The position numbers and the translations under genes are program-made. From Myxococcota bacterium (GTDB lineage Bacteria; Myxococcota_A; Bradymonadia; UBA7976; UBA1532), in assembly GCA_018813065.1 (NCBI GenBank), contig JAHJCH010000342.1:1-52335 (forward strand): DNA of 52,335 nt. Direction: 5' to 3'. Below are positions 1 to 52,335 of this stretch, in pieces. Under the pieces are notes generated by a model. That model worked only from the letters and a program-made list of their open reading frames with translations. It searched no databases and was not told where the DNA came from. Every line of letters begins with the position of its first letter. Position 1 is the first letter of the stretch.

Positions 1-67
1 CCCCCGCCTCGCCTGCGGCCCCCGCCTCGCCTGCGGCCCCCGCCTCGCCTGCGGCCCCCGCCTCGCC
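1..67. repeat. 18-bp tandem repeat in a lipoprotein gene
   Basis: A unit of 18 bases (CCCCCGCCTCGCCTGCGG on the plus strand) occurs three times from base 1 to 54, with a partial fourth copy to about 67. The left edge of the array is cut by the window. The unit keeps the reading frame of the minus-strand lipoprotein and encodes a six-residue Gly/Ala/Glu repeat. Copies are identical, suggesting recent expansion by slippage. Confidence 0.9.
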
Positions 68-148
68 GCCCGCGTCTGTGCCCTCCTCCTCGGAGTCACA
101 GGCCCAGGTGAGGCCGATGATCAGCCCTAAAAACCACGCTCGCGTCAA
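1..148 (-). CDS. Lipoprotein, N-terminal part only (runs off left edge)
   Basis: The frame reads from a TTG codon at 148 leftwards off the window. The TTG is chosen because AGGAGG lies six bases upstream (complement of 155-160) and no ATG is available. The protein begins MTRAWFLGLIIGLTWACDSE, a short signal peptide ending in a lipobox-like TWAC, so it should be lipid-anchored with the Cys as first mature residue. After an acidic stretch it enters a Gly/Ala/Glu repeat (period six residues, GEAGAA) encoded by an 18-bp tandem repeat. Low-complexity spacers of this kind often follow the lipid anchor and hold a folded domain off the membrane. The functional domain lies outside the window, so no function can be given. 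Confidence 0.7.
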   Translation of the reverse strand, partial: MTRAWFLGLIIGLTWACDSEEEGTDAGGEAGAAGEAGAAGEAGAAGEAG

Positions 149-358
149 AGCACACCTCCTCCATTTGGGGCCTTGGTTGCATCACGAGGTGGGAGAATCA
201 AGGGCTTTGTGTTGGGGACGCGTTTTTGGAGCGTGAGGGGCGAGGTTATGGGGGGCGGGTGAAAAAATTACGCGTGGTTTTTGGCTTATTTTATCATATG
301 TTACCCATGAAAGCGGGGGCCGCGCGGCGCAAAAAAAGATAAGCAGCGAAAAAAAAAC

Positions 359-388
359 TTGAAGCGCTGCCGAGCACTCCGTTAGCAA
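359..388 (+). promoter_or_regulatory. Candidate sigma-70 promoter upstream of a structured RNA
   Basis: TTGAAG (359-364) and TAGCAA (383-388) are separated by 18 bases, a weak but plausible -35/-10 pair. It would start a transcript near 395 that ends at the intrinsic terminator at 634. The stretch 149-358 before it holds no gene I can support. It is A/T-rich near 270-360 and must contain the promoter of the leftward lipoprotein gene. Confidence 0.35.
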
Positions 389-394
389 TCATCA

Positions 395-634
395 CGCTTA
401 AAACAAAGCTGTATTGAAGGAGATCATGTGCTTCAAGCTGGATACATCACCAAAAGAGATCGCCTGCGCCCCGCGCAAGCGTCCTCGCTGATGGTGTGTT
501 CAAATGAAGCCGCACGTCTGCCCCTGCGTTTAAGCCCATTCGCAGGGAGAGGCGTTATGCCCGGTTCATAGCTCAAAAACCCTTCCTAGGGTGAGCATGA
601 GCCGGGGCCTCCCAAGGAACCCGGCTTTTTTTTT
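395..634 (+). ncRNA. Candidate structured non-coding RNA or leader
   Basis: No convincing reading frame covers this stretch, but it is full of inverted repeats and ends in a strong terminator. Visible helices: CTTCA (430-434) with TGAAG; a 7-bp hairpin CCCTGCG (522-528) with CGCAGGG (541-547); and a nested hairpin CCCGGT-TCAT-GCTC-ACCCT closed by AGGGT-GAGC-ATGA-GCCGGG (about 560-606). The last of these uses the same GCCGGG bases as the left arm of the terminator, so the two structures exclude each other, as in an attenuator. I see no hallmark of RNase P RNA, tmRNA, SRP RNA or a known riboswitch. It could be an independent small RNA or a leader that controls read-through into the tRNA-like array. 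Ends are approximate. Confidence 0.45.
600..634 (+). terminator. Rho-independent terminator
   Basis: A 7-bp perfect stem AGCCGGG (600-606) with CCCGGCT (620-626), a 13-base loop, and a run of nine T (626-634). It lies between the candidate structured RNA and the first tRNA-like RNA. Confidence 0.85.
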
Positions 635-680
635 AAGCAGCCAAGCTCTTTGAAATTTTGAAAGAGAATCTTCACATCGT

Positions 681-813
681 GGGGGAGTTGCCTAATGGAA
701 AAGGCACTGATTTTCGGAATCAGCTTTACGCAACCGCTCGTACACTCGATCGCCGCAGGGTGATCAACCGCATGAGCATACACGCTATTCAGGTTCGAAT
801 CCTGACTCCTCCA
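681..813 (+). ncRNA. Type A tRNA-like RNA 1 (variable-region insertion, anticodon UCG)
   Basis: A cloverleaf is visible: acceptor GGGGGAG (681-687) with CTCCTCC (806-812), D arm with GCC/GGC, anticodon stem CTGAT (707-711) with ATCAG (719-723), loop TTTCGGA with TCG at 714-716, and T arm TCAGG-TTCGAAT-CCTGA (789-805). The discriminator is A813 and no CCA is encoded. Between anticodon and T stems sit 65 bases instead of the usual 4-24. This insert has an outer helix GCTC (736-739)/GAGC (774-777) and an inner hairpin GATCGCC-GCAG-GGTGATC (748-765). Between them lie CACTC (743-747) and AACCG (766-770), the internal loop seen in the neighbouring Y-like RNAs. It ends one base before RNA B1, so the pair is probably cut from one transcript. 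Probably not an ordinary translating tRNA; a Ro60 ligand is inferred. Confidence 0.8.
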
Positions 814-814
814 C

Positions 815-939
815 TAAAGCGCGTAACTGAAAATACTTACATGCGTAGCTCACTCTGGTAGAGCATTAGCTTTGGGAGCTAAGGGTTGCTGGTTCGATTC
901 CAGTCGCAAAAATTAACGTATTTTCTCTCACGCGCTTTA
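815..939 (+). ncRNA. Type B Y RNA-like RNA 1 with tRNA-like domain
   Basis: The ends pair over 10 bp (815-824 with 930-939). After an internal loop AACT/TCTC a second 8-bp helix follows, GAAAATAC (829-836) with GTATTTTC (918-925). It leads to a tRNA-like domain with only a 4-bp acceptor, TGCG (842-845)/CGCA (905-908), a 4-bp D stem GCTC/GAGC, anticodon stem TTAGC/GCTAA with loop TTTGGGA (TGG at 873-875), and T arm GCTGG-TTCGATT-CCAGT (888-904). The tRNA fold is internal to the RNA, so it has no free 3' acceptor end and cannot be charged. This is the plan of YrlA-type bacterial Y RNAs: a Ro60-binding stem carrying a tRNA mimic. A T-rich stretch follows the stem (936-945). Confidence 0.82.
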
Positions 940-947
940 TTTTTCAT

Positions 948-1081
948 GGAGGAGTGGCCTAATGGTAAAGGCACTGATTTGCAATATCAGCTTTATGCAC
1001 CTGCTCTCGCGCTCGATCACCGCAGGGTGATCAACTGAGATGAGCATACACGCTCTCCAGGTTCGAATCCTGGCTCCTCCA
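948..1081 (+). ncRNA. Type A tRNA-like RNA 2 (variable-region insertion, anticodon GCA)
   Basis: Acceptor GGAGGAG (948-954) pairs perfectly with CTCCTCC (1074-1080), and A1081 is the discriminator with no CCA. Anticodon stem CTGAT (974-978)/ATCAG (986-990) holds loop TTGCAAT with GCA at 981-983. The T arm is CCAGG-TTCGAAT-CCTGG (1057-1073). The 66-base variable insert has helix TGCTC (1002-1006)/GAGCA (1042-1046), internal loop strands CGCTC (1010-1014) and AACTG (1033-1037), and a perfect 7-bp hairpin GATCACC-GCAG-GGTGATC (1015-1032). It is about 75% identical to RNA A1, with paired changes in the helices. B2 begins one base after the discriminator. Confidence 0.82.
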
Positions 1082-1082
1082 C

Positions 1083-1203
1083 AAGAGCACATAACCGATG
1101 GTACTTACACGCAAAGTCTAATGGTTGGACGTTAGCCTCTCAAGCTAAAGTTGTCGGTTCGATTCCGGCTGCAATACCCAAGTATCACCTCTCATGTGCT
1201 CTT
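1083..1203 (+). ncRNA. Type B Y RNA-like RNA 2 with tRNA-like domain
   Basis: The terminal 10-bp helix (1083-1092 with 1194-1203, AAGAGCACAT/ATGTGCTCTT) has a sequence unrelated to those of B1 and B3 but identical length. Internal loop AACCG (1093-1097) opposite CTCTC (1189-1193), then an inner 8-bp helix TGGTACTT (1099-1106)/AAGTATCA (1180-1187). The tRNA-like domain has a 3-bp acceptor GCA/TGC (1111-1113, 1170-1172), D stem GTCT/GGAC, anticodon stem TTAGC/GCTAA with loop CTCTCAA (CTC at 1139-1141), and T arm GTCGG-TTCGATT-CCGGC (1153-1169). The truncated acceptor continues through a bulged junction into the Y-like stem, so this RNA cannot act as an amino-acid acceptor. Confidence 0.82.
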
Positions 1204-1215
1204 CTTTTCATCTAT

Positions 1216-1348
1216 CGGGGAGTGGCCAAATTGGTAAAGGCGCTGATCTTGAGAATCAGTTGATCACCCGCTTTCGCTCTCAAACGCCGCAGGGCGTTTT
1301 ATCGCGTTAAGCATACAAGCTCTCCAGGTTCGAATCCTGGCTCCCCGA
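1216..1348 (+). ncRNA. Type A tRNA-like RNA 3 (variable-region insertion, anticodon UGA)
   Basis: Acceptor CGGGGAG (1216-1222) pairs perfectly with CTCCCCG (1341-1347); discriminator A1348, no CCA. Anticodon stem CTGAT (1243-1247)/ATCAG (1255-1259), loop CTTGAGA with TGA at 1250-1252. T arm CCAGG-TTCGAAT-CCTGG (1324-1340). The insert differs in sequence from A1 and A2 but keeps the fold: outer helix GCTT (1270-1273)/AAGC (1309-1312), internal loop strands CTCTC (1277-1281) and TATCG (1300-1304), hairpin AAACGCC-GCAG-GGCGTTT (1282-1299). The change of all seven pairs around an unchanged GCAG loop is strong evidence that the hairpin is selected. Anticodon UGA would read Ser, and Ser tRNAs have long variable arms, so descent from a Ser tRNA is possible. 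Confidence 0.82.
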
Positions 1349-1380
1349 CTACAGATTCTCTCTCAAAATGCTTAGAAATG

Positions 1381-1503
1381 GCGCATGGACAACCGCTTAT
1401 GCTCACAAGCATAGCTCAACGGTAGAGCAACAGACTGAAACTCTGTATGTTGCGGGTTCAATCCCCGTTGCCTGAACAACAGCATAAGCTCTCGTCCATG
1501 CGC
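1381..1503 (+). ncRNA. Type B Y RNA-like RNA 3 with tRNA-like domain
   Basis: Terminal 10-bp helix GCGCATGGAC (1381-1390)/GTCCATGCGC (1494-1503), internal loop AACCG (1391-1395) opposite CTCTC (1489-1493), inner 8-bp helix CTTATGCT (1396-1403)/AGCATAAG (1481-1488). The tRNA-like domain has 3-bp acceptor GCA/TGC (1409-1411, 1469-1471), D stem GCTC/GAGC, anticodon stem ACAGA/TCTGT with loop CTGAAAC (GAA at 1437-1439), and T arm GCGGG-TTCAATC-CCCGT (1452-1468). Unlike the first two pairs it is separated from its type A partner by about 32 bases. The 111 bases between it and the Ro60-like gene show no clear promoter, so the protein may be made from the same transcript. Confidence 0.8.
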
Positions 1504-1614
1504 CTCTCTTTATCAACCCCACAACCATCGCCCTAGAACCCACGTCACTCTGCCTCAAACAACCGTGATGAGCGCCGCTCGCGCTCCACCTTGAGGCCAG
1601 AAAGGAGATCGACG

Positions 1615-3504
1615 ATGCAGCACGAGATGCAAGCGCGCCTAGAGGCCCTCGGCCCAGCGGAGCGGCTGCTCAAGATCCTCTCCAACTTTACGGATCACCT
1701 TGTCCACCACCGGCCCGGACTGATCACGCCCGATCCCAACAGCCCCATCGGGGTGAAGTGGGCGCCTGCGGCCTGGAAGGAGAAGGACGGCAAGCGCATC
1801 GTCTCCACCAAGGGGCGTGGGGGCCGCGTCATCGGCGTGCTCGGCGAGGACGGCGTCCACGTCTACTCCGAGGGCAAGGCCGTCGGCGCGCTGCGGCCCG
1901 CTGGCAAGGTCTTCCCCGAGGTGGCCGCCTACCTCTACAAGCAGATCGCCGAGATTTATCAGATGGATAATGAGCTGGCGGCCCGCTTCGCCTCTTGGGC
2001 CTTTGCGCGTGAGCATCGCGATCTTAAGGTCGTTTTGGCTGCGTTTATGCTCGTTCAGGAGCGCAAGGGTGATCCTATCGTCGAAGACGGTGAGGTTCTG
2101 TTCAATGATGAGGATTATCGGGAGGTGGGTGAGGCCATCTGCCTCGTGCGCGCCAAGCACGACCTTAACCCCAAGCTCCTCTTGCGCGTCGCCGAGGTCC
2201 TAGAGCTGCCCGAGATCGCCGCCATCAACCGCGAGCTGGGCTTTGGCCAGAGCACGCGCAGCCCGGCGATGGGCCGCTACCGCAAGACCGTGCGCCGCTG
2301 GCTGGCCTACCGCGAGGACAACCCCAAGATGCTTGAGGGCCTCGTGCGCGCGGGCTTCAAGGAGACGGTCAAGGCCCTGGCGCGCAAGGTCGGCTATCGC
2401 CCCAAGAGCGCGCGCTTCTTCGAGGTCCTGCGCTGGAAGCAGAAGCAGGCGCAGGATGGCCGCCGCCGCTTGGCCATCGGCGCCGCTGTCGCCGAGGCTG
2501 AGCGCTGGGATGATCTCGATGAGCGCGCCATCTGCGAGCGGATCATCAAGACCAAGCCCAACTACAAGCGCGTGGTGGGCCTGCTCCCCGTGGAGATCGG
2601 CCTGACCCGCGCGGTGATGGCCGCCTGCGTGGAGGCGGGTTCTCTCTCTGACGCGGATCTGATCATCCTGACGCCCACGCTGGAGGAGCTGGATCTGCTC
2701 AAGGTGCCCAGCGTCGAGCAGCGGTGGAAGAAGGCGCTGAGCAAGGCCCAGGATCGGCGCGCGGCCAACGTGGCCCGCAACGTCAAGTCCCAGGGCGCCC
2801 GTGAGCAGCTGCGCGACGCGGCGGACGTGGCCACGGCCAAGACCATGAGCGCCGTGACCGAGCACCTGCGCGTCTATGTGATGGTGGACAAGTCCAGCTC
2901 CATGCAGGGCGCCTTGGAGAAGGCCAAGGCGTACCTTACGCAGCTCTTGGTGGCCTTCCCGCTGGAGCGCCTGCACGTCTCGGTGTTCAACACGCTGGGC
3001 AAGGAGTTGAAGATCCGCGCGGCCAAGGGCGTGGCCGTGGAGCACGCCTTTAAGGGGCACGCGGCGGGGGGCGGCACCAGCTATGACGCGGGCGTCACCG
3101 CGCTGCGCCACCACAAGCCCAAGCCGGGCGAGGACGCGCTGTTTATCTTTGTCGGCGACGAGGAGGACTTCAGCGGGTACAAGCCGCTCTACAAGGCGGT
3201 GGTGGACTCGGGGATCGCGCCGGTGGCCTTTGGGCTGCTCAAGATCACCAGCAATGGCAAAGAGAACAACTACCACGTGGTCACGGAGACGGCCCAAGCC
3301 CTTAATATCCCTTGCTTTCCCATCAGCGAGGAGATGTTCCATGGCGATCCTTATGCCGCGCCGCGCATCCTGCGTGATCTGATCGCCTCGACCCCCGTCG
3401 GCGGCGGGGTGGCGCCCAGCAGCGCCAGCGCGCCGCCCTTGCTACAGGAGATCCTCAACACCGAGTTGCTGACGGCCCCAGCCTGGGTCAAGGTGGCCGG
3501 GTGA
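1615..3504 (+). CDS. rsr: Ro60-like RNA-binding protein (TROVE-type helical domain plus vWA)
   Basis: A 629-residue protein whose start is fixed by AAAGGAG (1601-1607) seven bases before ATG 1615. The first 400 or so residues are mostly helical and basic, fitting a divergent TROVE (HEAT-like ring) domain. The last third is a von Willebrand A domain with a full MIDAS: DKSSS (D425), Thr488 in GGGTS, and D515 in GDEED. Ro60 proteins are rings that bind Y RNAs on the outside and the 3' ends of misfolded RNAs in the central hole. In bacteria they act with exonucleases such as PNPase in RNA decay and rRNA maturation. I do not see textbook TROVE sequence motifs, so this is a divergent member. The six Y-like/tRNA-like RNAs directly upstream are the best support for the call. 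Overlaps the next gene by four bases. Confidence 0.78.
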   Translation: MQHEMQARLEALGPAERLLKILSNFTDHLVHHRPGLITPDPNSPIGVKWAPAAWKEKDGKRIVSTKGRGGRVIGVLGEDGVHVYSEGKAVGALRPAGKVFPEVAAYLYKQIAEIYQMDNELAARFASWAFAREHRDLKVVLAAFMLVQERKGDPIVEDGEVLFNDEDYREVGEAICLVRAKHDLNPKLLLRVAEVLELPEIAAINRELGFGQSTRSPAMGRYRKTVRRWLAYREDNPKMLEGLVRAGFKETVKALARKVGYRPKSARFFEVLRWKQKQAQDGRRRLAIGAAVAEAERWDDLDERAICERIIKTKPNYKRVVGLLPVEIGLTRAVMAACVEAGSLSDADLIILTPTLEELDLLKVPSVEQRWKKALSKAQDRRAANVARNVKSQGAREQLRDAADVATAKTMSAVTEHLRVYVMVDKSSSMQGALEKAKAYLTQLLVAFPLERLHVSVFNTLGKELKIRAAKGVAVEHAFKGHAAGGGTSYDAGVTALRHHKPKPGEDALFIFVGDEEDFSGYKPLYKAVVDSGIAPVAFGLLKITSNGKENNYHVVTETAQALNIPCFPISEEMFHGDPYAAPRILRDLIASTPVGGGVAPSSASAPPLLQEILNTELLTAPAWVKVAG

Positions 3505-4043
3505 GCGCCTGGGAGGCGCTGTTGGGCGGCGAGGCCCCTCATCAGGTGATGCCTTGGGTGGGCGGGCGGCGGCTGAGCGATGGGCGTCAAGCCTGGAAGC
3601 TCCAAGGCGCGCTGCCGCCCGCGCCGGGCTGGTATGCCTTCAAGCTCAGCGGGCGCCGCGCGCAGCTGATCGGCCCTGCCGAGGCGGATGTGGACTTTGA
3701 GGATGAGCATCCCAACGTGATTGGCTACCTGATCGGCGATCGCCTCGTGCCTGTGGACGCGCGGGTTGATCCTGATCCGGCGCGCTTGGTGAGCCAGAGT
3801 CGGCGTGTGTACCTCGTGGAGGGTCAGCCTGAGCGCTTCTCGCGGGTGATCACGGTGGCGCTGGGCGAGGCGCTGATCTTCTGCCGCGCCCTCTTCCCCG
3901 AGGGGCCGGAGCTGGACGTGCTCGCCGCCTATCAAGCGGGCGCCGACAGCGTGCGTGAGATCAAAGGCGTCACCCCCGCCCTGGAGCTGGCCTTCCGCGC
4001 CGCGCGCCACCTGGCGCCTGAGGAGAAGGCATCCCTTTATTGA
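3501..4043 (+). CDS. Unknown protein translationally coupled to the Ro60-like gene
   Basis: A 180-residue soluble protein starting with GTG 3501, which overlaps the stop of the Ro60-like gene (GTGA), so the two are almost certainly co-translated. It begins MSAWEALLGGEAPHQVMPWV and has no signal peptide, membrane segment or Cys-rich motif. The first 130 residues look like alternating beta-strands (GWYAFKLSGRRAQLIGP, NVIGYLIGDRLVP) and the last 40 are helical (ALELAFRAARHLAPEEKASLY). I do not recognise the family. Tight coupling suggests a stable partner or regulator of the Ro60-like protein. It overlaps the convergent gene on the other strand by seven bases. Confidence 0.85.
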   Translation: MSAWEALLGGEAPHQVMPWVGGRRLSDGRQAWKLQGALPPAPGWYAFKLSGRRAQLIGPAEADVDFEDEHPNVIGYLIGDRLVPVDARVDPDPARLVSQSRRVYLVEGQPERFSRVITVALGEALIFCRALFPEGPELDVLAAYQAGADSVREIKGVTPALELAFRAARHLAPEEKASLY

Positions 4044-5776
4044 CCTGGCGGGCTTCGGAAGCAGCGGGTGCCTACGTTGTCGTTGCGGTAGGAGGGGGCC
4101 GCGCCGGTGTGTCCAGCAGTCCGCAGAGAAGGGGCTGTGTTGTTAAAACCGCCGCCAGGAAACAAGTTGGCGCCAGAACTACAGCCCTCCGTCCACGCCC
4201 CCCCGTTGGTGGGGGCGCCATTATAGTCAGTGTGCCAACAGTCCTCGACCCACTCCCTGACATTGCCTGCCATATCCAGCGCCCCGACATAAGAAACCCC
4301 AGCTGGCTTACTACCTACGTCCCAAGTACGACCTTGACCGCAGCCATCCAATCCATCATTCATCACTGCGTACTCACACGAAGCTGGAGCATTTCCCCAG
4401 GGGTAGAGCCGATGTACAGGCCCAGAAGCGGCATTCTCCCACTCAGAGTGGCTACCCAATCGACCTCCCAACCAGTTACAGACTATAATGGCCTCATTCC
4501 AATCGATATTTACTTGCGGACGGGCCGTATCATCCTGATTTAAATCTACACAGGCTCCCGTGTCTTCGCAAGCTTGGTAAATCTCACTCGTTAGCTCATA
4601 TTTAGCCACAAAGTAGCCTTCGGCGAAGGTAACTTGATGCACAGGCCGATCATTTGGAGCGGAGTCTGCTTCTTCAATAGGCGCGCCCATCATAAATGAG
4701 CCAGGTGGCACCCAAATCCAAATATTATGCGCGCGCCAACCAGAAGGATCTACTGGGGTGTATTCGCAATGCGCTTGGGCGTTGCAAATAAAATTAAATC
4801 CAGTCATTTTGGGGCAAATTTTACCAGAGCATGCGCATTGACCTTCAGCATTGCAATCGCCTGAGCCACAGTCTCCACATTGAACAATTCCACCACAACC
4901 ATCATCACCCCATTCACCGCATTGACGCCCCAAATCAGCGCAGGTCATGGGCTGACAACATGCTCCTCCGAAACAAACACCTGAACTACAATCGCCACAT
5001 CGCGTAAATCCACCACAACCATCATCCCAATCCCCACACGCACGCCCCAGCTCAGCGCAGGTCTGAGGAACACAACAATCGCCAGACAAACACAGACCTA
5101 CGCGCCCTTCAGCGATGCAGCCAATCCCATCAACCACAGCCTCGCCCTCATCACAGACATGCGCGGCGCCATCACATGAACGCGCGCGACAACCGCCCAA
5201 AACGCTGGGATGACAATGCTCCAAACACCAAAGCCTTGACTCAAGAGCCTCGAACATACCCGGCGTGATCCCCTCGCCCGCTGGCCCCTGTGGCCCCATC
5301 GGCCCAGCCGGGCCAGGCTCACCGCGCGGCCCCTCCGGCCCCGCGATGCCTTGTTCGGTCAAGACGCGCAGCGCCGCATCAGACAGACTCTCCGCCTGCG
5401 CCGCGCGCAGCGCGTAGGGCGCACCGCCCAGACTCAAGCGCGGCAAACGCTCTGAGCCCTCGGCGTCAATGACCGTCAGCTCCAACCAGCGCGGCCCGCC
5501 TAACTCATCAATCGGTAAGGGGTTTTGCGCGCCAAGCACCAGCCTCACTTGGCCGTCATTCAGCGTCAACGCATGTCGCTCCGACCAGCCCCCCAGCGCC
5601 TCGCCGCCTTCCTCTGCGGCGAACAAGGCCAGCTCAAGCGTGATCTCGCCTTCAATGGGCTGCCCCCGCGCGTTCGTGAGCTGCCCCTCAAAGGGCAACT
5701 CCGCAGGGAGCGCCCAGACCCCCGTAACTGTGCTCAACAGCGCGCTTAAGCTCAGCGCCAGTGTGTACCCGCGCAT
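4037..5776 (-). CDS. Exported protein with collagen-like, Cys-rich and FGE-sulfatase (SUMF1) domains
   Basis: 579 residues; ATG 5776 is chosen for the AGGAGG just upstream (complement of cctcct near 5783). A signal peptide (MRGYTLALSLSALLSTVTGVWA) precedes a beta-rich domain to about residue 130. A short collagen-like run follows (GPEGPRGEPGPAGPMGPQGPAGE, written here in two parts: GPEGPRGEPGP and AGPMGPQGPAGE). Then come Cys-rich units with the repeated CADLGRQCGEWGDDGCGG pattern. The last 230 residues are a formylglycine-generating-enzyme fold: VPPGSFMMGAP, FAEGYFVAKYELTSEIY, YPWGN, MAGNVREWVEDCW and a C-terminal TRCFR. Most bacterial proteins of this fold outside sulfatase maturation have unknown, sometimes binding, roles. 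Two sulfatase-fold genes lie about 9 kb away but neither has the Cys/Ser consensus for maturation. Composition drops to AT-rich in the C-terminal two thirds. Confidence 0.85.
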   Translation of the reverse strand: MRGYTLALSLSALLSTVTGVWALPAELPFEGQLTNARGQPIEGEITLELALFAAEEGGEALGGWSERHALTLNDGQVRLVLGAQNPLPIDELGGPRWLELTVIDAEGSERLPRLSLGGAPYALRAAQAESLSDAALRVLTEQGIAGPEGPRGEPGPAGPMGPQGPAGEGITPGMFEALESRLWCLEHCHPSVLGGCRARSCDGAAHVCDEGEAVVDGIGCIAEGRVGLCLSGDCCVPQTCAELGRACGDWDDGCGGFTRCGDCSSGVCFGGACCQPMTCADLGRQCGEWGDDGCGGIVQCGDCGSGDCNAEGQCACSGKICPKMTGFNFICNAQAHCEYTPVDPSGWRAHNIWIWVPPGSFMMGAPIEEADSAPNDRPVHQVTFAEGYFVAKYELTSEIYQACEDTGACVDLNQDDTARPQVNIDWNEAIIVCNWLGGRLGSHSEWENAASGPVHRLYPWGNAPASCEYAVMNDGLDGCGQGRTWDVGSKPAGVSYVGALDMAGNVREWVEDCWHTDYNGAPTNGGAWTEGCSSGANLFPGGGFNNTAPSLRTAGHTGAAPSYRNDNVGTRCFRSPPGQ

Positions 5777-6055
5777 CTCGCCTCCTCTTGTGTGGCGCGG
5801 GCAGCGTATCGCGCGTCGGCGCTGAGCCCAAGCCATACGCTTTACGCTGAGCGTGTTTATCCCCAGGGCGGGCCAGCGCCTTATTCGAGGGCGGTGTTTA
5901 GGAACACAAAAAGATTGCCCCTCGCGGCGAAGGCGTTTAATTGACCTTGCGCTCCCGACTCGGCGAACCCCCTGGGTTCACCTCACTCACGGCCCTTGTC
6001 CGCAGCGCGGCCAAGATCATCGCGGGAGAAGCCCTCTACCCATGGGTCCGCCTCG
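5777..6055. other. Divergent intergenic region
   Basis: This 279-base stretch separates the minus-strand FGE-fold gene from the plus-strand MBOAT gene and must hold both promoters. A TTGACC (5941) could be a -35 on the plus strand, but I see no good -10 partner. A small inverted repeat GTGTT-TAGG-AACAC lies near 5891-5905. No gene or RNA can be supported here. Confidence 0.5.
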
Positions 6056-7459
6056 ATGGTCTTTTCAAGCATCACATTCCTCTATCTCTTCTTGCCACTT
6101 AACCTGCTGATCTACTTCCTCTCTCCAAGCCGAGATCTGCGCAATATCGTCACCGTTTTCTTTTCATTTGTTTTTTATACCTGGGGCGAGCCTGTTTGGA
6201 TCACATTGCTCATCTTCTCCAGCACGCTGGATTATGTCATCGGCAAGGTGATTCAAAAAAATAGGAACACATGGCGAGCACAAGCCGCGCTCGCCACTTC
6301 AATCACGCTCAATCTGAGCTTGCTTGGCGTTTTTAAATATAGTGGCTTTATCGTTGATACAATCAATCAAGCGCTTTCACTCAACATTGTAATCAATCAG
6401 TTTTCATTGCCCATCGGGATTTCATTTTATACGTTTCAAACCATCTCGTATGTCGTCGATGTCTATCGCAATGATACAAAAGCGGAGTCATCCTATCTTA
6501 GATTCTTAATGTTTGTGAGCCTTTATCACCAGCTCGTCGCCGGGCCAATCGTGCGCTATCGCGATATCGCCGATGAGATATTGGAGCGTGAACACAGCTA
6601 TAGCAATTTTGCGCGGGGCTTTCATCGCTTTATGATCGGGCTTTTAAAGAAAGTCTTGATCGCGAATGTGGCCGGAGAGCTGGTTGTTCAGTATTTAGAT
6701 GGCGATTTTGGCGTTCTATCTGTCGCAGAGGGCTGGTTCGGGCTCTTGATGTACTCGATTCAGATCTATTTTGATTTCTCAGGATATTCTGATATGGCGA
6801 TTGGACTGGGTTTAATGATCGGCTTTCACTATCAAGAGAACTTTCAATACCCATATATCTCAAAATCAGTCACGGAGTTTTGGCGCCGGTGGCATATCTC
6901 CTTGGGCTCATTCTTTAGAGATTATGTTTATATCCCGCTGGGCGGGAACCGACGCTGGGCCTATCGCAACCTGTTTGTGATCTGGGGGCTGACGGGCCTC
7001 TGGCACGGCGCGAGCTGGAACTTCGTGCTCTGGGGGCTCTACTACGGGCTCTTGATCTTCATCGAAAAAGCCTTCCTGTTGCGGCTGCTGCGGCGCCTCC
7101 CGGCGGTCCTCGCCCACGCCTACCTCTTGTTCTTCGCCGTCCTCGGCTGGTCGCTGTTCTACTTCACCGATCTGGGGCGGCTGCTCGACTATCTGCGCGT
7201 CATCTTTGGACAAACCGACGCGGCGCTGCTTGGCCCCTCGCTGCTCAATGTCATGGCGGGGCACGCCGGTTGGTTGATCCTCGCCATCTGCTTCAGCGCG
7301 CCGCTCTATCCCAAGATCGCCGCGCGGCTGCGCCGCCTGCCGCTGCGTGAGGCCCACGCTCATGCGTTGATCCTCGCCGTCGATTTGCTGATGCTGCTCA
7401 TCGCCACGTCCATGCTGGTGGGCAAGAGCTACAACCCCTTCCTCTACTTTAGGTTCTGA
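6056..7459 (+). CDS. MBOAT family O-acyltransferase (AlgI-like)
   Basis: 468 residues starting MVFSSITFLYLFLPLNLLIYF at ATG 6056; the frame is open further upstream but that part is not hydrophobic or conserved in style. About ten membrane segments are visible. The family hallmarks are present: SLYHQLVAGPIVRY, FDFSGYSDMAIGLGLMIGF, FWRRWHISLGSFFRDYVYIPLGG, and the catalytic His317 in GLWHGASWNF. AlgI-type MBOATs move acyl groups, usually acetyl, across the inner membrane for O-acetylation of exopolysaccharide, alginate, cellulose or wall polymers. The DHHW protein five bases downstream is the usual periplasmic partner. The first 870 bases are AT-rich and the rest GC-rich, with a sharp change near 6930. 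Confidence 0.93.
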   Translation: MVFSSITFLYLFLPLNLLIYFLSPSRDLRNIVTVFFSFVFYTWGEPVWITLLIFSSTLDYVIGKVIQKNRNTWRAQAALATSITLNLSLLGVFKYSGFIVDTINQALSLNIVINQFSLPIGISFYTFQTISYVVDVYRNDTKAESSYLRFLMFVSLYHQLVAGPIVRYRDIADEILEREHSYSNFARGFHRFMIGLLKKVLIANVAGELVVQYLDGDFGVLSVAEGWFGLLMYSIQIYFDFSGYSDMAIGLGLMIGFHYQENFQYPYISKSVTEFWRRWHISLGSFFRDYVYIPLGGNRRWAYRNLFVIWGLTGLWHGASWNFVLWGLYYGLLIFIEKAFLLRLLRRLPAVLAHAYLLFFAVLGWSLFYFTDLGRLLDYLRVIFGQTDAALLGPSLLNVMAGHAGWLILAICFSAPLYPKIAARLRRLPLREAHAHALILAVDLLMLLIATSMLVGKSYNPFLYFRF

Positions 7460-7464
7460 GATCC

Positions 7465-8889
<1,425 letters not shown>

Positions 8890-8927
8890 GGCACCACGCC
8901 CGCCCCTTCTCATCCCCATTAGGACCT

Positions 8928-11900
8928 ATGCGCACCTCAACCGAGAGCACCACGCTGTACCTCAGCGCCCTCCTCCTCGCCGTAGGCTGCCAAGCCGATC
9001 CCGCCGAGGCCCCGGACGCCGCCACGATCACGATCACCGATCGGGGCTACGCGCCGCCGGTGGATCGCGGGCTCATCGACGCGGCCTGGCCCGATGACGC
9101 CGCGCTGGACGCCGCCGTGGACGCCGCCCCGCCCGACGCCGCCCCACCGCCCGCCTGCGCGGACGGCGTGGACAATGACGGCGATGGGCGGGTGGACCAC
9201 CCCGATGATCCCGACTGCGAGGGCCCCGAGGGCACAGACGAGGCGGGGCCACCCCCGCCGCAGTGCAGCGACGGGCTGGACAATGACGGCGATGATCGCG
9301 TGGACCTGGAGGACCCTGATTGCCTCAACCACCTCGACGGCTTGGAGGAGGGGGGCAACCCAGAGGTCGCCTGCGCCAACGGGATCGACGATGACGGCGA
9401 CGGCTACGCCGACTTCCCCCTCGATCCCGGCTGCGCGGCGGCGGGCGATAACGATGAGCTGGACCCCGCGGTGCCCCGCGCCTGCGCCAACGGCGCCGAT
9501 GATGACGAGGACGGCCTGATCGACTACCCCAATGATCCCGGCTGCGCGGGGCGCGGCGACGCCGATGAGGCCGATCCCCGCCCCCTGCCCCGCTGCGCCA
9601 ACGGGATCGACGATGACGACGATGCGCTGATCGATTTCCCCCAAGATCCAGGCTGCCACGGCGCGGGGGACTGGACCGAGGGCAGCCTCTGCCCTGGCTC
9701 CGAGGGCATCATCAACCTCAACGAGGCGGGCGGCGACTACACCGGCGCGCTGCCCGGCGACAGCCTGCACCTGGGCTCCTGCGGCGGCGCGGCGGGCGGC
9801 GAGGCCATCTTCCTGTGGCGCGTCGAGGCGCCCATCTCTGAGCTGGCCTTCAGCACAGCGCACCCCGAGACGGACAAGCCCACCGTCCTCTATGTCCGCC
9901 GCGCCTGCGAGATGGCCGAGGATCTGGCCTGTAACCGAGGCACGAGCGCGGCGCCGGGCACGCACGTCATCCTCAACAACCCCGCGCCGGGCCTCTACTA
10001 CGTCTTCGTAGACACCAGCAGCCGCGATCTGGGGCCAGGCGCCTTTCGGATCACCGCCGGGGAGCTGCCCGCGCCCGCCTGCCGCGATGAGGAGGACAAC
10101 GACGAGGACGGCCTGATCGACCTGCTCGATCCGGGCTGCGTCGAGCCTGAAGATCCAGACGAGGCCGACCCTGATCCGCTGCCGGAGTGCGGCGACGGCC
10201 TGGACAATGACGGCGATGGGCGCGTGGACTACCCCAGCGATCCGCAGTGCGCGGCGGCGGGCGGCGCGCAGGAGGCGGTCCTCTGCGATCTGCCCCTCGA
10301 CGCCGATCCCATCGAGATCGGCCAGGCGGGCGGCCAAGCGGCGCTGCGGCTGATGGGCGCCGAGGGCGTGGCGCAGGGCAGCTGCGGCGGCGAGGGCGGC
10401 GCGGAGGAGGTGGTCATCCTGACCCTGGATCACCCCTCGGACATGATCCTCGACATCGCCGATCCGCTCGGCGAGGCGGCCCCCGTGGCGGTCTATGTGC
10501 GCGCGGCCTGTGAGGACAGCGCCAGCGAGCAGTTTTGTGAGCGCGCGCCGCTGCGCCTTATCGGCGAGGCGCTGTCGGCGGGCCGCTACTTCTTCTTCTT
10601 CGATCACCTCAGCGCGGGGCCGGCCCCGGCCAACGTGCTGGTGGACTTCAACATCACCAGCCTGGTCACCGAGTGCAATGACGAGGTGGACAACGACGAT
10701 GACGGGCTGATCGACCTCTACGATCCGGGCTGCGAGGGGGGGCGCGACACCTCAGAGCGGGACGTGGGCCTCAGCTTCCCCTGCGCCGATGGCGTGGACA
10801 ATGACGGCGATGGCCTGGTGGACTACCCCGACGACGACGGCTGCGCGGCGGCGGGGGACGACGACGAGGCCTTCGCCTGCCTCCTGCTCACGGACATCCC
10901 CCGCGTGGAGGGCAACGGGCGCCTCGATGTCAACGTCCAAGACAACACCTACGGCGGCGCCTGCGACAGCAACAATGACTCCCCCGAGGCGGTGGTTGAG
11001 CTGCGCCTGGAGGTGCCCACGGCGGTGGAGCTGGAGACGGTCAGCGGCGGCTTTGACACCAAGCTCTCCATCCGCCGCGTCTGCGATGAGGACGCCTCGG
11101 AGTTTGGCTGCAATGACGACGGCGGCGAGGGCGTGCTCTCGCTGCTGAGCTTCTCGCGCTTGGAGGCGGGCAGCTACTTTGTCTTCGTCGAGGCCTTTGG
11201 CAGCAGCACGGGCAACGTCACCTTGGAGGTGCGCACCACCCCGATCCCGCTCTTTGAGTGTGAGGACGGCGCGGACAACGACGGCGATGGGCGCGTGGAC
11301 GAGGCCGATCCGGGTTGCCGCTTTAGCTATGACGACGATGAGCTTGATCCAGATCCGCTGCCCGAGTGCGGCGACGGCGTGGACAACGACGGCGATGGGG
11401 CCACGGACTGGCCCGATGATCCGGGCTGCCGCCGCGCGGGCGCGGGCGCTGAAGATCCGCTGTGCGCCGCCCATGAGGTGACGGTGATCCCTGAGGAGGG
11501 CGGCGAGCTGAGCTTTGATCTCGATCCAGATCGCCTCTCGCTGACGACGGGCAGCTGTAGCCCAGGGCTTGGGCCAGAGGCGGCCTTTGTGATCGATCTG
11601 ACGCGCCTCTCGCGCGTGCATCTCACGCTAAACCAGCCCGGTATGATGTTCATCCGCGCCGCTTGTGATGACAGCGCCAGTGAAGTCACCTGTACGACCA
11701 GCCAGGACATCGAGTTGGACATGGTCCCTGCCGGGCGCTACTTCCTTTTTGTCAAGAACACCTGGGGGACGCCGCCCAGCCGCTTAACGGTGGCGGTGAC
11801 GAGCCTGGAGACCGAGTGCAATGACGGCGTGGACAATGACGCGGATGGCTTGGTGGATCTGCTTGATCCGGGCTGCCTCCAACCGCTGAGCCCCAGCGAG

Positions 11901-13229
11901 GACGATCCGGCGGTGCGTCCGCAGTGCGCCGACGGGCTCGACAATGACGACAATGGTCTGATCGACTACCCCGATGATCTGGGCTGCACCTCGGCGGGGG
12001 ACACCGAGGAGGCGCTGCGCTGCCTGGGGCGTGAGATCTCGGAGACGGTGCATCAAGAGAGCGCGGGCTTTACGCTCAACCTCTCGGGGGCCAGCGCCTA
12101 TGCCTGTGACTTTCAGGGGAGCGGGCCGGAGCGCGTGGTCGCCATTGTCTTAGAGCAGCCATCGCGCCTCCAGGCGGAGACGACGGAGGGCTTTGACACG
12201 GTGCTGCACCTGCGCGGCGCCTGTGACGATCCAGATACGGAGCTGGCCTGCAATGATGATGGCGGCGAGGGCACCTTATCATTGATCACCATCAATCGCT
12301 TGGAGCCGGGGATCTACTTCCTGTTTGTTGACGCCTACAGCTCAAGCGCCTCTGGGGAAGTGCGGGTGGAGATCGACATCGAGTCGTTGGGGCCGCCGCC
12401 GCCCACCGCCTGCGCGGATGGCGTCGATAATGACGGCGACGGGCTGGTTGATCTGGATGATCCAGGCTGCGCCAACGCCTCGGATAACAATGAGTACAAC
12501 GCCCCCCCACCCGCGTGCGCTGATGGCGCCGATAATGACGGCGATGGCCTGGTGGATCACCCCGAAGATCCCGGCTGCGACGCCCCCGAGGACGAGGACG
12601 AGGCCGATCCCCTGCCCGCGTGCAGCGATGGCGCCGATAATGACGGCGATGGCCTGGTGGATCACCCCGAAGATCCCGGCTGCGACGCCCCCGAGGACGA
12701 GGATGAGGCCGATCCCCTGCCCGCGTGCAGCGATGGCGCCGATAATGACGGCGATGGCCTGGTGGATCACCCCGAAGATCCCGACTGCGTTCGCCCCGAG
12801 GATGAAGCGGAGGCCCCCGCGCCAGCCTGTATGGACGGCGAGGATAATGATGGTGATGGCCTCGTAGACCTCGAAGATGAGGGCTGCGCCTCCCCTCTGG
12901 ATCGCGATGAGCAGGATGGCGTCGAAGATGTCTGCGCCGATGGCTTGGATAATGACGAGGATGACTTGATCGACGCCGATGATCCCGGCTGCGCCAGCCC
13001 CCAAGATGATGATGAGGCCGACGCCCCACACCCCGCCTGCGTTGATGGGCTCGATAATGATGAGGATGGCCTCATCGACGCCGATGATCCCGGCTGCGCC
13101 CACCCCCTCGATGAGGATGAGCTGGACGGCACCCTCCCCGCCTGCGCCGATGGGCTCGATAATGATGAGGATGGCCTCATCGACGCCGATGATCCCGGCT
13201 GCGCTTACCCCCTCGACGCCTCCGAGTAA
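8928..13229 (+). CDS. Giant Asp-rich repeat lipoprotein with PPC-like modules
   Basis: 1433 residues from ATG 8928; an alternative ATG at 8886 overlaps the previous stop (ATGA), but 8928 gives a compact signal peptide ending LLLAVGC, a lipobox. The mature protein has 21 copies of a roughly 35-residue unit of the form CADGVDNDGDGLVD-xxPDDPGC-xxxxDxDE. Each has two Cys, likely disulfide-bonded, and an acidic DNDGDG loop resembling calcium-binding loops. Five beta-rich modules of about 75 residues are interspersed after pairs of units; the pattern DTVLHLRGACDDP...ELACNDDGGEG...LEPGIYFLFVDAYSSS resembles bacterial pre-peptidase C-terminal (PPC) domains. The last eight units are uninterrupted. A calcium-stiffened surface stalk or adhesin is inferred. 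It may form one unit with the O-acetylation genes, but that is uncertain. Confidence 0.88.
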   Translation: MRTSTESTTLYLSALLLAVGCQADPAEAPDAATITITDRGYAPPVDRGLIDAAWPDDAALDAAVDAAPPDAAPPPACADGVDNDGDGRVDHPDDPDCEGPEGTDEAGPPPPQCSDGLDNDGDDRVDLEDPDCLNHLDGLEEGGNPEVACANGIDDDGDGYADFPLDPGCAAAGDNDELDPAVPRACANGADDDEDGLIDYPNDPGCAGRGDADEADPRPLPRCANGIDDDDDALIDFPQDPGCHGAGDWTEGSLCPGSEGIINLNEAGGDYTGALPGDSLHLGSCGGAAGGEAIFLWRVEAPISELAFSTAHPETDKPTVLYVRRACEMAEDLACNRGTSAAPGTHVILNNPAPGLYYVFVDTSSRDLGPGAFRITAGELPAPACRDEEDNDEDGLIDLLDPGCVEPEDPDEADPDPLPECGDGLDNDGDGRVDYPSDPQCAAAGGAQEAVLCDLPLDADPIEIGQAGGQAALRLMGAEGVAQGSCGGEGGAEEVVILTLDHPSDMILDIADPLGEAAPVAVYVRAACEDSASEQFCERAPLRLIGEALSAGRYFFFFDHLSAGPAPANVLVDFNITSLVTECNDEVDNDDDGLIDLYDPGCEGGRDTSERDVGLSFPCADGVDNDGDGLVDYPDDDGCAAAGDDDEAFACLLLTDIPRVEGNGRLDVNVQDNTYGGACDSNNDSPEAVVELRLEVPTAVELETVSGGFDTKLSIRRVCDEDASEFGCNDDGGEGVLSLLSFSRLEAGSYFVFVEAFGSSTGNVTLEVRTTPIPLFECEDGADNDGDGRVDEADPGCRFSYDDDELDPDPLPECGDGVDNDGDGATDWPDDPGCRRAGAGAEDPLCAAHEVTVIPEEGGELSFDLDPDRLSLTTGSCSPGLGPEAAFVIDLTRLSRVHLTLNQPGMMFIRAACDDSASEVTCTTSQDIELDMVPAGRYFLFVKNTWGTPPSRLTVAVTSLETECNDGVDNDADGLVDLLDPGCLQPLSPSEDDPAVRPQCADGLDNDDNGLIDYPDDLGCTSAGDTEEALRCLGREISETVHQESAGFTLNLSGASAYACDFQGSGPERVVAIVLEQPSRLQAETTEGFDTVLHLRGACDDPDTELACNDDGGEGTLSLITINRLEPGIYFLFVDAYSSSASGEVRVEIDIESLGPPPPTACADGVDNDGDGLVDLDDPGCANASDNNEYNAPPPACADGADNDGDGLVDHPEDPGCDAPEDEDEADPLPACSDGADNDGDGLVDHPEDPGCDAPEDEDEADPLPACSDGADNDGDGLVDHPEDPDCVRPEDEAEAPAPACMDGEDNDGDGLVDLEDEGCASPLDRDEQDGVEDVCADGLDNDEDDLIDADDPGCASPQDDDEADAPHPACVDGLDNDEDGLIDADDPGCAHPLDEDELDGTLPACADGLDNDEDGLIDADDPGCAYPLDASE
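12510..12824 (+). repeat. Three near-identical 105-bp tandem copies
   Basis: Starting at CCCGCG at 12510, 12615 and 12720, three consecutive 105-base units encode almost the same 35 residues (PACSDGADNDGDGLVDHPEDPGC...). The nucleotide sequence, including third codon positions, is nearly identical between copies, unlike the other 18 units of the same protein. This points to very recent duplication or gene conversion. Confidence 0.9.
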
Positions 13230-13233
13230 GCCC

Positions 13234-13458
13234 TCACTGTGGTTTAAGCGCCGCGTTGCACCGAGGGCACCGGCGGTTGTACGCGCCCACCTGGCCACGC
13301 CAACCACACGCGCAGCTCGCTGAGATCACGCCCTTGCGCTCAGGCGCCTTCTTGAAGAGCGCCTTGAAGACGCTGATGAGGATGATCAAGCCAATGACCA
13401 CGCCGCCGACTTCGAGGACGCTGTAGCCCGCGACCAGTTCTTGATTGAGCAGATCCAT
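13234..13458 (-). CDS. Small membrane protein with C-terminal zinc ribbon
   Basis: 74 residues with a strong Shine-Dalgarno (AGGAGG, complement of 13461-13466) before ATG 13458. One membrane helix (VGGVVIGLIILISVFKALF) is followed by a basic patch and a Cys cluster: CACGWRG...CPRC, i.e. CxC and CxxC, suiting one zinc ion. The N-terminus is probably outside and the ribbon in the cytoplasm by the positive-inside rule. Family unknown to me. It ends four bases from the convergent repeat lipoprotein gene. Confidence 0.75.
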   Translation of the reverse strand: MDLLNQELVAGYSVLEVGGVVIGLIILISVFKALFKKAPERKGVISASCACGWRGQVGAYNRRCPRCNAALKPQ

Positions 13459-13619
13459 GAGGCCTCCTTTGTTGTTGTGTTGGCGCGCCGATACGTTGGC
13501 GCGCGCGGCCTAATTTGAGCCTGCTTCGGCGGTCAGACAAGCCCAAGGCGCGCGCGGTGTTGGCGCACCCTCAAAACCCAATATGATGTGCCCACCCCCT
13601 CTCACGCCCCGAGGTGCTT

Positions 13620-14471
13620 ATGCTCCCGCTGCTCTTGCTCTTGGGCTTCGCCGCCCCCGCCCCGCCCCCCGTCGCTGAGCCCGCACCCAAGCTCTATCTC
13701 TGCGCTGGCGCTTCTGGCGGCGCCTATCATCAGACCGCTCAGCGCCTCGCCGAGCGCCTCAAGGGCTTGCTCACCGTCGAAATCCAAGCCACTCGCGGCT
13801 CTTGGGAGAACCTGGAGGCCATCGACGCCGTCCCCCGACGCTGCGACGCCATCATCGCCCAGGATGACGCTTTTGCGCTCTATCGCTATGAGCACCCCGA
13901 GAGCCGCTTGATGATGGATCGGCTCGCCAGCCTCTTCCCCGAGTATGTCCACCTCTTCTGTCGTCGAGGGATCAAGGCCGATGAGCTGGAGGATCTGACC
14001 TCCGGGCGCGTCGTGATCGGGGAGTATGGCTCCGGGGCGTATATCACTTGGAAGCTCTTCGCGCGGTTAAACCCCGCTTATCACGCGCTCTCCGCTGAGG
14101 AGGCGCCCTTGGAGGAGGGCGCGCGCCGCGCCGCTGAGGGGCGCGCTGATTGTGTGCTGGTCGTCAGCGCCTGGGGTCTCGGCGCGCCCGCCCGGATCGA
14201 CGCGCAGCACGGCGCGCGCCTTAAGCTGCTGGATGTCTCTGATGATCGCCTCACCCGCCCCGTCGGCACGCCCCGCCGCCCCCTCTATCGCGCCGTGGAG
14301 CTGCGCGGCGCCGTCTATCCCAATGTCAAGCGTGAGGAGGTCGAGACCTACGCCGTTGACGCGGCGTTCTTCGCCAGCCCCGAGTGGCGCGCGCGCTTCC
14401 CCGAGGCGTCCCGTGTGTTGGATGAGGCGTTAAAGGGCTTGTTGGATGAGCTAAAGCGCGAGAATAAGTAG
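13620..14471 (+). CDS. TAXI-type solute-binding protein
   Basis: 283 residues; ATG 13620 has GAGG five bases upstream. A signal peptide (MLPLLLLLGFAAPAPPP) leads to YLCAGASGGAYHQTAQRLAERL, the glycine-rich start typical of TAXI (TRAP-associated extracytoplasmic immunogenic) binding proteins. Later segments CDAIIAQDDAFALY and GSGAYITWKLFARLN fit the two-lobe periplasmic binding fold. TAXI proteins normally deliver small organic acids to a fused TRAP permease, but no permease gene lies nearby. It may therefore be a sensor subunit or serve a distant transporter. The gene ends one base from the convergent sulfatase gene. Confidence 0.8.
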   Translation: MLPLLLLLGFAAPAPPPVAEPAPKLYLCAGASGGAYHQTAQRLAERLKGLLTVEIQATRGSWENLEAIDAVPRRCDAIIAQDDAFALYRYEHPESRLMMDRLASLFPEYVHLFCRRGIKADELEDLTSGRVVIGEYGSGAYITWKLFARLNPAYHALSAEEAPLEEGARRAAEGRADCVLVVSAWGLGAPARIDAQHGARLKLLDVSDDRLTRPVGTPRRPLYRAVELRGAVYPNVKREEVETYAVDAAFFASPEWRARFPEASRVLDEALKGLLDELKRENK

Positions 14472-14472
14472 T

Positions 14473-16749
14473 TTATTCGCCAGGATCGCTGTCAATAAAG
14501 GCGTCGAGCTTTTGAAAAAGCGTTTCTCCCGCTTTTTTGTCTTGGTCAAGCAGGTTTTTGTTCTCTTTTGGGTCGTCTTTTAAGTTAAAGACCATGTTTA
14601 CGTTGTCCGTGATATTGCGGATGACCTTAATGTCGCCTCTCAGGAGCCCCATAATATGCTTTTCATATCCAGGGTAGGGCAGCTGCTCTAGGTAGATGTC
14701 ACGCGCCTGTGGGTATTCTCCAATGCCATGTAGCAGCGGCGCGAAGCTTATGCCTTGCGCCTCGGGCGCGCTCAGACCGACAATCTCAGCGAGCGTAGGC
14801 AGAATGTCAATCAAGGCGATGGTGCGCGGCTCTCGCTTGGCAGCGACGCCAGGCATCCGAATCAGCATGGGCACCCGCAGCTCTTCGTCGTAGACCGTTC
14901 GACCATGAAAATAGTTATGGTGGTGCTCGCCAAAGGACTCTCCATGGTCAGAGTAGACCATGATAAGGGTGTCTTCGTACATGTTGAGCGCTTGCAGCTG
15001 TTCGAAGATCCGCGCGATGTGATGATCTGTGTAGGCGATCTCCGTGTCGTATTTTTCTTTAAGCCCTACTTTCTTGATTTTCTTGGTTTTTAGGTCTTCT
15101 TCGTAGACCTTGAATTCTTTGTGGTGCATGTAGCGGCTGTGCGGGTCAAAGAAGTGGACAAAGAGCATAAATGGCTTGTCTTGCGCTGAGAGCGCCTTGA
15201 GCCTCTCCACGGTGCGCCCCGCGATGATCTCTGAGGAGATCTGAGTGTTGCTCTCTTTGATTGTGAGGAAGCCTTCGTTGTCCCAGCGGTCTACGCCGTC
15301 TTTGATGTTGCCCGATTTTTCCCAGTACCAATGGCTGCTGATCGCTTCCGTATGCCATCCCCCCGCTTGGAATATCTCAAAGATGGACTGGTTCTCTGGC
15401 TTGAGGCTGCTGAATCGATCAAATCGCTTCACCCAGCTGACCCTTGAGGGGTAGCGGCCCGTGAAGATCGAGGGGAAGGAGCGCGGGGTGTTGGGGGCCT
15501 GGGCGTAGACACGCTCGAAGAGGACGGCGTCCTTGGCCCAGGCGTCGATGTTGGGGGAGTTGGGGCGCGCGTAGCCATAGACCCCCAGGTGGTCGTAGCG
15601 CACGGTGTCGAGCACCAGCATCACCACGTTGAGCCGCTTGGGGCTCCACTTGGGCGCTTCAGGTTCAGCCACAGGCGCGCTGGCGGGCGCGCTGGCGGGC
15701 GGCTTGGGCGCGTCTTCAAGCTTGGGCGCGTCGCCCCCCCGGCAGTTGTCGTCGATCCCGTTGCCCGGGATCTCCTTGGCGTGCGGCCCAATCGCGGGGT
15801 CGCCCTCGGCGCAGTCGCCGCCCCCAAGGAGCCCCGCCGCGCCGTCGCGATCAAAGTCCAGCAGCGCGCGGCCCACCTTGAGGCCCACGGCCCCCATGTG
15901 CCCCTCTTGGGCGACGGCGCGAGCGGCGATGGGCGCCGCCTCGAAGCCGTTGAGCGTGGCCCACAGCGCGCCGCCCCCCGTCAGGAGCAGCAGCGCCAAC
16001 AGCGCGAGGTTGAGCGCGCGCGGCAGCCTGTAGGTCAGCAGGCTCAAGGCGACGCTCAACACCACGCCCAGGCTCACGGCGAGGTAGCCGCCGTAGCGGT
16101 ATGAGCCCAAATCAAGCTGGCCAATCCGCAGCCCAATAAAGAGCGCCGCCGCGCCGATGATCAGCAAAGGCAGCGCAGGGCTGGGGACGCCGATGAGGTG
16201 CCCGGCGGGGAGCAGGCGGCTGTAGAGCCAACGCGCGGCGCTGTAGAGCCCCGGCGTCAGCAGCGCCGCCAGCGCCAGCCCCCCCAGCGTCAACAGCGCC
16301 GTAAAGGGGCCGGTCAACGCAGGGTTGGCGAAGCCATGGGCCAGCCGCCCCCCCATAAAGGCGGCGGCGGCGATGAGGCCCGCGCCCCCAGAGAGCGCGG
16401 TGAGCGCAGCGGCGACCCGGCTGCGCGCGGCGGCGGGCGTGGCGCGGGCCGTCCAAGGCCAGGCGTAGCTGAGGAGGAAGGCCCCTGGGCGCGCTTGGCG
16501 CAGGAGCGGCGGGAGGAAGAGCCCTAGGCCGATGATCAGCGGGGCGCTGAGCGCGAGGCTGAGGCCCAGCGTAAAGAGGAGCGCTTGAACACGCGCCCCT
16601 TCAAGATGGGTCAGCGTCGCCCACTCACCCAGGGCGATGAGGGCGAAGGCCAGGGCGCTGGCGGCGAGGGTGGCGAGGGCGTTTGGGCTGCTGCGCTGCA
16701 CGGTTTTTCCTGGGTGATGAGGGTTTTCCTTGGGTTGGCGGTCGGTCAT
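14473..16749 (-). CDS. Membrane-anchored sulfatase-fold hydrolase or transferase
   Basis: 758 residues from ATG 16749 (no clear Shine-Dalgarno; the frame is open further upstream). The first 290 residues hold about seven membrane helices. A linker then carries a MopE-like metal-binding motif (FDRDGAAGLLGGGDCAEGDP and GNGIDDNC). The periplasmic C-terminal domain is of the alkaline phosphatase/sulfatase superfamily: metal ligand D381 in LDTVRYDHLGVYGY, DHGESFGEH with D601 and H602. The nucleophile position in NTPRSFPSIFTG is Thr421, not Cys or Ser, so it cannot be matured to formylglycine. A Thr nucleophile is used by phosphoglycerol and phosphoethanolamine transferases (LtaS, EptA), so head-group or phospho-transfer at the envelope is as likely as sulfate hydrolysis. 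Confidence 0.85.
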   Translation of the reverse strand: MTDRQPKENPHHPGKTVQRSSPNALATLAASALAFALIALGEWATLTHLEGARVQALLFTLGLSLALSAPLIIGLGLFLPPLLRQARPGAFLLSYAWPWTARATPAAARSRVAAALTALSGGAGLIAAAAFMGGRLAHGFANPALTGPFTALLTLGGLALAALLTPGLYSAARWLYSRLLPAGHLIGVPSPALPLLIIGAAALFIGLRIGQLDLGSYRYGGYLAVSLGVVLSVALSLLTYRLPRALNLALLALLLLTGGGALWATLNGFEAAPIAARAVAQEGHMGAVGLKVGRALLDFDRDGAAGLLGGGDCAEGDPAIGPHAKEIPGNGIDDNCRGGDAPKLEDAPKPPASAPASAPVAEPEAPKWSPKRLNVVMLVLDTVRYDHLGVYGYARPNSPNIDAWAKDAVLFERVYAQAPNTPRSFPSIFTGRYPSRVSWVKRFDRFSSLKPENQSIFEIFQAGGWHTEAISSHWYWEKSGNIKDGVDRWDNEGFLTIKESNTQISSEIIAGRTVERLKALSAQDKPFMLFVHFFDPHSRYMHHKEFKVYEEDLKTKKIKKVGLKEKYDTEIAYTDHHIARIFEQLQALNMYEDTLIMVYSDHGESFGEHHHNYFHGRTVYDEELRVPMLIRMPGVAAKREPRTIALIDILPTLAEIVGLSAPEAQGISFAPLLHGIGEYPQARDIYLEQLPYPGYEKHIMGLLRGDIKVIRNITDNVNMVFNLKDDPKENKNLLDQDKKAGETLFQKLDAFIDSDPGE

Positions 16750-16826
16750 GGGCAGAGTGGCCGGCCATGCCGCTTGAGAGACGATATGCGTTGTATATGA
16801 GCCAAGGTGGTGCGCAAACAAGGGGG

Positions 16827-18941
16827 ATGCCATCGCGACGGCGGCGCCTGGGCCGCCTCGCCCTCCGCCTCGCCATCCTCCTCGCCCTCCCCCTCGCCTG
16901 TGGGGAGCCCTCGGCGCCCTCTCCTTCGAGCGCCTCCCCCTCGGGCGAGGCGCCGCGAGAGGTGAAAGTCTCGGTGGTGCCAAGGGTCTTCCTCGACTTC
17001 GTGGCCGAGAGCGGCGCGGCGCACGTCCGCTGGCCCGGCCCCCTCTTCGGCCCAGACGCGCCCGGCTGGGAGAAGATCTCCCGCTTGGGTCAGCGCGGGC
17101 CTTGGCAGCCTGGGCGCAAGGAGGGGCTCGTTGAGGCCTCTTGGCTGGATGGCATCGGCGGCAGCTTTCACTTCTCGGTGGATAAGGAGGGGGCCGATCT
17201 GACTCACCTCCAGCTCTGGCTCCGCCCCGTGGCCCCCGGGCAGCGCGTCAGCCTCTTCCTCGATGAGCGGCCTTTGCAGACCTTGAGCTTAAAGCCCGGC
17301 GGGCATCTCTATACCCTGCCGCTGCCAGCGGGGGGCTTGGCGCCCGGGGAGCACAGCCTGCGCTTTTGGTTTCGCTTCACCCGCAGCCGCGCCGGGCTGC
17401 GCACCCCCGGCGCGGTGGGGCAGGCGCAGCTCTTCGGCGCTGAGGGGCCTAAGCCCTGGCCGGCGACCTGGAGCCGCGAGGTGAGCATGGCCGGGGTCAA
17501 GGGCCCCGCCCTCCTCGCCGGGCCGCCGCTGGTCTGGGCCCACTACCTCTTGCCCCCCAAGGGCGCGCGCTTCTCCGCGCGGGTGGCCGTCAGCCACGGC
17601 GGCCCCGTGACCTTCTTGGTCCGCGCCGAGCGCGACGGTCATCCCCCTCAGGTGCTCCACGAGATCAAGGTGGAGGCCAGCGCCGTGGCCGAGATCAACC
17701 TGGATCTCTCCAGCCTGGTGGGCGCGCCGACGCGGCTTGAGCTGGAGAGCCAAGGCGAGGGCGGGGGGCTGGATCGCGCGGCGTGGATCGAGCCGATGAT
17801 CTTGATCCCCGGCCGCGCGGTGGGGGAGATCCCCGCCTGTCGCAACCTCATCGTCTGGGTGATCGATGGCCTGCGCGGGGATCGCGTGGCCCTCGATGGT
17901 CATGACAGCGCCTCGCGGGCGGCGACGCCCAATATGGCCCTCCTGCGGCGCGAGGGGGCGGCGGCGGTGGATCTGTGGAGCGCCGGCGCGGCGCCCAGGG
18001 AGGGGCATCGGCAGCTCTTGGCGCCCCTCGACGCCGGGCCCAACCTGGCGACGGCGCTGGCGGCGGCGGGCCTGCGCACAGGCCTCTTGAGCACCAGCCG
18101 CGATCTGCCCGAGGCCCTCAGCGAGCCCTTCTCCACACGTCAAGAGGTACACCGCTCAGGGGAGCCCATCGAGAGCGCCTTGCTCTTGCGCGATCTCGAC
18201 GGCTGGCTCGACGCCCGAGGCCGCGCCCGCTTCTTCCTCTATATCGCCAGTCAAGATCCCGTCCGGCCTGGCCCCCCTCCAGCGGGCTACACCGCCTTCT
18301 ATGATCGCAGCCGCCCAGGGCCAAAGCCGCGCGAGGTGATGCTGAGCGAGGCGCGGGCGCGCTTGGAGCTTGAGCAGGCCCAGCGCGCGGCGCTGATCGA
18401 CTATGACGCCCGCGTCAGCGCCGCCGATTATTGGGTGGGGCAGATGTTCGCCCTCTTGGAGAAGCACGGCTTGGTGGAGGACACCGCCGTGGTGATCGTG
18501 GGCTCCACAGGCGCCCGCTTGGATGAGCGCGATGAGGGCCAACGCCCCGGCTGGATCTCCTCCCTTGAGGTGCCGCTGATCCTCTGGCACCCCCAGCTGC
18601 GCGCGACACGGCCCCGCGCTCATATGGAGGGCGGCGATCTCAGCGATGTCTCCAAGAGCCTGTTCACCCTCGTCGGCGTCCCTGCGCCCTCGGGCTGGCC
18701 TGGGGTGGAATTGTTGACCGCCGCGCTGTATGAGGTGCCTTTTCCACATCATCCAAGCCAAGCCAAGATCGGACGTGTGGTCGTCGCGCGCTTCGGCGGG
18801 TGGGTCTTGCAAGGCTTGACCAGCCGAGAGCTTAAGCTCTGGAGCTTGAGCAGCGGCGAGGGGGTGGATCTGGAGAGCAGCCACCCCATCACCCTGCGGA
18901 CCCTCAGAGATCACCTCTCTTCGACGAGCGCAGGCCCTTGA
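16827..18941 (+). CDS. Lipoprotein with degenerate sulfatase-like domain
   Basis: 704 residues starting MPSRRRRLGRLALRLAILLALPLACGEPS at ATG 16827, giving a classic lipoprotein signal (LPLAC); ATG 16797 is an alternative. The first 330 residues are beta-rich. From about residue 340 the sulfatase-fold order can be followed: NLIVWVIDGLRGDRVALDG, SAGAAPREGHRQLLAPLDA where the nucleophile motif should be, and VIVGSTGARLDE in place of SDHGE. Only the first Asp survives, so metal binding and catalysis are probably lost. It is transcribed away from the active-looking sulfatase gene from a 78-base shared spacer, suggesting the two work together, with this one perhaps a binding or regulatory partner. 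Confidence 0.78.
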   Translation: MPSRRRRLGRLALRLAILLALPLACGEPSAPSPSSASPSGEAPREVKVSVVPRVFLDFVAESGAAHVRWPGPLFGPDAPGWEKISRLGQRGPWQPGRKEGLVEASWLDGIGGSFHFSVDKEGADLTHLQLWLRPVAPGQRVSLFLDERPLQTLSLKPGGHLYTLPLPAGGLAPGEHSLRFWFRFTRSRAGLRTPGAVGQAQLFGAEGPKPWPATWSREVSMAGVKGPALLAGPPLVWAHYLLPPKGARFSARVAVSHGGPVTFLVRAERDGHPPQVLHEIKVEASAVAEINLDLSSLVGAPTRLELESQGEGGGLDRAAWIEPMILIPGRAVGEIPACRNLIVWVIDGLRGDRVALDGHDSASRAATPNMALLRREGAAAVDLWSAGAAPREGHRQLLAPLDAGPNLATALAAAGLRTGLLSTSRDLPEALSEPFSTRQEVHRSGEPIESALLLRDLDGWLDARGRARFFLYIASQDPVRPGPPPAGYTAFYDRSRPGPKPREVMLSEARARLELEQAQRAALIDYDARVSAADYWVGQMFALLEKHGLVEDTAVVIVGSTGARLDERDEGQRPGWISSLEVPLILWHPQLRATRPRAHMEGGDLSDVSKSLFTLVGVPAPSGWPGVELLTAALYEVPFPHHPSQAKIGRVVVARFGGWVLQGLTSRELKLWSLSSGEGVDLESSHPITLRTLRDHLSSTSAGP

Positions 18942-18966
18942 CAAAGGGCTGTTTTACCTTTAGCTT
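18938..18966 (+). promoter_or_regulatory. Sigma-70 promoter of the rpsP operon
   Basis: A perfect -35 TTGACA (18938-18943), a 17-base spacer and -10 TAGCTT (18961-18966). The -35 box overlaps the stop codon of the preceding lipoprotein gene. It lies about 60 bases before rpsP and is the clearest promoter in the window. Confidence 0.8.
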
Positions 18967-19022
18967 GCCGAGGTTTTTTGGGCACAGCTGCCCCAAACTT
19001 AGCTTTAACAAGAGAGGCTCTG

Positions 19023-19277
19023 ATGGCGGTCCACATTCGCCTGCAACGGTTCGGCGCGAAGAAGCGCCCTTACTATCGGGTCGTCGCGGCCAACGCCCGC
19101 GCTAAGCGCGATGGTCGGTTCCTTGAGCAGATTGGCACCTATGATCCCATGGCCAACCCCGCCCAGCTCAGCTTCAAGAGCGAGCGGGTTGAGTATTGGC
19201 TCTCCGTTGGCGCTCAGCCCAGCGCCACGGTCGCCAGCCTGCTGCGCAAGTTCAACAAGCAAAACGAGACGAAGTAA
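19023..19277 (+). CDS. rpsP: Ribosomal protein bS16
   Basis: 84 residues, [42 protein letters not shown] in essence, the invariant bS16 N-terminus (start [20 protein letters not shown]). ATG 19023 is preceded by GAGAGG. bS16 binds 16S rRNA early in 30S assembly. Length and sequence are standard. First gene of the conserved operon that continues through khpA, rimM, trmD and rplS. Confidence 0.98.
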
Positions 19278-19280
19278 GTG

Positions 19281-19496
19281 ATGGAGGAGCTCCTGACGTT
19301 TATCCTCCAGGCCCTCGTCAGCGCCCCTGAGCGCGTCGAGGTCACCCGCGAGGGCGACACCCTGAAGCTCTCCCTCGATGAGGCTGATCGCGGGGCGGTG
19401 ATCGGGCGTCAGGGGCGGACGATCCGCGCCATCTCCACGGTCCTTGGGGTCGCCGCGGCGCCAAAGATGGCCCCCGATCTCAAAGTCCTCGACTGA
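19281..19496 (+). CDS. khpA: KH-domain RNA-binding protein KhpA
   Basis: 71 residues with a single KH domain; the signature loop is GRQGRTIRAIS (GxxG type). Start ATG 19281, three bases after the rpsP stop region; GTG 19278 is an alternative. KhpA pairs with KhpB/EloR in Gram-positives and binds many small RNAs and mRNAs; in this operon position between rpsP and rimM it is widely conserved. It is a possible RNA chaperone but no direct link to the Ro60-like locus is visible. Confidence 0.95.
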   Translation: MEELLTFILQALVSAPERVEVTREGDTLKLSLDEADRGAVIGRQGRTIRAISTVLGVAAAPKMAPDLKVLD

Positions 19497-19506
19497 GATA
19501 AGCACA

Positions 19507-20019
19507 ATGACGCTGATCCCGCTTGGGCGCTTCGGCCGCCCCCACGGTGTCCGTGGGGGGCTGCGCTTGTGGCCTTTTAACCCCAGCAGCGAGCTGCTCC
19601 ACGCCGGGCGGACGATCCGCGTCGGCGCGAGCCCTCAAGCCACGCGCGCTTATGAGGTTGAGGCGCTGCGTGAGGACGCCAAGGGGATCGTGGTGCAGCT
19701 GCGCGGGGTTGAGGATCGCGCGGCGGCGGAGGCCCTGGTCAACCAGCAGTGGTTTGAGCCGCGTGAGGCCTTCCCCCCCTTGGATGAGGGCGAGATCTAC
19801 TTCGTGGATCTCATCGGCCTGCGCGTCGAGGCTGAGGACGGCGCGCCCATCGGCGAGGTCGTTGACGTCTTGGACGCTGGCGGGGCGGATCTCTTGGTGA
19901 TCCAAGAGGGCGCACACCAACACCTCGTGCCCAACGTGCCCGCCTTCGTCCTCAAGATCGACGTCGCCGAGCGCCGCGTGATCATCCGCCCCATCGAAGG
20001 CCTCTTGGAGGGCCGCTGA
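19507..20019 (+). CDS. rimM: 16S rRNA processing protein RimM
   Basis: 170 residues from ATG 19507, beginning MTLIPLGRFGRPHGVRGGLR, the RimM signature (GxxxxxHGxxGxxR). The C-terminal PRC-barrel half follows from about residue 95 (YFVDLIGLRVEAEDGAPIGEV). RimM helps mature the 3' domain of the 30S head by binding uS19. Its stop overlaps the trmD start (TGATG), so translation is coupled. Confidence 0.97.
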   Translation: MTLIPLGRFGRPHGVRGGLRLWPFNPSSELLHAGRTIRVGASPQATRAYEVEALREDAKGIVVQLRGVEDRAAAEALVNQQWFEPREAFPPLDEGEIYFVDLIGLRVEAEDGAPIGEVVDVLDAGGADLLVIQEGAHQHLVPNVPAFVLKIDVAERRVIIRPIEGLLEGR

Positions 20020-20774
20020 TGCGCTTTGATGTGCTCACGATCTTCCCCGAGATCATCGACGCGTACAGCGCCGTGGGGATCATCGGTCGAGCGCAGGCGC
20101 GCCATCAGCTGCGCGTGGAGACCGTCAACATCCGCGACTACGCCACGGACCGTTACCGCAGCGTGGATGATGAGCCCTTCGGCGGCGGCGCGGGCATGGT
20201 CATGACCCCTGAGCCCATCGCCCGCGCCTTCGACGCCGCGCCCCCCGCGTCTCGGCGCGTCCTCCTCGCCCCCTATGGCCGCCCCTTTCAGCAGCGCGAC
20301 GCCCTGGCGTTGGCGCGGCTTGAGCGCGTCCAGCTCCTCTGCGGTCGCTATGAGGGCATCGACGAGCGGGTCGTAGAGCGATACATCGACGATGTCATCT
20401 CCTTGGGTGACTTCGTCCTCACCGGCGGCGAGCTGGCCGCGCTGGTGGTGATTGACGCCACCGCGCGCTTGCTCCCCGGCGTGCTGGGCAACGCCCAGTC
20501 CGCCGAAGAGGAGTCCTTTAGCGATCAAGGGCTCTTAGAGCACCCCCACTACACACGCCCAGCGGAGTGGCGTGGGGTGCCGATCCCCGAGGTCCTCCTC
20601 AGTGGTCACCACGCGCGGATCACCGCGTGGCGCCGAGCGGCCTCCATTGACCGGACCTTAAAGCACCGCCCTGAACTCTTAAACTCTGCAAATCTGACCG
20701 CTGAGGAGCGGCGCGCCCTGCGCCCTCAGCAGGGGGTCGAGGAGAGCGACGATGAACGTCTTACAGCAGATTGA
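20019..20774 (+). CDS. trmD: tRNA (guanine-37-N1) methyltransferase TrmD
   Basis: 251 residues beginning [16 protein letters not shown]. It methylates G37 of tRNAs reading CNN codons, using SAM bound in a trefoil knot. Visible signatures are [21 protein letters not shown], and [14 protein letters not shown]. The 3' end overlaps rplS by 23 bases in a different frame. Interesting in context: two of the tRNA-like RNAs upstream (A1 and B1) have G37 following a G36, the kind of anticodon loop TrmD recognises. Confidence 0.98.
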
Positions 20775-21105
20775 GAAGAAGTACCTCCGTCAGGATATCC
20801 CTGAGTTCCGCGCTGGCGACACCGTGCGCGTTCACGTGCAGATCCGCGAGGGTGAGAAGACCCGCATCCAGCCCTTTGAGGGGATCTGCCTCCGCCGCCA
20901 CAACGCTGGCGCCCAGTCCACCTTTACCGTGCGTAAGCGCGGCGCCGGCGGCATCGGCGTCGAGCGCATCTTCCCGACCCACTCTCCCCTGATCAAGGAG
21001 ATCGAGGTCGTGCGCACAGGCCGTGTCCGCCAGGCGCGCATCTACTACATGCGTCAGCGCTCTGGTAAGGCGGCCCGTATCCGCGAGCGCGGTCAGTTCC
21101 GCTGA
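20752..21105 (+). CDS. rplS: Ribosomal protein bL19
   Basis: 117 residues, [25 protein letters not shown] at the start and standard length. ATG 20752 lies inside the end of trmD and has GGAGAG seven bases upstream. bL19 sits at the 30S-50S interface. Sequence fits the family throughout ([22 protein letters not shown]). Confidence 0.98.
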
Positions 21106-21188
21106 ACCAGCTGAGCCTCTTTCAGTCAGCATCTTCCCCCCCGCCGCTCGACGCGCCCATCGGCGCCGTCGAGGCCTGGGCGCGCCCG

Positions 21189-21761
21189 ATGGGGCGGCTC
21201 TTGGGGGTAGATGAGGTGGGCCGAGGGCCCTTGGCGGGGCCTGTCGTCGCCGCCGCCGTCGCCCTCCGCCCCGGCTCGCCCCCCCTCGCCCTCAGCGCCC
21301 TCAATGACAGCAAGCAGCTCAGCGAGCGCGCCCGGACGCGGCTGATGCCCGCCATCCTCAAGCACGCGCTGGCCATCGGCGTGGGCTGGCGCGACGCGGC
21401 GCGGATCGACGAGATCAACATCCTTGAGGCCACCCGCGAGGCCATGATCGACGCCATCCATCACGCCAGCCGCGCGGCCCCCCCTGACCTGGTCTTGGTG
21501 GACGGCAACCTGAAGATCCCCGCCTACCCGGGCGCCCAGATCGCGCTGATCAAGGGCGACGCCCGCAGCCTCTCCATCGCCGCCGCCAGCGTGCTGGCCA
21601 AGGTCATCCGCGATCGCTATATGATCCGCCAGGCGGCGCGCTTCCCTGTCTATGGCTTTGAGGGTCACAAGGGCTATGGCACCCGCGCTCACCGCGCCGC
21701 CCTGTCCGCCCATGGCCTCTGCCCCCTGCATCGTCGGAGCTTTAAGTGGTCGCCGCCCTGA
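21189..21761 (+). CDS. rnhB: Ribonuclease HII
   Basis: 190 residues from ATG 21189. The catalytic start GVDEVGRGPLAGPVVAAAV supplies the Asp-Glu pair; LVDGN carries the next Asp, and AASVLAKVIRDRYM the last motif. It removes single ribonucleotides from DNA and RNA of RNA-DNA hybrids. No ATG, GTG or TTG lies further upstream in frame after the rplS stop, so 21189 is the best start despite lacking a clear Shine-Dalgarno. The end overlaps yraN by 16 bases. Confidence 0.95.
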   Translation: MGRLLGVDEVGRGPLAGPVVAAAVALRPGSPPLALSALNDSKQLSERARTRLMPAILKHALAIGVGWRDAARIDEINILEATREAMIDAIHHASRAAPPDLVLVDGNLKIPAYPGAQIALIKGDARSLSIAAASVLAKVIRDRYMIRQAARFPVYGFEGHKGYGTRAHRAALSAHGLCPLHRRSFKWSPP

Positions 21762-22120
21762 TCAACCGCGCCCTGATCGGCGCCCGCGCGGAGGCGAGGG
21801 CCGCCAAGGCGTATCAAGCCGAGGGCTACACCATCGAGGCGCGCAACTGGCGCTGCCCGGTGGGGGAGCTGGACATCGTGGCCTTTAAGGCGGGGCTGCT
21901 CGTCATCGTCGAGGTGCGCGCGCGTGGCGGGGACTTCGCGGGGGGCGCCTTGGAGAGCGTCACCCCCGCCAAGCAGCGGCGCGTGGCCCGCGCGGCGGAC
22001 GCCTACCTTCAGGCGCGGCGCGGCGAGGTGGTGGAGAACGTACGCTTTGACGTGGTGGGGCTGCGCGGTGAAGAGATGACGCGCGTGGAGGCTGCGTTTA
22101 CGCCTCCCTGGGGTTTCTGA
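21746..22120 (+). CDS. yraN: YraN family (UPF0102) nuclease-like protein
   Basis: 124 residues from GTG 21746, overlapping rnhB. The restriction-endonuclease-like core is visible: GYTIEARNWRCPVGELDIVAF with the ELD metal ligands, then IVEVRAR. YraN/UPF0102 genes commonly follow rnhB; the biochemical role is not settled, though a nuclease fold is clear. Last gene of the rpsP operon; its stop abuts the stop of the convergent lipoprotein gene. Confidence 0.92.
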   Translation: MVAALINRALIGARAEARAAKAYQAEGYTIEARNWRCPVGELDIVAFKAGLLVIVEVRARGGDFAGGALESVTPAKQRRVARAADAYLQARRGEVVENVRFDVVGLRGEEMTRVEAAFTPPWGF

Positions 22121-22522
22121 TCAGCTCAGATCGCTGGCGCGGACGCAATAACACTCCGTGAAGCCATCTGTACACAGCGCCTTAAGCGCCTCCTCGGAGC
22201 TCTGATCCACATCGCCGATGAGGGGGCGGCACTCGGCGCTGCCCTCGCAGTCGGCCTTGGAGGTACACGGCTCGCTGCAGAAGGACTCAGAGCCGCGATA
22301 GACGAGGCAGACGCGCGTCTCACAGCCCGCGAAGTTCTTGACCGCGCAGGAGGGCAGGGACTCTTGCTGGATGGCGCCTCCATCCTCTGTGTCCTGCGCC
22401 TCGCCCGCCTGACAAGCCTGGCGGAACTCTTCGGTTTGAGGGAGCGAGCAGGGTTGACCGAACCCGGTGTCACAGCCCGCGAGGAGGAAGAGAGAGAGAC
22501 CGTAGAGGAGGCGTACGTCCAT
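22121..22522 (-). CDS. Small Cys-rich lipoprotein
   Basis: 133 residues starting at ATG 22522. Signal peptide MDVRLLYGLSLFLLAGC with a perfect lipobox (LAGC). The mature part has twelve Cys in patterns like CETRVCLVYRGSESFCSEPC-TSKADCEGSAECRP, common in myxobacterial secreted proteins and probably all disulfide-bonded. Function unknown. The 261 bases to its right, before the TPR gene, hold no further gene I can support and must contain both divergent promoters. Confidence 0.8.
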   Translation of the reverse strand: MDVRLLYGLSLFLLAGCDTGFGQPCSLPQTEEFRQACQAGEAQDTEDGGAIQQESLPSCAVKNFAGCETRVCLVYRGSESFCSEPCTSKADCEGSAECRPLIGDVDQSSEEALKALCTDGFTECYCVRASDLS

Positions 22523-22783
22523 AATTTGGCCCAGGGGCTCCGACGAGGTGAGAGGTTGGCGCAGCGACGCGCTGCCGAATCTAAAGGGGGCGCGTCTTTT
22601 TTACAACCCAAGGCCAAGACAGCGCCTCATTTTATGCCTCGCTCAAAGGGGGCATCGCCGGGCCAAGGCCAGCGCCCCGCTGTTTTCCTTCCAATACACC
22701 ACGAGCGGATCTAAAATCGCGCGCTTAAACCCCAGCGCTCGGACAACCGTCGCCGAGCAAACCGCGCAAATCTGGAGGAACGG

Positions 22784-24349
22784 ATGCCGACCTTCACGAA
22801 TCGGCTGCTGTCATGCTGCTTGGTTCTTGGGACGTGCACGAGCGCTCTTGGTCAAGACATGACCTTCGCCCCCGTGAGCGTTGAAGATGATAAAGAAACC
22901 AAGGCAGAGCTACAGGAAGCCCTAAAGGCCTATAAACGCCGGGATTTTCTAAGGTCGAGCCTGATTCTTTATCGAGTGGTGAGCCGAAATGATGTGGCGA
23001 TTAGCCCCATCGAACAAAAAGCAGAGTACACACTCGGAAAGACCCTCTATCGCCTTGGACTCTACCAAGCCTCGCTCGGTTACTTTGATCGAGTCATTCA
23101 GGTTGGCCCGGAGCATCGCTACTTTAAAGCCACCTGCAAGTGGCTCTACTACCTCTCGCGCAAGATCCTCGGCGAGCCCAACCTCCTCGATAAGATCACC
23201 CGCTATCGACCCGATGACTGCCCCGAAGAGTTCCGCAGCGAGATGTCATTCTTATTGGGCCAGGGCCTCTATAAGAAGGGTAAGATCAAGGATGGCTTGA
23301 ACTACCTCAAGGGCGTCAAGCAAGGGAGTCGTTACTTCCCCAAGGCGAAGTTCCTTGAGGGGCTCAGCCATGTCAGGCTCGATGACCCTAAGCCCGCCGT
23401 CGCCTCCTTTAAAGACCTGATGCGCTTCACCGTGCAGTCCAATAACCTCACTGAAGACCTCAAATACTTTTATCAACTCTCAATTTTAAGCATGGCGAGG
23501 GTCTTTTTTAGCACAAACCAGTTCCCGACATCGGTAAAGTACTACGACCAGGTCGGCTTAGACAGCCCCTTCTGGCTTGAAGCCTTATTTGAAGCCAGTT
23601 GGACATTCTTCAGGATGAATAATCATCCCAAGGCTCTTGGGCACCTTCACACGCTCAGCTCTCCCTTTTTTAGAGATGAGTATATGCCAGAAGCGCCCAT
23701 CCTCAAAGCCGTGATTTTCTATGCCAATTGCAACTATGAGAAGACCCGCGAGACGATCAGCGACTTTCGCTTGGTCTATGAGCCGCTCCGCGATGAGATT
23801 AAGGGCTACATCGATAATATGCCCGATCCAACGGAGTTTTATAAGTTTATCCTCAAGCTCCAAGACACTGAAACGGCGCTCTCGCCGCGTGTAGAGCAGA
23901 TCCTCAGCGCGGCCTTTAGAGACAAAGAACTCAAGCGCATCAACGCCTACATCAAAGAGCTTGATCGTGAACTCAAGCTGATCCGCGACTCACGCTCAAG
24001 CTGGTCGAAGAGTCAGCTGGCGGAGTCGATCATCCAAGAGACGGAGCTGGTCAAGTCCATGGCGGTGGGCGACGCGGGGAAGATCGCCAAGGAGCGGCTG
24101 AGCCGCGTGGTTAAGGAGCTGGATGAGCTGATCAACCAATCGATCAAGATTGAGTTTGAGGTGGCGACAGCGGAGAAGGGCATCCTTGAGAACCGCCTCA
24201 ACAGCTCTGGCTTTAAGAACAAGGTTCGCGCCTCTGGAAACATTTACGCCACCGACGATGAGCACATCTACTGGCCCTTTACGGGTGAGTATTGGCGAGA
24301 CGAGCTTGGTTATTACCTTTACACAATAAAGTCCAAATGCAGCCGCTGA
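22784..24349 (+). CDS. Exported TPR-repeat protein
   Basis: 521 residues; GGAGG sits eight bases before ATG 22784. Signal peptide MPTFTNRLLSCCLVLGTCTSALGQ (a Cys pair inside, but no clear lipobox), then helical repeats of TPR type over about 320 residues (YTLGKTLYRLGLYQASLGYFDRV, FLLGQGLYKKGKIKDGLNYLKGV). The last 130 residues look coiled-coil (ELDRELKLIRDSRSSWSKSQ). It opens a three-gene TPR operon. Myxobacterial gliding-motility and envelope complexes (Agl/Glt proteins) contain comparable TPR proteins, but assignment to that system is only a guess. Confidence 0.82.
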   Translation: MPTFTNRLLSCCLVLGTCTSALGQDMTFAPVSVEDDKETKAELQEALKAYKRRDFLRSSLILYRVVSRNDVAISPIEQKAEYTLGKTLYRLGLYQASLGYFDRVIQVGPEHRYFKATCKWLYYLSRKILGEPNLLDKITRYRPDDCPEEFRSEMSFLLGQGLYKKGKIKDGLNYLKGVKQGSRYFPKAKFLEGLSHVRLDDPKPAVASFKDLMRFTVQSNNLTEDLKYFYQLSILSMARVFFSTNQFPTSVKYYDQVGLDSPFWLEALFEASWTFFRMNNHPKALGHLHTLSSPFFRDEYMPEAPILKAVIFYANCNYEKTRETISDFRLVYEPLRDEIKGYIDNMPDPTEFYKFILKLQDTETALSPRVEQILSAAFRDKELKRINAYIKELDRELKLIRDSRSSWSKSQLAESIIQETELVKSMAVGDAGKIAKERLSRVVKELDELINQSIKIEFEVATAEKGILENRLNSSGFKNKVRASGNIYATDDEHIYWPFTGEYWRDELGYYLYTIKSKCSR

Positions 24350-27300
24350 TGAAAAGACAAACCCGCCTCAGCCTCCTTTCCCTGATATTCCCTGGGCTCC
24401 TCCTTTTACCTGGGCTGGGCCTCGCTCAAGAGACAAAAGAGAGCCGCGTGCCGGATGCCAAGGCGGCGCCGACCATCGACGCCAAGCGCGCGGACAGCGA
24501 CAGCAAAGGGCCACGCCTCGACGGTGAGGGCTTCCTCGTCAACCGCGAGAAGGTCAAGGAGATGGCTGAGCAGAAGTGGAATGAGGCCTTTGGTCTCCTC
24601 AAGAAGCTCATCCAATCCACCTCCGATCAAGACCCCGCCAAGCCGGATCTCTACTATCGCCTCTCGGAGATGTATTGGGAGAAGGCCAGCAACACCGATC
24701 TGCGGGCTGGGGACGAGGACGAACGCTGTATTGAGCGCGCCAACAAGGATAAGAGCGCCGAGGAGCGCTGCGCGGCGCAAAAGGCCGCGATGCTGCAAAA
24801 ATCTCAGGGTTATCGCGACAGCGCGATCAAGATCTACGAGCATATCGTTAAGAACTTCCCGCGTTATCCACGCCTCGATGGGGTACTCTTCGCGTTGGCA
24901 TTTAACTTCCAGCGTAAGAATGAAATGGAGAAAGCAAAAAAGATCTATTTTGCTTTGATCCAGCGATACCCTGAGTCAATTCACGTCCCTGATACGCTGC
25001 TTAATATCGGTGAAATTCTCTTTGAAGATGGACAAGTTAAGCCCGCAAAAAAGGCATATGAAAAGGTTGTAACGAGCTATAAAGATTCCTCAGTATATGG
25101 ATATGCCTTATATAAATTAGGTTGGTGTTATTACAATATGAATGAGCACTCAATGGCGCTTAAACAATTTGTTAGTGTAATTAATTATTCGAAAGCGATG
25201 AATAAAAAGTCAGGGGTCAAGAAAAGCCGGTTGACTCTTTACAGAGAAGCCAAAAGAGATTTAGTAAAGGCTTATGTGCATATTGAAGAAGCAAGTCCGG
25301 TAAAATCGATCAATTTTTTCCGCAAAGTTGTTCCAGATGATTATTTAGAGCTATCAGAGAAGCTCGCTGATTTGTATTCAATTACAGGTCAGTTTGAAAG
25401 GTCAAATCAGCTTTACTATGAGCTGATTAAGATCAATAAGGATAGTTATAAGGTCGTTGGATATCAGATTCAGATCGTCTTTAATATGAGAAATATCGGC
25501 AAGCAAACACTCTCTGTTCAAGAGGTAAAACGGCTTGTTACACTTTGGAAAAGCACAAAGAACGCCAAGGACGCGGAGCCTGAGCGGGTTAAGAAGGATG
25601 GCGAGAAAATTAAAGAGTTGGTGCAAAGCCTCGCGGTTCAATATCACCGCCAATTTGTAAAAACAAAGTCAAAGGAAGACGCCAAAATGGCGTATATCCT
25701 TTATCAAGAATATGTCGAGACTTTTCCAAATGATGAAGAGGCTTACCAAAATAGCTTTTACTATGCAGAGCTTCTTTATGCTTTAGAGAAATGGGAAGAG
25801 GCGGCAAAATACTATGAGAAATCACTTGAGCTTAACCCAACTGGGAAATTTACTAAGGACGCCGCGCATGGAACCGTGCTTGCGTATCGAAAGCTGCTCA
25901 ATGTTGTAGATAAGCGCCAAGAGCAGGGTGAAAAAGCGAAGGATAAATCTAAAAAAGACGATGATGAAGAAGATGATAAGGTTCGCGAGGTTCCGAAACC
26001 CAAAGAGCTGACCGATCAACAAAAACGATTTATCGCAGCCTGTGACTTATATTCAAAATACGTTAAAAACAGTGAATATCTCGTCGATATTAGCTATGAT
26101 GGCGCACTTCAGTACTATGAAGCCAATCAATTTGATGAGGCGATCAAAAGATTTAAAAATATCTCAGAAAAATTCACAGATCACCGTCTTTCAATTTATG
26201 CTGCCAATCTTCTCTTAGATACATACAATCTACTCGGCGATTTTGACTCATTAAATAAACAAGTTGATATATTTTTAGGATTATACAAGCCTGAACGCGA
26301 TGAAGAATTTTACAATATGCTGCTTAAATTAAAGCAGCAATCAACATTTAAAGAGTGTCAAGCCTTTGAGGGTAAGAAGCAGTACCTTGAAGCGGCTAGA
26401 TGCTTTTATCGCTACTCAAAGAAATTTGAAAAATCCGAATACGTGGATAAGGCGCTCTATAACTCCGCGCTTAACTATAAAAGAGAGAAGCGTATTGAGC
26501 AGTCTATTCAAATGTTACTCACTTTGGTGAATGAGCACAGCAACAGTAAATTAGTTCCCAGAGCTTTATTTAAAATCGCTTCAAACCTTCAAGACCTGGC
26601 GATTTATAGTAAAGCCAGCGATGCTTATGAGTTTTATGCAGCGCGATTCCCAAAGGAGAAGAACGCGAAGGTTGCTTTAAGGAACGCGGCGATCTTCCGT
26701 GAGGGCCTGGGTGAGCTGGATAAGTCACTTGAGAACTACCAGGGCTATCTTAAGCTGGTGCAAGACGATGTAACAGAGTCTGCAAAAGTGTTCTTCTCTA
26801 TCGGTATGATTTATAAAAAACAAAACAACTGGAAAAAGGTAATTGATCACTATGATGATTACCGTAGAAAATATGGAAAGACAGGGCCTGTTGATCTCTT
26901 AATTGAGTCTCATACCATTACAGGCAATGCGTATATGGAGCGTGGTGGGCGTGGCAGTGAAAAAAGCGCGCATAACTCTTATGATACCGCATATAAAATC
27001 TTTTTAGGCTTATCTAAGGATGATCAAGCTAAATTAACTACAGGACTAAACGCTGTCGCAGAAGCTCGCTTCAAAATGGGCGAGTTTATATTTAGAGAGT
27101 TTAAGAACACGCCTTTGAAGGGTAAAGCATATCGAAATCTGAAGAAATTCATTAAAGAAATGACGGATAAAATTAAGAATAAAACAAAATATATCGCTGA
27201 TGCACGGACAATCTATATGGAGGTGATTCAATTCCGCTCACCGAACTGGGCGATCGCTGCTTTGGCGCGCATCGGCCAAATGTTCCAACAAGCCGCTGAA

Positions 27301-27600
27301 GATATCTATAATTATCCTGCGCCAGCATCATTTGATGAAGAGCAACAAGAGGTCTTTAAGGGGCAAATGGGTGATATGGCGCTTGTGCAAGAGCAAAAAG
27401 CCGTTGATGCTTATATCACTTGCATTAAAAAAGCTCAAGAGCTGCGATGGGTCAATAGCTGGTCCGAGCTTGCAGAGCAACAACTTGCTCGCTTAAAGCC
27501 TCAAGAATATCGTTCAAATGCGGAGATTCGAGCCAAAGCAAATAAGTTTGGTGATTCTTCCATTGATCGTGATTATATCACGACGCTTCCCCAGGAGTGA
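24349..27600 (+). CDS. Large exported TPR-repeat protein
   Basis: 1083 residues; ATG 24349 overlaps the previous stop (TGATG), with ATG 24337 as alternative. Signal peptide MKRQTRLSLLSLIFPGLLLLPGLGLAQ. The rest is almost entirely TPR-like helical repeats (e.g. YGYALYKLGWCYYNMNEHSMALKQF, YAELLYALEKWEEAAKYYEKSLEL), interrupted near residue 545 by a charged linker KAKDKSKKDDDEEDD. Such proteins are scaffolds for periplasmic or outer-membrane assemblies. From about 24900 on, codon use is clearly more AT-rich than in the flanks, although the reading frame and fold continue without break. Confidence 0.85.
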   Translation: MKRQTRLSLLSLIFPGLLLLPGLGLAQETKESRVPDAKAAPTIDAKRADSDSKGPRLDGEGFLVNREKVKEMAEQKWNEAFGLLKKLIQSTSDQDPAKPDLYYRLSEMYWEKASNTDLRAGDEDERCIERANKDKSAEERCAAQKAAMLQKSQGYRDSAIKIYEHIVKNFPRYPRLDGVLFALAFNFQRKNEMEKAKKIYFALIQRYPESIHVPDTLLNIGEILFEDGQVKPAKKAYEKVVTSYKDSSVYGYALYKLGWCYYNMNEHSMALKQFVSVINYSKAMNKKSGVKKSRLTLYREAKRDLVKAYVHIEEASPVKSINFFRKVVPDDYLELSEKLADLYSITGQFERSNQLYYELIKINKDSYKVVGYQIQIVFNMRNIGKQTLSVQEVKRLVTLWKSTKNAKDAEPERVKKDGEKIKELVQSLAVQYHRQFVKTKSKEDAKMAYILYQEYVETFPNDEEAYQNSFYYAELLYALEKWEEAAKYYEKSLELNPTGKFTKDAAHGTVLAYRKLLNVVDKRQEQGEKAKDKSKKDDDEEDDKVREVPKPKELTDQQKRFIAACDLYSKYVKNSEYLVDISYDGALQYYEANQFDEAIKRFKNISEKFTDHRLSIYAANLLLDTYNLLGDFDSLNKQVDIFLGLYKPERDEEFYNMLLKLKQQSTFKECQAFEGKKQYLEAARCFYRYSKKFEKSEYVDKALYNSALNYKREKRIEQSIQMLLTLVNEHSNSKLVPRALFKIASNLQDLAIYSKASDAYEFYAARFPKEKNAKVALRNAAIFREGLGELDKSLENYQGYLKLVQDDVTESAKVFFSIGMIYKKQNNWKKVIDHYDDYRRKYGKTGPVDLLIESHTITGNAYMERGGRGSEKSAHNSYDTAYKIFLGLSKDDQAKLTTGLNAVAEARFKMGEFIFREFKNTPLKGKAYRNLKKFIKEMTDKIKNKTKYIADARTIYMEVIQFRSPNWAIAALARIGQMFQQAAEDIYNYPAPASFDEEQQEVFKGQMGDMALVQEQKAVDAYITCIKKAQELRWVNSWSELAEQQLARLKPQEYRSNAEIRAKANKFGDSSIDRDYITTLPQE

Positions 27601-27605
27601 GGATC

Positions 27606-28838
27606 ATGAATCGCTTATTCTTAGCTTCTTTCCTCGGCTTCTTAATGATTGCTTGTGGTCCTACACAAGTTAAGCCTGATGGGGATGGCGATGGTGATAC
27701 AAATAATGGTAACGCAGCTCCAGGCGATACTGTACCGCCGACTGTAAAAAAAGAAGCGCGTGAGCTATTTGAGCTGGCGGCTCAAGCGAAAAAACAAAAC
27801 AATCAAGATAAAGCAATCGATCATCTTAAAAATGCCATTGAGTCTCAGTCTGATTTAGGCGCAGCTTATTACAATATTGGCAAAATTTATGAGAAGCAAG
27901 GTGATTTAGAGCAAGCTAAGGAGTGGTACAATAAATCAAGTGAGAAGGGTAAGGAGTTTGGCGCCGGTTATATTGGTATTGCAAAAATGTATCTTGATCA
28001 AGGGAAGCGCTCTGAAGCTGAAGGGATGATTCAAAAAGCACTTAAAGTTGAGCCGCTCAATGAAGAAGCTCACCTTAATCTTGCCGAGTTTGCTCGTCAA
28101 CGTAAGGATTATCCCGGCGCGGTTAAACATATCCGTACAGCGTTAAAGTCAAACAGTCAAAATGTAAAAGCGTACGAGGTTTTAGGTCGTGTCTATTATG
28201 ACCTCGGTCGTCCAGAGTTGTCTAAGCTTGTGTGTGAAGCTGGGCTGCAAATTGATAAAGATTATGCGCCTTTAAATAATATTTTGGGCCTTGTTTACCT
28301 TAAACTCGATAACGTAACCAAGGCAATCGCTGCTTTTGAGGATGCGGTTAAGTCTAACCCTAAATATGTCCCTTCACTCAGTAATCTGGGGGCGTTAACT
28401 TTCGGTTATCGCGATTATGAGTCCAGTTACCGCTATTTTGGTGAGGTGATTAAGGTTGAGCCCAAGAATATTGAGGCAATTTTATCTAAAGCAGTCTCAG
28501 CGCGCGCCTTGGACCGCGTAGATGAAGCAGAGAAGGGTTACAAAGAGGTCATTAACCTCGAAGAGAGTAATGTCGGCGCGCACTATAACCTCGGAATCCT
28601 CTATCAAGAGCATAAAAATCAGCTCGAAGACGCGATTAAAGAGTACAAGCTCGTGCTTCAGTATGATCAGCGCAACGCTGAGCTGCGCAAGGATGTCTCT
28701 CAGCGAATTCAATCCAGCCAAATTCAGATCCAAAATCAGAAGGAGCTGGCTGAGGATCTCGCCCGCGAGAAGGCGCGCCAAGAGGCCGAGAAGAAGAACC
28801 CCCCCCCCGCCGAGGGCGAGGCGCAGCCCAACGGCTGA
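27606..28838 (+). CDS. TPR lipoprotein
   Basis: 410 residues from ATG 27606 (AGGAG eight bases upstream, inside the end of the previous gene). Lipobox IAC in MNRLFLASFLGFLMIACGP. An Asp/Asn-rich linker follows, then about nine TPR units (AAYYNIGKIYEKQGDLEQAKEWYNKS and so on) with near-consensus residues. A charged C-terminal helix (LAEDLAREKARQEAEKK) ends the protein. Similar in plan to PilF/Tgl-type outer-membrane TPR lipoproteins, which help secretins assemble. It completes the TPR operon. The 176 bases downstream show an A-run/T-run (28862-28880) that might act as a weak terminator. Confidence 0.85.
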   Translation: MNRLFLASFLGFLMIACGPTQVKPDGDGDGDTNNGNAAPGDTVPPTVKKEARELFELAAQAKKQNNQDKAIDHLKNAIESQSDLGAAYYNIGKIYEKQGDLEQAKEWYNKSSEKGKEFGAGYIGIAKMYLDQGKRSEAEGMIQKALKVEPLNEEAHLNLAEFARQRKDYPGAVKHIRTALKSNSQNVKAYEVLGRVYYDLGRPELSKLVCEAGLQIDKDYAPLNNILGLVYLKLDNVTKAIAAFEDAVKSNPKYVPSLSNLGALTFGYRDYESSYRYFGEVIKVEPKNIEAILSKAVSARALDRVDEAEKGYKEVINLEESNVGAHYNLGILYQEHKNQLEDAIKEYKLVLQYDQRNAELRKDVSQRIQSSQIQIQNQKELAEDLAREKARQEAEKKNPPPAEGEAQPNG

Positions 28839-29014
28839 TCCCACCAAGCTAACTCATCAAATTTAAAAAAGTTTTTTTTGTCCTCTCTCCTCGCCTATTG
28901 ACCCTCTCACCGCCGCATCGGTGCCCTTGATGGGTGAAACGCGCGGCGTTGTTTTTTTAGAGACGTGGATGCGGCATCCTGGTGCGCACGACCGCGCTCA
29001 AGGAGGACAAAGAT

Positions 29015-29758
29015 ATGAGGACACTGCTTCTCATCGCGCTGTGCTTGCCCCTCTCTGTGATGGCTGAGGAGGTCAAGACCGATAACCTCACCCGATTAAG
29101 CCAAAAGATGGATCGCCTCTATCGCTCTGAGTCCAGCCAAGGGATGATGATCATGGAGATCAAGACCCCCGACTTTGAGCGCACGCTCAAGATCGAGGTC
29201 TGGAGTAAGGGCATGGATTACACGCTGGCGCGCATCCACTCGCCGCGTAAAGAAAAAGGCGTCTCTACACTCAAGCGTAAGAATGAGATGTGGAATTATC
29301 TGCCTAAGATCAAAAAGACCATCCGTATCCCTGCCTCGATGATGATGGGCAGCTGGATGGGCAGCGATTTCACCAATGATGATCTGATGCGTGAGTCAAG
29401 CTGGGAGAAAGATTACACATCATCTGAGTCAAAAGAGCCCCCTCAAGGTCAAATCTGCGTTGATTTCGTGCCAAAGCCAAGCGCTGCTGTAAATTGGAGC
29501 AAGGTTGTGACTTGCTTTGATGCTAAAACAGACTTGCCGCTCTCTCAGGATTTTTATGATGAGAAGCAGCGTAAGGCGCGTCAAATGATCTTTGAAGATG
29601 TCAAGACGCTCGATGGGCGTGAGATGCCTACAAAAATGATCTTAAAGCCTCTCCTCAAGGAAGGAAACGTCACCATCGTGCGCTATGAAGAGATGAAGTT
29701 CGATCTCGATTTGGATGAGGGCCTCTTTTCTTTAACGCGACTGCAACGCGGGCGCTGA
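29015..29758 (+). CDS. LolA-like periplasmic lipoprotein-sorting family protein
   Basis: 247 residues from ATG 29015 (AGGAGG eight bases upstream). Signal peptide MRTLLLIALCLPLSVMAEE. The body matches the COG2834-type outer membrane lipoprotein-sorting family: MMIMEIKTPDFERTLKIEVWSKGMDYTLARI, NEMWNYLPKIKKTIRIP and the highly typical MMMGSWMGSDFTNDDLMRESS. The fold is a half-open beta-barrel that carries a lipid group. With the two FtsX permeases, the ATPase and the barrel that follow, it probably shuttles a lipid or lipoprotein from inner to outer membrane. Confidence 0.9.
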   Translation: MRTLLLIALCLPLSVMAEEVKTDNLTRLSQKMDRLYRSESSQGMMIMEIKTPDFERTLKIEVWSKGMDYTLARIHSPRKEKGVSTLKRKNEMWNYLPKIKKTIRIPASMMMGSWMGSDFTNDDLMRESSWEKDYTSSESKEPPQGQICVDFVPKPSAAVNWSKVVTCFDAKTDLPLSQDFYDEKQRKARQMIFEDVKTLDGREMPTKMILKPLLKEGNVTIVRYEEMKFDLDLDEGLFSLTRLQRGR

Positions 29759-29759
29759 G

Positions 29760-30998
29760 ATGTTGACCAAGATCAGCTGGCGTAACCTCCGTCGTCGCCC
29801 GCTGCGCTCTCTCCTGACCGGGATGATGATCGTCGGCGGGACAATCATGGTCGTCTTTAGCCTCGGGGTGCAGCACGGCTCCTACGGCATGATCACCGAT
29901 CTGGCGTGTAAGAGCGGCTTGGGGCACTTGCAGGTCCAGCGCGAGGGCTTCCTCGATAAGCCGACGATCTTTAAGACGCTCAAGGACGCGCCGGCGGCCA
30001 TCGCCGCCCTGGAGGCCGATCCCGCCGTGGTCGGCGTCAGCGGGCGCGTGGAGGTCGGCGGCCTCTTCGCCCACGGTGAGCGCACCGTCGGCGGCCTCTT
30101 GATGGGCGTCGATCCCGTCAAGGAGGGCACCGTGACGACCTTGCCCAAGCGCCTCGTGCCGCAGCTCGATCCCCCCAATGAGGGCGCTTGGCTGCCCGCC
30201 ACGCGCGGCGAGGATGATCCCCTCCCCGTGGTGCTGGATGAGACGCTGGCGAACAAGCTCAAGGCCAAGATCGGCGATGAGATCAGCTTTATGTCCTATG
30301 GCGCCGACGGCTCGATCATCGCCGAGCTGTTTGTCCTGATCGGGCTGATGGACGCTGGCGATGGCGACACCCCCCTGGCCTTTACGCGCCTCCAAGACGC
30401 CCAGGCGCTCTTGGTCCTCGGCGATCGCCTCCATCGCCTCGTCGTCGCGGTCAAGGCGCTCAAGGACGTCAAGCGGGTGCAGCGGCGCGTCTCCCTGGCC
30501 GAAGGGGATGTCCTCTTGGGCTGGGATGAGGTCATGCCCGGCTTAGCCAAGAGCATCGAGTCGGATCGCGCGGGGGGCTATATCTTCCTGATCATCGTGC
30601 TCCTGGTGGTGCTCCTGGGCGTGGCCAACACCATGTTGATGTCGGTCTTCGAGCGCACCCGCGAGTTCGGCGTGCTCTTGGCGTTGGGCACCAGCCCCCG
30701 GCAGATCGTGGCCATGACGCTCATCGAGGCGGGCTGGCTGTCGGCCCTCAGCGTGCTCGTCGGCGCGATCATCGGCGGCGCGCTCAACGCTTGGCTGGGC
30801 GAGGGGGGCATCCCCCTGGGCGAGTACAGCATGGACTTCGGCGGGATGACCATCGATCGGATGCCCGCGATCAATGACACGCTGGGGCTCGTCGTGATCC
30901 CCGCCGTGATCATGATCTTTGGGGTCTTGGCCGCGCTGATGCCCGCCCTGCGCGCCGCCAAGCTCGATCCCAGCAAGGCCTTGAGGATAGACGGATGA
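29760..30998 (+). CDS. ABC transporter permease, FtsX/LolE type (1)
   Basis: 412 residues, starting two bases after the LolA-like gene. The topology is one N-terminal membrane helix, a periplasmic domain of about 240 residues and three C-terminal helices, as in MacB/LolC/LolE. The FtsX core is visible (ANTMLMSVFERTREFGVLLALGTSPRQI, the coupling helix region). Such permeases do not move substrates through the membrane but extract or push them mechanically. It overlaps the second permease by four bases (GGATGA). Confidence 0.92.
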   Translation: MLTKISWRNLRRRPLRSLLTGMMIVGGTIMVVFSLGVQHGSYGMITDLACKSGLGHLQVQREGFLDKPTIFKTLKDAPAAIAALEADPAVVGVSGRVEVGGLFAHGERTVGGLLMGVDPVKEGTVTTLPKRLVPQLDPPNEGAWLPATRGEDDPLPVVLDETLANKLKAKIGDEISFMSYGADGSIIAELFVLIGLMDAGDGDTPLAFTRLQDAQALLVLGDRLHRLVVAVKALKDVKRVQRRVSLAEGDVLLGWDEVMPGLAKSIESDRAGGYIFLIIVLLVVLLGVANTMLMSVFERTREFGVLLALGTSPRQIVAMTLIEAGWLSALSVLVGAIIGGALNAWLGEGGIPLGEYSMDFGGMTIDRMPAINDTLGLVVIPAVIMIFGVLAALMPALRAAKLDPSKALRIDG

Positions 30999-32191
30999 AG
31001 GCGCCGATGACGCTCAAGCTCGCCTGGCGTAACGTCTGGCGAAACCCCCGAAGAACCCTGATCACCGCCTCCGCCATCGGCCTGGGCTTCTTTATGGTCT
31101 TTATCCTGATCGGCTTCACCGAGGGCACCCAGCGGCGCTTGGAGGCCACCGTCACCGATGCTTGGCTCGCCAGCGGTCAAGTCCACCTCAAGGGCTATCG
31201 TGAAGCCCCGGACGTGGATCTGCTCATCCCGGATCTGGCGGCCACGCTCAAGGTCATCCGCGCCACCCCAGGCGTCGAGGCGGCCAGCCCAAGGGTGCTC
31301 GCCAGCGGCATGATCAGCATGGGCGCTCGCTCCTCGGCGGTGGCGCTCATCGGCGTGGACTTCTCCGCAGAGCGGGCGGTGACGCGCTGGGGCGAGAGCT
31401 TCAGCGGCGGCGACTGGCCCCAAGGTGACGGCGGCGTGATGATCGGCGAGGCCCTGGCGGCGCGGATGGAGCTTGAGGTCGGCGGCCCCCTCAACGTCTC
31501 CATGGCCGATCTCAAGACCGGCGAGGCGACGAGCATCAAGCTGAAGATCTCGGGCCTCTTGGTCACCGGCGATCCGCTCTTGGATCGCAGCGCGGCGATC
31601 CTCTCGCGCGCCGCGCTGTCTCAAGGGCTGGGGATCAAGGACGCGGCGCATCAAATCGCCCTGCGCGCGGCCCCCTCGACCTTCAGCGCCCTTAAGATCG
31701 AGGGCCTCGACGTCGCCGACTGGCGCGCGCTGTCGCCGATGCTGGAGAAGATGAGCGAGCTTCAAGCCTTCTCCATGCTCATCACCCTCGGCGTGGTGCT
31801 CTTTATCCTCGGCCTCGGTATCCTCAACACCCTGACCATGGCCCTGGTGGAGCGGTTTAAGGAGTTCGGCATCCTCAAGGCCATCGGCACCACCCCCGCG
31901 CGGCTCGGCGGCCTGATCTTGGCCGAGGCCAGCGTGCTGAGCCTCGTCGGCGTCACCCTGGGCCTGGCCCTCGCCTTACCCGTGCATTGGCTCTTGTCCA
32001 CCAAGGGCCTGCCGATGCCCGGCACGGAGTACGGCGGGGTGATCATCCATCGCCCGATCTACACCATCATCACCCCCGCGCCCGTGCTCTACCTGGCCCT
32101 CGGCGTCACCCTCCTCACCCTCATCGTCGCCGGGATCATCGCCGCCCGCGCCGCCCTCATCCGCCCCGTGGAGGCCCTCCGTCATGGCTGA
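30995..32191 (+). CDS. ABC transporter permease, FtsX/LolE type (2)
   Basis: 398 residues with the same four-helix MacB/LolE plan as its neighbour. N-terminus MKAPMTLKLAWRNVWRNPRRTLIT, core LNTLTMALVERFKEFGILKAIGTTPARLGGLI. Two different permeases in tandem imply a heterodimer, like LolC/LolE. Overlaps the ATPase gene by eight bases. Confidence 0.92.
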   Translation: MKAPMTLKLAWRNVWRNPRRTLITASAIGLGFFMVFILIGFTEGTQRRLEATVTDAWLASGQVHLKGYREAPDVDLLIPDLAATLKVIRATPGVEAASPRVLASGMISMGARSSAVALIGVDFSAERAVTRWGESFSGGDWPQGDGGVMIGEALAARMELEVGGPLNVSMADLKTGEATSIKLKISGLLVTGDPLLDRSAAILSRAALSQGLGIKDAAHQIALRAAPSTFSALKIEGLDVADWRALSPMLEKMSELQAFSMLITLGVVLFILGLGILNTLTMALVERFKEFGILKAIGTTPARLGGLILAEASVLSLVGVTLGLALALPVHWLLSTKGLPMPGTEYGGVIIHRPIYTIITPAPVLYLALGVTLLTLIVAGIIAARAALIRPVEALRHG

Positions 32192-32897
32192 TCAGACCCC
32201 CCCCAAGGAGATCGTCGTCGCCCTTAAAGGCGCCCATCGCCACTACACCACCCCCGCAGGCGTCGTGCGCGCCCTCGACGGCGTGGACTTAGAGATCCGC
32301 CAAGGCGAGTTCGCGGTGTTGGCTGGCCCCTCGGGCTCGGGCAAGTCCACGATGCTCAACCTGATCGGCGCGTTGGATCAGCCCACCGGCGGTGAGGTCT
32401 ACATCGACGGGGTGGCGCTCTCCTCCCAGAGCAAGCAGGCCCTCGCCGCGCTGCGCCGCGATCGCATCGGCTTCGTCTTTCAGTCCTACAACCTCATCCC
32501 GGTGCTGACGGTCTTGGAGAACGTGGAGTACGTCATGCTCCTCCAAGGCGTCCCTGAGGCGACGCGCCACCAACGGGCCAAGGCGATCTTGGCGGAGCTG
32601 GGGCTGGAGGGGATGCTCAATCGCCGCCCCGTGGAGCTGTCGGGGGGCCAGCAGCAGCGCGTCGCCGTGGCCCGCGCCGTCGTCTCCAAGCCCGCCTTGG
32701 TCTTGGCCGATGAGCCCACCGCCAACCTCGACAGCCAGACCAGCGCGGCGCTGATGGACGCCATGATGGCGCTCAATCAGACCCACGCCACGACCTTTAT
32801 CTGCTCCACCCACGACCCGGATCTGATGGCCCGCGCCAGCCGCCTGATCAAGCTCCGCGACGGCAAGCTTGATGATCGCGAGGAGGCGCAGGGCTGA
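32184..32897 (+). CDS. ABC transporter ATPase, LolD/MacB type
   Basis: 237 residues with Walker A GPSGSGKST, Q-loop VFQSYNLIPVLTVLENV, signature LSGGQQQR, Walker B ALVLADEPT and switch His in CSTHD. This is the LolD/MacB/FtsE subgroup that powers FtsX-type permeases. It supplies energy for the transporter encoded by the two preceding genes. Stop and next start overlap (TGATG). Confidence 0.96.
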   Translation: MADQTPPKEIVVALKGAHRHYTTPAGVVRALDGVDLEIRQGEFAVLAGPSGSGKSTMLNLIGALDQPTGGEVYIDGVALSSQSKQALAALRRDRIGFVFQSYNLIPVLTVLENVEYVMLLQGVPEATRHQRAKAILAELGLEGMLNRRPVELSGGQQQRVAVARAVVSKPALVLADEPTANLDSQTSAALMDAMMALNQTHATTFICSTHDPDLMARASRLIKLRDGKLDDREEAQG

Positions 32898-34081
32898 TGC
32901 GCGTCGCCCTCACCTGCGCGCTGGCCCTGGCCCTGCTCCCCGGTGCTGCGCGCGGGCTCGTGGAGGTGGAGGGTGAGGCGGCGGGGCTGACCCTGATGGG
33001 CAGCGCTCGACACTTTATGCTCTACCAACGCGGCGACGTGGTCGCTGGCCCCTTCAAGGTCCACCTCGACGATCTCCTCTCCTTGGATCGAGGCCGCTTG
33101 ATGCTGGAGGGCTGGTATGGCGCGTTGAACCTCAAGGCCGCCGTGGATGGCGTCTTGGGGGTGGGTCAGGGCGCCCAAGGGGGCGCGGCGTCGCTGGCGG
33201 TGGGGCGCCAAACCCAGCTGCGCCTCTTTGATCTCTCCCAAACCAAGGCCAACACGCCTGATCTGCGTCGCGTGGACGTGGACCAGCTCGTCCTGGCCTT
33301 GACGTCAGATCGCCTTGAGCTGCGCGTGGGCCGCCAAGCCCTCAGCCACGGCAGCGAGCGGCTGTTCCCCAGCACGGATGTCTTCGCGCCCAACACCGGC
33401 TATGACCTCGACACCGAGTACAAGCGCGGCGTGGACGCGGCGCGGATCACCGCGCGCATATCAGACGTCTCCGAGGTGGAGATCATCGCCGTGGCGCACA
33501 GCGAGGACATGGCGAGGGGGCTCTACCTCGTGCGCGGGCGCACCACCCTCAAGGGGGTCGATGTGTCGATCTTGGCGGGGCAGACCTATCAAGAGCCCAC
33601 CCTCGCGTTGGATCTCCAAGGCGAGGTTCAAGGCGCGGGCTGGTACCTCGGCGCGCTGAGCCGCCCCGGCCTTGAGCCCTTCGAGGCGGGGCTGCGGGCC
33701 ACGCTGGGGCTGACCTATAAGTGGGCATGGGGGCTGACCGCCACGGCGGAGGGGCACTATAACGGCGCGGGCGAGGCCGATGGCCAGCGTGATCCCTTCG
33801 CAGTACCGCTCTTGACCTATGAGGTGGGGGAGGCCAGCTTCATTGGGCGGCGCTATGGCGGGGTCCACCTCAGCTATGAGTGGACGCCCCTGCTGTCGCC
33901 CTCGCTGGCTTACTTCCAGAGCTTGAGCGATGGCTCCTTGATGGTGATGCCCTCGCTGCGCTGGGACGTGGGCCAGGAGACGGCGATGGATCTGGGCGCC
34001 ATGCTGGGGGGGGGAGGGGCCGACAGCGAGCTGGGGAACCTCCCCGCGCTCTACTATGGCAATCTAAGGCTTTATTTTTAA
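32897..34081 (+). CDS. Outer-membrane beta-barrel protein of the Lol-like operon
   Basis: 394 residues from ATG 32897, coupled to the ATPase gene. Signal peptide MRVALTCALALALLPGAARG. The body is alternating hydrophobic strands with Gly-rich turns, and the C-terminus YYGNLRLYF ends in Phe, typical of barrels inserted by BAM. Segments such as LELRVGRQALSHGSERLFPSTDVFAPNTGYDLDTEYKRG resemble the alginate-export/DUF1302-type porins. Its place at the end of the operon suggests it is the terminus of the transport route. Family assignment is tentative. Confidence 0.75.
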   Translation: MRVALTCALALALLPGAARGLVEVEGEAAGLTLMGSARHFMLYQRGDVVAGPFKVHLDDLLSLDRGRLMLEGWYGALNLKAAVDGVLGVGQGAQGGAASLAVGRQTQLRLFDLSQTKANTPDLRRVDVDQLVLALTSDRLELRVGRQALSHGSERLFPSTDVFAPNTGYDLDTEYKRGVDAARITARISDVSEVEIIAVAHSEDMARGLYLVRGRTTLKGVDVSILAGQTYQEPTLALDLQGEVQGAGWYLGALSRPGLEPFEAGLRATLGLTYKWAWGLTATAEGHYNGAGEADGQRDPFAVPLLTYEVGEASFIGRRYGGVHLSYEWTPLLSPSLAYFQSLSDGSLMVMPSLRWDVGQETAMDLGAMLGGGGADSELGNLPALYYGNLRLYF

Positions 34082-34096
34082 AAAGCTTTTAAGCCC

Positions 34097-35425
34097 TCAG
34101 GGGCAGCTGTTCGCCGCGCCAGGGGTGGCGGCGCGGATGAGGAAGTCTGCGCTGTTATCATCCGAGTCCGCGCCGTTGACGCAGCGGGCGTTGACCTGAG
34201 TAAGCCCGTTATCGGTCGGCGCGGGGTTCGTCTCGGTGATACCGGCGATGTTGCCTTCGTAGCTCACGGTGTCTAAGAGCTGCTCACCTTGGCGCAGCTT
34301 AAAGCCGCCCGCTGTATTGATAAAGACATACGTTCCGACGGTAATCGAGTAAACCCCTTGTGGCAGGGTCGAAATAATCAGGTCCGCACCAATCACCAAA
34401 TACTCACCGGCGCGCAGGCTAGATGAAGCATCGGAGAGATTATACGTTTGATATACAGCGCCATTTGCATCAACTGCCTCTAAAACGACATCAGCGAGGC
34501 TAATCGTATAGTTCCCTGCGTTGTAAATCTCAACGAACTCCATGTTATCACCAGAGGGATCATCATACTCAAACTCATTGATGATCAACCAGGGGCCACT
34601 GCCGCAAGGACCACCAAGATCAATGGTGATCTCGCCTTTATCCAAGATGCCATTATTGCAGGTAGAGGGCCAGCATGTATCAATCGTGCTTGAGAAGCCA
34701 AAGCGCCAACCATTGTTATTCCCACAGACGAGCGCCCCAATACACTGCGCGTCGCTGTCACAGTCACCGCCGCCAGCGGGGCAAGGGCAATCATTGCTGC
34801 AATAGCTGAAGCTGCCAGGTGGGGCTTCAAAGCAGGCGCCGCCGCAGCTTCCGCCAAAGTCAATGCCGGTCTCGTCGCCGTTCTTGACGCCATCCTCACA
34901 GGTCGAGGGCCAGCACACATCAAGGGAGGCGCTGAAGCCAAAGCGCGCGCCGTTGTTATCGCCGCAGATGTTCCCCGCCGCGCAGTCCGCGTCGCGATCA
35001 CAGTCGCCCTCGCCCGCGTCGCAGGCGCAAGCGGCCGTGCAGAAGCTCAAGTCGCCGTTGTTGCCTGGGCAAAGATCACAGCTGCCGCCGAGATCCACGC
35101 CGATCTCGTCGCCGTCCTGCGCACCGTTTTGACAGTGCGCGGGCCAACAGACGTCGTGGCTGGAGGTCAGGCCAAAGCGCGCGCCGTTATTATCGCCGCA
35201 GACGAGGCCCGCCTCGCCGCCGCACTGACCATCCCCGTCGCAGTCGCCCTCGCCCGTCACGCAGTCGTTGCTGTTGCAGTAGTCCCAGTCCCCGTTGACC
35301 CCGCCCTGGTCCTTGGCCAGCGCGCCGCGCGCCTCGCCGATGTTGGGGGGGGTCGCGCTGGATGGCGCTTCATTACAAGCCAGGTTGAGGCTCAGGATCA
35401 GGAAGCCTAATGATGGGATGCGCAT
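34097..35425 (-). CDS. Cys-rich repeat lipoprotein with C-terminal lamin-tail domain
   Basis: 442 residues from ATG 35425. Lipobox LNLAC. Three copies of a 60-75-residue unit follow, each with CDxDxxC, CGDNNGARFG, CWPxxC and GDExGIDxGGSC, then a lamin-tail domain (LTD) from about residue 285: LIINEFEYDDPSGDNMEFVEIYN and FKLRQGEQLLDTVSYEG. Bacterial LTDs are beta-sandwiches on secreted proteins, possibly binding or anchoring modules. The C-terminal part (34300-34800) is AT-rich compared with the repeat part. Convergent with the barrel gene (15-base gap) and divergent from the giant Cys-rich gene; 219 bases separate the divergent starts. Confidence 0.85.
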   Translation of the reverse strand: MRIPSLGFLILSLNLACNEAPSSATPPNIGEARGALAKDQGGVNGDWDYCNSNDCVTGEGDCDGDGQCGGEAGLVCGDNNGARFGLTSSHDVCWPAHCQNGAQDGDEIGVDLGGSCDLCPGNNGDLSFCTAACACDAGEGDCDRDADCAAGNICGDNNGARFGFSASLDVCWPSTCEDGVKNGDETGIDFGGSCGGACFEAPPGSFSYCSNDCPCPAGGGDCDSDAQCIGALVCGNNNGWRFGFSSTIDTCWPSTCNNGILDKGEITIDLGGPCGSGPWLIINEFEYDDPSGDNMEFVEIYNAGNYTISLADVVLEAVDANGAVYQTYNLSDASSSLRAGEYLVIGADLIISTLPQGVYSITVGTYVFINTAGGFKLRQGEQLLDTVSYEGNIAGITETNPAPTDNGLTQVNARCVNGADSDDNSADFLIRAATPGAANSCP

Positions 35426-35644
35426 GAGATACCCCCGATGATGTATGTGCTCACGGGCTCCTTTATCGTCTTTTTCGGCGGAGGATTAAAGACAAGTCTT
35501 TGATGAACCCCCCTCAGCCGCGCCGCTGAACGGCGTGACGCGCGGGGAGGCGGGTCGCGCCGCGCCGCGCGCGTGATTTCGCGTTTGATCCTCAAGCTCA
35601 AGAGAAGAGAGAATCGCCCACCAAAGATCCAAGGAGATCCTCTG

Positions 35645-38600
35645 ATGATGTTTCGAATGAGCGCGCTCTTGGCGCTCCTTTGGTTGACCTCGGGTTGCGG
35701 AGAAGAGGACGCCTCTGTCCCGCTGGCGGATCTTGAGGTGGAGCTTAAGGCCTGCTTGGGGCCACTCCAGGGGGGCTGTCGTGGCGGCCTCCACGATGTC
35801 TTAGCCGAAGGCGCCAACGCCTGCTTTGTTCTACAAAAGAGCGTAGGCGTGGATGGCGGCCAAGCCGCAGAGAGCTACAAGATCGCCCTGGAGTATGACA
35901 AGACCACCGGGGCGATGACCCCGTTGGGGGACGCCGTCATCCCGCTAGAGCCTGGCTTGGAGATGGAGGCCAGCCTCTACTTCTTCGGCGATGGTTTCAC
36001 TGAGGCGAGCTGCCTCTCTGGCGATTGGCAGGTGGGCGGCGCCTGCGTTGGCCCGTGCGTGCTGCGGCTCGATCAAGGGCCCACCACGGTTCAACGCGAG
36101 CGCGGCGAGGATGGTCAGTTCACTGTCTTCGACTTTAGAGAGGGTGAAGAGTGCAGATCTCATCAATCAGAAGTGCCCTGGAATATTGAGATTTGTGATG
36201 GAGAAGACAATGATTGTGATGGAATTATTGATGAAATTGAAGATTTAGACCCACCGCTAGCGGATAAACAGCAAGGCGTCTGTGCAGGAAGTCTTAAATC
36301 TTGTGCAGGTGCCAATGGTTGGGTTGAGCCTGATTACAATACAATGGACTTTTATGTAGAAGTTGAGGACTACGGCAACTGCACTAATACGGGAACCAGT
36401 CAAACAAGCTGTTGCGATGGTAAGGATAATGATTGCGATGGTTTGATCGACATCAATCCAGAGGGTCAATCCATACAAAAAGTTTGCTATACGGGGCCAC
36501 CGAATACTCGAAATGTTGGAGAATGCCGAGATGGCAAAAATCTATGCATAAATGGTGGGATGTCTGATTGCAATGATATCACTCCGTCTCTTATCGAGAC
36601 TTGTGACGTTGGTGATCAAAATTGCAACGGAATAGATGATTTTGAGGATGAAATTCCTCAAACACTAGAAGATGAAAATAATTGTGGTCAATGTGGTCGA
36701 GTATGCGCAGGTGGTCGCTTATGTCGCAATGGAAGTTGTGATTGCAGCAGCAATCTCCTTTCATGTGATGGTGAATGTGTCGATCCAAACACTGACCCTA
36801 GGAATTGTGGTCGGTGTGGGTCCCAATGTGGTTCACTTGAATTTTGTGTAAATGGTGTTTGTTTTGATAATTGCCCTGAATCCTTGGTGCAATGTGGCAA
36901 TAAATGCCTCGATACAAATCAAGATATTCAACATTGTGGCGCTTGTGACAGTCCTTGTATTGATGCTAGATTTTGCGTAAACGGGAGATGTGCTGTAGAA
37001 TGTGGTGGATTTACCACAAATTGTAATGATAAATGTGTTGATTTAAGAACAGATCGCCTTAATTGTGGCGGCTGTGGCAATATTTGTCCGAGTGGTTATG
37101 TTTGTAGCTGTCCTGAGGATAATCCACAATGTCTTATTGGAGAATGTCTCGGAAATTGCTTACGAAGCCAGATTCTTTGTCAAGGTTTTCAAGGTGAGCT
37201 TGAGGTGATTGAGTGCGTCAACCCACTAGAGGATGTTCGTCATTGCAATGAATGTTTTAATCAATGCCCCGGAGGTGCAAATTGTGTATTAGGTGAATGC
37301 TCTTGTGGTGAGTGGGAAGAATGCGATTATCTTTGCAAGGATTTGAGTTCTGATATTCAAAATTGTGGATCTTGTGGGAATCAATGCGAAGAAGGATTAT
37401 TATGTAGTAATGGAGAATGCCAGCTAGAGTGTACGCAGGGGTTAGTTAAATGTCAAAATATGTGTGTAGATGTTTTGACCGATTCATTAAATTGCGGTCA
37501 ATGTGGCTTTGATTGTCCAGCTGGTCAAAGATGCAGTAATGGCCTATGTTCTGTCGAATGTCAAGACAACTTGTCTCTTTGCAATAATGAATGTCGCGAT
37601 TTAAACACTGATATCAATCATTGCGGTGATTGCAATCGTAAATGTCCAAGATATGGTCAATGTAGTGGAGGAGAATGTACTTGCGGTGAAATGAGCGAGT
37701 GTCTCGTTGGTGAATCTCGAATATGTATTGATCTTCGTGTTGATCGAAATAATTGTGGAGGGTGTGGCAATACTTGCAACTCCGGCGAAGTTTGTAACGA
37801 TGGCATTTGTGATGTCTCATGCACTCAAGGATTTACTCTCTGTGATGATGGTACGTGTAGAGATCTAAATGCTGATTCAGACAACTGTGGTTTATGCAAT
37901 AATGAATGCCCGATTGGTGCCGAGTGCGTCAACGGACAATGTAGCTGTGGTGCGAGAACAACGGTTGATTGTGGCTATCATATTTGTCGCGATACACTTA
38001 CAGATCGAAATAACTGCGGTGGATGTGGAAATTATATCGATGAAAATGGCGTTGAAGGTGTAAACCGAGATAACATCTGCGCAGATGGTCAACTTTGTAG
38101 CGGTGGTAATTGTAATGTGAGCTGTGGTAATGGACTTGAAAACTGTAGTGGAACCTGCCGCGATCTGCAAACAGATCGAAATCACTGCGGTAGATGTGGC
38201 CTAGAATGTCCTATCGGCGCTGAATGTGTTGGTGGTCTGTGTACTTGTGGGCAAAGAGATCTGTGTGATAATGGTACGATTTGTATAGATACGGATTTTG
38301 ATCGTCGAAACTGTGGTTCATGTGGCCGTCAATGTGACCAAGGTTGGATTTGTAGCAATGGTCAATGTGTAATTTCTTGTCCATCCGGTCAAAATGTATG
38401 CAATGAAATTTCTTGTCATGATTTTGATAGCGATCGTGATCATTGTGGTCAATGTAATCGACCATGTCAAGCAGGTCAGGTCTGTTCGGGCGGCGAATGC
38501 CGCTTAAATTGTCAAGTTGGTCTTACAAATTGCAATGGTTGGTGTGTTGATCTTGTTGATGATCGTCAAAATTGCGGTGCTTGTAGTAATGGTTGTGCTG

Positions 38601-40825
38601 ATGGATTCGTGTGTGAAAATCGCCAATGTGGCATATCATGCACAGATGGTCAAAGTCCATGCGGAAATCAATGCTTTAATTTAAGCACAAGTGAAGAAAA
38701 TTGCGGTCAATGCGGTGAATCATGCGCGATTGGTGCAACCTGTTCTGGTGGAAATTGTGCTTGTCCACAAAATGAAACTGTTTGTAGCAATGAATGCGTA
38801 AATACTCAAACAAACCCCCTTCATTGTAATCGCTGTGGTCATCGATGCGCGGCGGGAGAGATTTGTGATAGTGGTATTTGTCGCTTAATTTGTCGAGATC
38901 CACAGGTTGATTGTAATGGTGAATGTGTCAATCGAAGTACAAATGTTGATCACTGTGGTCAATGTGGCCGACAATGCGTTACTGGGCAAGAATGTGTAAA
39001 TGGTTCATGCCAATGTATTGGTGAGAATATGATTGTATGTGATGAACGCTGTGAAGATATTTCAACGAGCTTACTCCATTGTGGCGAATGTAACCATCGA
39101 TGTCCTGCTGGTCAGGTTTGCAATCAGCGAGTGTGCGATGCAACCTGTGCTGCTCCTTTAATTGAATGCAACAATCAATGTGTTGATCCCAGAAATGATG
39201 TTCAACACTGTAATGGTTGCAGTCCTTGCCCAGATTTACCAAATCAGATCGAATTTTGTCAGAATAGCGTCTGCGATGGTATGCCAGATACTGACAATGA
39301 CTCAATTCCAGATCAAGATGACAACTGTGACGATATTTCAAATCCAGATCAAGCGGATGGTGATGGTGATGGCGTTGGTAATGTCTGTGATAACTGTCTT
39401 GGTTTAAATAATCCGGAACAAGAAGATGACGACAATGACGGTCATGGTCGTTTATGCGATAATTGCCCCAATGAAGCTAATATAGATCAAAGTGACCGTG
39501 ACCAAGACCTCGTCGGCGATGTTTGTGATAATTGCGTTAATACGGCAAATTCGAATCAGAATGATTCTGATAATGATGGCATTGGCAATGCCTGTGATTT
39601 ATGCCCCGCAACATATGACCCATTAAATAGCAATCAAGACAATGATCAATTTGGTGACTTATGTGATAATTGCGTCGCTGTTTCAAATAATAATCAGCTC
39701 GACACCGATAATGATGGAATTGGTGATGCATGTGATAATTGTCCAAATGCTATAAACTTGGGTCAAGAAGATCGGGATAATGATGGAATTGGTGATGCTT
39801 GCGATAATTGCATAAATATTCCAAATGTAAACCAGTCCGATTCTGATGGTGATGATGTGGGCAATGCTTGTGATAACTGCCCCAGTCTACCGAATCCAAA
39901 TCAGGACAACTTTGACCAGGATTCTCTTGGAAATGCTTGCGATAACTGTAGAACAGCTACAAACCAAGACCAAGCTGATTGGAACAATAATAATGTCGGC
40001 GATGCTTGCGATGATTCGGATGGTGATGGTGATTTAGATGATGTTGATAATTGTATTAGTGTGGACAATCCGAATCAATCAGATTGGAATAATAATGGAG
40101 TAGGTGATGCTTGTGATGATTCAGACAATGATGGTGTTTTTGATGATGTTGACAACTGCATTAGTCAAGCGAATCCGAATCAAAATGATTGGAACAACAA
40201 CGATCAAGGCGATGTTTGCGATGACTCTGACAATGACGGTGTTTTTGATGCCGTAGATAATTGTAGAAATATCGCAAACCCGAATCAAAATGATTGGAAT
40301 AATGATGGTCAAGGCGATGCTTGCGATGATTCCGATTCTGATGGAATAAATGACGCTGTTGACAACTGTAGAAATATTAACAATCCCAATCAAAATGACT
40401 GGAACAATGATGGTCAGGGTGATGTTTGCGATGATAGCGATAGCGATGGACATATGGATTCCGTTGACAATTGCCGTACTGCGTCAAACCCCACACAAGC
40501 TGATTGGAACAGTGACGGTCAAGGCGATGCCTGCGATGATTCAGATGGGGATGGCGATATGGACGCGGTGGATAACTGTCGAGATGTCCCGAACCCCACT
40601 CAGGGTGATCTCGACGGCGATGGTCAAGGGGACGCCTGCGACAATGATCTTGATGGCGATGGCTTTAACAATAACGTAGACACCTGCCCCACCATCAACG
40701 ACGCCAATCAAGCCGATACAGACAACGACAGCTGGGGGGATATCTGCGATAACTGCCCCAACGACGCCAACGCCGATCAAGCCGACGCCGACGGTGATGG
40801 CCTCGGCGATGTCTGTGATCCCTGA
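35645..40825 (+). CDS. Giant lipoprotein with Cys-rich and thrombospondin type 3 repeats
   Basis: 1726 residues; AAGGAG precedes ATG 35645. Signal peptide ends LTSGC. After a beta-rich domain to about residue 175 there are three MopE-like metal-binding motifs (CDGEDNDCDGIIDE, CDGKDNDCDGLID, CDVGDQNCNGIDD). About 19 Cys-rich units of some 42 residues follow (NCGxCGxxCxxGxxCxxGxC-xC-xxxxxCxxxCxDxxxD). The last 520 residues are about 17 thrombospondin type 3-like calcium-binding repeats (DNDGIGDACDNCPNxxNxxQ). The protein stops directly after a repeat. It should be an extended, disulfide- and calcium-stabilised surface fibre. Gene ends are GC-rich and the centre (36150-40550) AT-rich. Confidence 0.9.
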   Translation: MMFRMSALLALLWLTSGCGEEDASVPLADLEVELKACLGPLQGGCRGGLHDVLAEGANACFVLQKSVGVDGGQAAESYKIALEYDKTTGAMTPLGDAVIPLEPGLEMEASLYFFGDGFTEASCLSGDWQVGGACVGPCVLRLDQGPTTVQRERGEDGQFTVFDFREGEECRSHQSEVPWNIEICDGEDNDCDGIIDEIEDLDPPLADKQQGVCAGSLKSCAGANGWVEPDYNTMDFYVEVEDYGNCTNTGTSQTSCCDGKDNDCDGLIDINPEGQSIQKVCYTGPPNTRNVGECRDGKNLCINGGMSDCNDITPSLIETCDVGDQNCNGIDDFEDEIPQTLEDENNCGQCGRVCAGGRLCRNGSCDCSSNLLSCDGECVDPNTDPRNCGRCGSQCGSLEFCVNGVCFDNCPESLVQCGNKCLDTNQDIQHCGACDSPCIDARFCVNGRCAVECGGFTTNCNDKCVDLRTDRLNCGGCGNICPSGYVCSCPEDNPQCLIGECLGNCLRSQILCQGFQGELEVIECVNPLEDVRHCNECFNQCPGGANCVLGECSCGEWEECDYLCKDLSSDIQNCGSCGNQCEEGLLCSNGECQLECTQGLVKCQNMCVDVLTDSLNCGQCGFDCPAGQRCSNGLCSVECQDNLSLCNNECRDLNTDINHCGDCNRKCPRYGQCSGGECTCGEMSECLVGESRICIDLRVDRNNCGGCGNTCNSGEVCNDGICDVSCTQGFTLCDDGTCRDLNADSDNCGLCNNECPIGAECVNGQCSCGARTTVDCGYHICRDTLTDRNNCGGCGNYIDENGVEGVNRDNICADGQLCSGGNCNVSCGNGLENCSGTCRDLQTDRNHCGRCGLECPIGAECVGGLCTCGQRDLCDNGTICIDTDFDRRNCGSCGRQCDQGWICSNGQCVISCPSGQNVCNEISCHDFDSDRDHCGQCNRPCQAGQVCSGGECRLNCQVGLTNCNGWCVDLVDDRQNCGACSNGCADGFVCENRQCGISCTDGQSPCGNQCFNLSTSEENCGQCGESCAIGATCSGGNCACPQNETVCSNECVNTQTNPLHCNRCGHRCAAGEICDSGICRLICRDPQVDCNGECVNRSTNVDHCGQCGRQCVTGQECVNGSCQCIGENMIVCDERCEDISTSLLHCGECNHRCPAGQVCNQRVCDATCAAPLIECNNQCVDPRNDVQHCNGCSPCPDLPNQIEFCQNSVCDGMPDTDNDSIPDQDDNCDDISNPDQADGDGDGVGNVCDNCLGLNNPEQEDDDNDGHGRLCDNCPNEANIDQSDRDQDLVGDVCDNCVNTANSNQNDSDNDGIGNACDLCPATYDPLNSNQDNDQFGDLCDNCVAVSNNNQLDTDNDGIGDACDNCPNAINLGQEDRDNDGIGDACDNCINIPNVNQSDSDGDDVGNACDNCPSLPNPNQDNFDQDSLGNACDNCRTATNQDQADWNNNNVGDACDDSDGDGDLDDVDNCISVDNPNQSDWNNNGVGDACDDSDNDGVFDDVDNCISQANPNQNDWNNNDQGDVCDDSDNDGVFDAVDNCRNIANPNQNDWNNDGQGDACDDSDSDGINDAVDNCRNINNPNQNDWNNDGQGDVCDDSDSDGHMDSVDNCRTASNPTQADWNSDGQGDACDDSDGDGDMDAVDNCRDVPNPTQGDLDGDGQGDACDNDLDGDGFNNNVDTCPTINDANQADTDNDSWGDICDNCPNDANADQADADGDGLGDVCDP

Positions 40826-40828
40826 GCC

Positions 40829-42295
40829 TCAGGCGCAGGCCACCGCCGCGCGCCAGCCCGCCACCCGCGCCGCCACCTCCGCTTGATCCATCACGCGGCG
40901 AAAGCGCCGATCCTCTCGCCACGCGGCGCGCAGCGCGTCGAGATCAGACCAGACGCCGACGGCCAAGCCCGCCAAGAAGGCCGCCCCCAGCGCCGTCGTC
41001 TCCAGCAGCGCGGGCCGCGCGATCTCCACGCCCAAGAGATCCGCCTGAAACTGCATCAGCAGATCATTGGCCGCCGCCCCGCCATCCACCCGCAGCCCCG
41101 CTAACGGGTGGCCTAGATCGCTCTCCATGGCCTTGAGGATCTCGTCGTTTTGAAAGGCGATCCCTTCGAGCGCGGCGCGCGCGAGGTGCGCGGCGGTCGT
41201 CCCACGCGTCAAGCCCCGGATCACCCCCCGCGCATCCGGGCGCCAATGCGGCGCGCCCAGCCCAGTCAGCGCGGGCACGAAGTAGACGCCGCCGTTGTCT
41301 TGGCAGCGCGCAGCGAGGGCCTCGACCTCAGAGGCCTGCTTGATCAACCCCAGGCCATCCCGCAGCCACTGCACCGCCGCGCCCGCGATAAAGGCGCTGC
41401 CCTCCAGCGCGTAGGTCGTCTGCTCGCCCAGGCGCCAAGCCACGGTGGTCAAGAGCCCATTGTCGCTGTAAACGACCTCCTCGCCGGTGTTCATCAAGAG
41501 GAAAGCGCCGGTGCCATAGGTACACTTGGCCTCACCCGCTTGGAAGCAGGCTTGTCCGAAGAGCGCCGACTGCTGGTCCCCCGCCATGCCCGCCACTGGG
41601 ATGCCATCGGGGAGCCCTGGGAAGCCTCGCGTATATCCATAGATCTCACTGTTGCTGCGGATCTCGGGCAGGACCGCCGAGGGGATCTTGAGGAGGCTGA
41701 GCAGCTCTGGGTCCCAGCTGAGGGTCTTGAGGTTCATCATCAGCGTGCGGCTGGCGTTGGAGGCGTCGGTGACATGGGCCTCGCCGCCGGTGAGGTGCCA
41801 GACGAGGAAGCTGTCAATCGTGCCAAACGCCAGCTCGCCCGCCTCCGCCGCCGCCCGATGCCCCCGCTCATCGAGGAGCCACGCCAGCTTGGTGCCGCTG
41901 AAGTACGGGTCAAGGACAAGGCCGGTCTTGCGCTTAAAGAGCGCCGCCTGCGGCGCCAGCGCCTCACAGCGCGGCGCGGTCCGGCGGCACTGCCAGACGA
42001 TGGCGTTGTGCACCGGCGTCCCCGTCGCCCGCGACCACAGCGCGGTCGTCTCCCGCTGATTGGTGATGCCGATCCCCGCGATCTGCGCCGGATCGATCCC
42101 CGCCTGCGCCAAGGCGCCCGCCACCGCCCCCTCCACCGAGGTCAGGATGTCCTTGAGATCGTGCTCCACCCAGCCCGGCTGAGGGTAAAGCTGAGGGAAC
42201 TCTTGGTTGTGGCGGCCCAAGACGCGCAGCGCGTCGTCCAAGATCAGCGCGGTGCTGCCGGTGGTGCCTTGATCAATGGCGAGGATGAAGCTCAT
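40829..42295 (-). CDS. glpK: Glycerol kinase
   Basis: 488 residues from ATG 42295 with GGGAG upstream; the open frame extends further but the family starts at [21 protein letters not shown]. It phosphorylates glycerol to glycerol 3-phosphate with ATP. Signatures include [55 protein letters not shown] and [11 protein letters not shown]. Length is standard. No glpF or glpD lies in the window. Ends three bases from the convergent giant lipoprotein gene. Confidence 0.97.
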
Positions 42296-42570
42296 GTCGT
42301 TCTCCCTGGGCGGTGATTTCCCTTGCGCCCTCTCGGCGCCTATTAGAAAACCTTTCGTGGGGGAATGAGAACTCGGTTTTGTTGACTTTTCCTCGGTCGT
42401 CTCAGCGGCCCACGTCGTCTCTGGCTTCGTTGCCCTGCTTCGCCCACCCACCGGGCGGGCTGCCTCCGTCGCCTCACCCGCCGTGGCGTGCCCTGATGGG
42501 TCCTCGATCGTCCAAGGTCAACAGACCCTAAGCGCTTAAAAAATCGAGCGTTCAAACGCGAGGTAGAGCC
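42296..42570. other. Divergent intergenic region glpK/pseudopilin
   Basis: The 275 bases hold both promoters. On the minus strand TAATAG (near 42343) could be a -10 box for glpK, without a clear -35. A TTGACT at 42378 on the plus strand lacks a -10. The part 42400-42500 is C-rich with no coding signal I trust. Confidence 0.4.
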
Positions 42571-43014
42571 ATGAGACGCCATCAGCGCCCCGCCCGGGGC
42601 TTCACCCTCCTGGAGTTAAGCACCGTGCTGGCGATCTTGGCGGTGCTGTCCTCCCTCTCCATCCTCAGCTACGGCGGCTATGTGCGCTTAGCCAAGGCCA
42701 ACGCGGTGGAGATCCAGCTGCGGCTCATCGCCGATATGGAGCGCGCTCGCCCTGGCGGCCCGATCCCCTGCGCCGCCAGCCCCGCGCAGATCCCCCAGGG
42801 CGCGCCCGCGCCTTGGATCGGCTCAGAGGGGTTTCGCCGCTTGGGCTTCGCCACGGGTCAGACAGACTTTCAATATGAGGTGCAGGTGCCCGGCCCCCAA
42901 GGCGCGGCCTTCGTGGTCTTGGCCCGAGGCGATCTGGACGGGGATGGGCGCGCCAGCCTCTACAGCCTCCGCGCCGATCAGGCGGAGATCGAGCGCGTGG
43001 AGAGCTTAGAGTGA
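42571..43014 (+). CDS. Type IV pilin-like protein (pseudopilin)
   Basis: 147 residues. A short basic leader (MRRHQRPARG) is followed by the prepilin peptidase site G-FTLLELSTVLAILAVLSSLSIL, with Glu at position +5, so it should be cleaved and methylated. The soluble part is small and lacks the usual C-terminal Cys pair. It heads an operon with three GspF-like proteins and a GspE-like ATPase. The stop overlaps the next start (GTGA). Confidence 0.88.
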   Translation: MRRHQRPARGFTLLELSTVLAILAVLSSLSILSYGGYVRLAKANAVEIQLRLIADMERARPGGPIPCAASPAQIPQGAPAPWIGSEGFRRLGFATGQTDFQYEVQVPGPQGAAFVVLARGDLDGDGRASLYSLRADQAEIERVESLE

Positions 43015-43883
43015 TCGATCGCGAGATCGCGCTGACCTTCAGCGCTTTGGGCATCCTGCTTGAGGGGGAGATCCCCCCCGTCGTGGCCTTGGCCGAGGTC
43101 ACCCGGCGGCGCCCCACCAGCCCCACGCGCGACGCGCTGGCCGCCGTCGCCGCCCGCGTGGAGGGCGGCGCGGCCCTCCTCGACGCGCTGGGCGAGGCCT
43201 TCCCCGCGCAGCGCGCCCACCTCGGCCAAGATCCAGCCCAGCTCCCGGCGCGGCTGAGGCGCCTCGGCGCTCATCACCTGCGCCTCTACGGGCTCAGCCG
43301 TCGTATGCACGCCGTGGCGCTCTATCCGCTGAGCATCACGCTCCTGGCCCTCCTCTTCAGCGCGCTCTTGGCCTTCACGAGCTTTAAGCGCGCCGCGCTC
43401 TTTGAGCTGACGGGGCCGGTTGGCGTGGCGCTGGGCCTGCCCTATGACACCTGGCTGGGCCTGGGCCTCATCGCCAGCAGCGCCGCGCTGCTGGGCTATA
43501 CCCTGCGGCAAATCAAGCGCGGCGTGGCGCCAGGGTGGATCCTCGCCTTGCCGGGCGGCGAGGTCTGGGCGCGGCGCGCGGCGGCGGCGCGGCTGAGCCT
43601 GCACGCCTTAGAGATCGAGGTCGGCGCGGCGGCCCCCTCGGCCTTGGACAGCCCGCGGTTCGTCGATCGCGTCGCCTGTGAGATGGCCGCCGCTGCCCCT
43701 CAGCCCGCTGAGGCCTTCGAGCAGCTGGCGGCGCGGCTGACGGCGGAGGCTGAGCAGGCCGGGGCGCGCCTCATCTCCACCTCCACCTATCTGTTCTTGA
43801 TCTTGGCGGCGGTGACGGTCCTCGCCGCCTTCCGGGTCTTGTTCGTCGAGCTGCTGGGGATGGGCGCATGGCTACACGGATAA
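43011..43883 (+). CDS. GspF-like inner-membrane protein (1)
   Basis: 290 residues from GTG 43011. Three membrane segments (AVALYPLSITLLALLFSALLAF, WLGLGLIASSAALLGYTL, YLFLILAAVTVLAAFRVLFVEL) with cytoplasmic loops between, as in the T2SS F platform protein. Sequence is divergent, but motifs such as EGGAALLDALGEAF resemble the GspF repeat. Typical GspF/PilC has about 400 residues. Overlaps the next gene by 16 bases. Confidence 0.72.
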   Translation: MIDREIALTFSALGILLEGEIPPVVALAEVTRRRPTSPTRDALAAVAARVEGGAALLDALGEAFPAQRAHLGQDPAQLPARLRRLGAHHLRLYGLSRRMHAVALYPLSITLLALLFSALLAFTSFKRAALFELTGPVGVALGLPYDTWLGLGLIASSAALLGYTLRQIKRGVAPGWILALPGGEVWARRAAAARLSLHALEIEVGAAAPSALDSPRFVDRVACEMAAAAPQPAEAFEQLAARLTAEAEQAGARLISTSTYLFLILAAVTVLAAFRVLFVELLGMGAWLHG

Positions 43884-44812
43884 CGCACTGGCGGGCGCTG
43901 TCGCGGGCCATCGCCGAGGGGCTGAGCTGGGGCTTGACGCCCCGCGCGGCCATCGCCGCTGTGCTCACCACGCGGGGGGGCAGCGCGCGCGCGGCGCGCC
44001 TCCAGGGCCTCGCCGCGCACCTCGACGCGCGGCTTGAGGCGGGCGAGAGGCTCTCTGAGGCCGCCGCCGCCCTGGGCGCTGATGTGGCCTTTGTCCAGCT
44101 CATCGGCGAGGGCGAGCGCTGCGGGGCGCTGCCCCAAGCGGCGCGCGCCTTCTTGCTCCAACACGAGGACGAAGCGCGGGTCAAGCGCGGCCTCAGCGCC
44201 GCCCTCACCCTGCCCCTGATCACCTGCCTCGTCATCGCCGCCAGCCTGGGCGCCTTGCGCGGCGGCGGGGGGGATGGCCTGCTTGATGGGGGGCGAATCG
44301 GCCTCGGCGGGCTGGCCGCCACCGATGTCTTTGCGCTGATCCGCTGGGTCGCGGGGGGCGTGGCGCTGCTGATGATCGTCGTGATCCTGGCCTTTAACTG
44401 GAGCGAGGCCATCGCGCGCCGCTTGCCGCGCGTCGGGGCGCGGCGACGCGCGGCGGAGGCGCGGGGGCTCGCCGCCGCCCTCACGCTGGGCCAGCCGCTG
44501 ATCGAGGCCCTCGATGGCCTGGGCCTGCGCGTTGAGGCGGCGGCCCTGCGCGCGGGGCGCCCCTTGGAGGTCACGCTGGGCCAGCGCCCAGACGGCGAGG
44601 CGCTCTGCGCGGCCTTATCACAGGGCGCCAAGGCCCCCGACGCGCTGCTCCGCCACGCCGAGACCTTAGAGGCCGAGGCTGAGGCGTTGAGCGAGGTGGG
44701 CCTCGACGCCCTGCGCGGGGGCGGCACGCTCCTGGCGGCCCTCCTCATCGCGCTCGCCTTGGTCCTGCTGCACCTCAACCTCACTGATCTGGCTGGCGGA
44801 GTCTTGAGATGA
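43868..44812 (+). CDS. GspF-like inner-membrane protein (2)
   Basis: 314 residues. The first 110 match the GspF cytoplasmic domain best of the three: AIAEGLSWGLTPRAAIAAVL, LDARLEAGERLSEAAAAL and IGEGERCGALPQAARAFLLQHEDEARVKRGLSAALTLPLIT. Three membrane segments. In standard systems the F protein connects the pilus base to the assembly ATPase. Overlaps the third copy by four bases (ATGA). Confidence 0.8.
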   Translation: MATRITHWRALSRAIAEGLSWGLTPRAAIAAVLTTRGGSARAARLQGLAAHLDARLEAGERLSEAAAALGADVAFVQLIGEGERCGALPQAARAFLLQHEDEARVKRGLSAALTLPLITCLVIAASLGALRGGGGDGLLDGGRIGLGGLAATDVFALIRWVAGGVALLMIVVILAFNWSEAIARRLPRVGARRRAAEARGLAAALTLGQPLIEALDGLGLRVEAAALRAGRPLEVTLGQRPDGEALCAALSQGAKAPDALLRHAETLEAEAEALSEVGLDALRGGGTLLAALLIALALVLLHLNLTDLAGGVLR

Positions 44813-45687
44813 GAGAGCACATCATCGCCGCGCGCCTCAGCACCGCGCCGCCCGTCGAGGCGCTCAAGGCGCTGGGCTTCGACGCCGCCGCCGCTGCCGT
44901 CGCCGACGGGGCCGATCTGATGACCATCCTGGCGCGTGAGCGTGTCCTCAGCGGCGCCTACCGCGCGGCCCTCACCGCCGAGTCCCCCGAGGCCGTGGAG
45001 GCCATCGCCTCGGCGGCGGGGCGCCTGGACCTCTATCGCCGCCGCGTCACCCTCACCGCGCGGGCGGCGATCGTCAACGCCGTGGGGGTGATCGTGGCCC
45101 TCTTCGGCGGGGCACACGTCGCCTTACCCGCCCTGCAAGCGGCCATCGCCCAGAGCATGAAGGGGGAGCCGCTGCCCGCCCTGTGGGTGCGCCTCGCCCC
45201 CCTCTATGACGCGCGGGTGGGCCTCTTTGGGCTGGCGCTCCTGCTCGCCCTGTGGCGCCTCGCCGACAAGCTGTGGCTGATCAGCCCGCCCGGGCGACGC
45301 GCGGCGCGCGCGGCGGCGGCGCAGATGCTGGCGGCCTTGCTCACCGCGGGCGTGTCCTTGGAGATCGCGCTGCGTCGCCTGGCGGAGACGCTGCCGACGC
45401 TGGCCTCGGGGCTCCTCTCGGGCGCGCGTCACCTTGAGGCGGGCGGCGCCATGGAGGAGGCGCTGCGCCGGGCGGGGGTCGCCGACGCCGAGGGCGCGCC
45501 GCTGTGGGCCTTGACGACCACCACCCCTGGCCTGGCGCGGCTCCTCGGCGACGTCGCCGCCTTGGAGGGTCAGCTCTACGCCCCGCAGCGCGTCGTCTGG
45601 CTCCTCTACGCCTTGATCATCGGCCCGCTCACCCTGGGCTTTGGCTACATCCTCTTCACGGCCTGGATCCGCGCGCTGCCGTTTTAA
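44809..45687 (+). CDS. GspF-like inner-membrane protein (3)
   Basis: 292 residues, three membrane segments (IVNAVGVIVALFGGAHVALPAL, VGLFGLALLLALWRLADKLWL, VWLLYALIIGPLTLGFGYILFTAW). The middle part (ARAAAAQMLAALLTAGVSLEIALRRLAETL, GARHLEAGGAMEEALRRAG) keeps the GspF pattern. Its stop overlaps the ATPase start (TAATG). Confidence 0.75.
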   Translation: MREHIIAARLSTAPPVEALKALGFDAAAAAVADGADLMTILARERVLSGAYRAALTAESPEAVEAIASAAGRLDLYRRRVTLTARAAIVNAVGVIVALFGGAHVALPALQAAIAQSMKGEPLPALWVRLAPLYDARVGLFGLALLLALWRLADKLWLISPPGRRAARAAAAQMLAALLTAGVSLEIALRRLAETLPTLASGLLSGARHLEAGGAMEEALRRAGVADAEGAPLWALTTTTPGLARLLGDVAALEGQLYAPQRVVWLLYALIIGPLTLGFGYILFTAWIRALPF

Positions 45688-47000
45688 TGCTCCAGCTCAC
45701 CCCCACCGCCGTGCTCATCCCTCGGCGCCTGCGCCGCCCCCTGCGCCTCCACTATGAGGACATCGCCGCCGTGGCCCGCGAGGGCGAGCGGCTGCGCCTG
45801 ATCCGCCACGCGGCGCCGCCGCTGACATCTCGGGCCTGCGCCGAGGACATGGCCGCGCTGGAGGCGATCCTCGCCGTGGATCTGGGGCCGCTGGAGGACA
45901 TTGAGGGGCTGCGGGCGGGGCTTGAGGGGCGGCTGCGTCTGCCGGGCTTCGCCGCGCGGCCCTTCGTCGAGGCGCTCCTTCGGGCCAGCGTGGCCCTCAA
46001 CATCAGCGATCTGCACCTCCAGCCGGATCTAGAGGGGCGCTGGCGGCTCTCGGCGCGGCTGGATGGCCTGCTGCGCCCGCTCATGGCCTTGCCCAGCCAC
46101 CCCGCTCAGCGCGTCATCGGCCGCCTCAAGGCCATGGCCGCCGTGCAGATCCACCGCGTAGACAAGCCCCAGGAGGGGCGCGCGGCGCTGGGCGAGGGCT
46201 GGATACGCCTCAGCTTTACGCCGACGGTGGCGGGCGAGGCGGTGACGCTGCGCCTCTTTGATCGGCTCAAGGGTCAGGCGCAGCTGGCGAGCTTGGGCTT
46301 TGGCTCGGCCCTCACCGCGCGGCTTGAGCGCCTCAGCCAGCGGCCGCGCGGGCTGCTGTTGCTCTCCGGCCCCTCGGGGAGCGGCAAGACCACCACGCTC
46401 TACACGCTCCTGCGGCGGCGCGTCGCCGAGGCGGGCCTGCGGGCGCTGACCGTCGAGGACCCGGTGGAGTACCGGCTGGAGGGCGTGGTCCAGATGGAGG
46501 CGCGGGGCGAGGCGACGCAGCCGGATCTGCTTAAGGCGGCGCTGCGCCATGACGCCGATTTACTGGTGGTCGGCGAGGCGCGCGAGGCCGCCTCTGTCTC
46601 CTTGATGCTCAAGGCGGCCTTGACCGGGCACCTCGTCTTCGCCACGGTCCACGCCGGCAGCCCCGAGGAGGCGCTGCGGCGGCTCCTCTCCCTCGGCGCG
46701 CCGCCCGATCTGCTCGCCGATGTGCTCTTGGCGGTGCTCAACCAGCGCCTCCTGCGTCAACGCTGCTGCCCGGCGGGCTGCCCACGCTGCGGCGGGGTGG
46801 GCTATCTGGGGCGACGGGCCATCGGCGCGCTCTTGGAGGCCGACGCGCGGCTGCGCGAGGCGCTGCGCGCGGGCGAGGCGTGGCCGGAGAGCGCTGATCT
46901 GCTCAATGAGGCGCAGGCGCGGGTCGCGGCGGGCGAGACCGACGCCGCCGAGGTGGCCCGCGTCTTGGGCCAGCCGGGGGAGGGCGGGCGCGATGGCTGA
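45687..47000 (+). CDS. GspE/PilB-like secretion ATPase
   Basis: 437 residues from ATG 45687. N-terminal domain short; then LNISDLHLQPDLEGRWRLSARLDG, Walker A GPSGSGKTT (K234), Asp box TVEDPVEYRLEGVVQ, Walker B DADLLVVGEAREAAS, His box GHLVFATVHAG. A Cys cluster RCCPAGCPRCGGVGY replaces the longer tetra-Cys zinc module of GspE. It powers pilus or pseudopilus assembly. Compared with GspE/PilB (about 500-560 residues) the N-terminal domain is reduced. Overlaps larB by eight bases. Confidence 0.92.
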   Translation: MLQLTPTAVLIPRRLRRPLRLHYEDIAAVAREGERLRLIRHAAPPLTSRACAEDMAALEAILAVDLGPLEDIEGLRAGLEGRLRLPGFAARPFVEALLRASVALNISDLHLQPDLEGRWRLSARLDGLLRPLMALPSHPAQRVIGRLKAMAAVQIHRVDKPQEGRAALGEGWIRLSFTPTVAGEAVTLRLFDRLKGQAQLASLGFGSALTARLERLSQRPRGLLLLSGPSGSGKTTTLYTLLRRRVAEAGLRALTVEDPVEYRLEGVVQMEARGEATQPDLLKAALRHDADLLVVGEAREAASVSLMLKAALTGHLVFATVHAGSPEEALRRLLSLGAPPDLLADVLLAVLNQRLLRQRCCPAGCPRCGGVGYLGRRAIGALLEADARLREALRAGEAWPESADLLNEAQARVAAGETDAAEVARVLGQPGEGGRDG

Positions 47001-47799
47001 TATCGAGGCGCTCTTAGAGGCCGTGGCCGCAGGCGCGCTGAGCGTGGAGGCCGCCACGGCGCAGCTCAAGGGCATCGCGGCGCTGCGCTATGCGCGCTTG
47101 GACCTGGATCGTGAGGCGCGGACAGGCGCGCCTGAGGTGATCTATGGCGCGGGCAAGCCCATCGACGCGCTCATTGAGATCATCGCGCGCATGGCGGCGG
47201 ATCAGGCCCCGCTGATCTTGGCGACGCGGGTCAACGCGGCCAAGGCGCGGCGCGTCCTCGCCGCCAACCCGGCGCCCGGGCTGCGCTATGACGCCGAGGC
47301 CCGCGCGCTCTATCGGGGCGGGCTGACGGCGCGGCCCTTGGGGGATCTCTTGGTGCTCTCGGCGGGCACCAGCGACGCCCCCGTCGCCGCAGAGGCGGCG
47401 CTGACGGCGCGCCTGCTCGGCCACCCCGTCGAGCGCGTCGAGGATGTGGGCGTGGCGGGCCTGCATCGGCTGCTGGATCAGCTCCCACGCCTGCGCCGCG
47501 CACGCGCGGTGATCGTGGTGGCGGGGATGGAGGGCGCCTTGCCCAGCGTGGTGGCGGGGTTGATCAAGGCGCCGGTGATCGCCGTGCCGACGAGCGTGGG
47601 CTATGGCGCGCACCTGGGGGGCGTGACCCCCCTCTTGGCCATGCTCAGCGGCTGCGCGGCGGGGGTGAGCGTTGTCAATATCGATAATGGCTTCGGCGCG
47701 GCGATGGTGGCGGCGCGGATGAATCAGCGGCCCGAGCCCACGGGGGCTGACCGCCCAAGCTTGGACGCGTCCGCCAGGCGCGCCAGCGGCGCGCACTGA
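46993..47799 (+). CDS. larB: Nickel pincer cofactor biosynthesis protein LarB
   Basis: 268 residues from ATG 46993. LarB carboxylates and hydrolyses nicotinic acid adenine dinucleotide in the first step of the NPN cofactor pathway. Family marks: FARLDLDREARTGAPEVIYGAGK-like start (here YARLDLDREARTGAPEVIYG), VLSAGTSDAPVAAEA, VVVAGMEGALPSVVAGLI (read as IVVAGMEGALPSVV), PVIAVPTSVGYGAHLGGVTPL and VVNIDNGFGAAMVAARMN. larC and larE are not in the window. About 22 extra C-terminal residues overlap the convergent lipoprotein gene by 76 bases. Its fusion to a pilus-type operon looks accidental. Confidence 0.95.
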   Translation: MADIEALLEAVAAGALSVEAATAQLKGIAALRYARLDLDREARTGAPEVIYGAGKPIDALIEIIARMAADQAPLILATRVNAAKARRVLAANPAPGLRYDAEARALYRGGLTARPLGDLLVLSAGTSDAPVAAEAALTARLLGHPVERVEDVGVAGLHRLLDQLPRLRRARAVIVVAGMEGALPSVVAGLIKAPVIAVPTSVGYGAHLGGVTPLLAMLSGCAAGVSVVNIDNGFGAAMVAARMNQRPEPTGADRPSLDASARRASGAH

Positions 47800-48224
47800 C
47801 CCTCACGCACCTGCATGTCAATCCCCTCACACACCTCCCCCGGATCGCAGTCGCTGTCGGCGTGGCAAGCGCGCCCCGAGGCGGCCACGGGCGTGGGCGC
47901 GGGCGTCGCCGCGCAGCCCTCGACGGTGGCGCATAGGCGGGTCTGAGGGCAGCAGATCAGCGGCTCGGCGCAGGCGCTGAAGCTGGCGTTGGTGCGCTCG
48001 CAAGGATCGCCCTCTCCCAGAAAAGGTAAGTGCGCGTCGCAGTAGCGAAAGCTCTCACACAGCGGCAGCGGGTCACCAAAGCCGGGGATGCGCGGCGCGG
48101 TGCAGCAGACCGAAGGCCAAATACAGTCGGCGCCTTCATCGCAGGCGTCGCCCTCCAGGTTGATCAGCTCCCCGCATCCCATAAAGATGCCTAAAGTAAA
48201 GAGATATATCGTTATTTTTCTCAT
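47724..48224 (-). CDS. Small Cys-rich lipoprotein
   Basis: 166 residues from ATG 48224, which overlaps the stop of the upstream barrel gene (TAATG). Signal MRKITIYLFTLGIFMGC with lipobox. The mature part has about 18 Cys in pairs (CDEGADCIWPSVCC, CAEPLICCPQTRLC, CHADSDCDPGEVC). The last 25 residues lie antisense to the larB end and are low in complexity, probably a run-on tail. Function unknown; coupling to the barrel gene suggests a joint outer-membrane role. Confidence 0.78.
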   Translation of the reverse strand: MRKITIYLFTLGIFMGCGELINLEGDACDEGADCIWPSVCCTAPRIPGFGDPLPLCESFRYCDAHLPFLGEGDPCERTNASFSACAEPLICCPQTRLCATVEGCAATPAPTPVAASGRACHADSDCDPGEVCEGIDMQVREGQCAPLARLADASKLGRSAPVGSGR

Positions 48225-49369
48225 TAGAATCGCCCCATGATGCCAAGAGACGGTCCCCATAAAAAGTAGTCAGGGAGCCACATCGTCACTCTCTCTAGGT
48301 CTGTATTAAAAGAGTCTTCAAAGAATAATGGGAAGATAAACTCGGCTTGGATGCTCGCATAAGGCGAGATAAAGAGCATATCAAGCATATTGATCGGCAA
48401 AGAGGCGCGAAGCTCGCCGCCTCCACCAAGTATTGCGCCGCGTTGGTTGCCAAAGCGACCTAAATCGAGGGATGCTACCCCCGTAAATGGAACAAAGTCG
48501 CCAATGACACGCCAGCATATTGTGTCACATTTAATCCCATCAAAACGAAGCCCAAAAGAATAGGCGTCTAGCGTGGCGTCTTCTAAGATAAATCCGTTGG
48601 CGTCGAGCCCCGCTTCATTGCCAAAGCCAAGGACGAGCGGGCGGCCCATACGGCTGAAGCGCAAAAAGACCCCCGTGGTGGCCCCGCTGTAGCGCCGCCG
48701 ACGCCGCGCCTGGCCCTCGCCGAACTCGTTGATGGCCTCCTCTTCTTCTAAGAGGCCAACCTCGGCGCTGAAGTAGTCGCTGCGCCACTCGGCGCCCGCG
48801 CCGCCAAACCAAGGCCGGCCCCCCCGCGTGGAGAACCGCCAAGGCTCATCCACGCCGCCGATAAAGCGGCCATATTGCACGCGCATAAACGCCTTGGCCT
48901 TGGGCGGGAGGTAGTCGCTGAGATCAGGGCGCAGCTCCGCCATCATCCTCAAGATGATCTCGCGGGCGACGCGGCTGTCGATGGCCTCTTTGACCTGGGC
49001 CTCCGCTTCGTTGAACAGCTGGTCGGAGAGGTAGGAGAAGAACGCCTTGTTGTCGCCCACCCGTAGGCCAAAGCGCACCTCTCGCACGAGCCCCTCTCCG
49101 GCGCTGATGCTGTCGATGGCTTGGCTGACCTGGCCTTCGTCGAGCTTGGCCGTGAGGGCCGTCAGCCCCCCGCTGAGGCGCGCCTGCCACAGCCCAAAGC
49201 TGGCCTCCAAATCGACGGTGCGATCCAGCAACGCCCAGAACGTCTCCTTGGCGCCTTTGTCTGAGCCGAGGCGATCCTTGAGCCGATCGCCCACGTCCGC
49301 CCACGCCACGCTCAACGTCAAGAGGATGGGGAGCACGCACGCTACAGGGTTCAAGCACAGGCGGTTCAT
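48224..49369 (-). CDS. Outer-membrane beta-barrel protein
   Basis: 381 residues from ATG 49369 (GTG 49378 possible; no strong Shine-Dalgarno for either). Signal peptide MNRLCLNPVACVLPILLTLSVAWA. Residues 30-150 are helical and charged; the rest is alternating beta-strands (AFMRVQYGRFIGGVDEPWRFSTRGGRPWF, GVFLRFSRMGRPLVLGFGNEAG) ending LGIMGRF, with a C-terminal Phe as in BAM substrates. Family not recognised. AT-rich in its last third (48230-48600). Confidence 0.75.
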   Translation of the reverse strand: MNRLCLNPVACVLPILLTLSVAWADVGDRLKDRLGSDKGAKETFWALLDRTVDLEASFGLWQARLSGGLTALTAKLDEGQVSQAIDSISAGEGLVREVRFGLRVGDNKAFFSYLSDQLFNEAEAQVKEAIDSRVAREIILRMMAELRPDLSDYLPPKAKAFMRVQYGRFIGGVDEPWRFSTRGGRPWFGGAGAEWRSDYFSAEVGLLEEEEAINEFGEGQARRRRRYSGATTGVFLRFSRMGRPLVLGFGNEAGLDANGFILEDATLDAYSFGLRFDGIKCDTICWRVIGDFVPFTGVASLDLGRFGNQRGAILGGGGELRASLPINMLDMLFISPYASIQAEFIFPLFFEDSFNTDLERVTMWLPDYFLWGPSLGIMGRF

Positions 49370-49444
49370 AGGGCTCACGCGATGTGGGTTGGGAGGGGAG
49401 GCAAATCGGCTTAGGGCGTGGATCAGCTTGGGGCGTGGATCAGC

Positions 49445-50602
49445 TTAGGGCGCGGGCGCCTCTTGGGCCTTGGCCGCCTTGCGCGCCTTGGCCGCGGCCA
49501 TGCTGAGGATGCCCTCCACATGCGCCTTGGGCAGCGCGCCGCTGTATCGCCAGCCGTTGACGAAGAAGGTGGGCGTGCCACCGACGCCGAGGGCCTTGGC
49601 TTGGGCCAAGTCGGCGTTGATCTGCGCCTGCGTCGCTGGATCTTTGAGGCAGGCGGTGTAGGCCTCCATGTCCAGGCCCAGCGCCTTGGCGTAGCCCTCT
49701 AGATCGGCGTCGCTGAGCTGCTTGCGGCGCTCAAAGAGCGTGTCGTGCATCGGCCAGAAGCGGCCCTGGCGCTGGGCGCAGATGGCGGCGCGGGCGGCGG
49801 GCTGGGCGCGCTCGTGGAAAGCCATGGGGGTGTGCTTGAAGTGCAGGCTGAAGAGCCCCGGGTTCTCCTCATGGATCTCCTTGAGCGTCTGGGCGAACTT
49901 GCCACAGTAGGGGCACTCGAAGTCGCTGAACTCCACGACCTGCACCAGCGCCGAGGCCGGGCCGATGCGCGGCGCCATACCCACCTCGATGCCCTCAAAG
50001 TAGACACGCTCCTCTTGCGCCTTTTGAGCCCGCGCCTCCGCCTTCGCCTGGCTGAGCCTGTACTTGTAGAGGCCAAAGCTGACGCTGGTGAGGGCGATCA
50101 TCAGCCCCAACATGATCCAGGCCCCCGGGCGCTTGAAGACGCGCGGCGCGCCCTTGAGCGCGCTGAGGAGCCCCCCTGGGATCTTGATGACGGCGGTGAG
50201 GAAGAGCGCCAGGTTGACCCCGTAGAGCATCAAGCAATAGGGGCAGAGCTTGTTGATGTAGAGCTTGCTGATCAGCCCCAGGGCGATTGATCCCAGCACG
50301 GCGAGGAGCGCGCTGGCGAAGATGCCCTCGCTGAGACCCTCGATGTCCTCCTTAAACCGCGCCAGGGCGGCGCTGATGAGGATCGTGAGGAAGAAGCCCT
50401 CCCCATAGACCGCGATGGGGACGCCGAAGAGGGCGCTGAAGCGGCTGCGGGCGACATCCACGCAGGAGAAGCCGGGCAGCTGGGCGCAGATCCCAGAGTC
50501 GGCGGCGCCAAGCAAGCTGAGGATGTGGATCCCTACGAGGCGGTCCGCCACATAGAGCCCAGTGAGCGCGAGGAGCGTAAAGAGATAAAAGCGAATACGC
50601 AC
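49445..50602 (-). CDS. VKOR-DsbA fusion, disulfide bond formation
   Basis: 385 residues from GTG 50602 (no ATG near; weak ribosome site). Four to five membrane helices form a vitamin K epoxide reductase domain with Cys pair GICAQLPGFSCVDVARS, SALFGVPIAVYG and the active CPYC in LYINKLCPYCLMLYG. From residue 215 a periplasmic thioredoxin-fold DsbA/DsbG-like domain follows: VVEFSDFECPYCGKF and the cis-Pro loop GGTPTFFVNG. It oxidises exported Cys to disulfides and passes electrons to quinone. This fits a genome with many Cys-rich secreted proteins. Confidence 0.93.
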   Translation of the reverse strand: MRIRFYLFTLLALTGLYVADRLVGIHILSLLGAADSGICAQLPGFSCVDVARSRFSALFGVPIAVYGEGFFLTILISAALARFKEDIEGLSEGIFASALLAVLGSIALGLISKLYINKLCPYCLMLYGVNLALFLTAVIKIPGGLLSALKGAPRVFKRPGAWIMLGLMIALTSVSFGLYKYRLSQAKAEARAQKAQEERVYFEGIEVGMAPRIGPASALVQVVEFSDFECPYCGKFAQTLKEIHEENPGLFSLHFKHTPMAFHERAQPAARAAICAQRQGRFWPMHDTLFERRKQLSDADLEGYAKALGLDMEAYTACLKDPATQAQINADLAQAKALGVGGTPTFFVNGWRYSGALPKAHVEGILSMAAAKARKAAKAQEAPAP

Positions 50603-50700
50603 GGTGGAGAATCTCTCGGGCCAGGACGGTTGAGTGTTCGTTTATTCCATCAAAGCGCGCGCTTCAACCTCTACGACGCTTGGGCTATGCCCGCGAGGGC

Positions 50701-51030
50701 CTAGAGCACAAAGCCTCGAAAGTGTGAGAGCGGCAGCGTAAAGGCGACCCCCGCGCCCGGAGCCGACAGCGGCCCCGCGATCAGCTCGACGACGGCGAAG
50801 GCGGGCTCGATGAGGGCCTCGTCGAGGACGCTGAGGATGACGTGGGAGTCCTGCGCTGAGCCCGGAAAGAGCCCACGCATCCCCGCGAAGATCGGCAACT
50901 CGCTGCCGATCAGCTGGCCCATCCCTCGGCCCTCGACGACGGTCGCGCCGGTGATCCCCAGCTCGAGGAAGCCGAGGAGCAGCTCTTCGACGCGGCGGTA
51001 GTCCTTAAGAATGCAGATGAAAAGGGTCAC
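50701..51030 (-). CDS. P-II-like signalling protein
   Basis: 109 residues from GTG 51030. ICILKDYRRVEELLLGFLELGITGATVVEGRGMG is the beta-alpha-beta start of the GlnB/P-II-like fold seen in many small regulators. The T-loop segment (MGQLIGSELPIFAGMRGLFPGSAQD) lacks the uridylylation Tyr of GlnB. Probably binds a nucleotide or metal as a trimer; partner unknown. The 98 bases to its left hold no gene. Confidence 0.72.
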   Translation of the reverse strand: MTLFICILKDYRRVEELLLGFLELGITGATVVEGRGMGQLIGSELPIFAGMRGLFPGSAQDSHVILSVLDEALIEPAFAVVELIAGPLSAPGAGVAFTLPLSHFRGFVL

Positions 51031-51080
51031 GGCACTCGGTTCCGGTCAAATCTACGGGTTGTCAACCGCAATGCGCGGCC

Positions 51081-51110
51081 TTGCGCCTCGCCAATAGCGC
51101 AGACTATATT
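51081..51110 (+). promoter_or_regulatory. Candidate promoter of the kinase gene
   Basis: TTGCGC (51081-51086) and TATATT (51105-51110) with 18-base spacing, about 50 bases before the kinase ATG. The -10 matches five of six consensus bases; the -35 only three. Confidence 0.5.
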
Positions 51111-51163
51111 CGCCGGGTTCCTGCTCACAACCAAAACAAGATCAAACCGGCCCTGAGAGTTCG

Positions 51164-52335
51164 ATGAAGGCATGCCCACACTGTCACCGCCAGAATGGTC
51201 CAGAGCGGAAGTTCTGCGCGGAATGCGGCGCTGATCTTCAAGGCGGGGTGGATCAGGGCGGGGTGCGTCATACGCCCGTCCCCCCTGGCACCGTCTTTGA
51301 GGGGAAGTATGAGATCCTCTCCGAGTTAGGGCGCGGCGGCATGGGCGTCGTCTACCGAGGGAAGGATCTCTCCCTTGAGCGCCAAGTCGCCATCAAGGTG
51401 CTGCCTGAGAAGTTTAATACTGAGCCCGAGGTCATCGAGCGCTTTCAGCGCGAAGCCAAGGCGATGGCCTCCTTGGATCACCCCAATATCATCCCCGTCT
51501 ATGCCATTGGTCAGCAGGATAACTTCCATTACTTTGCGATGAAGTACCTCGACGGGGAGACGATCGCTCAGACGCTTGAACGGCTTCGACCTCGCGGCGA
51601 AGCGTTCTCTCCCTCGGTCGTTCAAGGTGTGATTGTCCAGGTCTGCAAAGGGCTCGCCCATGCACACAGGCAGGGGTTGATCCATCGCGATATCAAGCCA
51701 GGTAATATCATGCTCTCTGAGACAGGGCATGTGACGATCATGGATTTTGGGATCGTTAAGAAGGATCAAAACGGGGATGATGAGAATAACCTGACCAAGA
51801 CCGGCTTGGTCTTCGGCACCCCCGAGTATATGGCGCCTGAGCAAGCGCAAGGGTTGGCCCCGCCTGGACCTACGACCGATCTATATGCTGTGGGCATCGT
51901 GGCTTATGAGATGCTCACCGGGCGGCCTCCTTTTGAGGGTGGCAGCCCCTTCTCTATCGTTTTTAAGCATATAAAAAACCCACCTGCTCCCTTGGTGGAT
52001 CGCATCCCTGGCTTAAACCCAGCGTTTGAAGGTTTGGTGTTTAAGAGCCTAGAGAAAGACCCCAAGGCGCGCTATCAGTCCGCTGAGGCGATGTATAAGG
52101 CGTTTGAGGCCTTCTCTTTCCACGCGCCACACCCATCGCCTGCGAGCGGGGCGGCGGTGGGCGCGGCGGCGCCTCTACACGCCGCGCCGCCAGCGGTGCC
52201 TGCGTTTAAGCTCGATAACCTGAACTTTGATCTCAGCGGCGTCCCCCTTGACGATGAAGATCCAGGGCTGAGCGCGCGCCGCGCCGCGCCGCCGGGCGTG
52301 TACGCGGGCGGCCCCCCTCAAGCGCCAGGCGCGCC
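51164..52335 (+). CDS. Ser/Thr protein kinase with N-terminal zinc ribbon (3' truncated)
   Basis: 390 residues are visible, running off the right edge. It starts MKACPHCHRQNGPERKFCAECGADL at ATG 51164, a two-CxxC zinc ribbon. The kinase domain follows from about residue 47: GRGGMGVVYRG (Gly loop), VAIK with K78, IHRDIKPGN with D176, DFG with D194, and GTPEYMAPEQ (activation segment/APE). After residue 330 comes an Ala/Pro-rich linker, as in myxobacterial Pkn proteins that end in a membrane helix and sensor or TPR domain, outside this window. All catalytic residues are present, so it should be active. Confidence 0.93.
   Translation, partial: MKACPHCHRQNGPERKFCAECGADLQGGVDQGGVRHTPVPPGTVFEGKYEILSELGRGGMGVVYRGKDLSLERQVAIKVLPEKFNTEPEVIERFQREAKAMASLDHPNIIPVYAIGQQDNFHYFAMKYLDGETIAQTLERLRPRGEAFSPSVVQGVIVQVCKGLAHAHRQGLIHRDIKPGNIMLSETGHVTIMDFGIVKKDQNGDDENNLTKTGLVFGTPEYMAPEQAQGLAPPGPTTDLYAVGIVAYEMLTGRPPFEGGSPFSIVFKHIKNPPAPLVDRIPGLNPAFEGLVFKSLEKDPKARYQSAEAMYKAFEAFSFHAPHPSPASGAAVGAAAPLHAAPPAVPAFKLDNLNFDLSGVPLDDEDPGLSARRAAPPGVYAGGPPQAPGA

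Follow-up and report, generated by a model that had tools for sequence, protein, structure and literature searches.

Six tRNA-like RNAs in three A-B pairs precede a gene for a Ro60-like protein in the window (the whole 52,335-nt stretch of DNA analysed here), and all six consist of a tRNA-like body and one common module. The module lies in the variable loop of the A RNAs and at the ends of the B RNAs, which is a circular permutation. Read from sequence, this module architecture and its co-occurrence with the protein are very probably genuine. It is likely that the array represents putative RNA ligands of the Ro60-like protein, given that the RNAs track the protein, the B helices covary, the module helices pair better than swapped ones and the protein has a Ro60-like predicted fold. 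The array, which the preliminary description took to be undescribed, is not peculiar to this genome; it is one case of an RNA family found in many large phage contigs, where the same RNA type lies near related protein genes. We predict that the window locus is a reduced chromosomal version of a large-phage operon with a JAB protease and an E1-like enzyme.

Architecture of the six RNAs

Each of the six RNAs, all on the forward strand, exceeds the 29-bit gathering score of the Rfam tRNA model (RF00005, cmscan) where the preliminary description had placed it, and the single-base spacing that it gave for the first two pairs holds (position 814 between A1 and B1, position 1082 between A2 and B2). 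A3 and B3 are 32 bases apart. The module comprises two stems, P1 and P2, which flank a loop (AAxx/CUC in most cases), plus a YACA(A/C)GC-like strand. A1 (681–813; RF00005 47.5 bits) is a tRNA-like body with a 7-bp acceptor and UCG in the anticodon loop (712–718), and carries the module in its variable loop at 736–785, as P2 (736–741/772–777), CUC, P1 (748–754/759–765), AACCG and then AUACACGC. A2 (948–1081; 54.5 bits; anticodon GCA) and A3 (1216–1348; 52.7 bits; anticodon UGA) are built in the same way. The A2 module spans 1002–1053 (P2 1002–1006/1042–1046, P1 1015–1021/1026–1032, UACACGC) and that of A3 spans 1270–1320 (P2 1270–1273/1309–1312, P1 1282–1288/1293–1299, AUACAAGC), with UAUC instead of AAxx on the loop strand past P1.

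B1 (815–939) is made up of P1 (815–824/930–939), P2 (829–836/918–925), UUACAUGC and a tRNA-like body with a 4-bp acceptor and anticodon UGG (tRNA-type match at 842–908, 49.1 bits). B2 (1083–1203; P1 1083–1092/1194–1203, P2 1099–1106/1180–1187) has anticodon CUC and an acceptor of ~3 bp (match at 1111–1172, 45.4 bits), and B3 (1380–1504; P1 1380–1390/1494–1504, P2 1395–1403/1481–1489, CACAAGC) has anticodon GAA (match at 1405–1476, 59.5 bits; all three matches from Rfam cmscan). The earlier view of the B RNAs as carriers of a tRNA-like domain is supported by the RF00005 matches and qualified by the acceptor stem, which is just ~3–5 bp in the B bodies. Inverted repeats of 22–24 nt, 79–88% complementary, flank these bodies.

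Every window RNA folds better than nearly all of its 200 dinucleotide shuffles (z of −4.0, −3.2 and −3.6 for A1 to A3, and −4.0, −2.9 and −5.6 for B1 to B3). The A1 module is visible in the minimum-energy fold. The corresponding folds of A2 and A3 miss some cloverleaf or module stems, the P2 region of A2 being paired otherwise, and those stems rest on model alignments and comparison. With the A-type covariance model (R2), A1, A2 and A3 score 107.1, 104.8 and 99.0 bits, and B1, B2 and B3 are the top three matches genome-wide to the B-type model (R1; 100.2, 87.1 and 104.6 bits, next match 63.4), the model placing B3 at 1381–1503; all six are training members, and their scores are not independent because the models were trained on loci of the same family (31 sequences for A, 36 for B). 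Outside the training sets fall 22 of the 58 B matches (at least 75.7 bits) and 44 of the 75 A matches, three of the latter in a near-duplicate locus (L097).

A possible outer P1/P2 stem would enclose A1 to A3, with its 5′ arm at 655–671 and its 3′ arm at 1353–1369 on the forward strand (94% complementary; duplex energy −22.7 kcal/mol vs −20.2 for the best sampled other stretch). This is a single, weak case, since the flanks of A RNAs in general pair no better than swapped ones (−12.5 own vs −12.3 swapped). A promoter scan stayed at chance level.

Comparative evidence for the module

Covariation among homologues, on which the original proposal depended, is seen in the B helices, with a score of 0.733 vs 0.208 shuffled and at most 0.154 slid; this score is inflated because the script that chose the B training sequences demanded end-stem pairing. 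For the strand and flank-swap comparisons, 57 B RNAs were selected by motif and D and T arms only. All 57 lie on the plus strand, with 0 on the minus strand of the same loci, and their own flanks pair at a mean of −28.7 kcal/mol vs −17.2 (sd 5.2) for swapped flanks. In the A module, P2 pairs at −8.3 vs −4.6 swapped and P1 at −9.8 vs −3.3 shuffled, and P2 is better than the 5th percentile of swapped pairs in just 29 of 69 A RNAs. The shuffles, the swapped flanks and the reverse-strand control rule out chance structure, and an ordinary tRNA cluster is ruled out by the recurrence, from locus to locus, of inserts and end stems together with their pairing. A looser scan for A modules, by motif and stems alone, was unspecific (328 forward vs 169 reverse) and was excluded from the counts.

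Co-occurrence with the Ro60-like protein

A or B RNAs occur in 50 of the 87 sources searched and also in one named phage. A check on co-occurrence across genomes, suggested at the outset, bore out the association with the protein. The Ro60-like protein is encoded in 17 of 377 genomes, for each of which the best eight RNA candidates were scored. A-model matches occur in eight of the 377 and B matches of at least 80 bits, among the matches listed, in seven, in every case together with the protein; the B cut was set after the scores had been seen, and the best B score in a genome lacking the protein is 74.1 bits. In all, strong A or B matches are found in ten genomes, and ten of ten carry the protein (p ~1e-15 if genomes are independent). 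The protein occurs with no strong RNA match in seven of its 17 genomes (six relatives at 44–47% identity and one at 33%). Among 38 bacterial loci, a good many of which are short, A or B RNAs turned up in just 17, and at 8 of the 38 full-flank viral loci no A or B RNA lies within 6 kb. A scan of genome contigs with one protein as query returned no loci.

All 75 A matches, including the 44 outside the training set, have the same orientation as the protein gene, and 19 A-B tandem pairs with gaps of 1–4 nt occur in 18 loci; 5 of the 63 B RNAs used for the pair count score 61–70 bits, inside the range of protein-free genomes (up to 74.1).

A Ro60-like protein and its known relatives

The 629-aa protein (1615–3504, forward strand) is predicted to have a mostly helical N-terminal part and a C-terminal vWA domain. 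Its AlphaFold2 model has a pLDDT of 77.9 and a pTM of 0.47, at which the placement of domains is uncertain. The top six Foldseek hits are all TROVE/Ro60 chains (E 5.7e-9 to 1.9e-6 over 538–569 columns; TM (query) 0.29–0.38, rmsd 10–14), and it is this ranking of the predicted structure that points to a Ro60 fold, a helical-repeat ring plus vWA. The chain listing from the PDB contains vWA-type chains only, with which TROVE, first in Foldseek, stays compatible; PDB sequence searches gave nothing useful. The initial reading of this neighbour gene as Ro60-like thus stands on predicted fold but not on Pfam TROVE (PF05731), which matches none of 15 relatives at E values of 1 or less and nothing in the protein's own genome, and TROVE membership by sequence was rejected. 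In PHROGs the window proteins are unmatched and their relatives have just unnamed or weak matches.

Ro60/Rsr proteins, including the Ro60 of Thermus phage phiLo (PDB 9l5y), resemble the window protein in the predicted helical part and vWA domain. They differ in that the window family has no PF05731 match (15 relatives) and is followed in phages by G2, JAB and E1 genes. The findings extend Ro60-Y RNA biology to a protein family of at least 1236 relatives unseen by Pfam TROVE, and to RNAs whose Ro-type module has moved around the tRNA by circular permutation.

Assignment of the RNAs to the YrlA class (RF02553), as first suggested, had to be abandoned, with a score of 22.4 bits vs a 69-bit cut-off and a match lying out of register across A1-B1. 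The best RF02553 score in the whole genome, 35.3 bits, overlaps ordinary tRNA genes. Like YrlA RNA, the window RNAs combine a Ro-type stem with a tRNA-like module, recognized by RF00005 above gathering in six of six, and adjoin a Ro60-type gene. By eye, the YrlA Rfam consensus, with a CUAC strand ahead of the T arm and ACUUG in the 3′ strand of its stem, also resembles UACAAGC and CUCG here. Unlike in YrlA, the bodies have an anticodon arm, the module sits inside a complete tRNA (A) or at the ends (B), and the window locus holds up to six RNAs in A-B pairs. No description of such arrays was found in the literature searched. Burroughs and Aravind (2016) reportedly described a new tRNA-like RNA as a partner in RNA-repair operons, so that the novelty of the arrays is provisional.

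In D. radiodurans, a Y RNA tethers Rsr to PNPase (PMC7790460). The array RNAs could likewise cover or gate the Ro60-like ring and use their tRNA-like part to tether an exonuclease such as PNPase, which would degrade or mature structured RNA. The predicted Ro60-like fold agrees with this, and a tRNA-like head on a constant stem module follows the plan of the Deinococcus Y RNA. We nevertheless regard such a gate as rather unlikely, since it leaves unexplained why a locus has several RNAs with differing anticodons in two permuted forms, and why B RNAs keep normal anticodon loops after acceptor loss. Furthermore, there is no exonuclease among the identified conserved neighbours, several smaller gene clusters being outside the annotation. 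Large phages with tRNA arrays provide a concrete setting in which the role of the tRNA-like part of bacterial Y RNAs can be put to a direct test.

The phage operon and its predicted reduced form

In phage contigs, the Ro60-like gene heads an operon that continues with a second gene (G2) and also encodes a JAB protease and an E1. Of 38 full-flank viral loci, all 38 encode G2, 34 a JAB, 28 an E1 and 25 a protein with an RPKTPFG-type tail (these counts, like those of RNAs in bacterial and viral loci, omit nine of 55 viral loci that are near-duplicates or cut, as well as L101 and the short L001, L002 and L004–L009). Two phage-operon proteins match ThiF at 80 bits, two match Prok-JAB at 25.5 and 29 bits with a third narrowly missing the cut-off of 25 (24.2), and the named phage has a ThiF-like gene. 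These neighbours could indicate that the phage RNAs guide tagging, so that proteins with affinity for tRNA would be brought to the ring and tagged there by the E1, the JAB and candidate ubiquitin-like proteins, and that the window holds a stripped-down version. We consider this unlikely. The window genes have no adjoining E1, JAB or tail protein, and the small tail protein has no Pfam ubiquitin-like match. The guess that the G2 C-terminus is E2-like was rejected, as Foldseek gave no match at E ≤ 0.001 despite a confident AlphaFold2 model (pLDDT 92.5); the chain listing from the PDB, which barely covers that part, contains no E2.

The window G2 (180 aa; 3501–4043, forward strand) corresponds to the N-terminal half of its relatives and lacks their C-terminal half; the L025 homologue aligns with it at 40% identity across 152 aa. 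The L025 locus, from the culturable Paraliomyxa miuraensis SMH-27-4, also carries a B RNA (9124–9245). A search of the window genome revealed no second copy of G2. The cut G2 and the absence of the remaining operon genes beside it might suggest that a phage operon once integrated here is decaying and that what is left of it now serves no function in this genome. This seems quite improbable, given that the 629-aa frame is intact and aligns full length with relatives at 53–60% identity, and that P1 and P2 are kept in six RNAs.

ROT/TROVE proteins occur in a subset of tRNA-bearing jumbo phages, as an RNA-repair platform with a tRNA-like partner (Iyer et al. 2021, PMC7824862). The loci described here are alike in pairing a Ro-type protein with a tRNA-like partner in tRNA-bearing phages; they differ in that the passages considered describe no arrays with a built-in module, and the words JAB, ThiF and Ubl are absent from the main text of that paper.

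Decoding features and a possible decoy role

Are the array RNAs, then, tRNAs? All six window RNAs have a 7-nt anticodon loop with U33, and the complete 7-bp acceptor is present in the A RNAs and missing from the B RNAs. The window A RNAs could still be usable tRNAs because they keep 7-nt loops with U33. A1 to A3 have one common anticodon stem, and in two of the three pairwise comparisons their loops are more different than the remaining sequence (p 0.01 and 0.005; 0.23 for the third). Four of the six window anticodons duplicate ordinary tRNAs of the same genome, and for Glu-CUC and Phe-GAA no ordinary tRNA was found elsewhere in the assembly, which is 90% complete. Such redundancy is not general, as the same sequence stretch encodes an ordinary tRNA with the matching anticodon for just 9 of 51 B RNAs. 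Across the family, B RNAs have normal anticodon loops and keep U33 in 48 of 51. A RNAs have U33 in 26 of 41 and 7-nt anticodon loops in 41 of 59, counts that cover 63 of 72 A RNAs (the other nine were five whose module sits within or close to the anticodon loop, and four that were short, odd or duplicates) and come from an automatic parse that misread window A3.

The anticodon loop and the variable loop are both known sites of archaeal tRNA introns. Judged by eye, four A-type RNAs (one each in L018 and L022, two in L077), and perhaps L062:2524 as well, have the module inserted in the anticodon loop, and the others have it in the variable loop, as might be expected if A RNAs lost it by excision and B RNAs by trimming, leaving normal tRNAs for translation. 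The A acceptor stem is moreover complete in 62 of 63, though the model used for finding A RNAs favours full acceptors. We find such intron-like precursors very improbable. An acceptor of at least 6 pairs is possible in only 17 of 57 B bodies vs 259 of 284 ordinary tRNAs from the same loci (those parsable among 499 calls by ARAGORN, which favours full acceptor stems), and A bodies frequently break the U8, U33 and loop-length rules. In addition, 8 of 51 B RNAs have Leu/Ser anticodons and no long arm, a comparison with a weak control (long arm in 3 of 6 parsed ordinary Leu/Ser tRNAs).

We put at roughly even, or slightly below, the chance that the RNAs are tRNA decoys presented by a Ro60-like RNP. 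They would dock on the protein through the module, the presumed binding site, with A RNAs presenting the acceptor/T-arm face and B RNAs the anticodon face. Both would be bait for enzymes that cut or otherwise attack tRNA, keeping them occupied. The module permutation, the co-occurrence, the tight A-B pairs, the single orientation and the relaxed decoding features speak for decoys, and Hughes et al. offer a precedent in print. Several observations speak against: B anticodon loops keep normal rules that decoys do not need, and the E1 in 28 of the 38 full-flank viral loci is unexplained by a pure decoy. Similarly, 7 of the 17 protein-bearing genomes have no strong RNA match and the RNAs are patchy in bacterial and viral loci, A-RNA P2 surpasses the swapped 5th percentile in just the 29 of 69 noted above, B anticodon redundancy is not general, and no ordinary counterpart of the window's Glu-CUC and Phe-GAA was found in the assembly. 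Phage tRNA genes, in one case with altered anticodon loops, counter tRNA-cutting defences (PMC10264068, PMC11555353). The array RNAs share with these their phage-borne tRNA genes; however, the anti-defence tRNAs in those reports act as tRNAs, whereas the array RNAs look like mimics within a Ro60-like RNP.

In a fuller version of the decoy reading, which we consider unlikely, a phage bait machine of Ro60-like ring and paired acceptor- and anticodon-type mimics would capture host tRNA-attacking defence enzymes and pass them to a ubiquitin-like tagging apparatus (E1, JAB, tail protein), the bacterium having domesticated the capture half with six diversified anticodon baits. If the RNAs are decoys, such phage tRNA arrays would hold a second, non-decoding layer that tRNA finders either overlook or list as tRNAs, ordinary or odd. 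Among the six window RNAs, ARAGORN detects just B1 and B3.

Results

The window is the whole of contig C225 (52,335 bases) in a 5.75 Mb assembly of 361 contigs that is 89.6% complete. Six tRNA-like RNAs had been placed at 681–1503, beside the gene for the Ro60-like protein (1615–3504, downstream on the same strand), and all six score above the Rfam tRNA cut-off. A1 to A3 align to the full Rfam tRNA model with an insertion of ~60 bases in the variable loop, which bears out the enlarged variable region described earlier. B1 to B3 have D, anticodon and T arms and an acceptor of only about 3–5 bp, and their ends are long helices. By eye, a GC-rich hairpin and T run immediately upstream of the array (598–636; unlisted by the scan) resemble a terminator for the upstream transcript.

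Aligned across the window and related loci, A and B RNAs share one module plan built on stems P1 and P2: tRNA part, linker, P2, CUC (G often next), P1, usually AAxx, P2', YACA(A/C)G, tRNA part. The exceptions in the window are A3, with UAUC in place of AAxx, and B1, with UUACAUGC. In A RNAs, which have free tRNA ends, a small loop caps P1. P1 of the B RNAs is open and forms the RNA termini, and the tRNA body closes the opposite side. Judged from sequence, the two arrangements are a circular permutation of one another. In four related RNAs (L018, L022 and two at L077), and perhaps in L062:2524, the module was placed by eye in the anticodon loop instead. A 17-nt inverted repeat (655–671/1353–1369) surrounds A1 to A3. 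Its arms can be read as P1, loop and P2 in that order, with UCACAUCG next, as though a B-type module had once enclosed a single A RNA that was later duplicated in tandem.

The module pairing is not due to chance in either class. A script requiring no more than the motif with D and T arms after it picked up 57 B RNAs, all of them forward-strand; the reverse strand of these loci yielded zero. B flanks pair with a mean of −28.7 kcal/mol, versus −17.2 when swapped, and two-sided changes occur in 25 of 29 aligned pairs. The B covariation score, inflated by a set chosen partly by pairing, is 0.733, versus 0.208 for shuffled and at most 0.154 for slid alignments. For A RNAs, P2 pairing is −8.3 (−4.6 when swapped), beating the 5th percentile of swapped pairs in only 29/69, and P1 folding is −9.8 (−3.3 when shuffled).

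Covariance models built from B RNAs (R1) and A RNAs (R2) were run on 87 sources. R2 gave 75 matches, every one in the same orientation as the protein gene and 44 not in the training set. With duplicates removed, the totals are 69 A and 63 B RNAs across 50 loci; 58 of the B RNAs score 75.7–118 bits (22 not in training) and five score 61–70 bits. A or B RNAs occur at 33/46 viral and 17/38 bacterial loci. The one-base A–B spacing of the window recurs in this set: 19 A–B pairs at 18 loci lie 1–4 nt apart, and six B–A neighbours lie within 12 nt (gaps of 6–12 nt). Because the tight A–B spacing recurs, it suggests joint transcription and a common cut between the members.

The preliminary description called the neighbouring gene Ro60-like, which is upheld by predicted fold and not by domain matching. 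Pfam TROVE has no match in the window protein, in any of 15 relatives or elsewhere in its own genome. For an AlphaFold2 model with 15 relatives (pLDDT 77.9, pTM 0.47), the top six Foldseek hits are TROVE/Ro60 chains (9kop, 1yvp A and B, 9l5y of phage phiLo, 2i91 and 1yvr; E 5.7e-9 to 1.9e-6, 538–569 columns, TM 0.29–0.38). We therefore call the protein Ro60-like by its predicted fold.

At least 1236 relatives were found at E 0.001 or better; the 119 of them among the matches listed, the window protein aside, are 53–61% identical to it. The protein is present at 28 loci of named genomes and 55 viral-contig loci, 26 of them on contigs of at least 200 kb. Among 50,697 phage records it occurs in one, Virus Rctr197k (52% identical), where the annotation gives no more than similarity to a conserved hypothetical protein. 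There, 30 annotated tRNA genes lie upstream of the protein gene and a ThiF-like gene downstream, and an unannotated stretch holds a B RNA of 85.5 bits. One relative, P0061 (1043 aa), contains intein/homing endonuclease domains (PF14528, PF14890).

The search for co-occurrence with the neighbouring protein covered 377 genomes of the phylum. All 10 genomes with strong R1 or R2 matches carry the protein, against a background of 17/377 (p about 1e-15, taking the genomes as independent). R2 at E ≤ 1e-9 matches in eight genomes and R1 at ≥ 80 bits in seven (12 matches), all protein-bearing; the top R1 score in a protein-less genome is 74.1 bits, and the 80-bit line was chosen after this gap was known. 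Where the protein is at least 53% identical, A or B RNAs occur in 9/9 genomes; of the seven protein-bearing genomes with no strong match to either model, six have proteins at 44–47% identity and one at 33%. Arrays are not always adjacent to the protein gene, several lying on different contigs of the same assembly (genome:contig G277:C20, G178:C256, G245:C742 and C34, G309:C216, G227:C507). These may be second arrays in some genomes, or broken assemblies.

Clustering of ORFs around the loci revealed conserved genes downstream of the protein gene, mostly on the same strand: G2, the second gene (about 320 aa; predicted beta-rich part, long helix and small alpha-beta part), a JAB protease (Prok-JAB match near the cut-off), a small protein with C-terminal RPKTPFG and no ubiquitin-like match in Pfam, and ThiF/E1. 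Among the 38 viral loci whose flanks are complete, A or B RNAs occur at 30, G2 at 38, JAB at 34, the tail protein at 25 and E1 at 28, counts from 6-kb flanks that may miss the ends of longer operons. In the window, 3501–4043 encodes the N-terminal half of G2 only, and JAB, RPKTPFG-tail and E1 genes are absent beside the window genes; by gene content, the locus looks like a chromosomal, reduced form of the operon. HNH endonuclease-like ORFs, recognized by eye, are interleaved with the tRNA arrays and operon at L047, L049, L058, L059 and other loci (one cluster of 24 ORFs at 16 loci and another of 12 ORFs at 11 loci).

Discussion

The two RNA classes retain different parts of a tRNA, and the features needed for decoding are relaxed in both. 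B anticodon loops are ordinary (7 nt in 51/55, U33 in 48/51), and acceptor pairing of at least 6 bases is possible in only 17/57, versus 259/284 of the parsed tRNAs that ARAGORN called at these loci. Leu or Ser anticodons occur in 8/51 B RNAs, none of the eight with a long variable loop, a weak comparison as only 3/6 parsed ordinary Leu/Ser tRNAs show one; 9/51 share an anticodon with an ordinary tRNA of their stretch. A RNAs retain the acceptor in 62/63 (partly a selection effect), and have a 7-nt anticodon loop in only 41/59, U33 in 26/41 and U8 in 40/63. In the window, A1 to A3 have identical anticodon stems and loops UCG, GCA and UGA, and U33 is present in all six anticodon loops. Anticodon loops diverge more than the rest in A1–A2 (p 0.01), A2–A3 (p 0.005) and B1–B2 (p 0.03), with no such excess in A1–A3 (p 0.23).

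Because the module is constant and the head variable, we infer that the RNAs probably bind the Ro60-like protein by way of the module and show the tRNA-like head to other molecules. With acceptor and elbow retained in A heads and the anticodon loop in B heads, the two would jointly present each face of a tRNA and yet not supply the ribosome. Most simply, they would serve as decoys against tRNA-cutting or tRNA-modifying enzymes, which fits their carriage by phages with tRNA arrays (cf. PMC7790460). The main rival is a Y RNA-type gate or tether. It is also possible that captured proteins are tagged by the phage E1 and JAB apparatus, as the presence of these genes hints.

Ro60 with tRNA-mimicking Y RNAs is already known, and jumbo-phage TROVE proteins have been described with a tRNA-like partner (PMC7824862). 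The permuted module, A–B arrays, TROVE-divergent family and operon were not found in the literature searched, whose coverage omits some key papers; we present them as a variant of the Ro60–Y RNA theme and claim no first report. Above the Rfam cut-offs, the scanned part of the window and 25 loci held only tRNAs and one tmRNA. The tmRNA gene (RF00023, 116.5 bits) lies within the tRNA array of a viral contig (L076:11865–12243), and a sub-threshold YrlA-like match (32.5 bits) lies at G000:C247:6964–7068, on a contig without a tRNA match. Elsewhere in the window, an MBOAT acyltransferase adjoins a DHHW/AlgX-like protein (5996–8889), likely a polysaccharide O-acetylation pair, and a 1447-aa ORF (8886–13229) contains many CADGxDNDGDGxxDYPxDPGC-type repeats.
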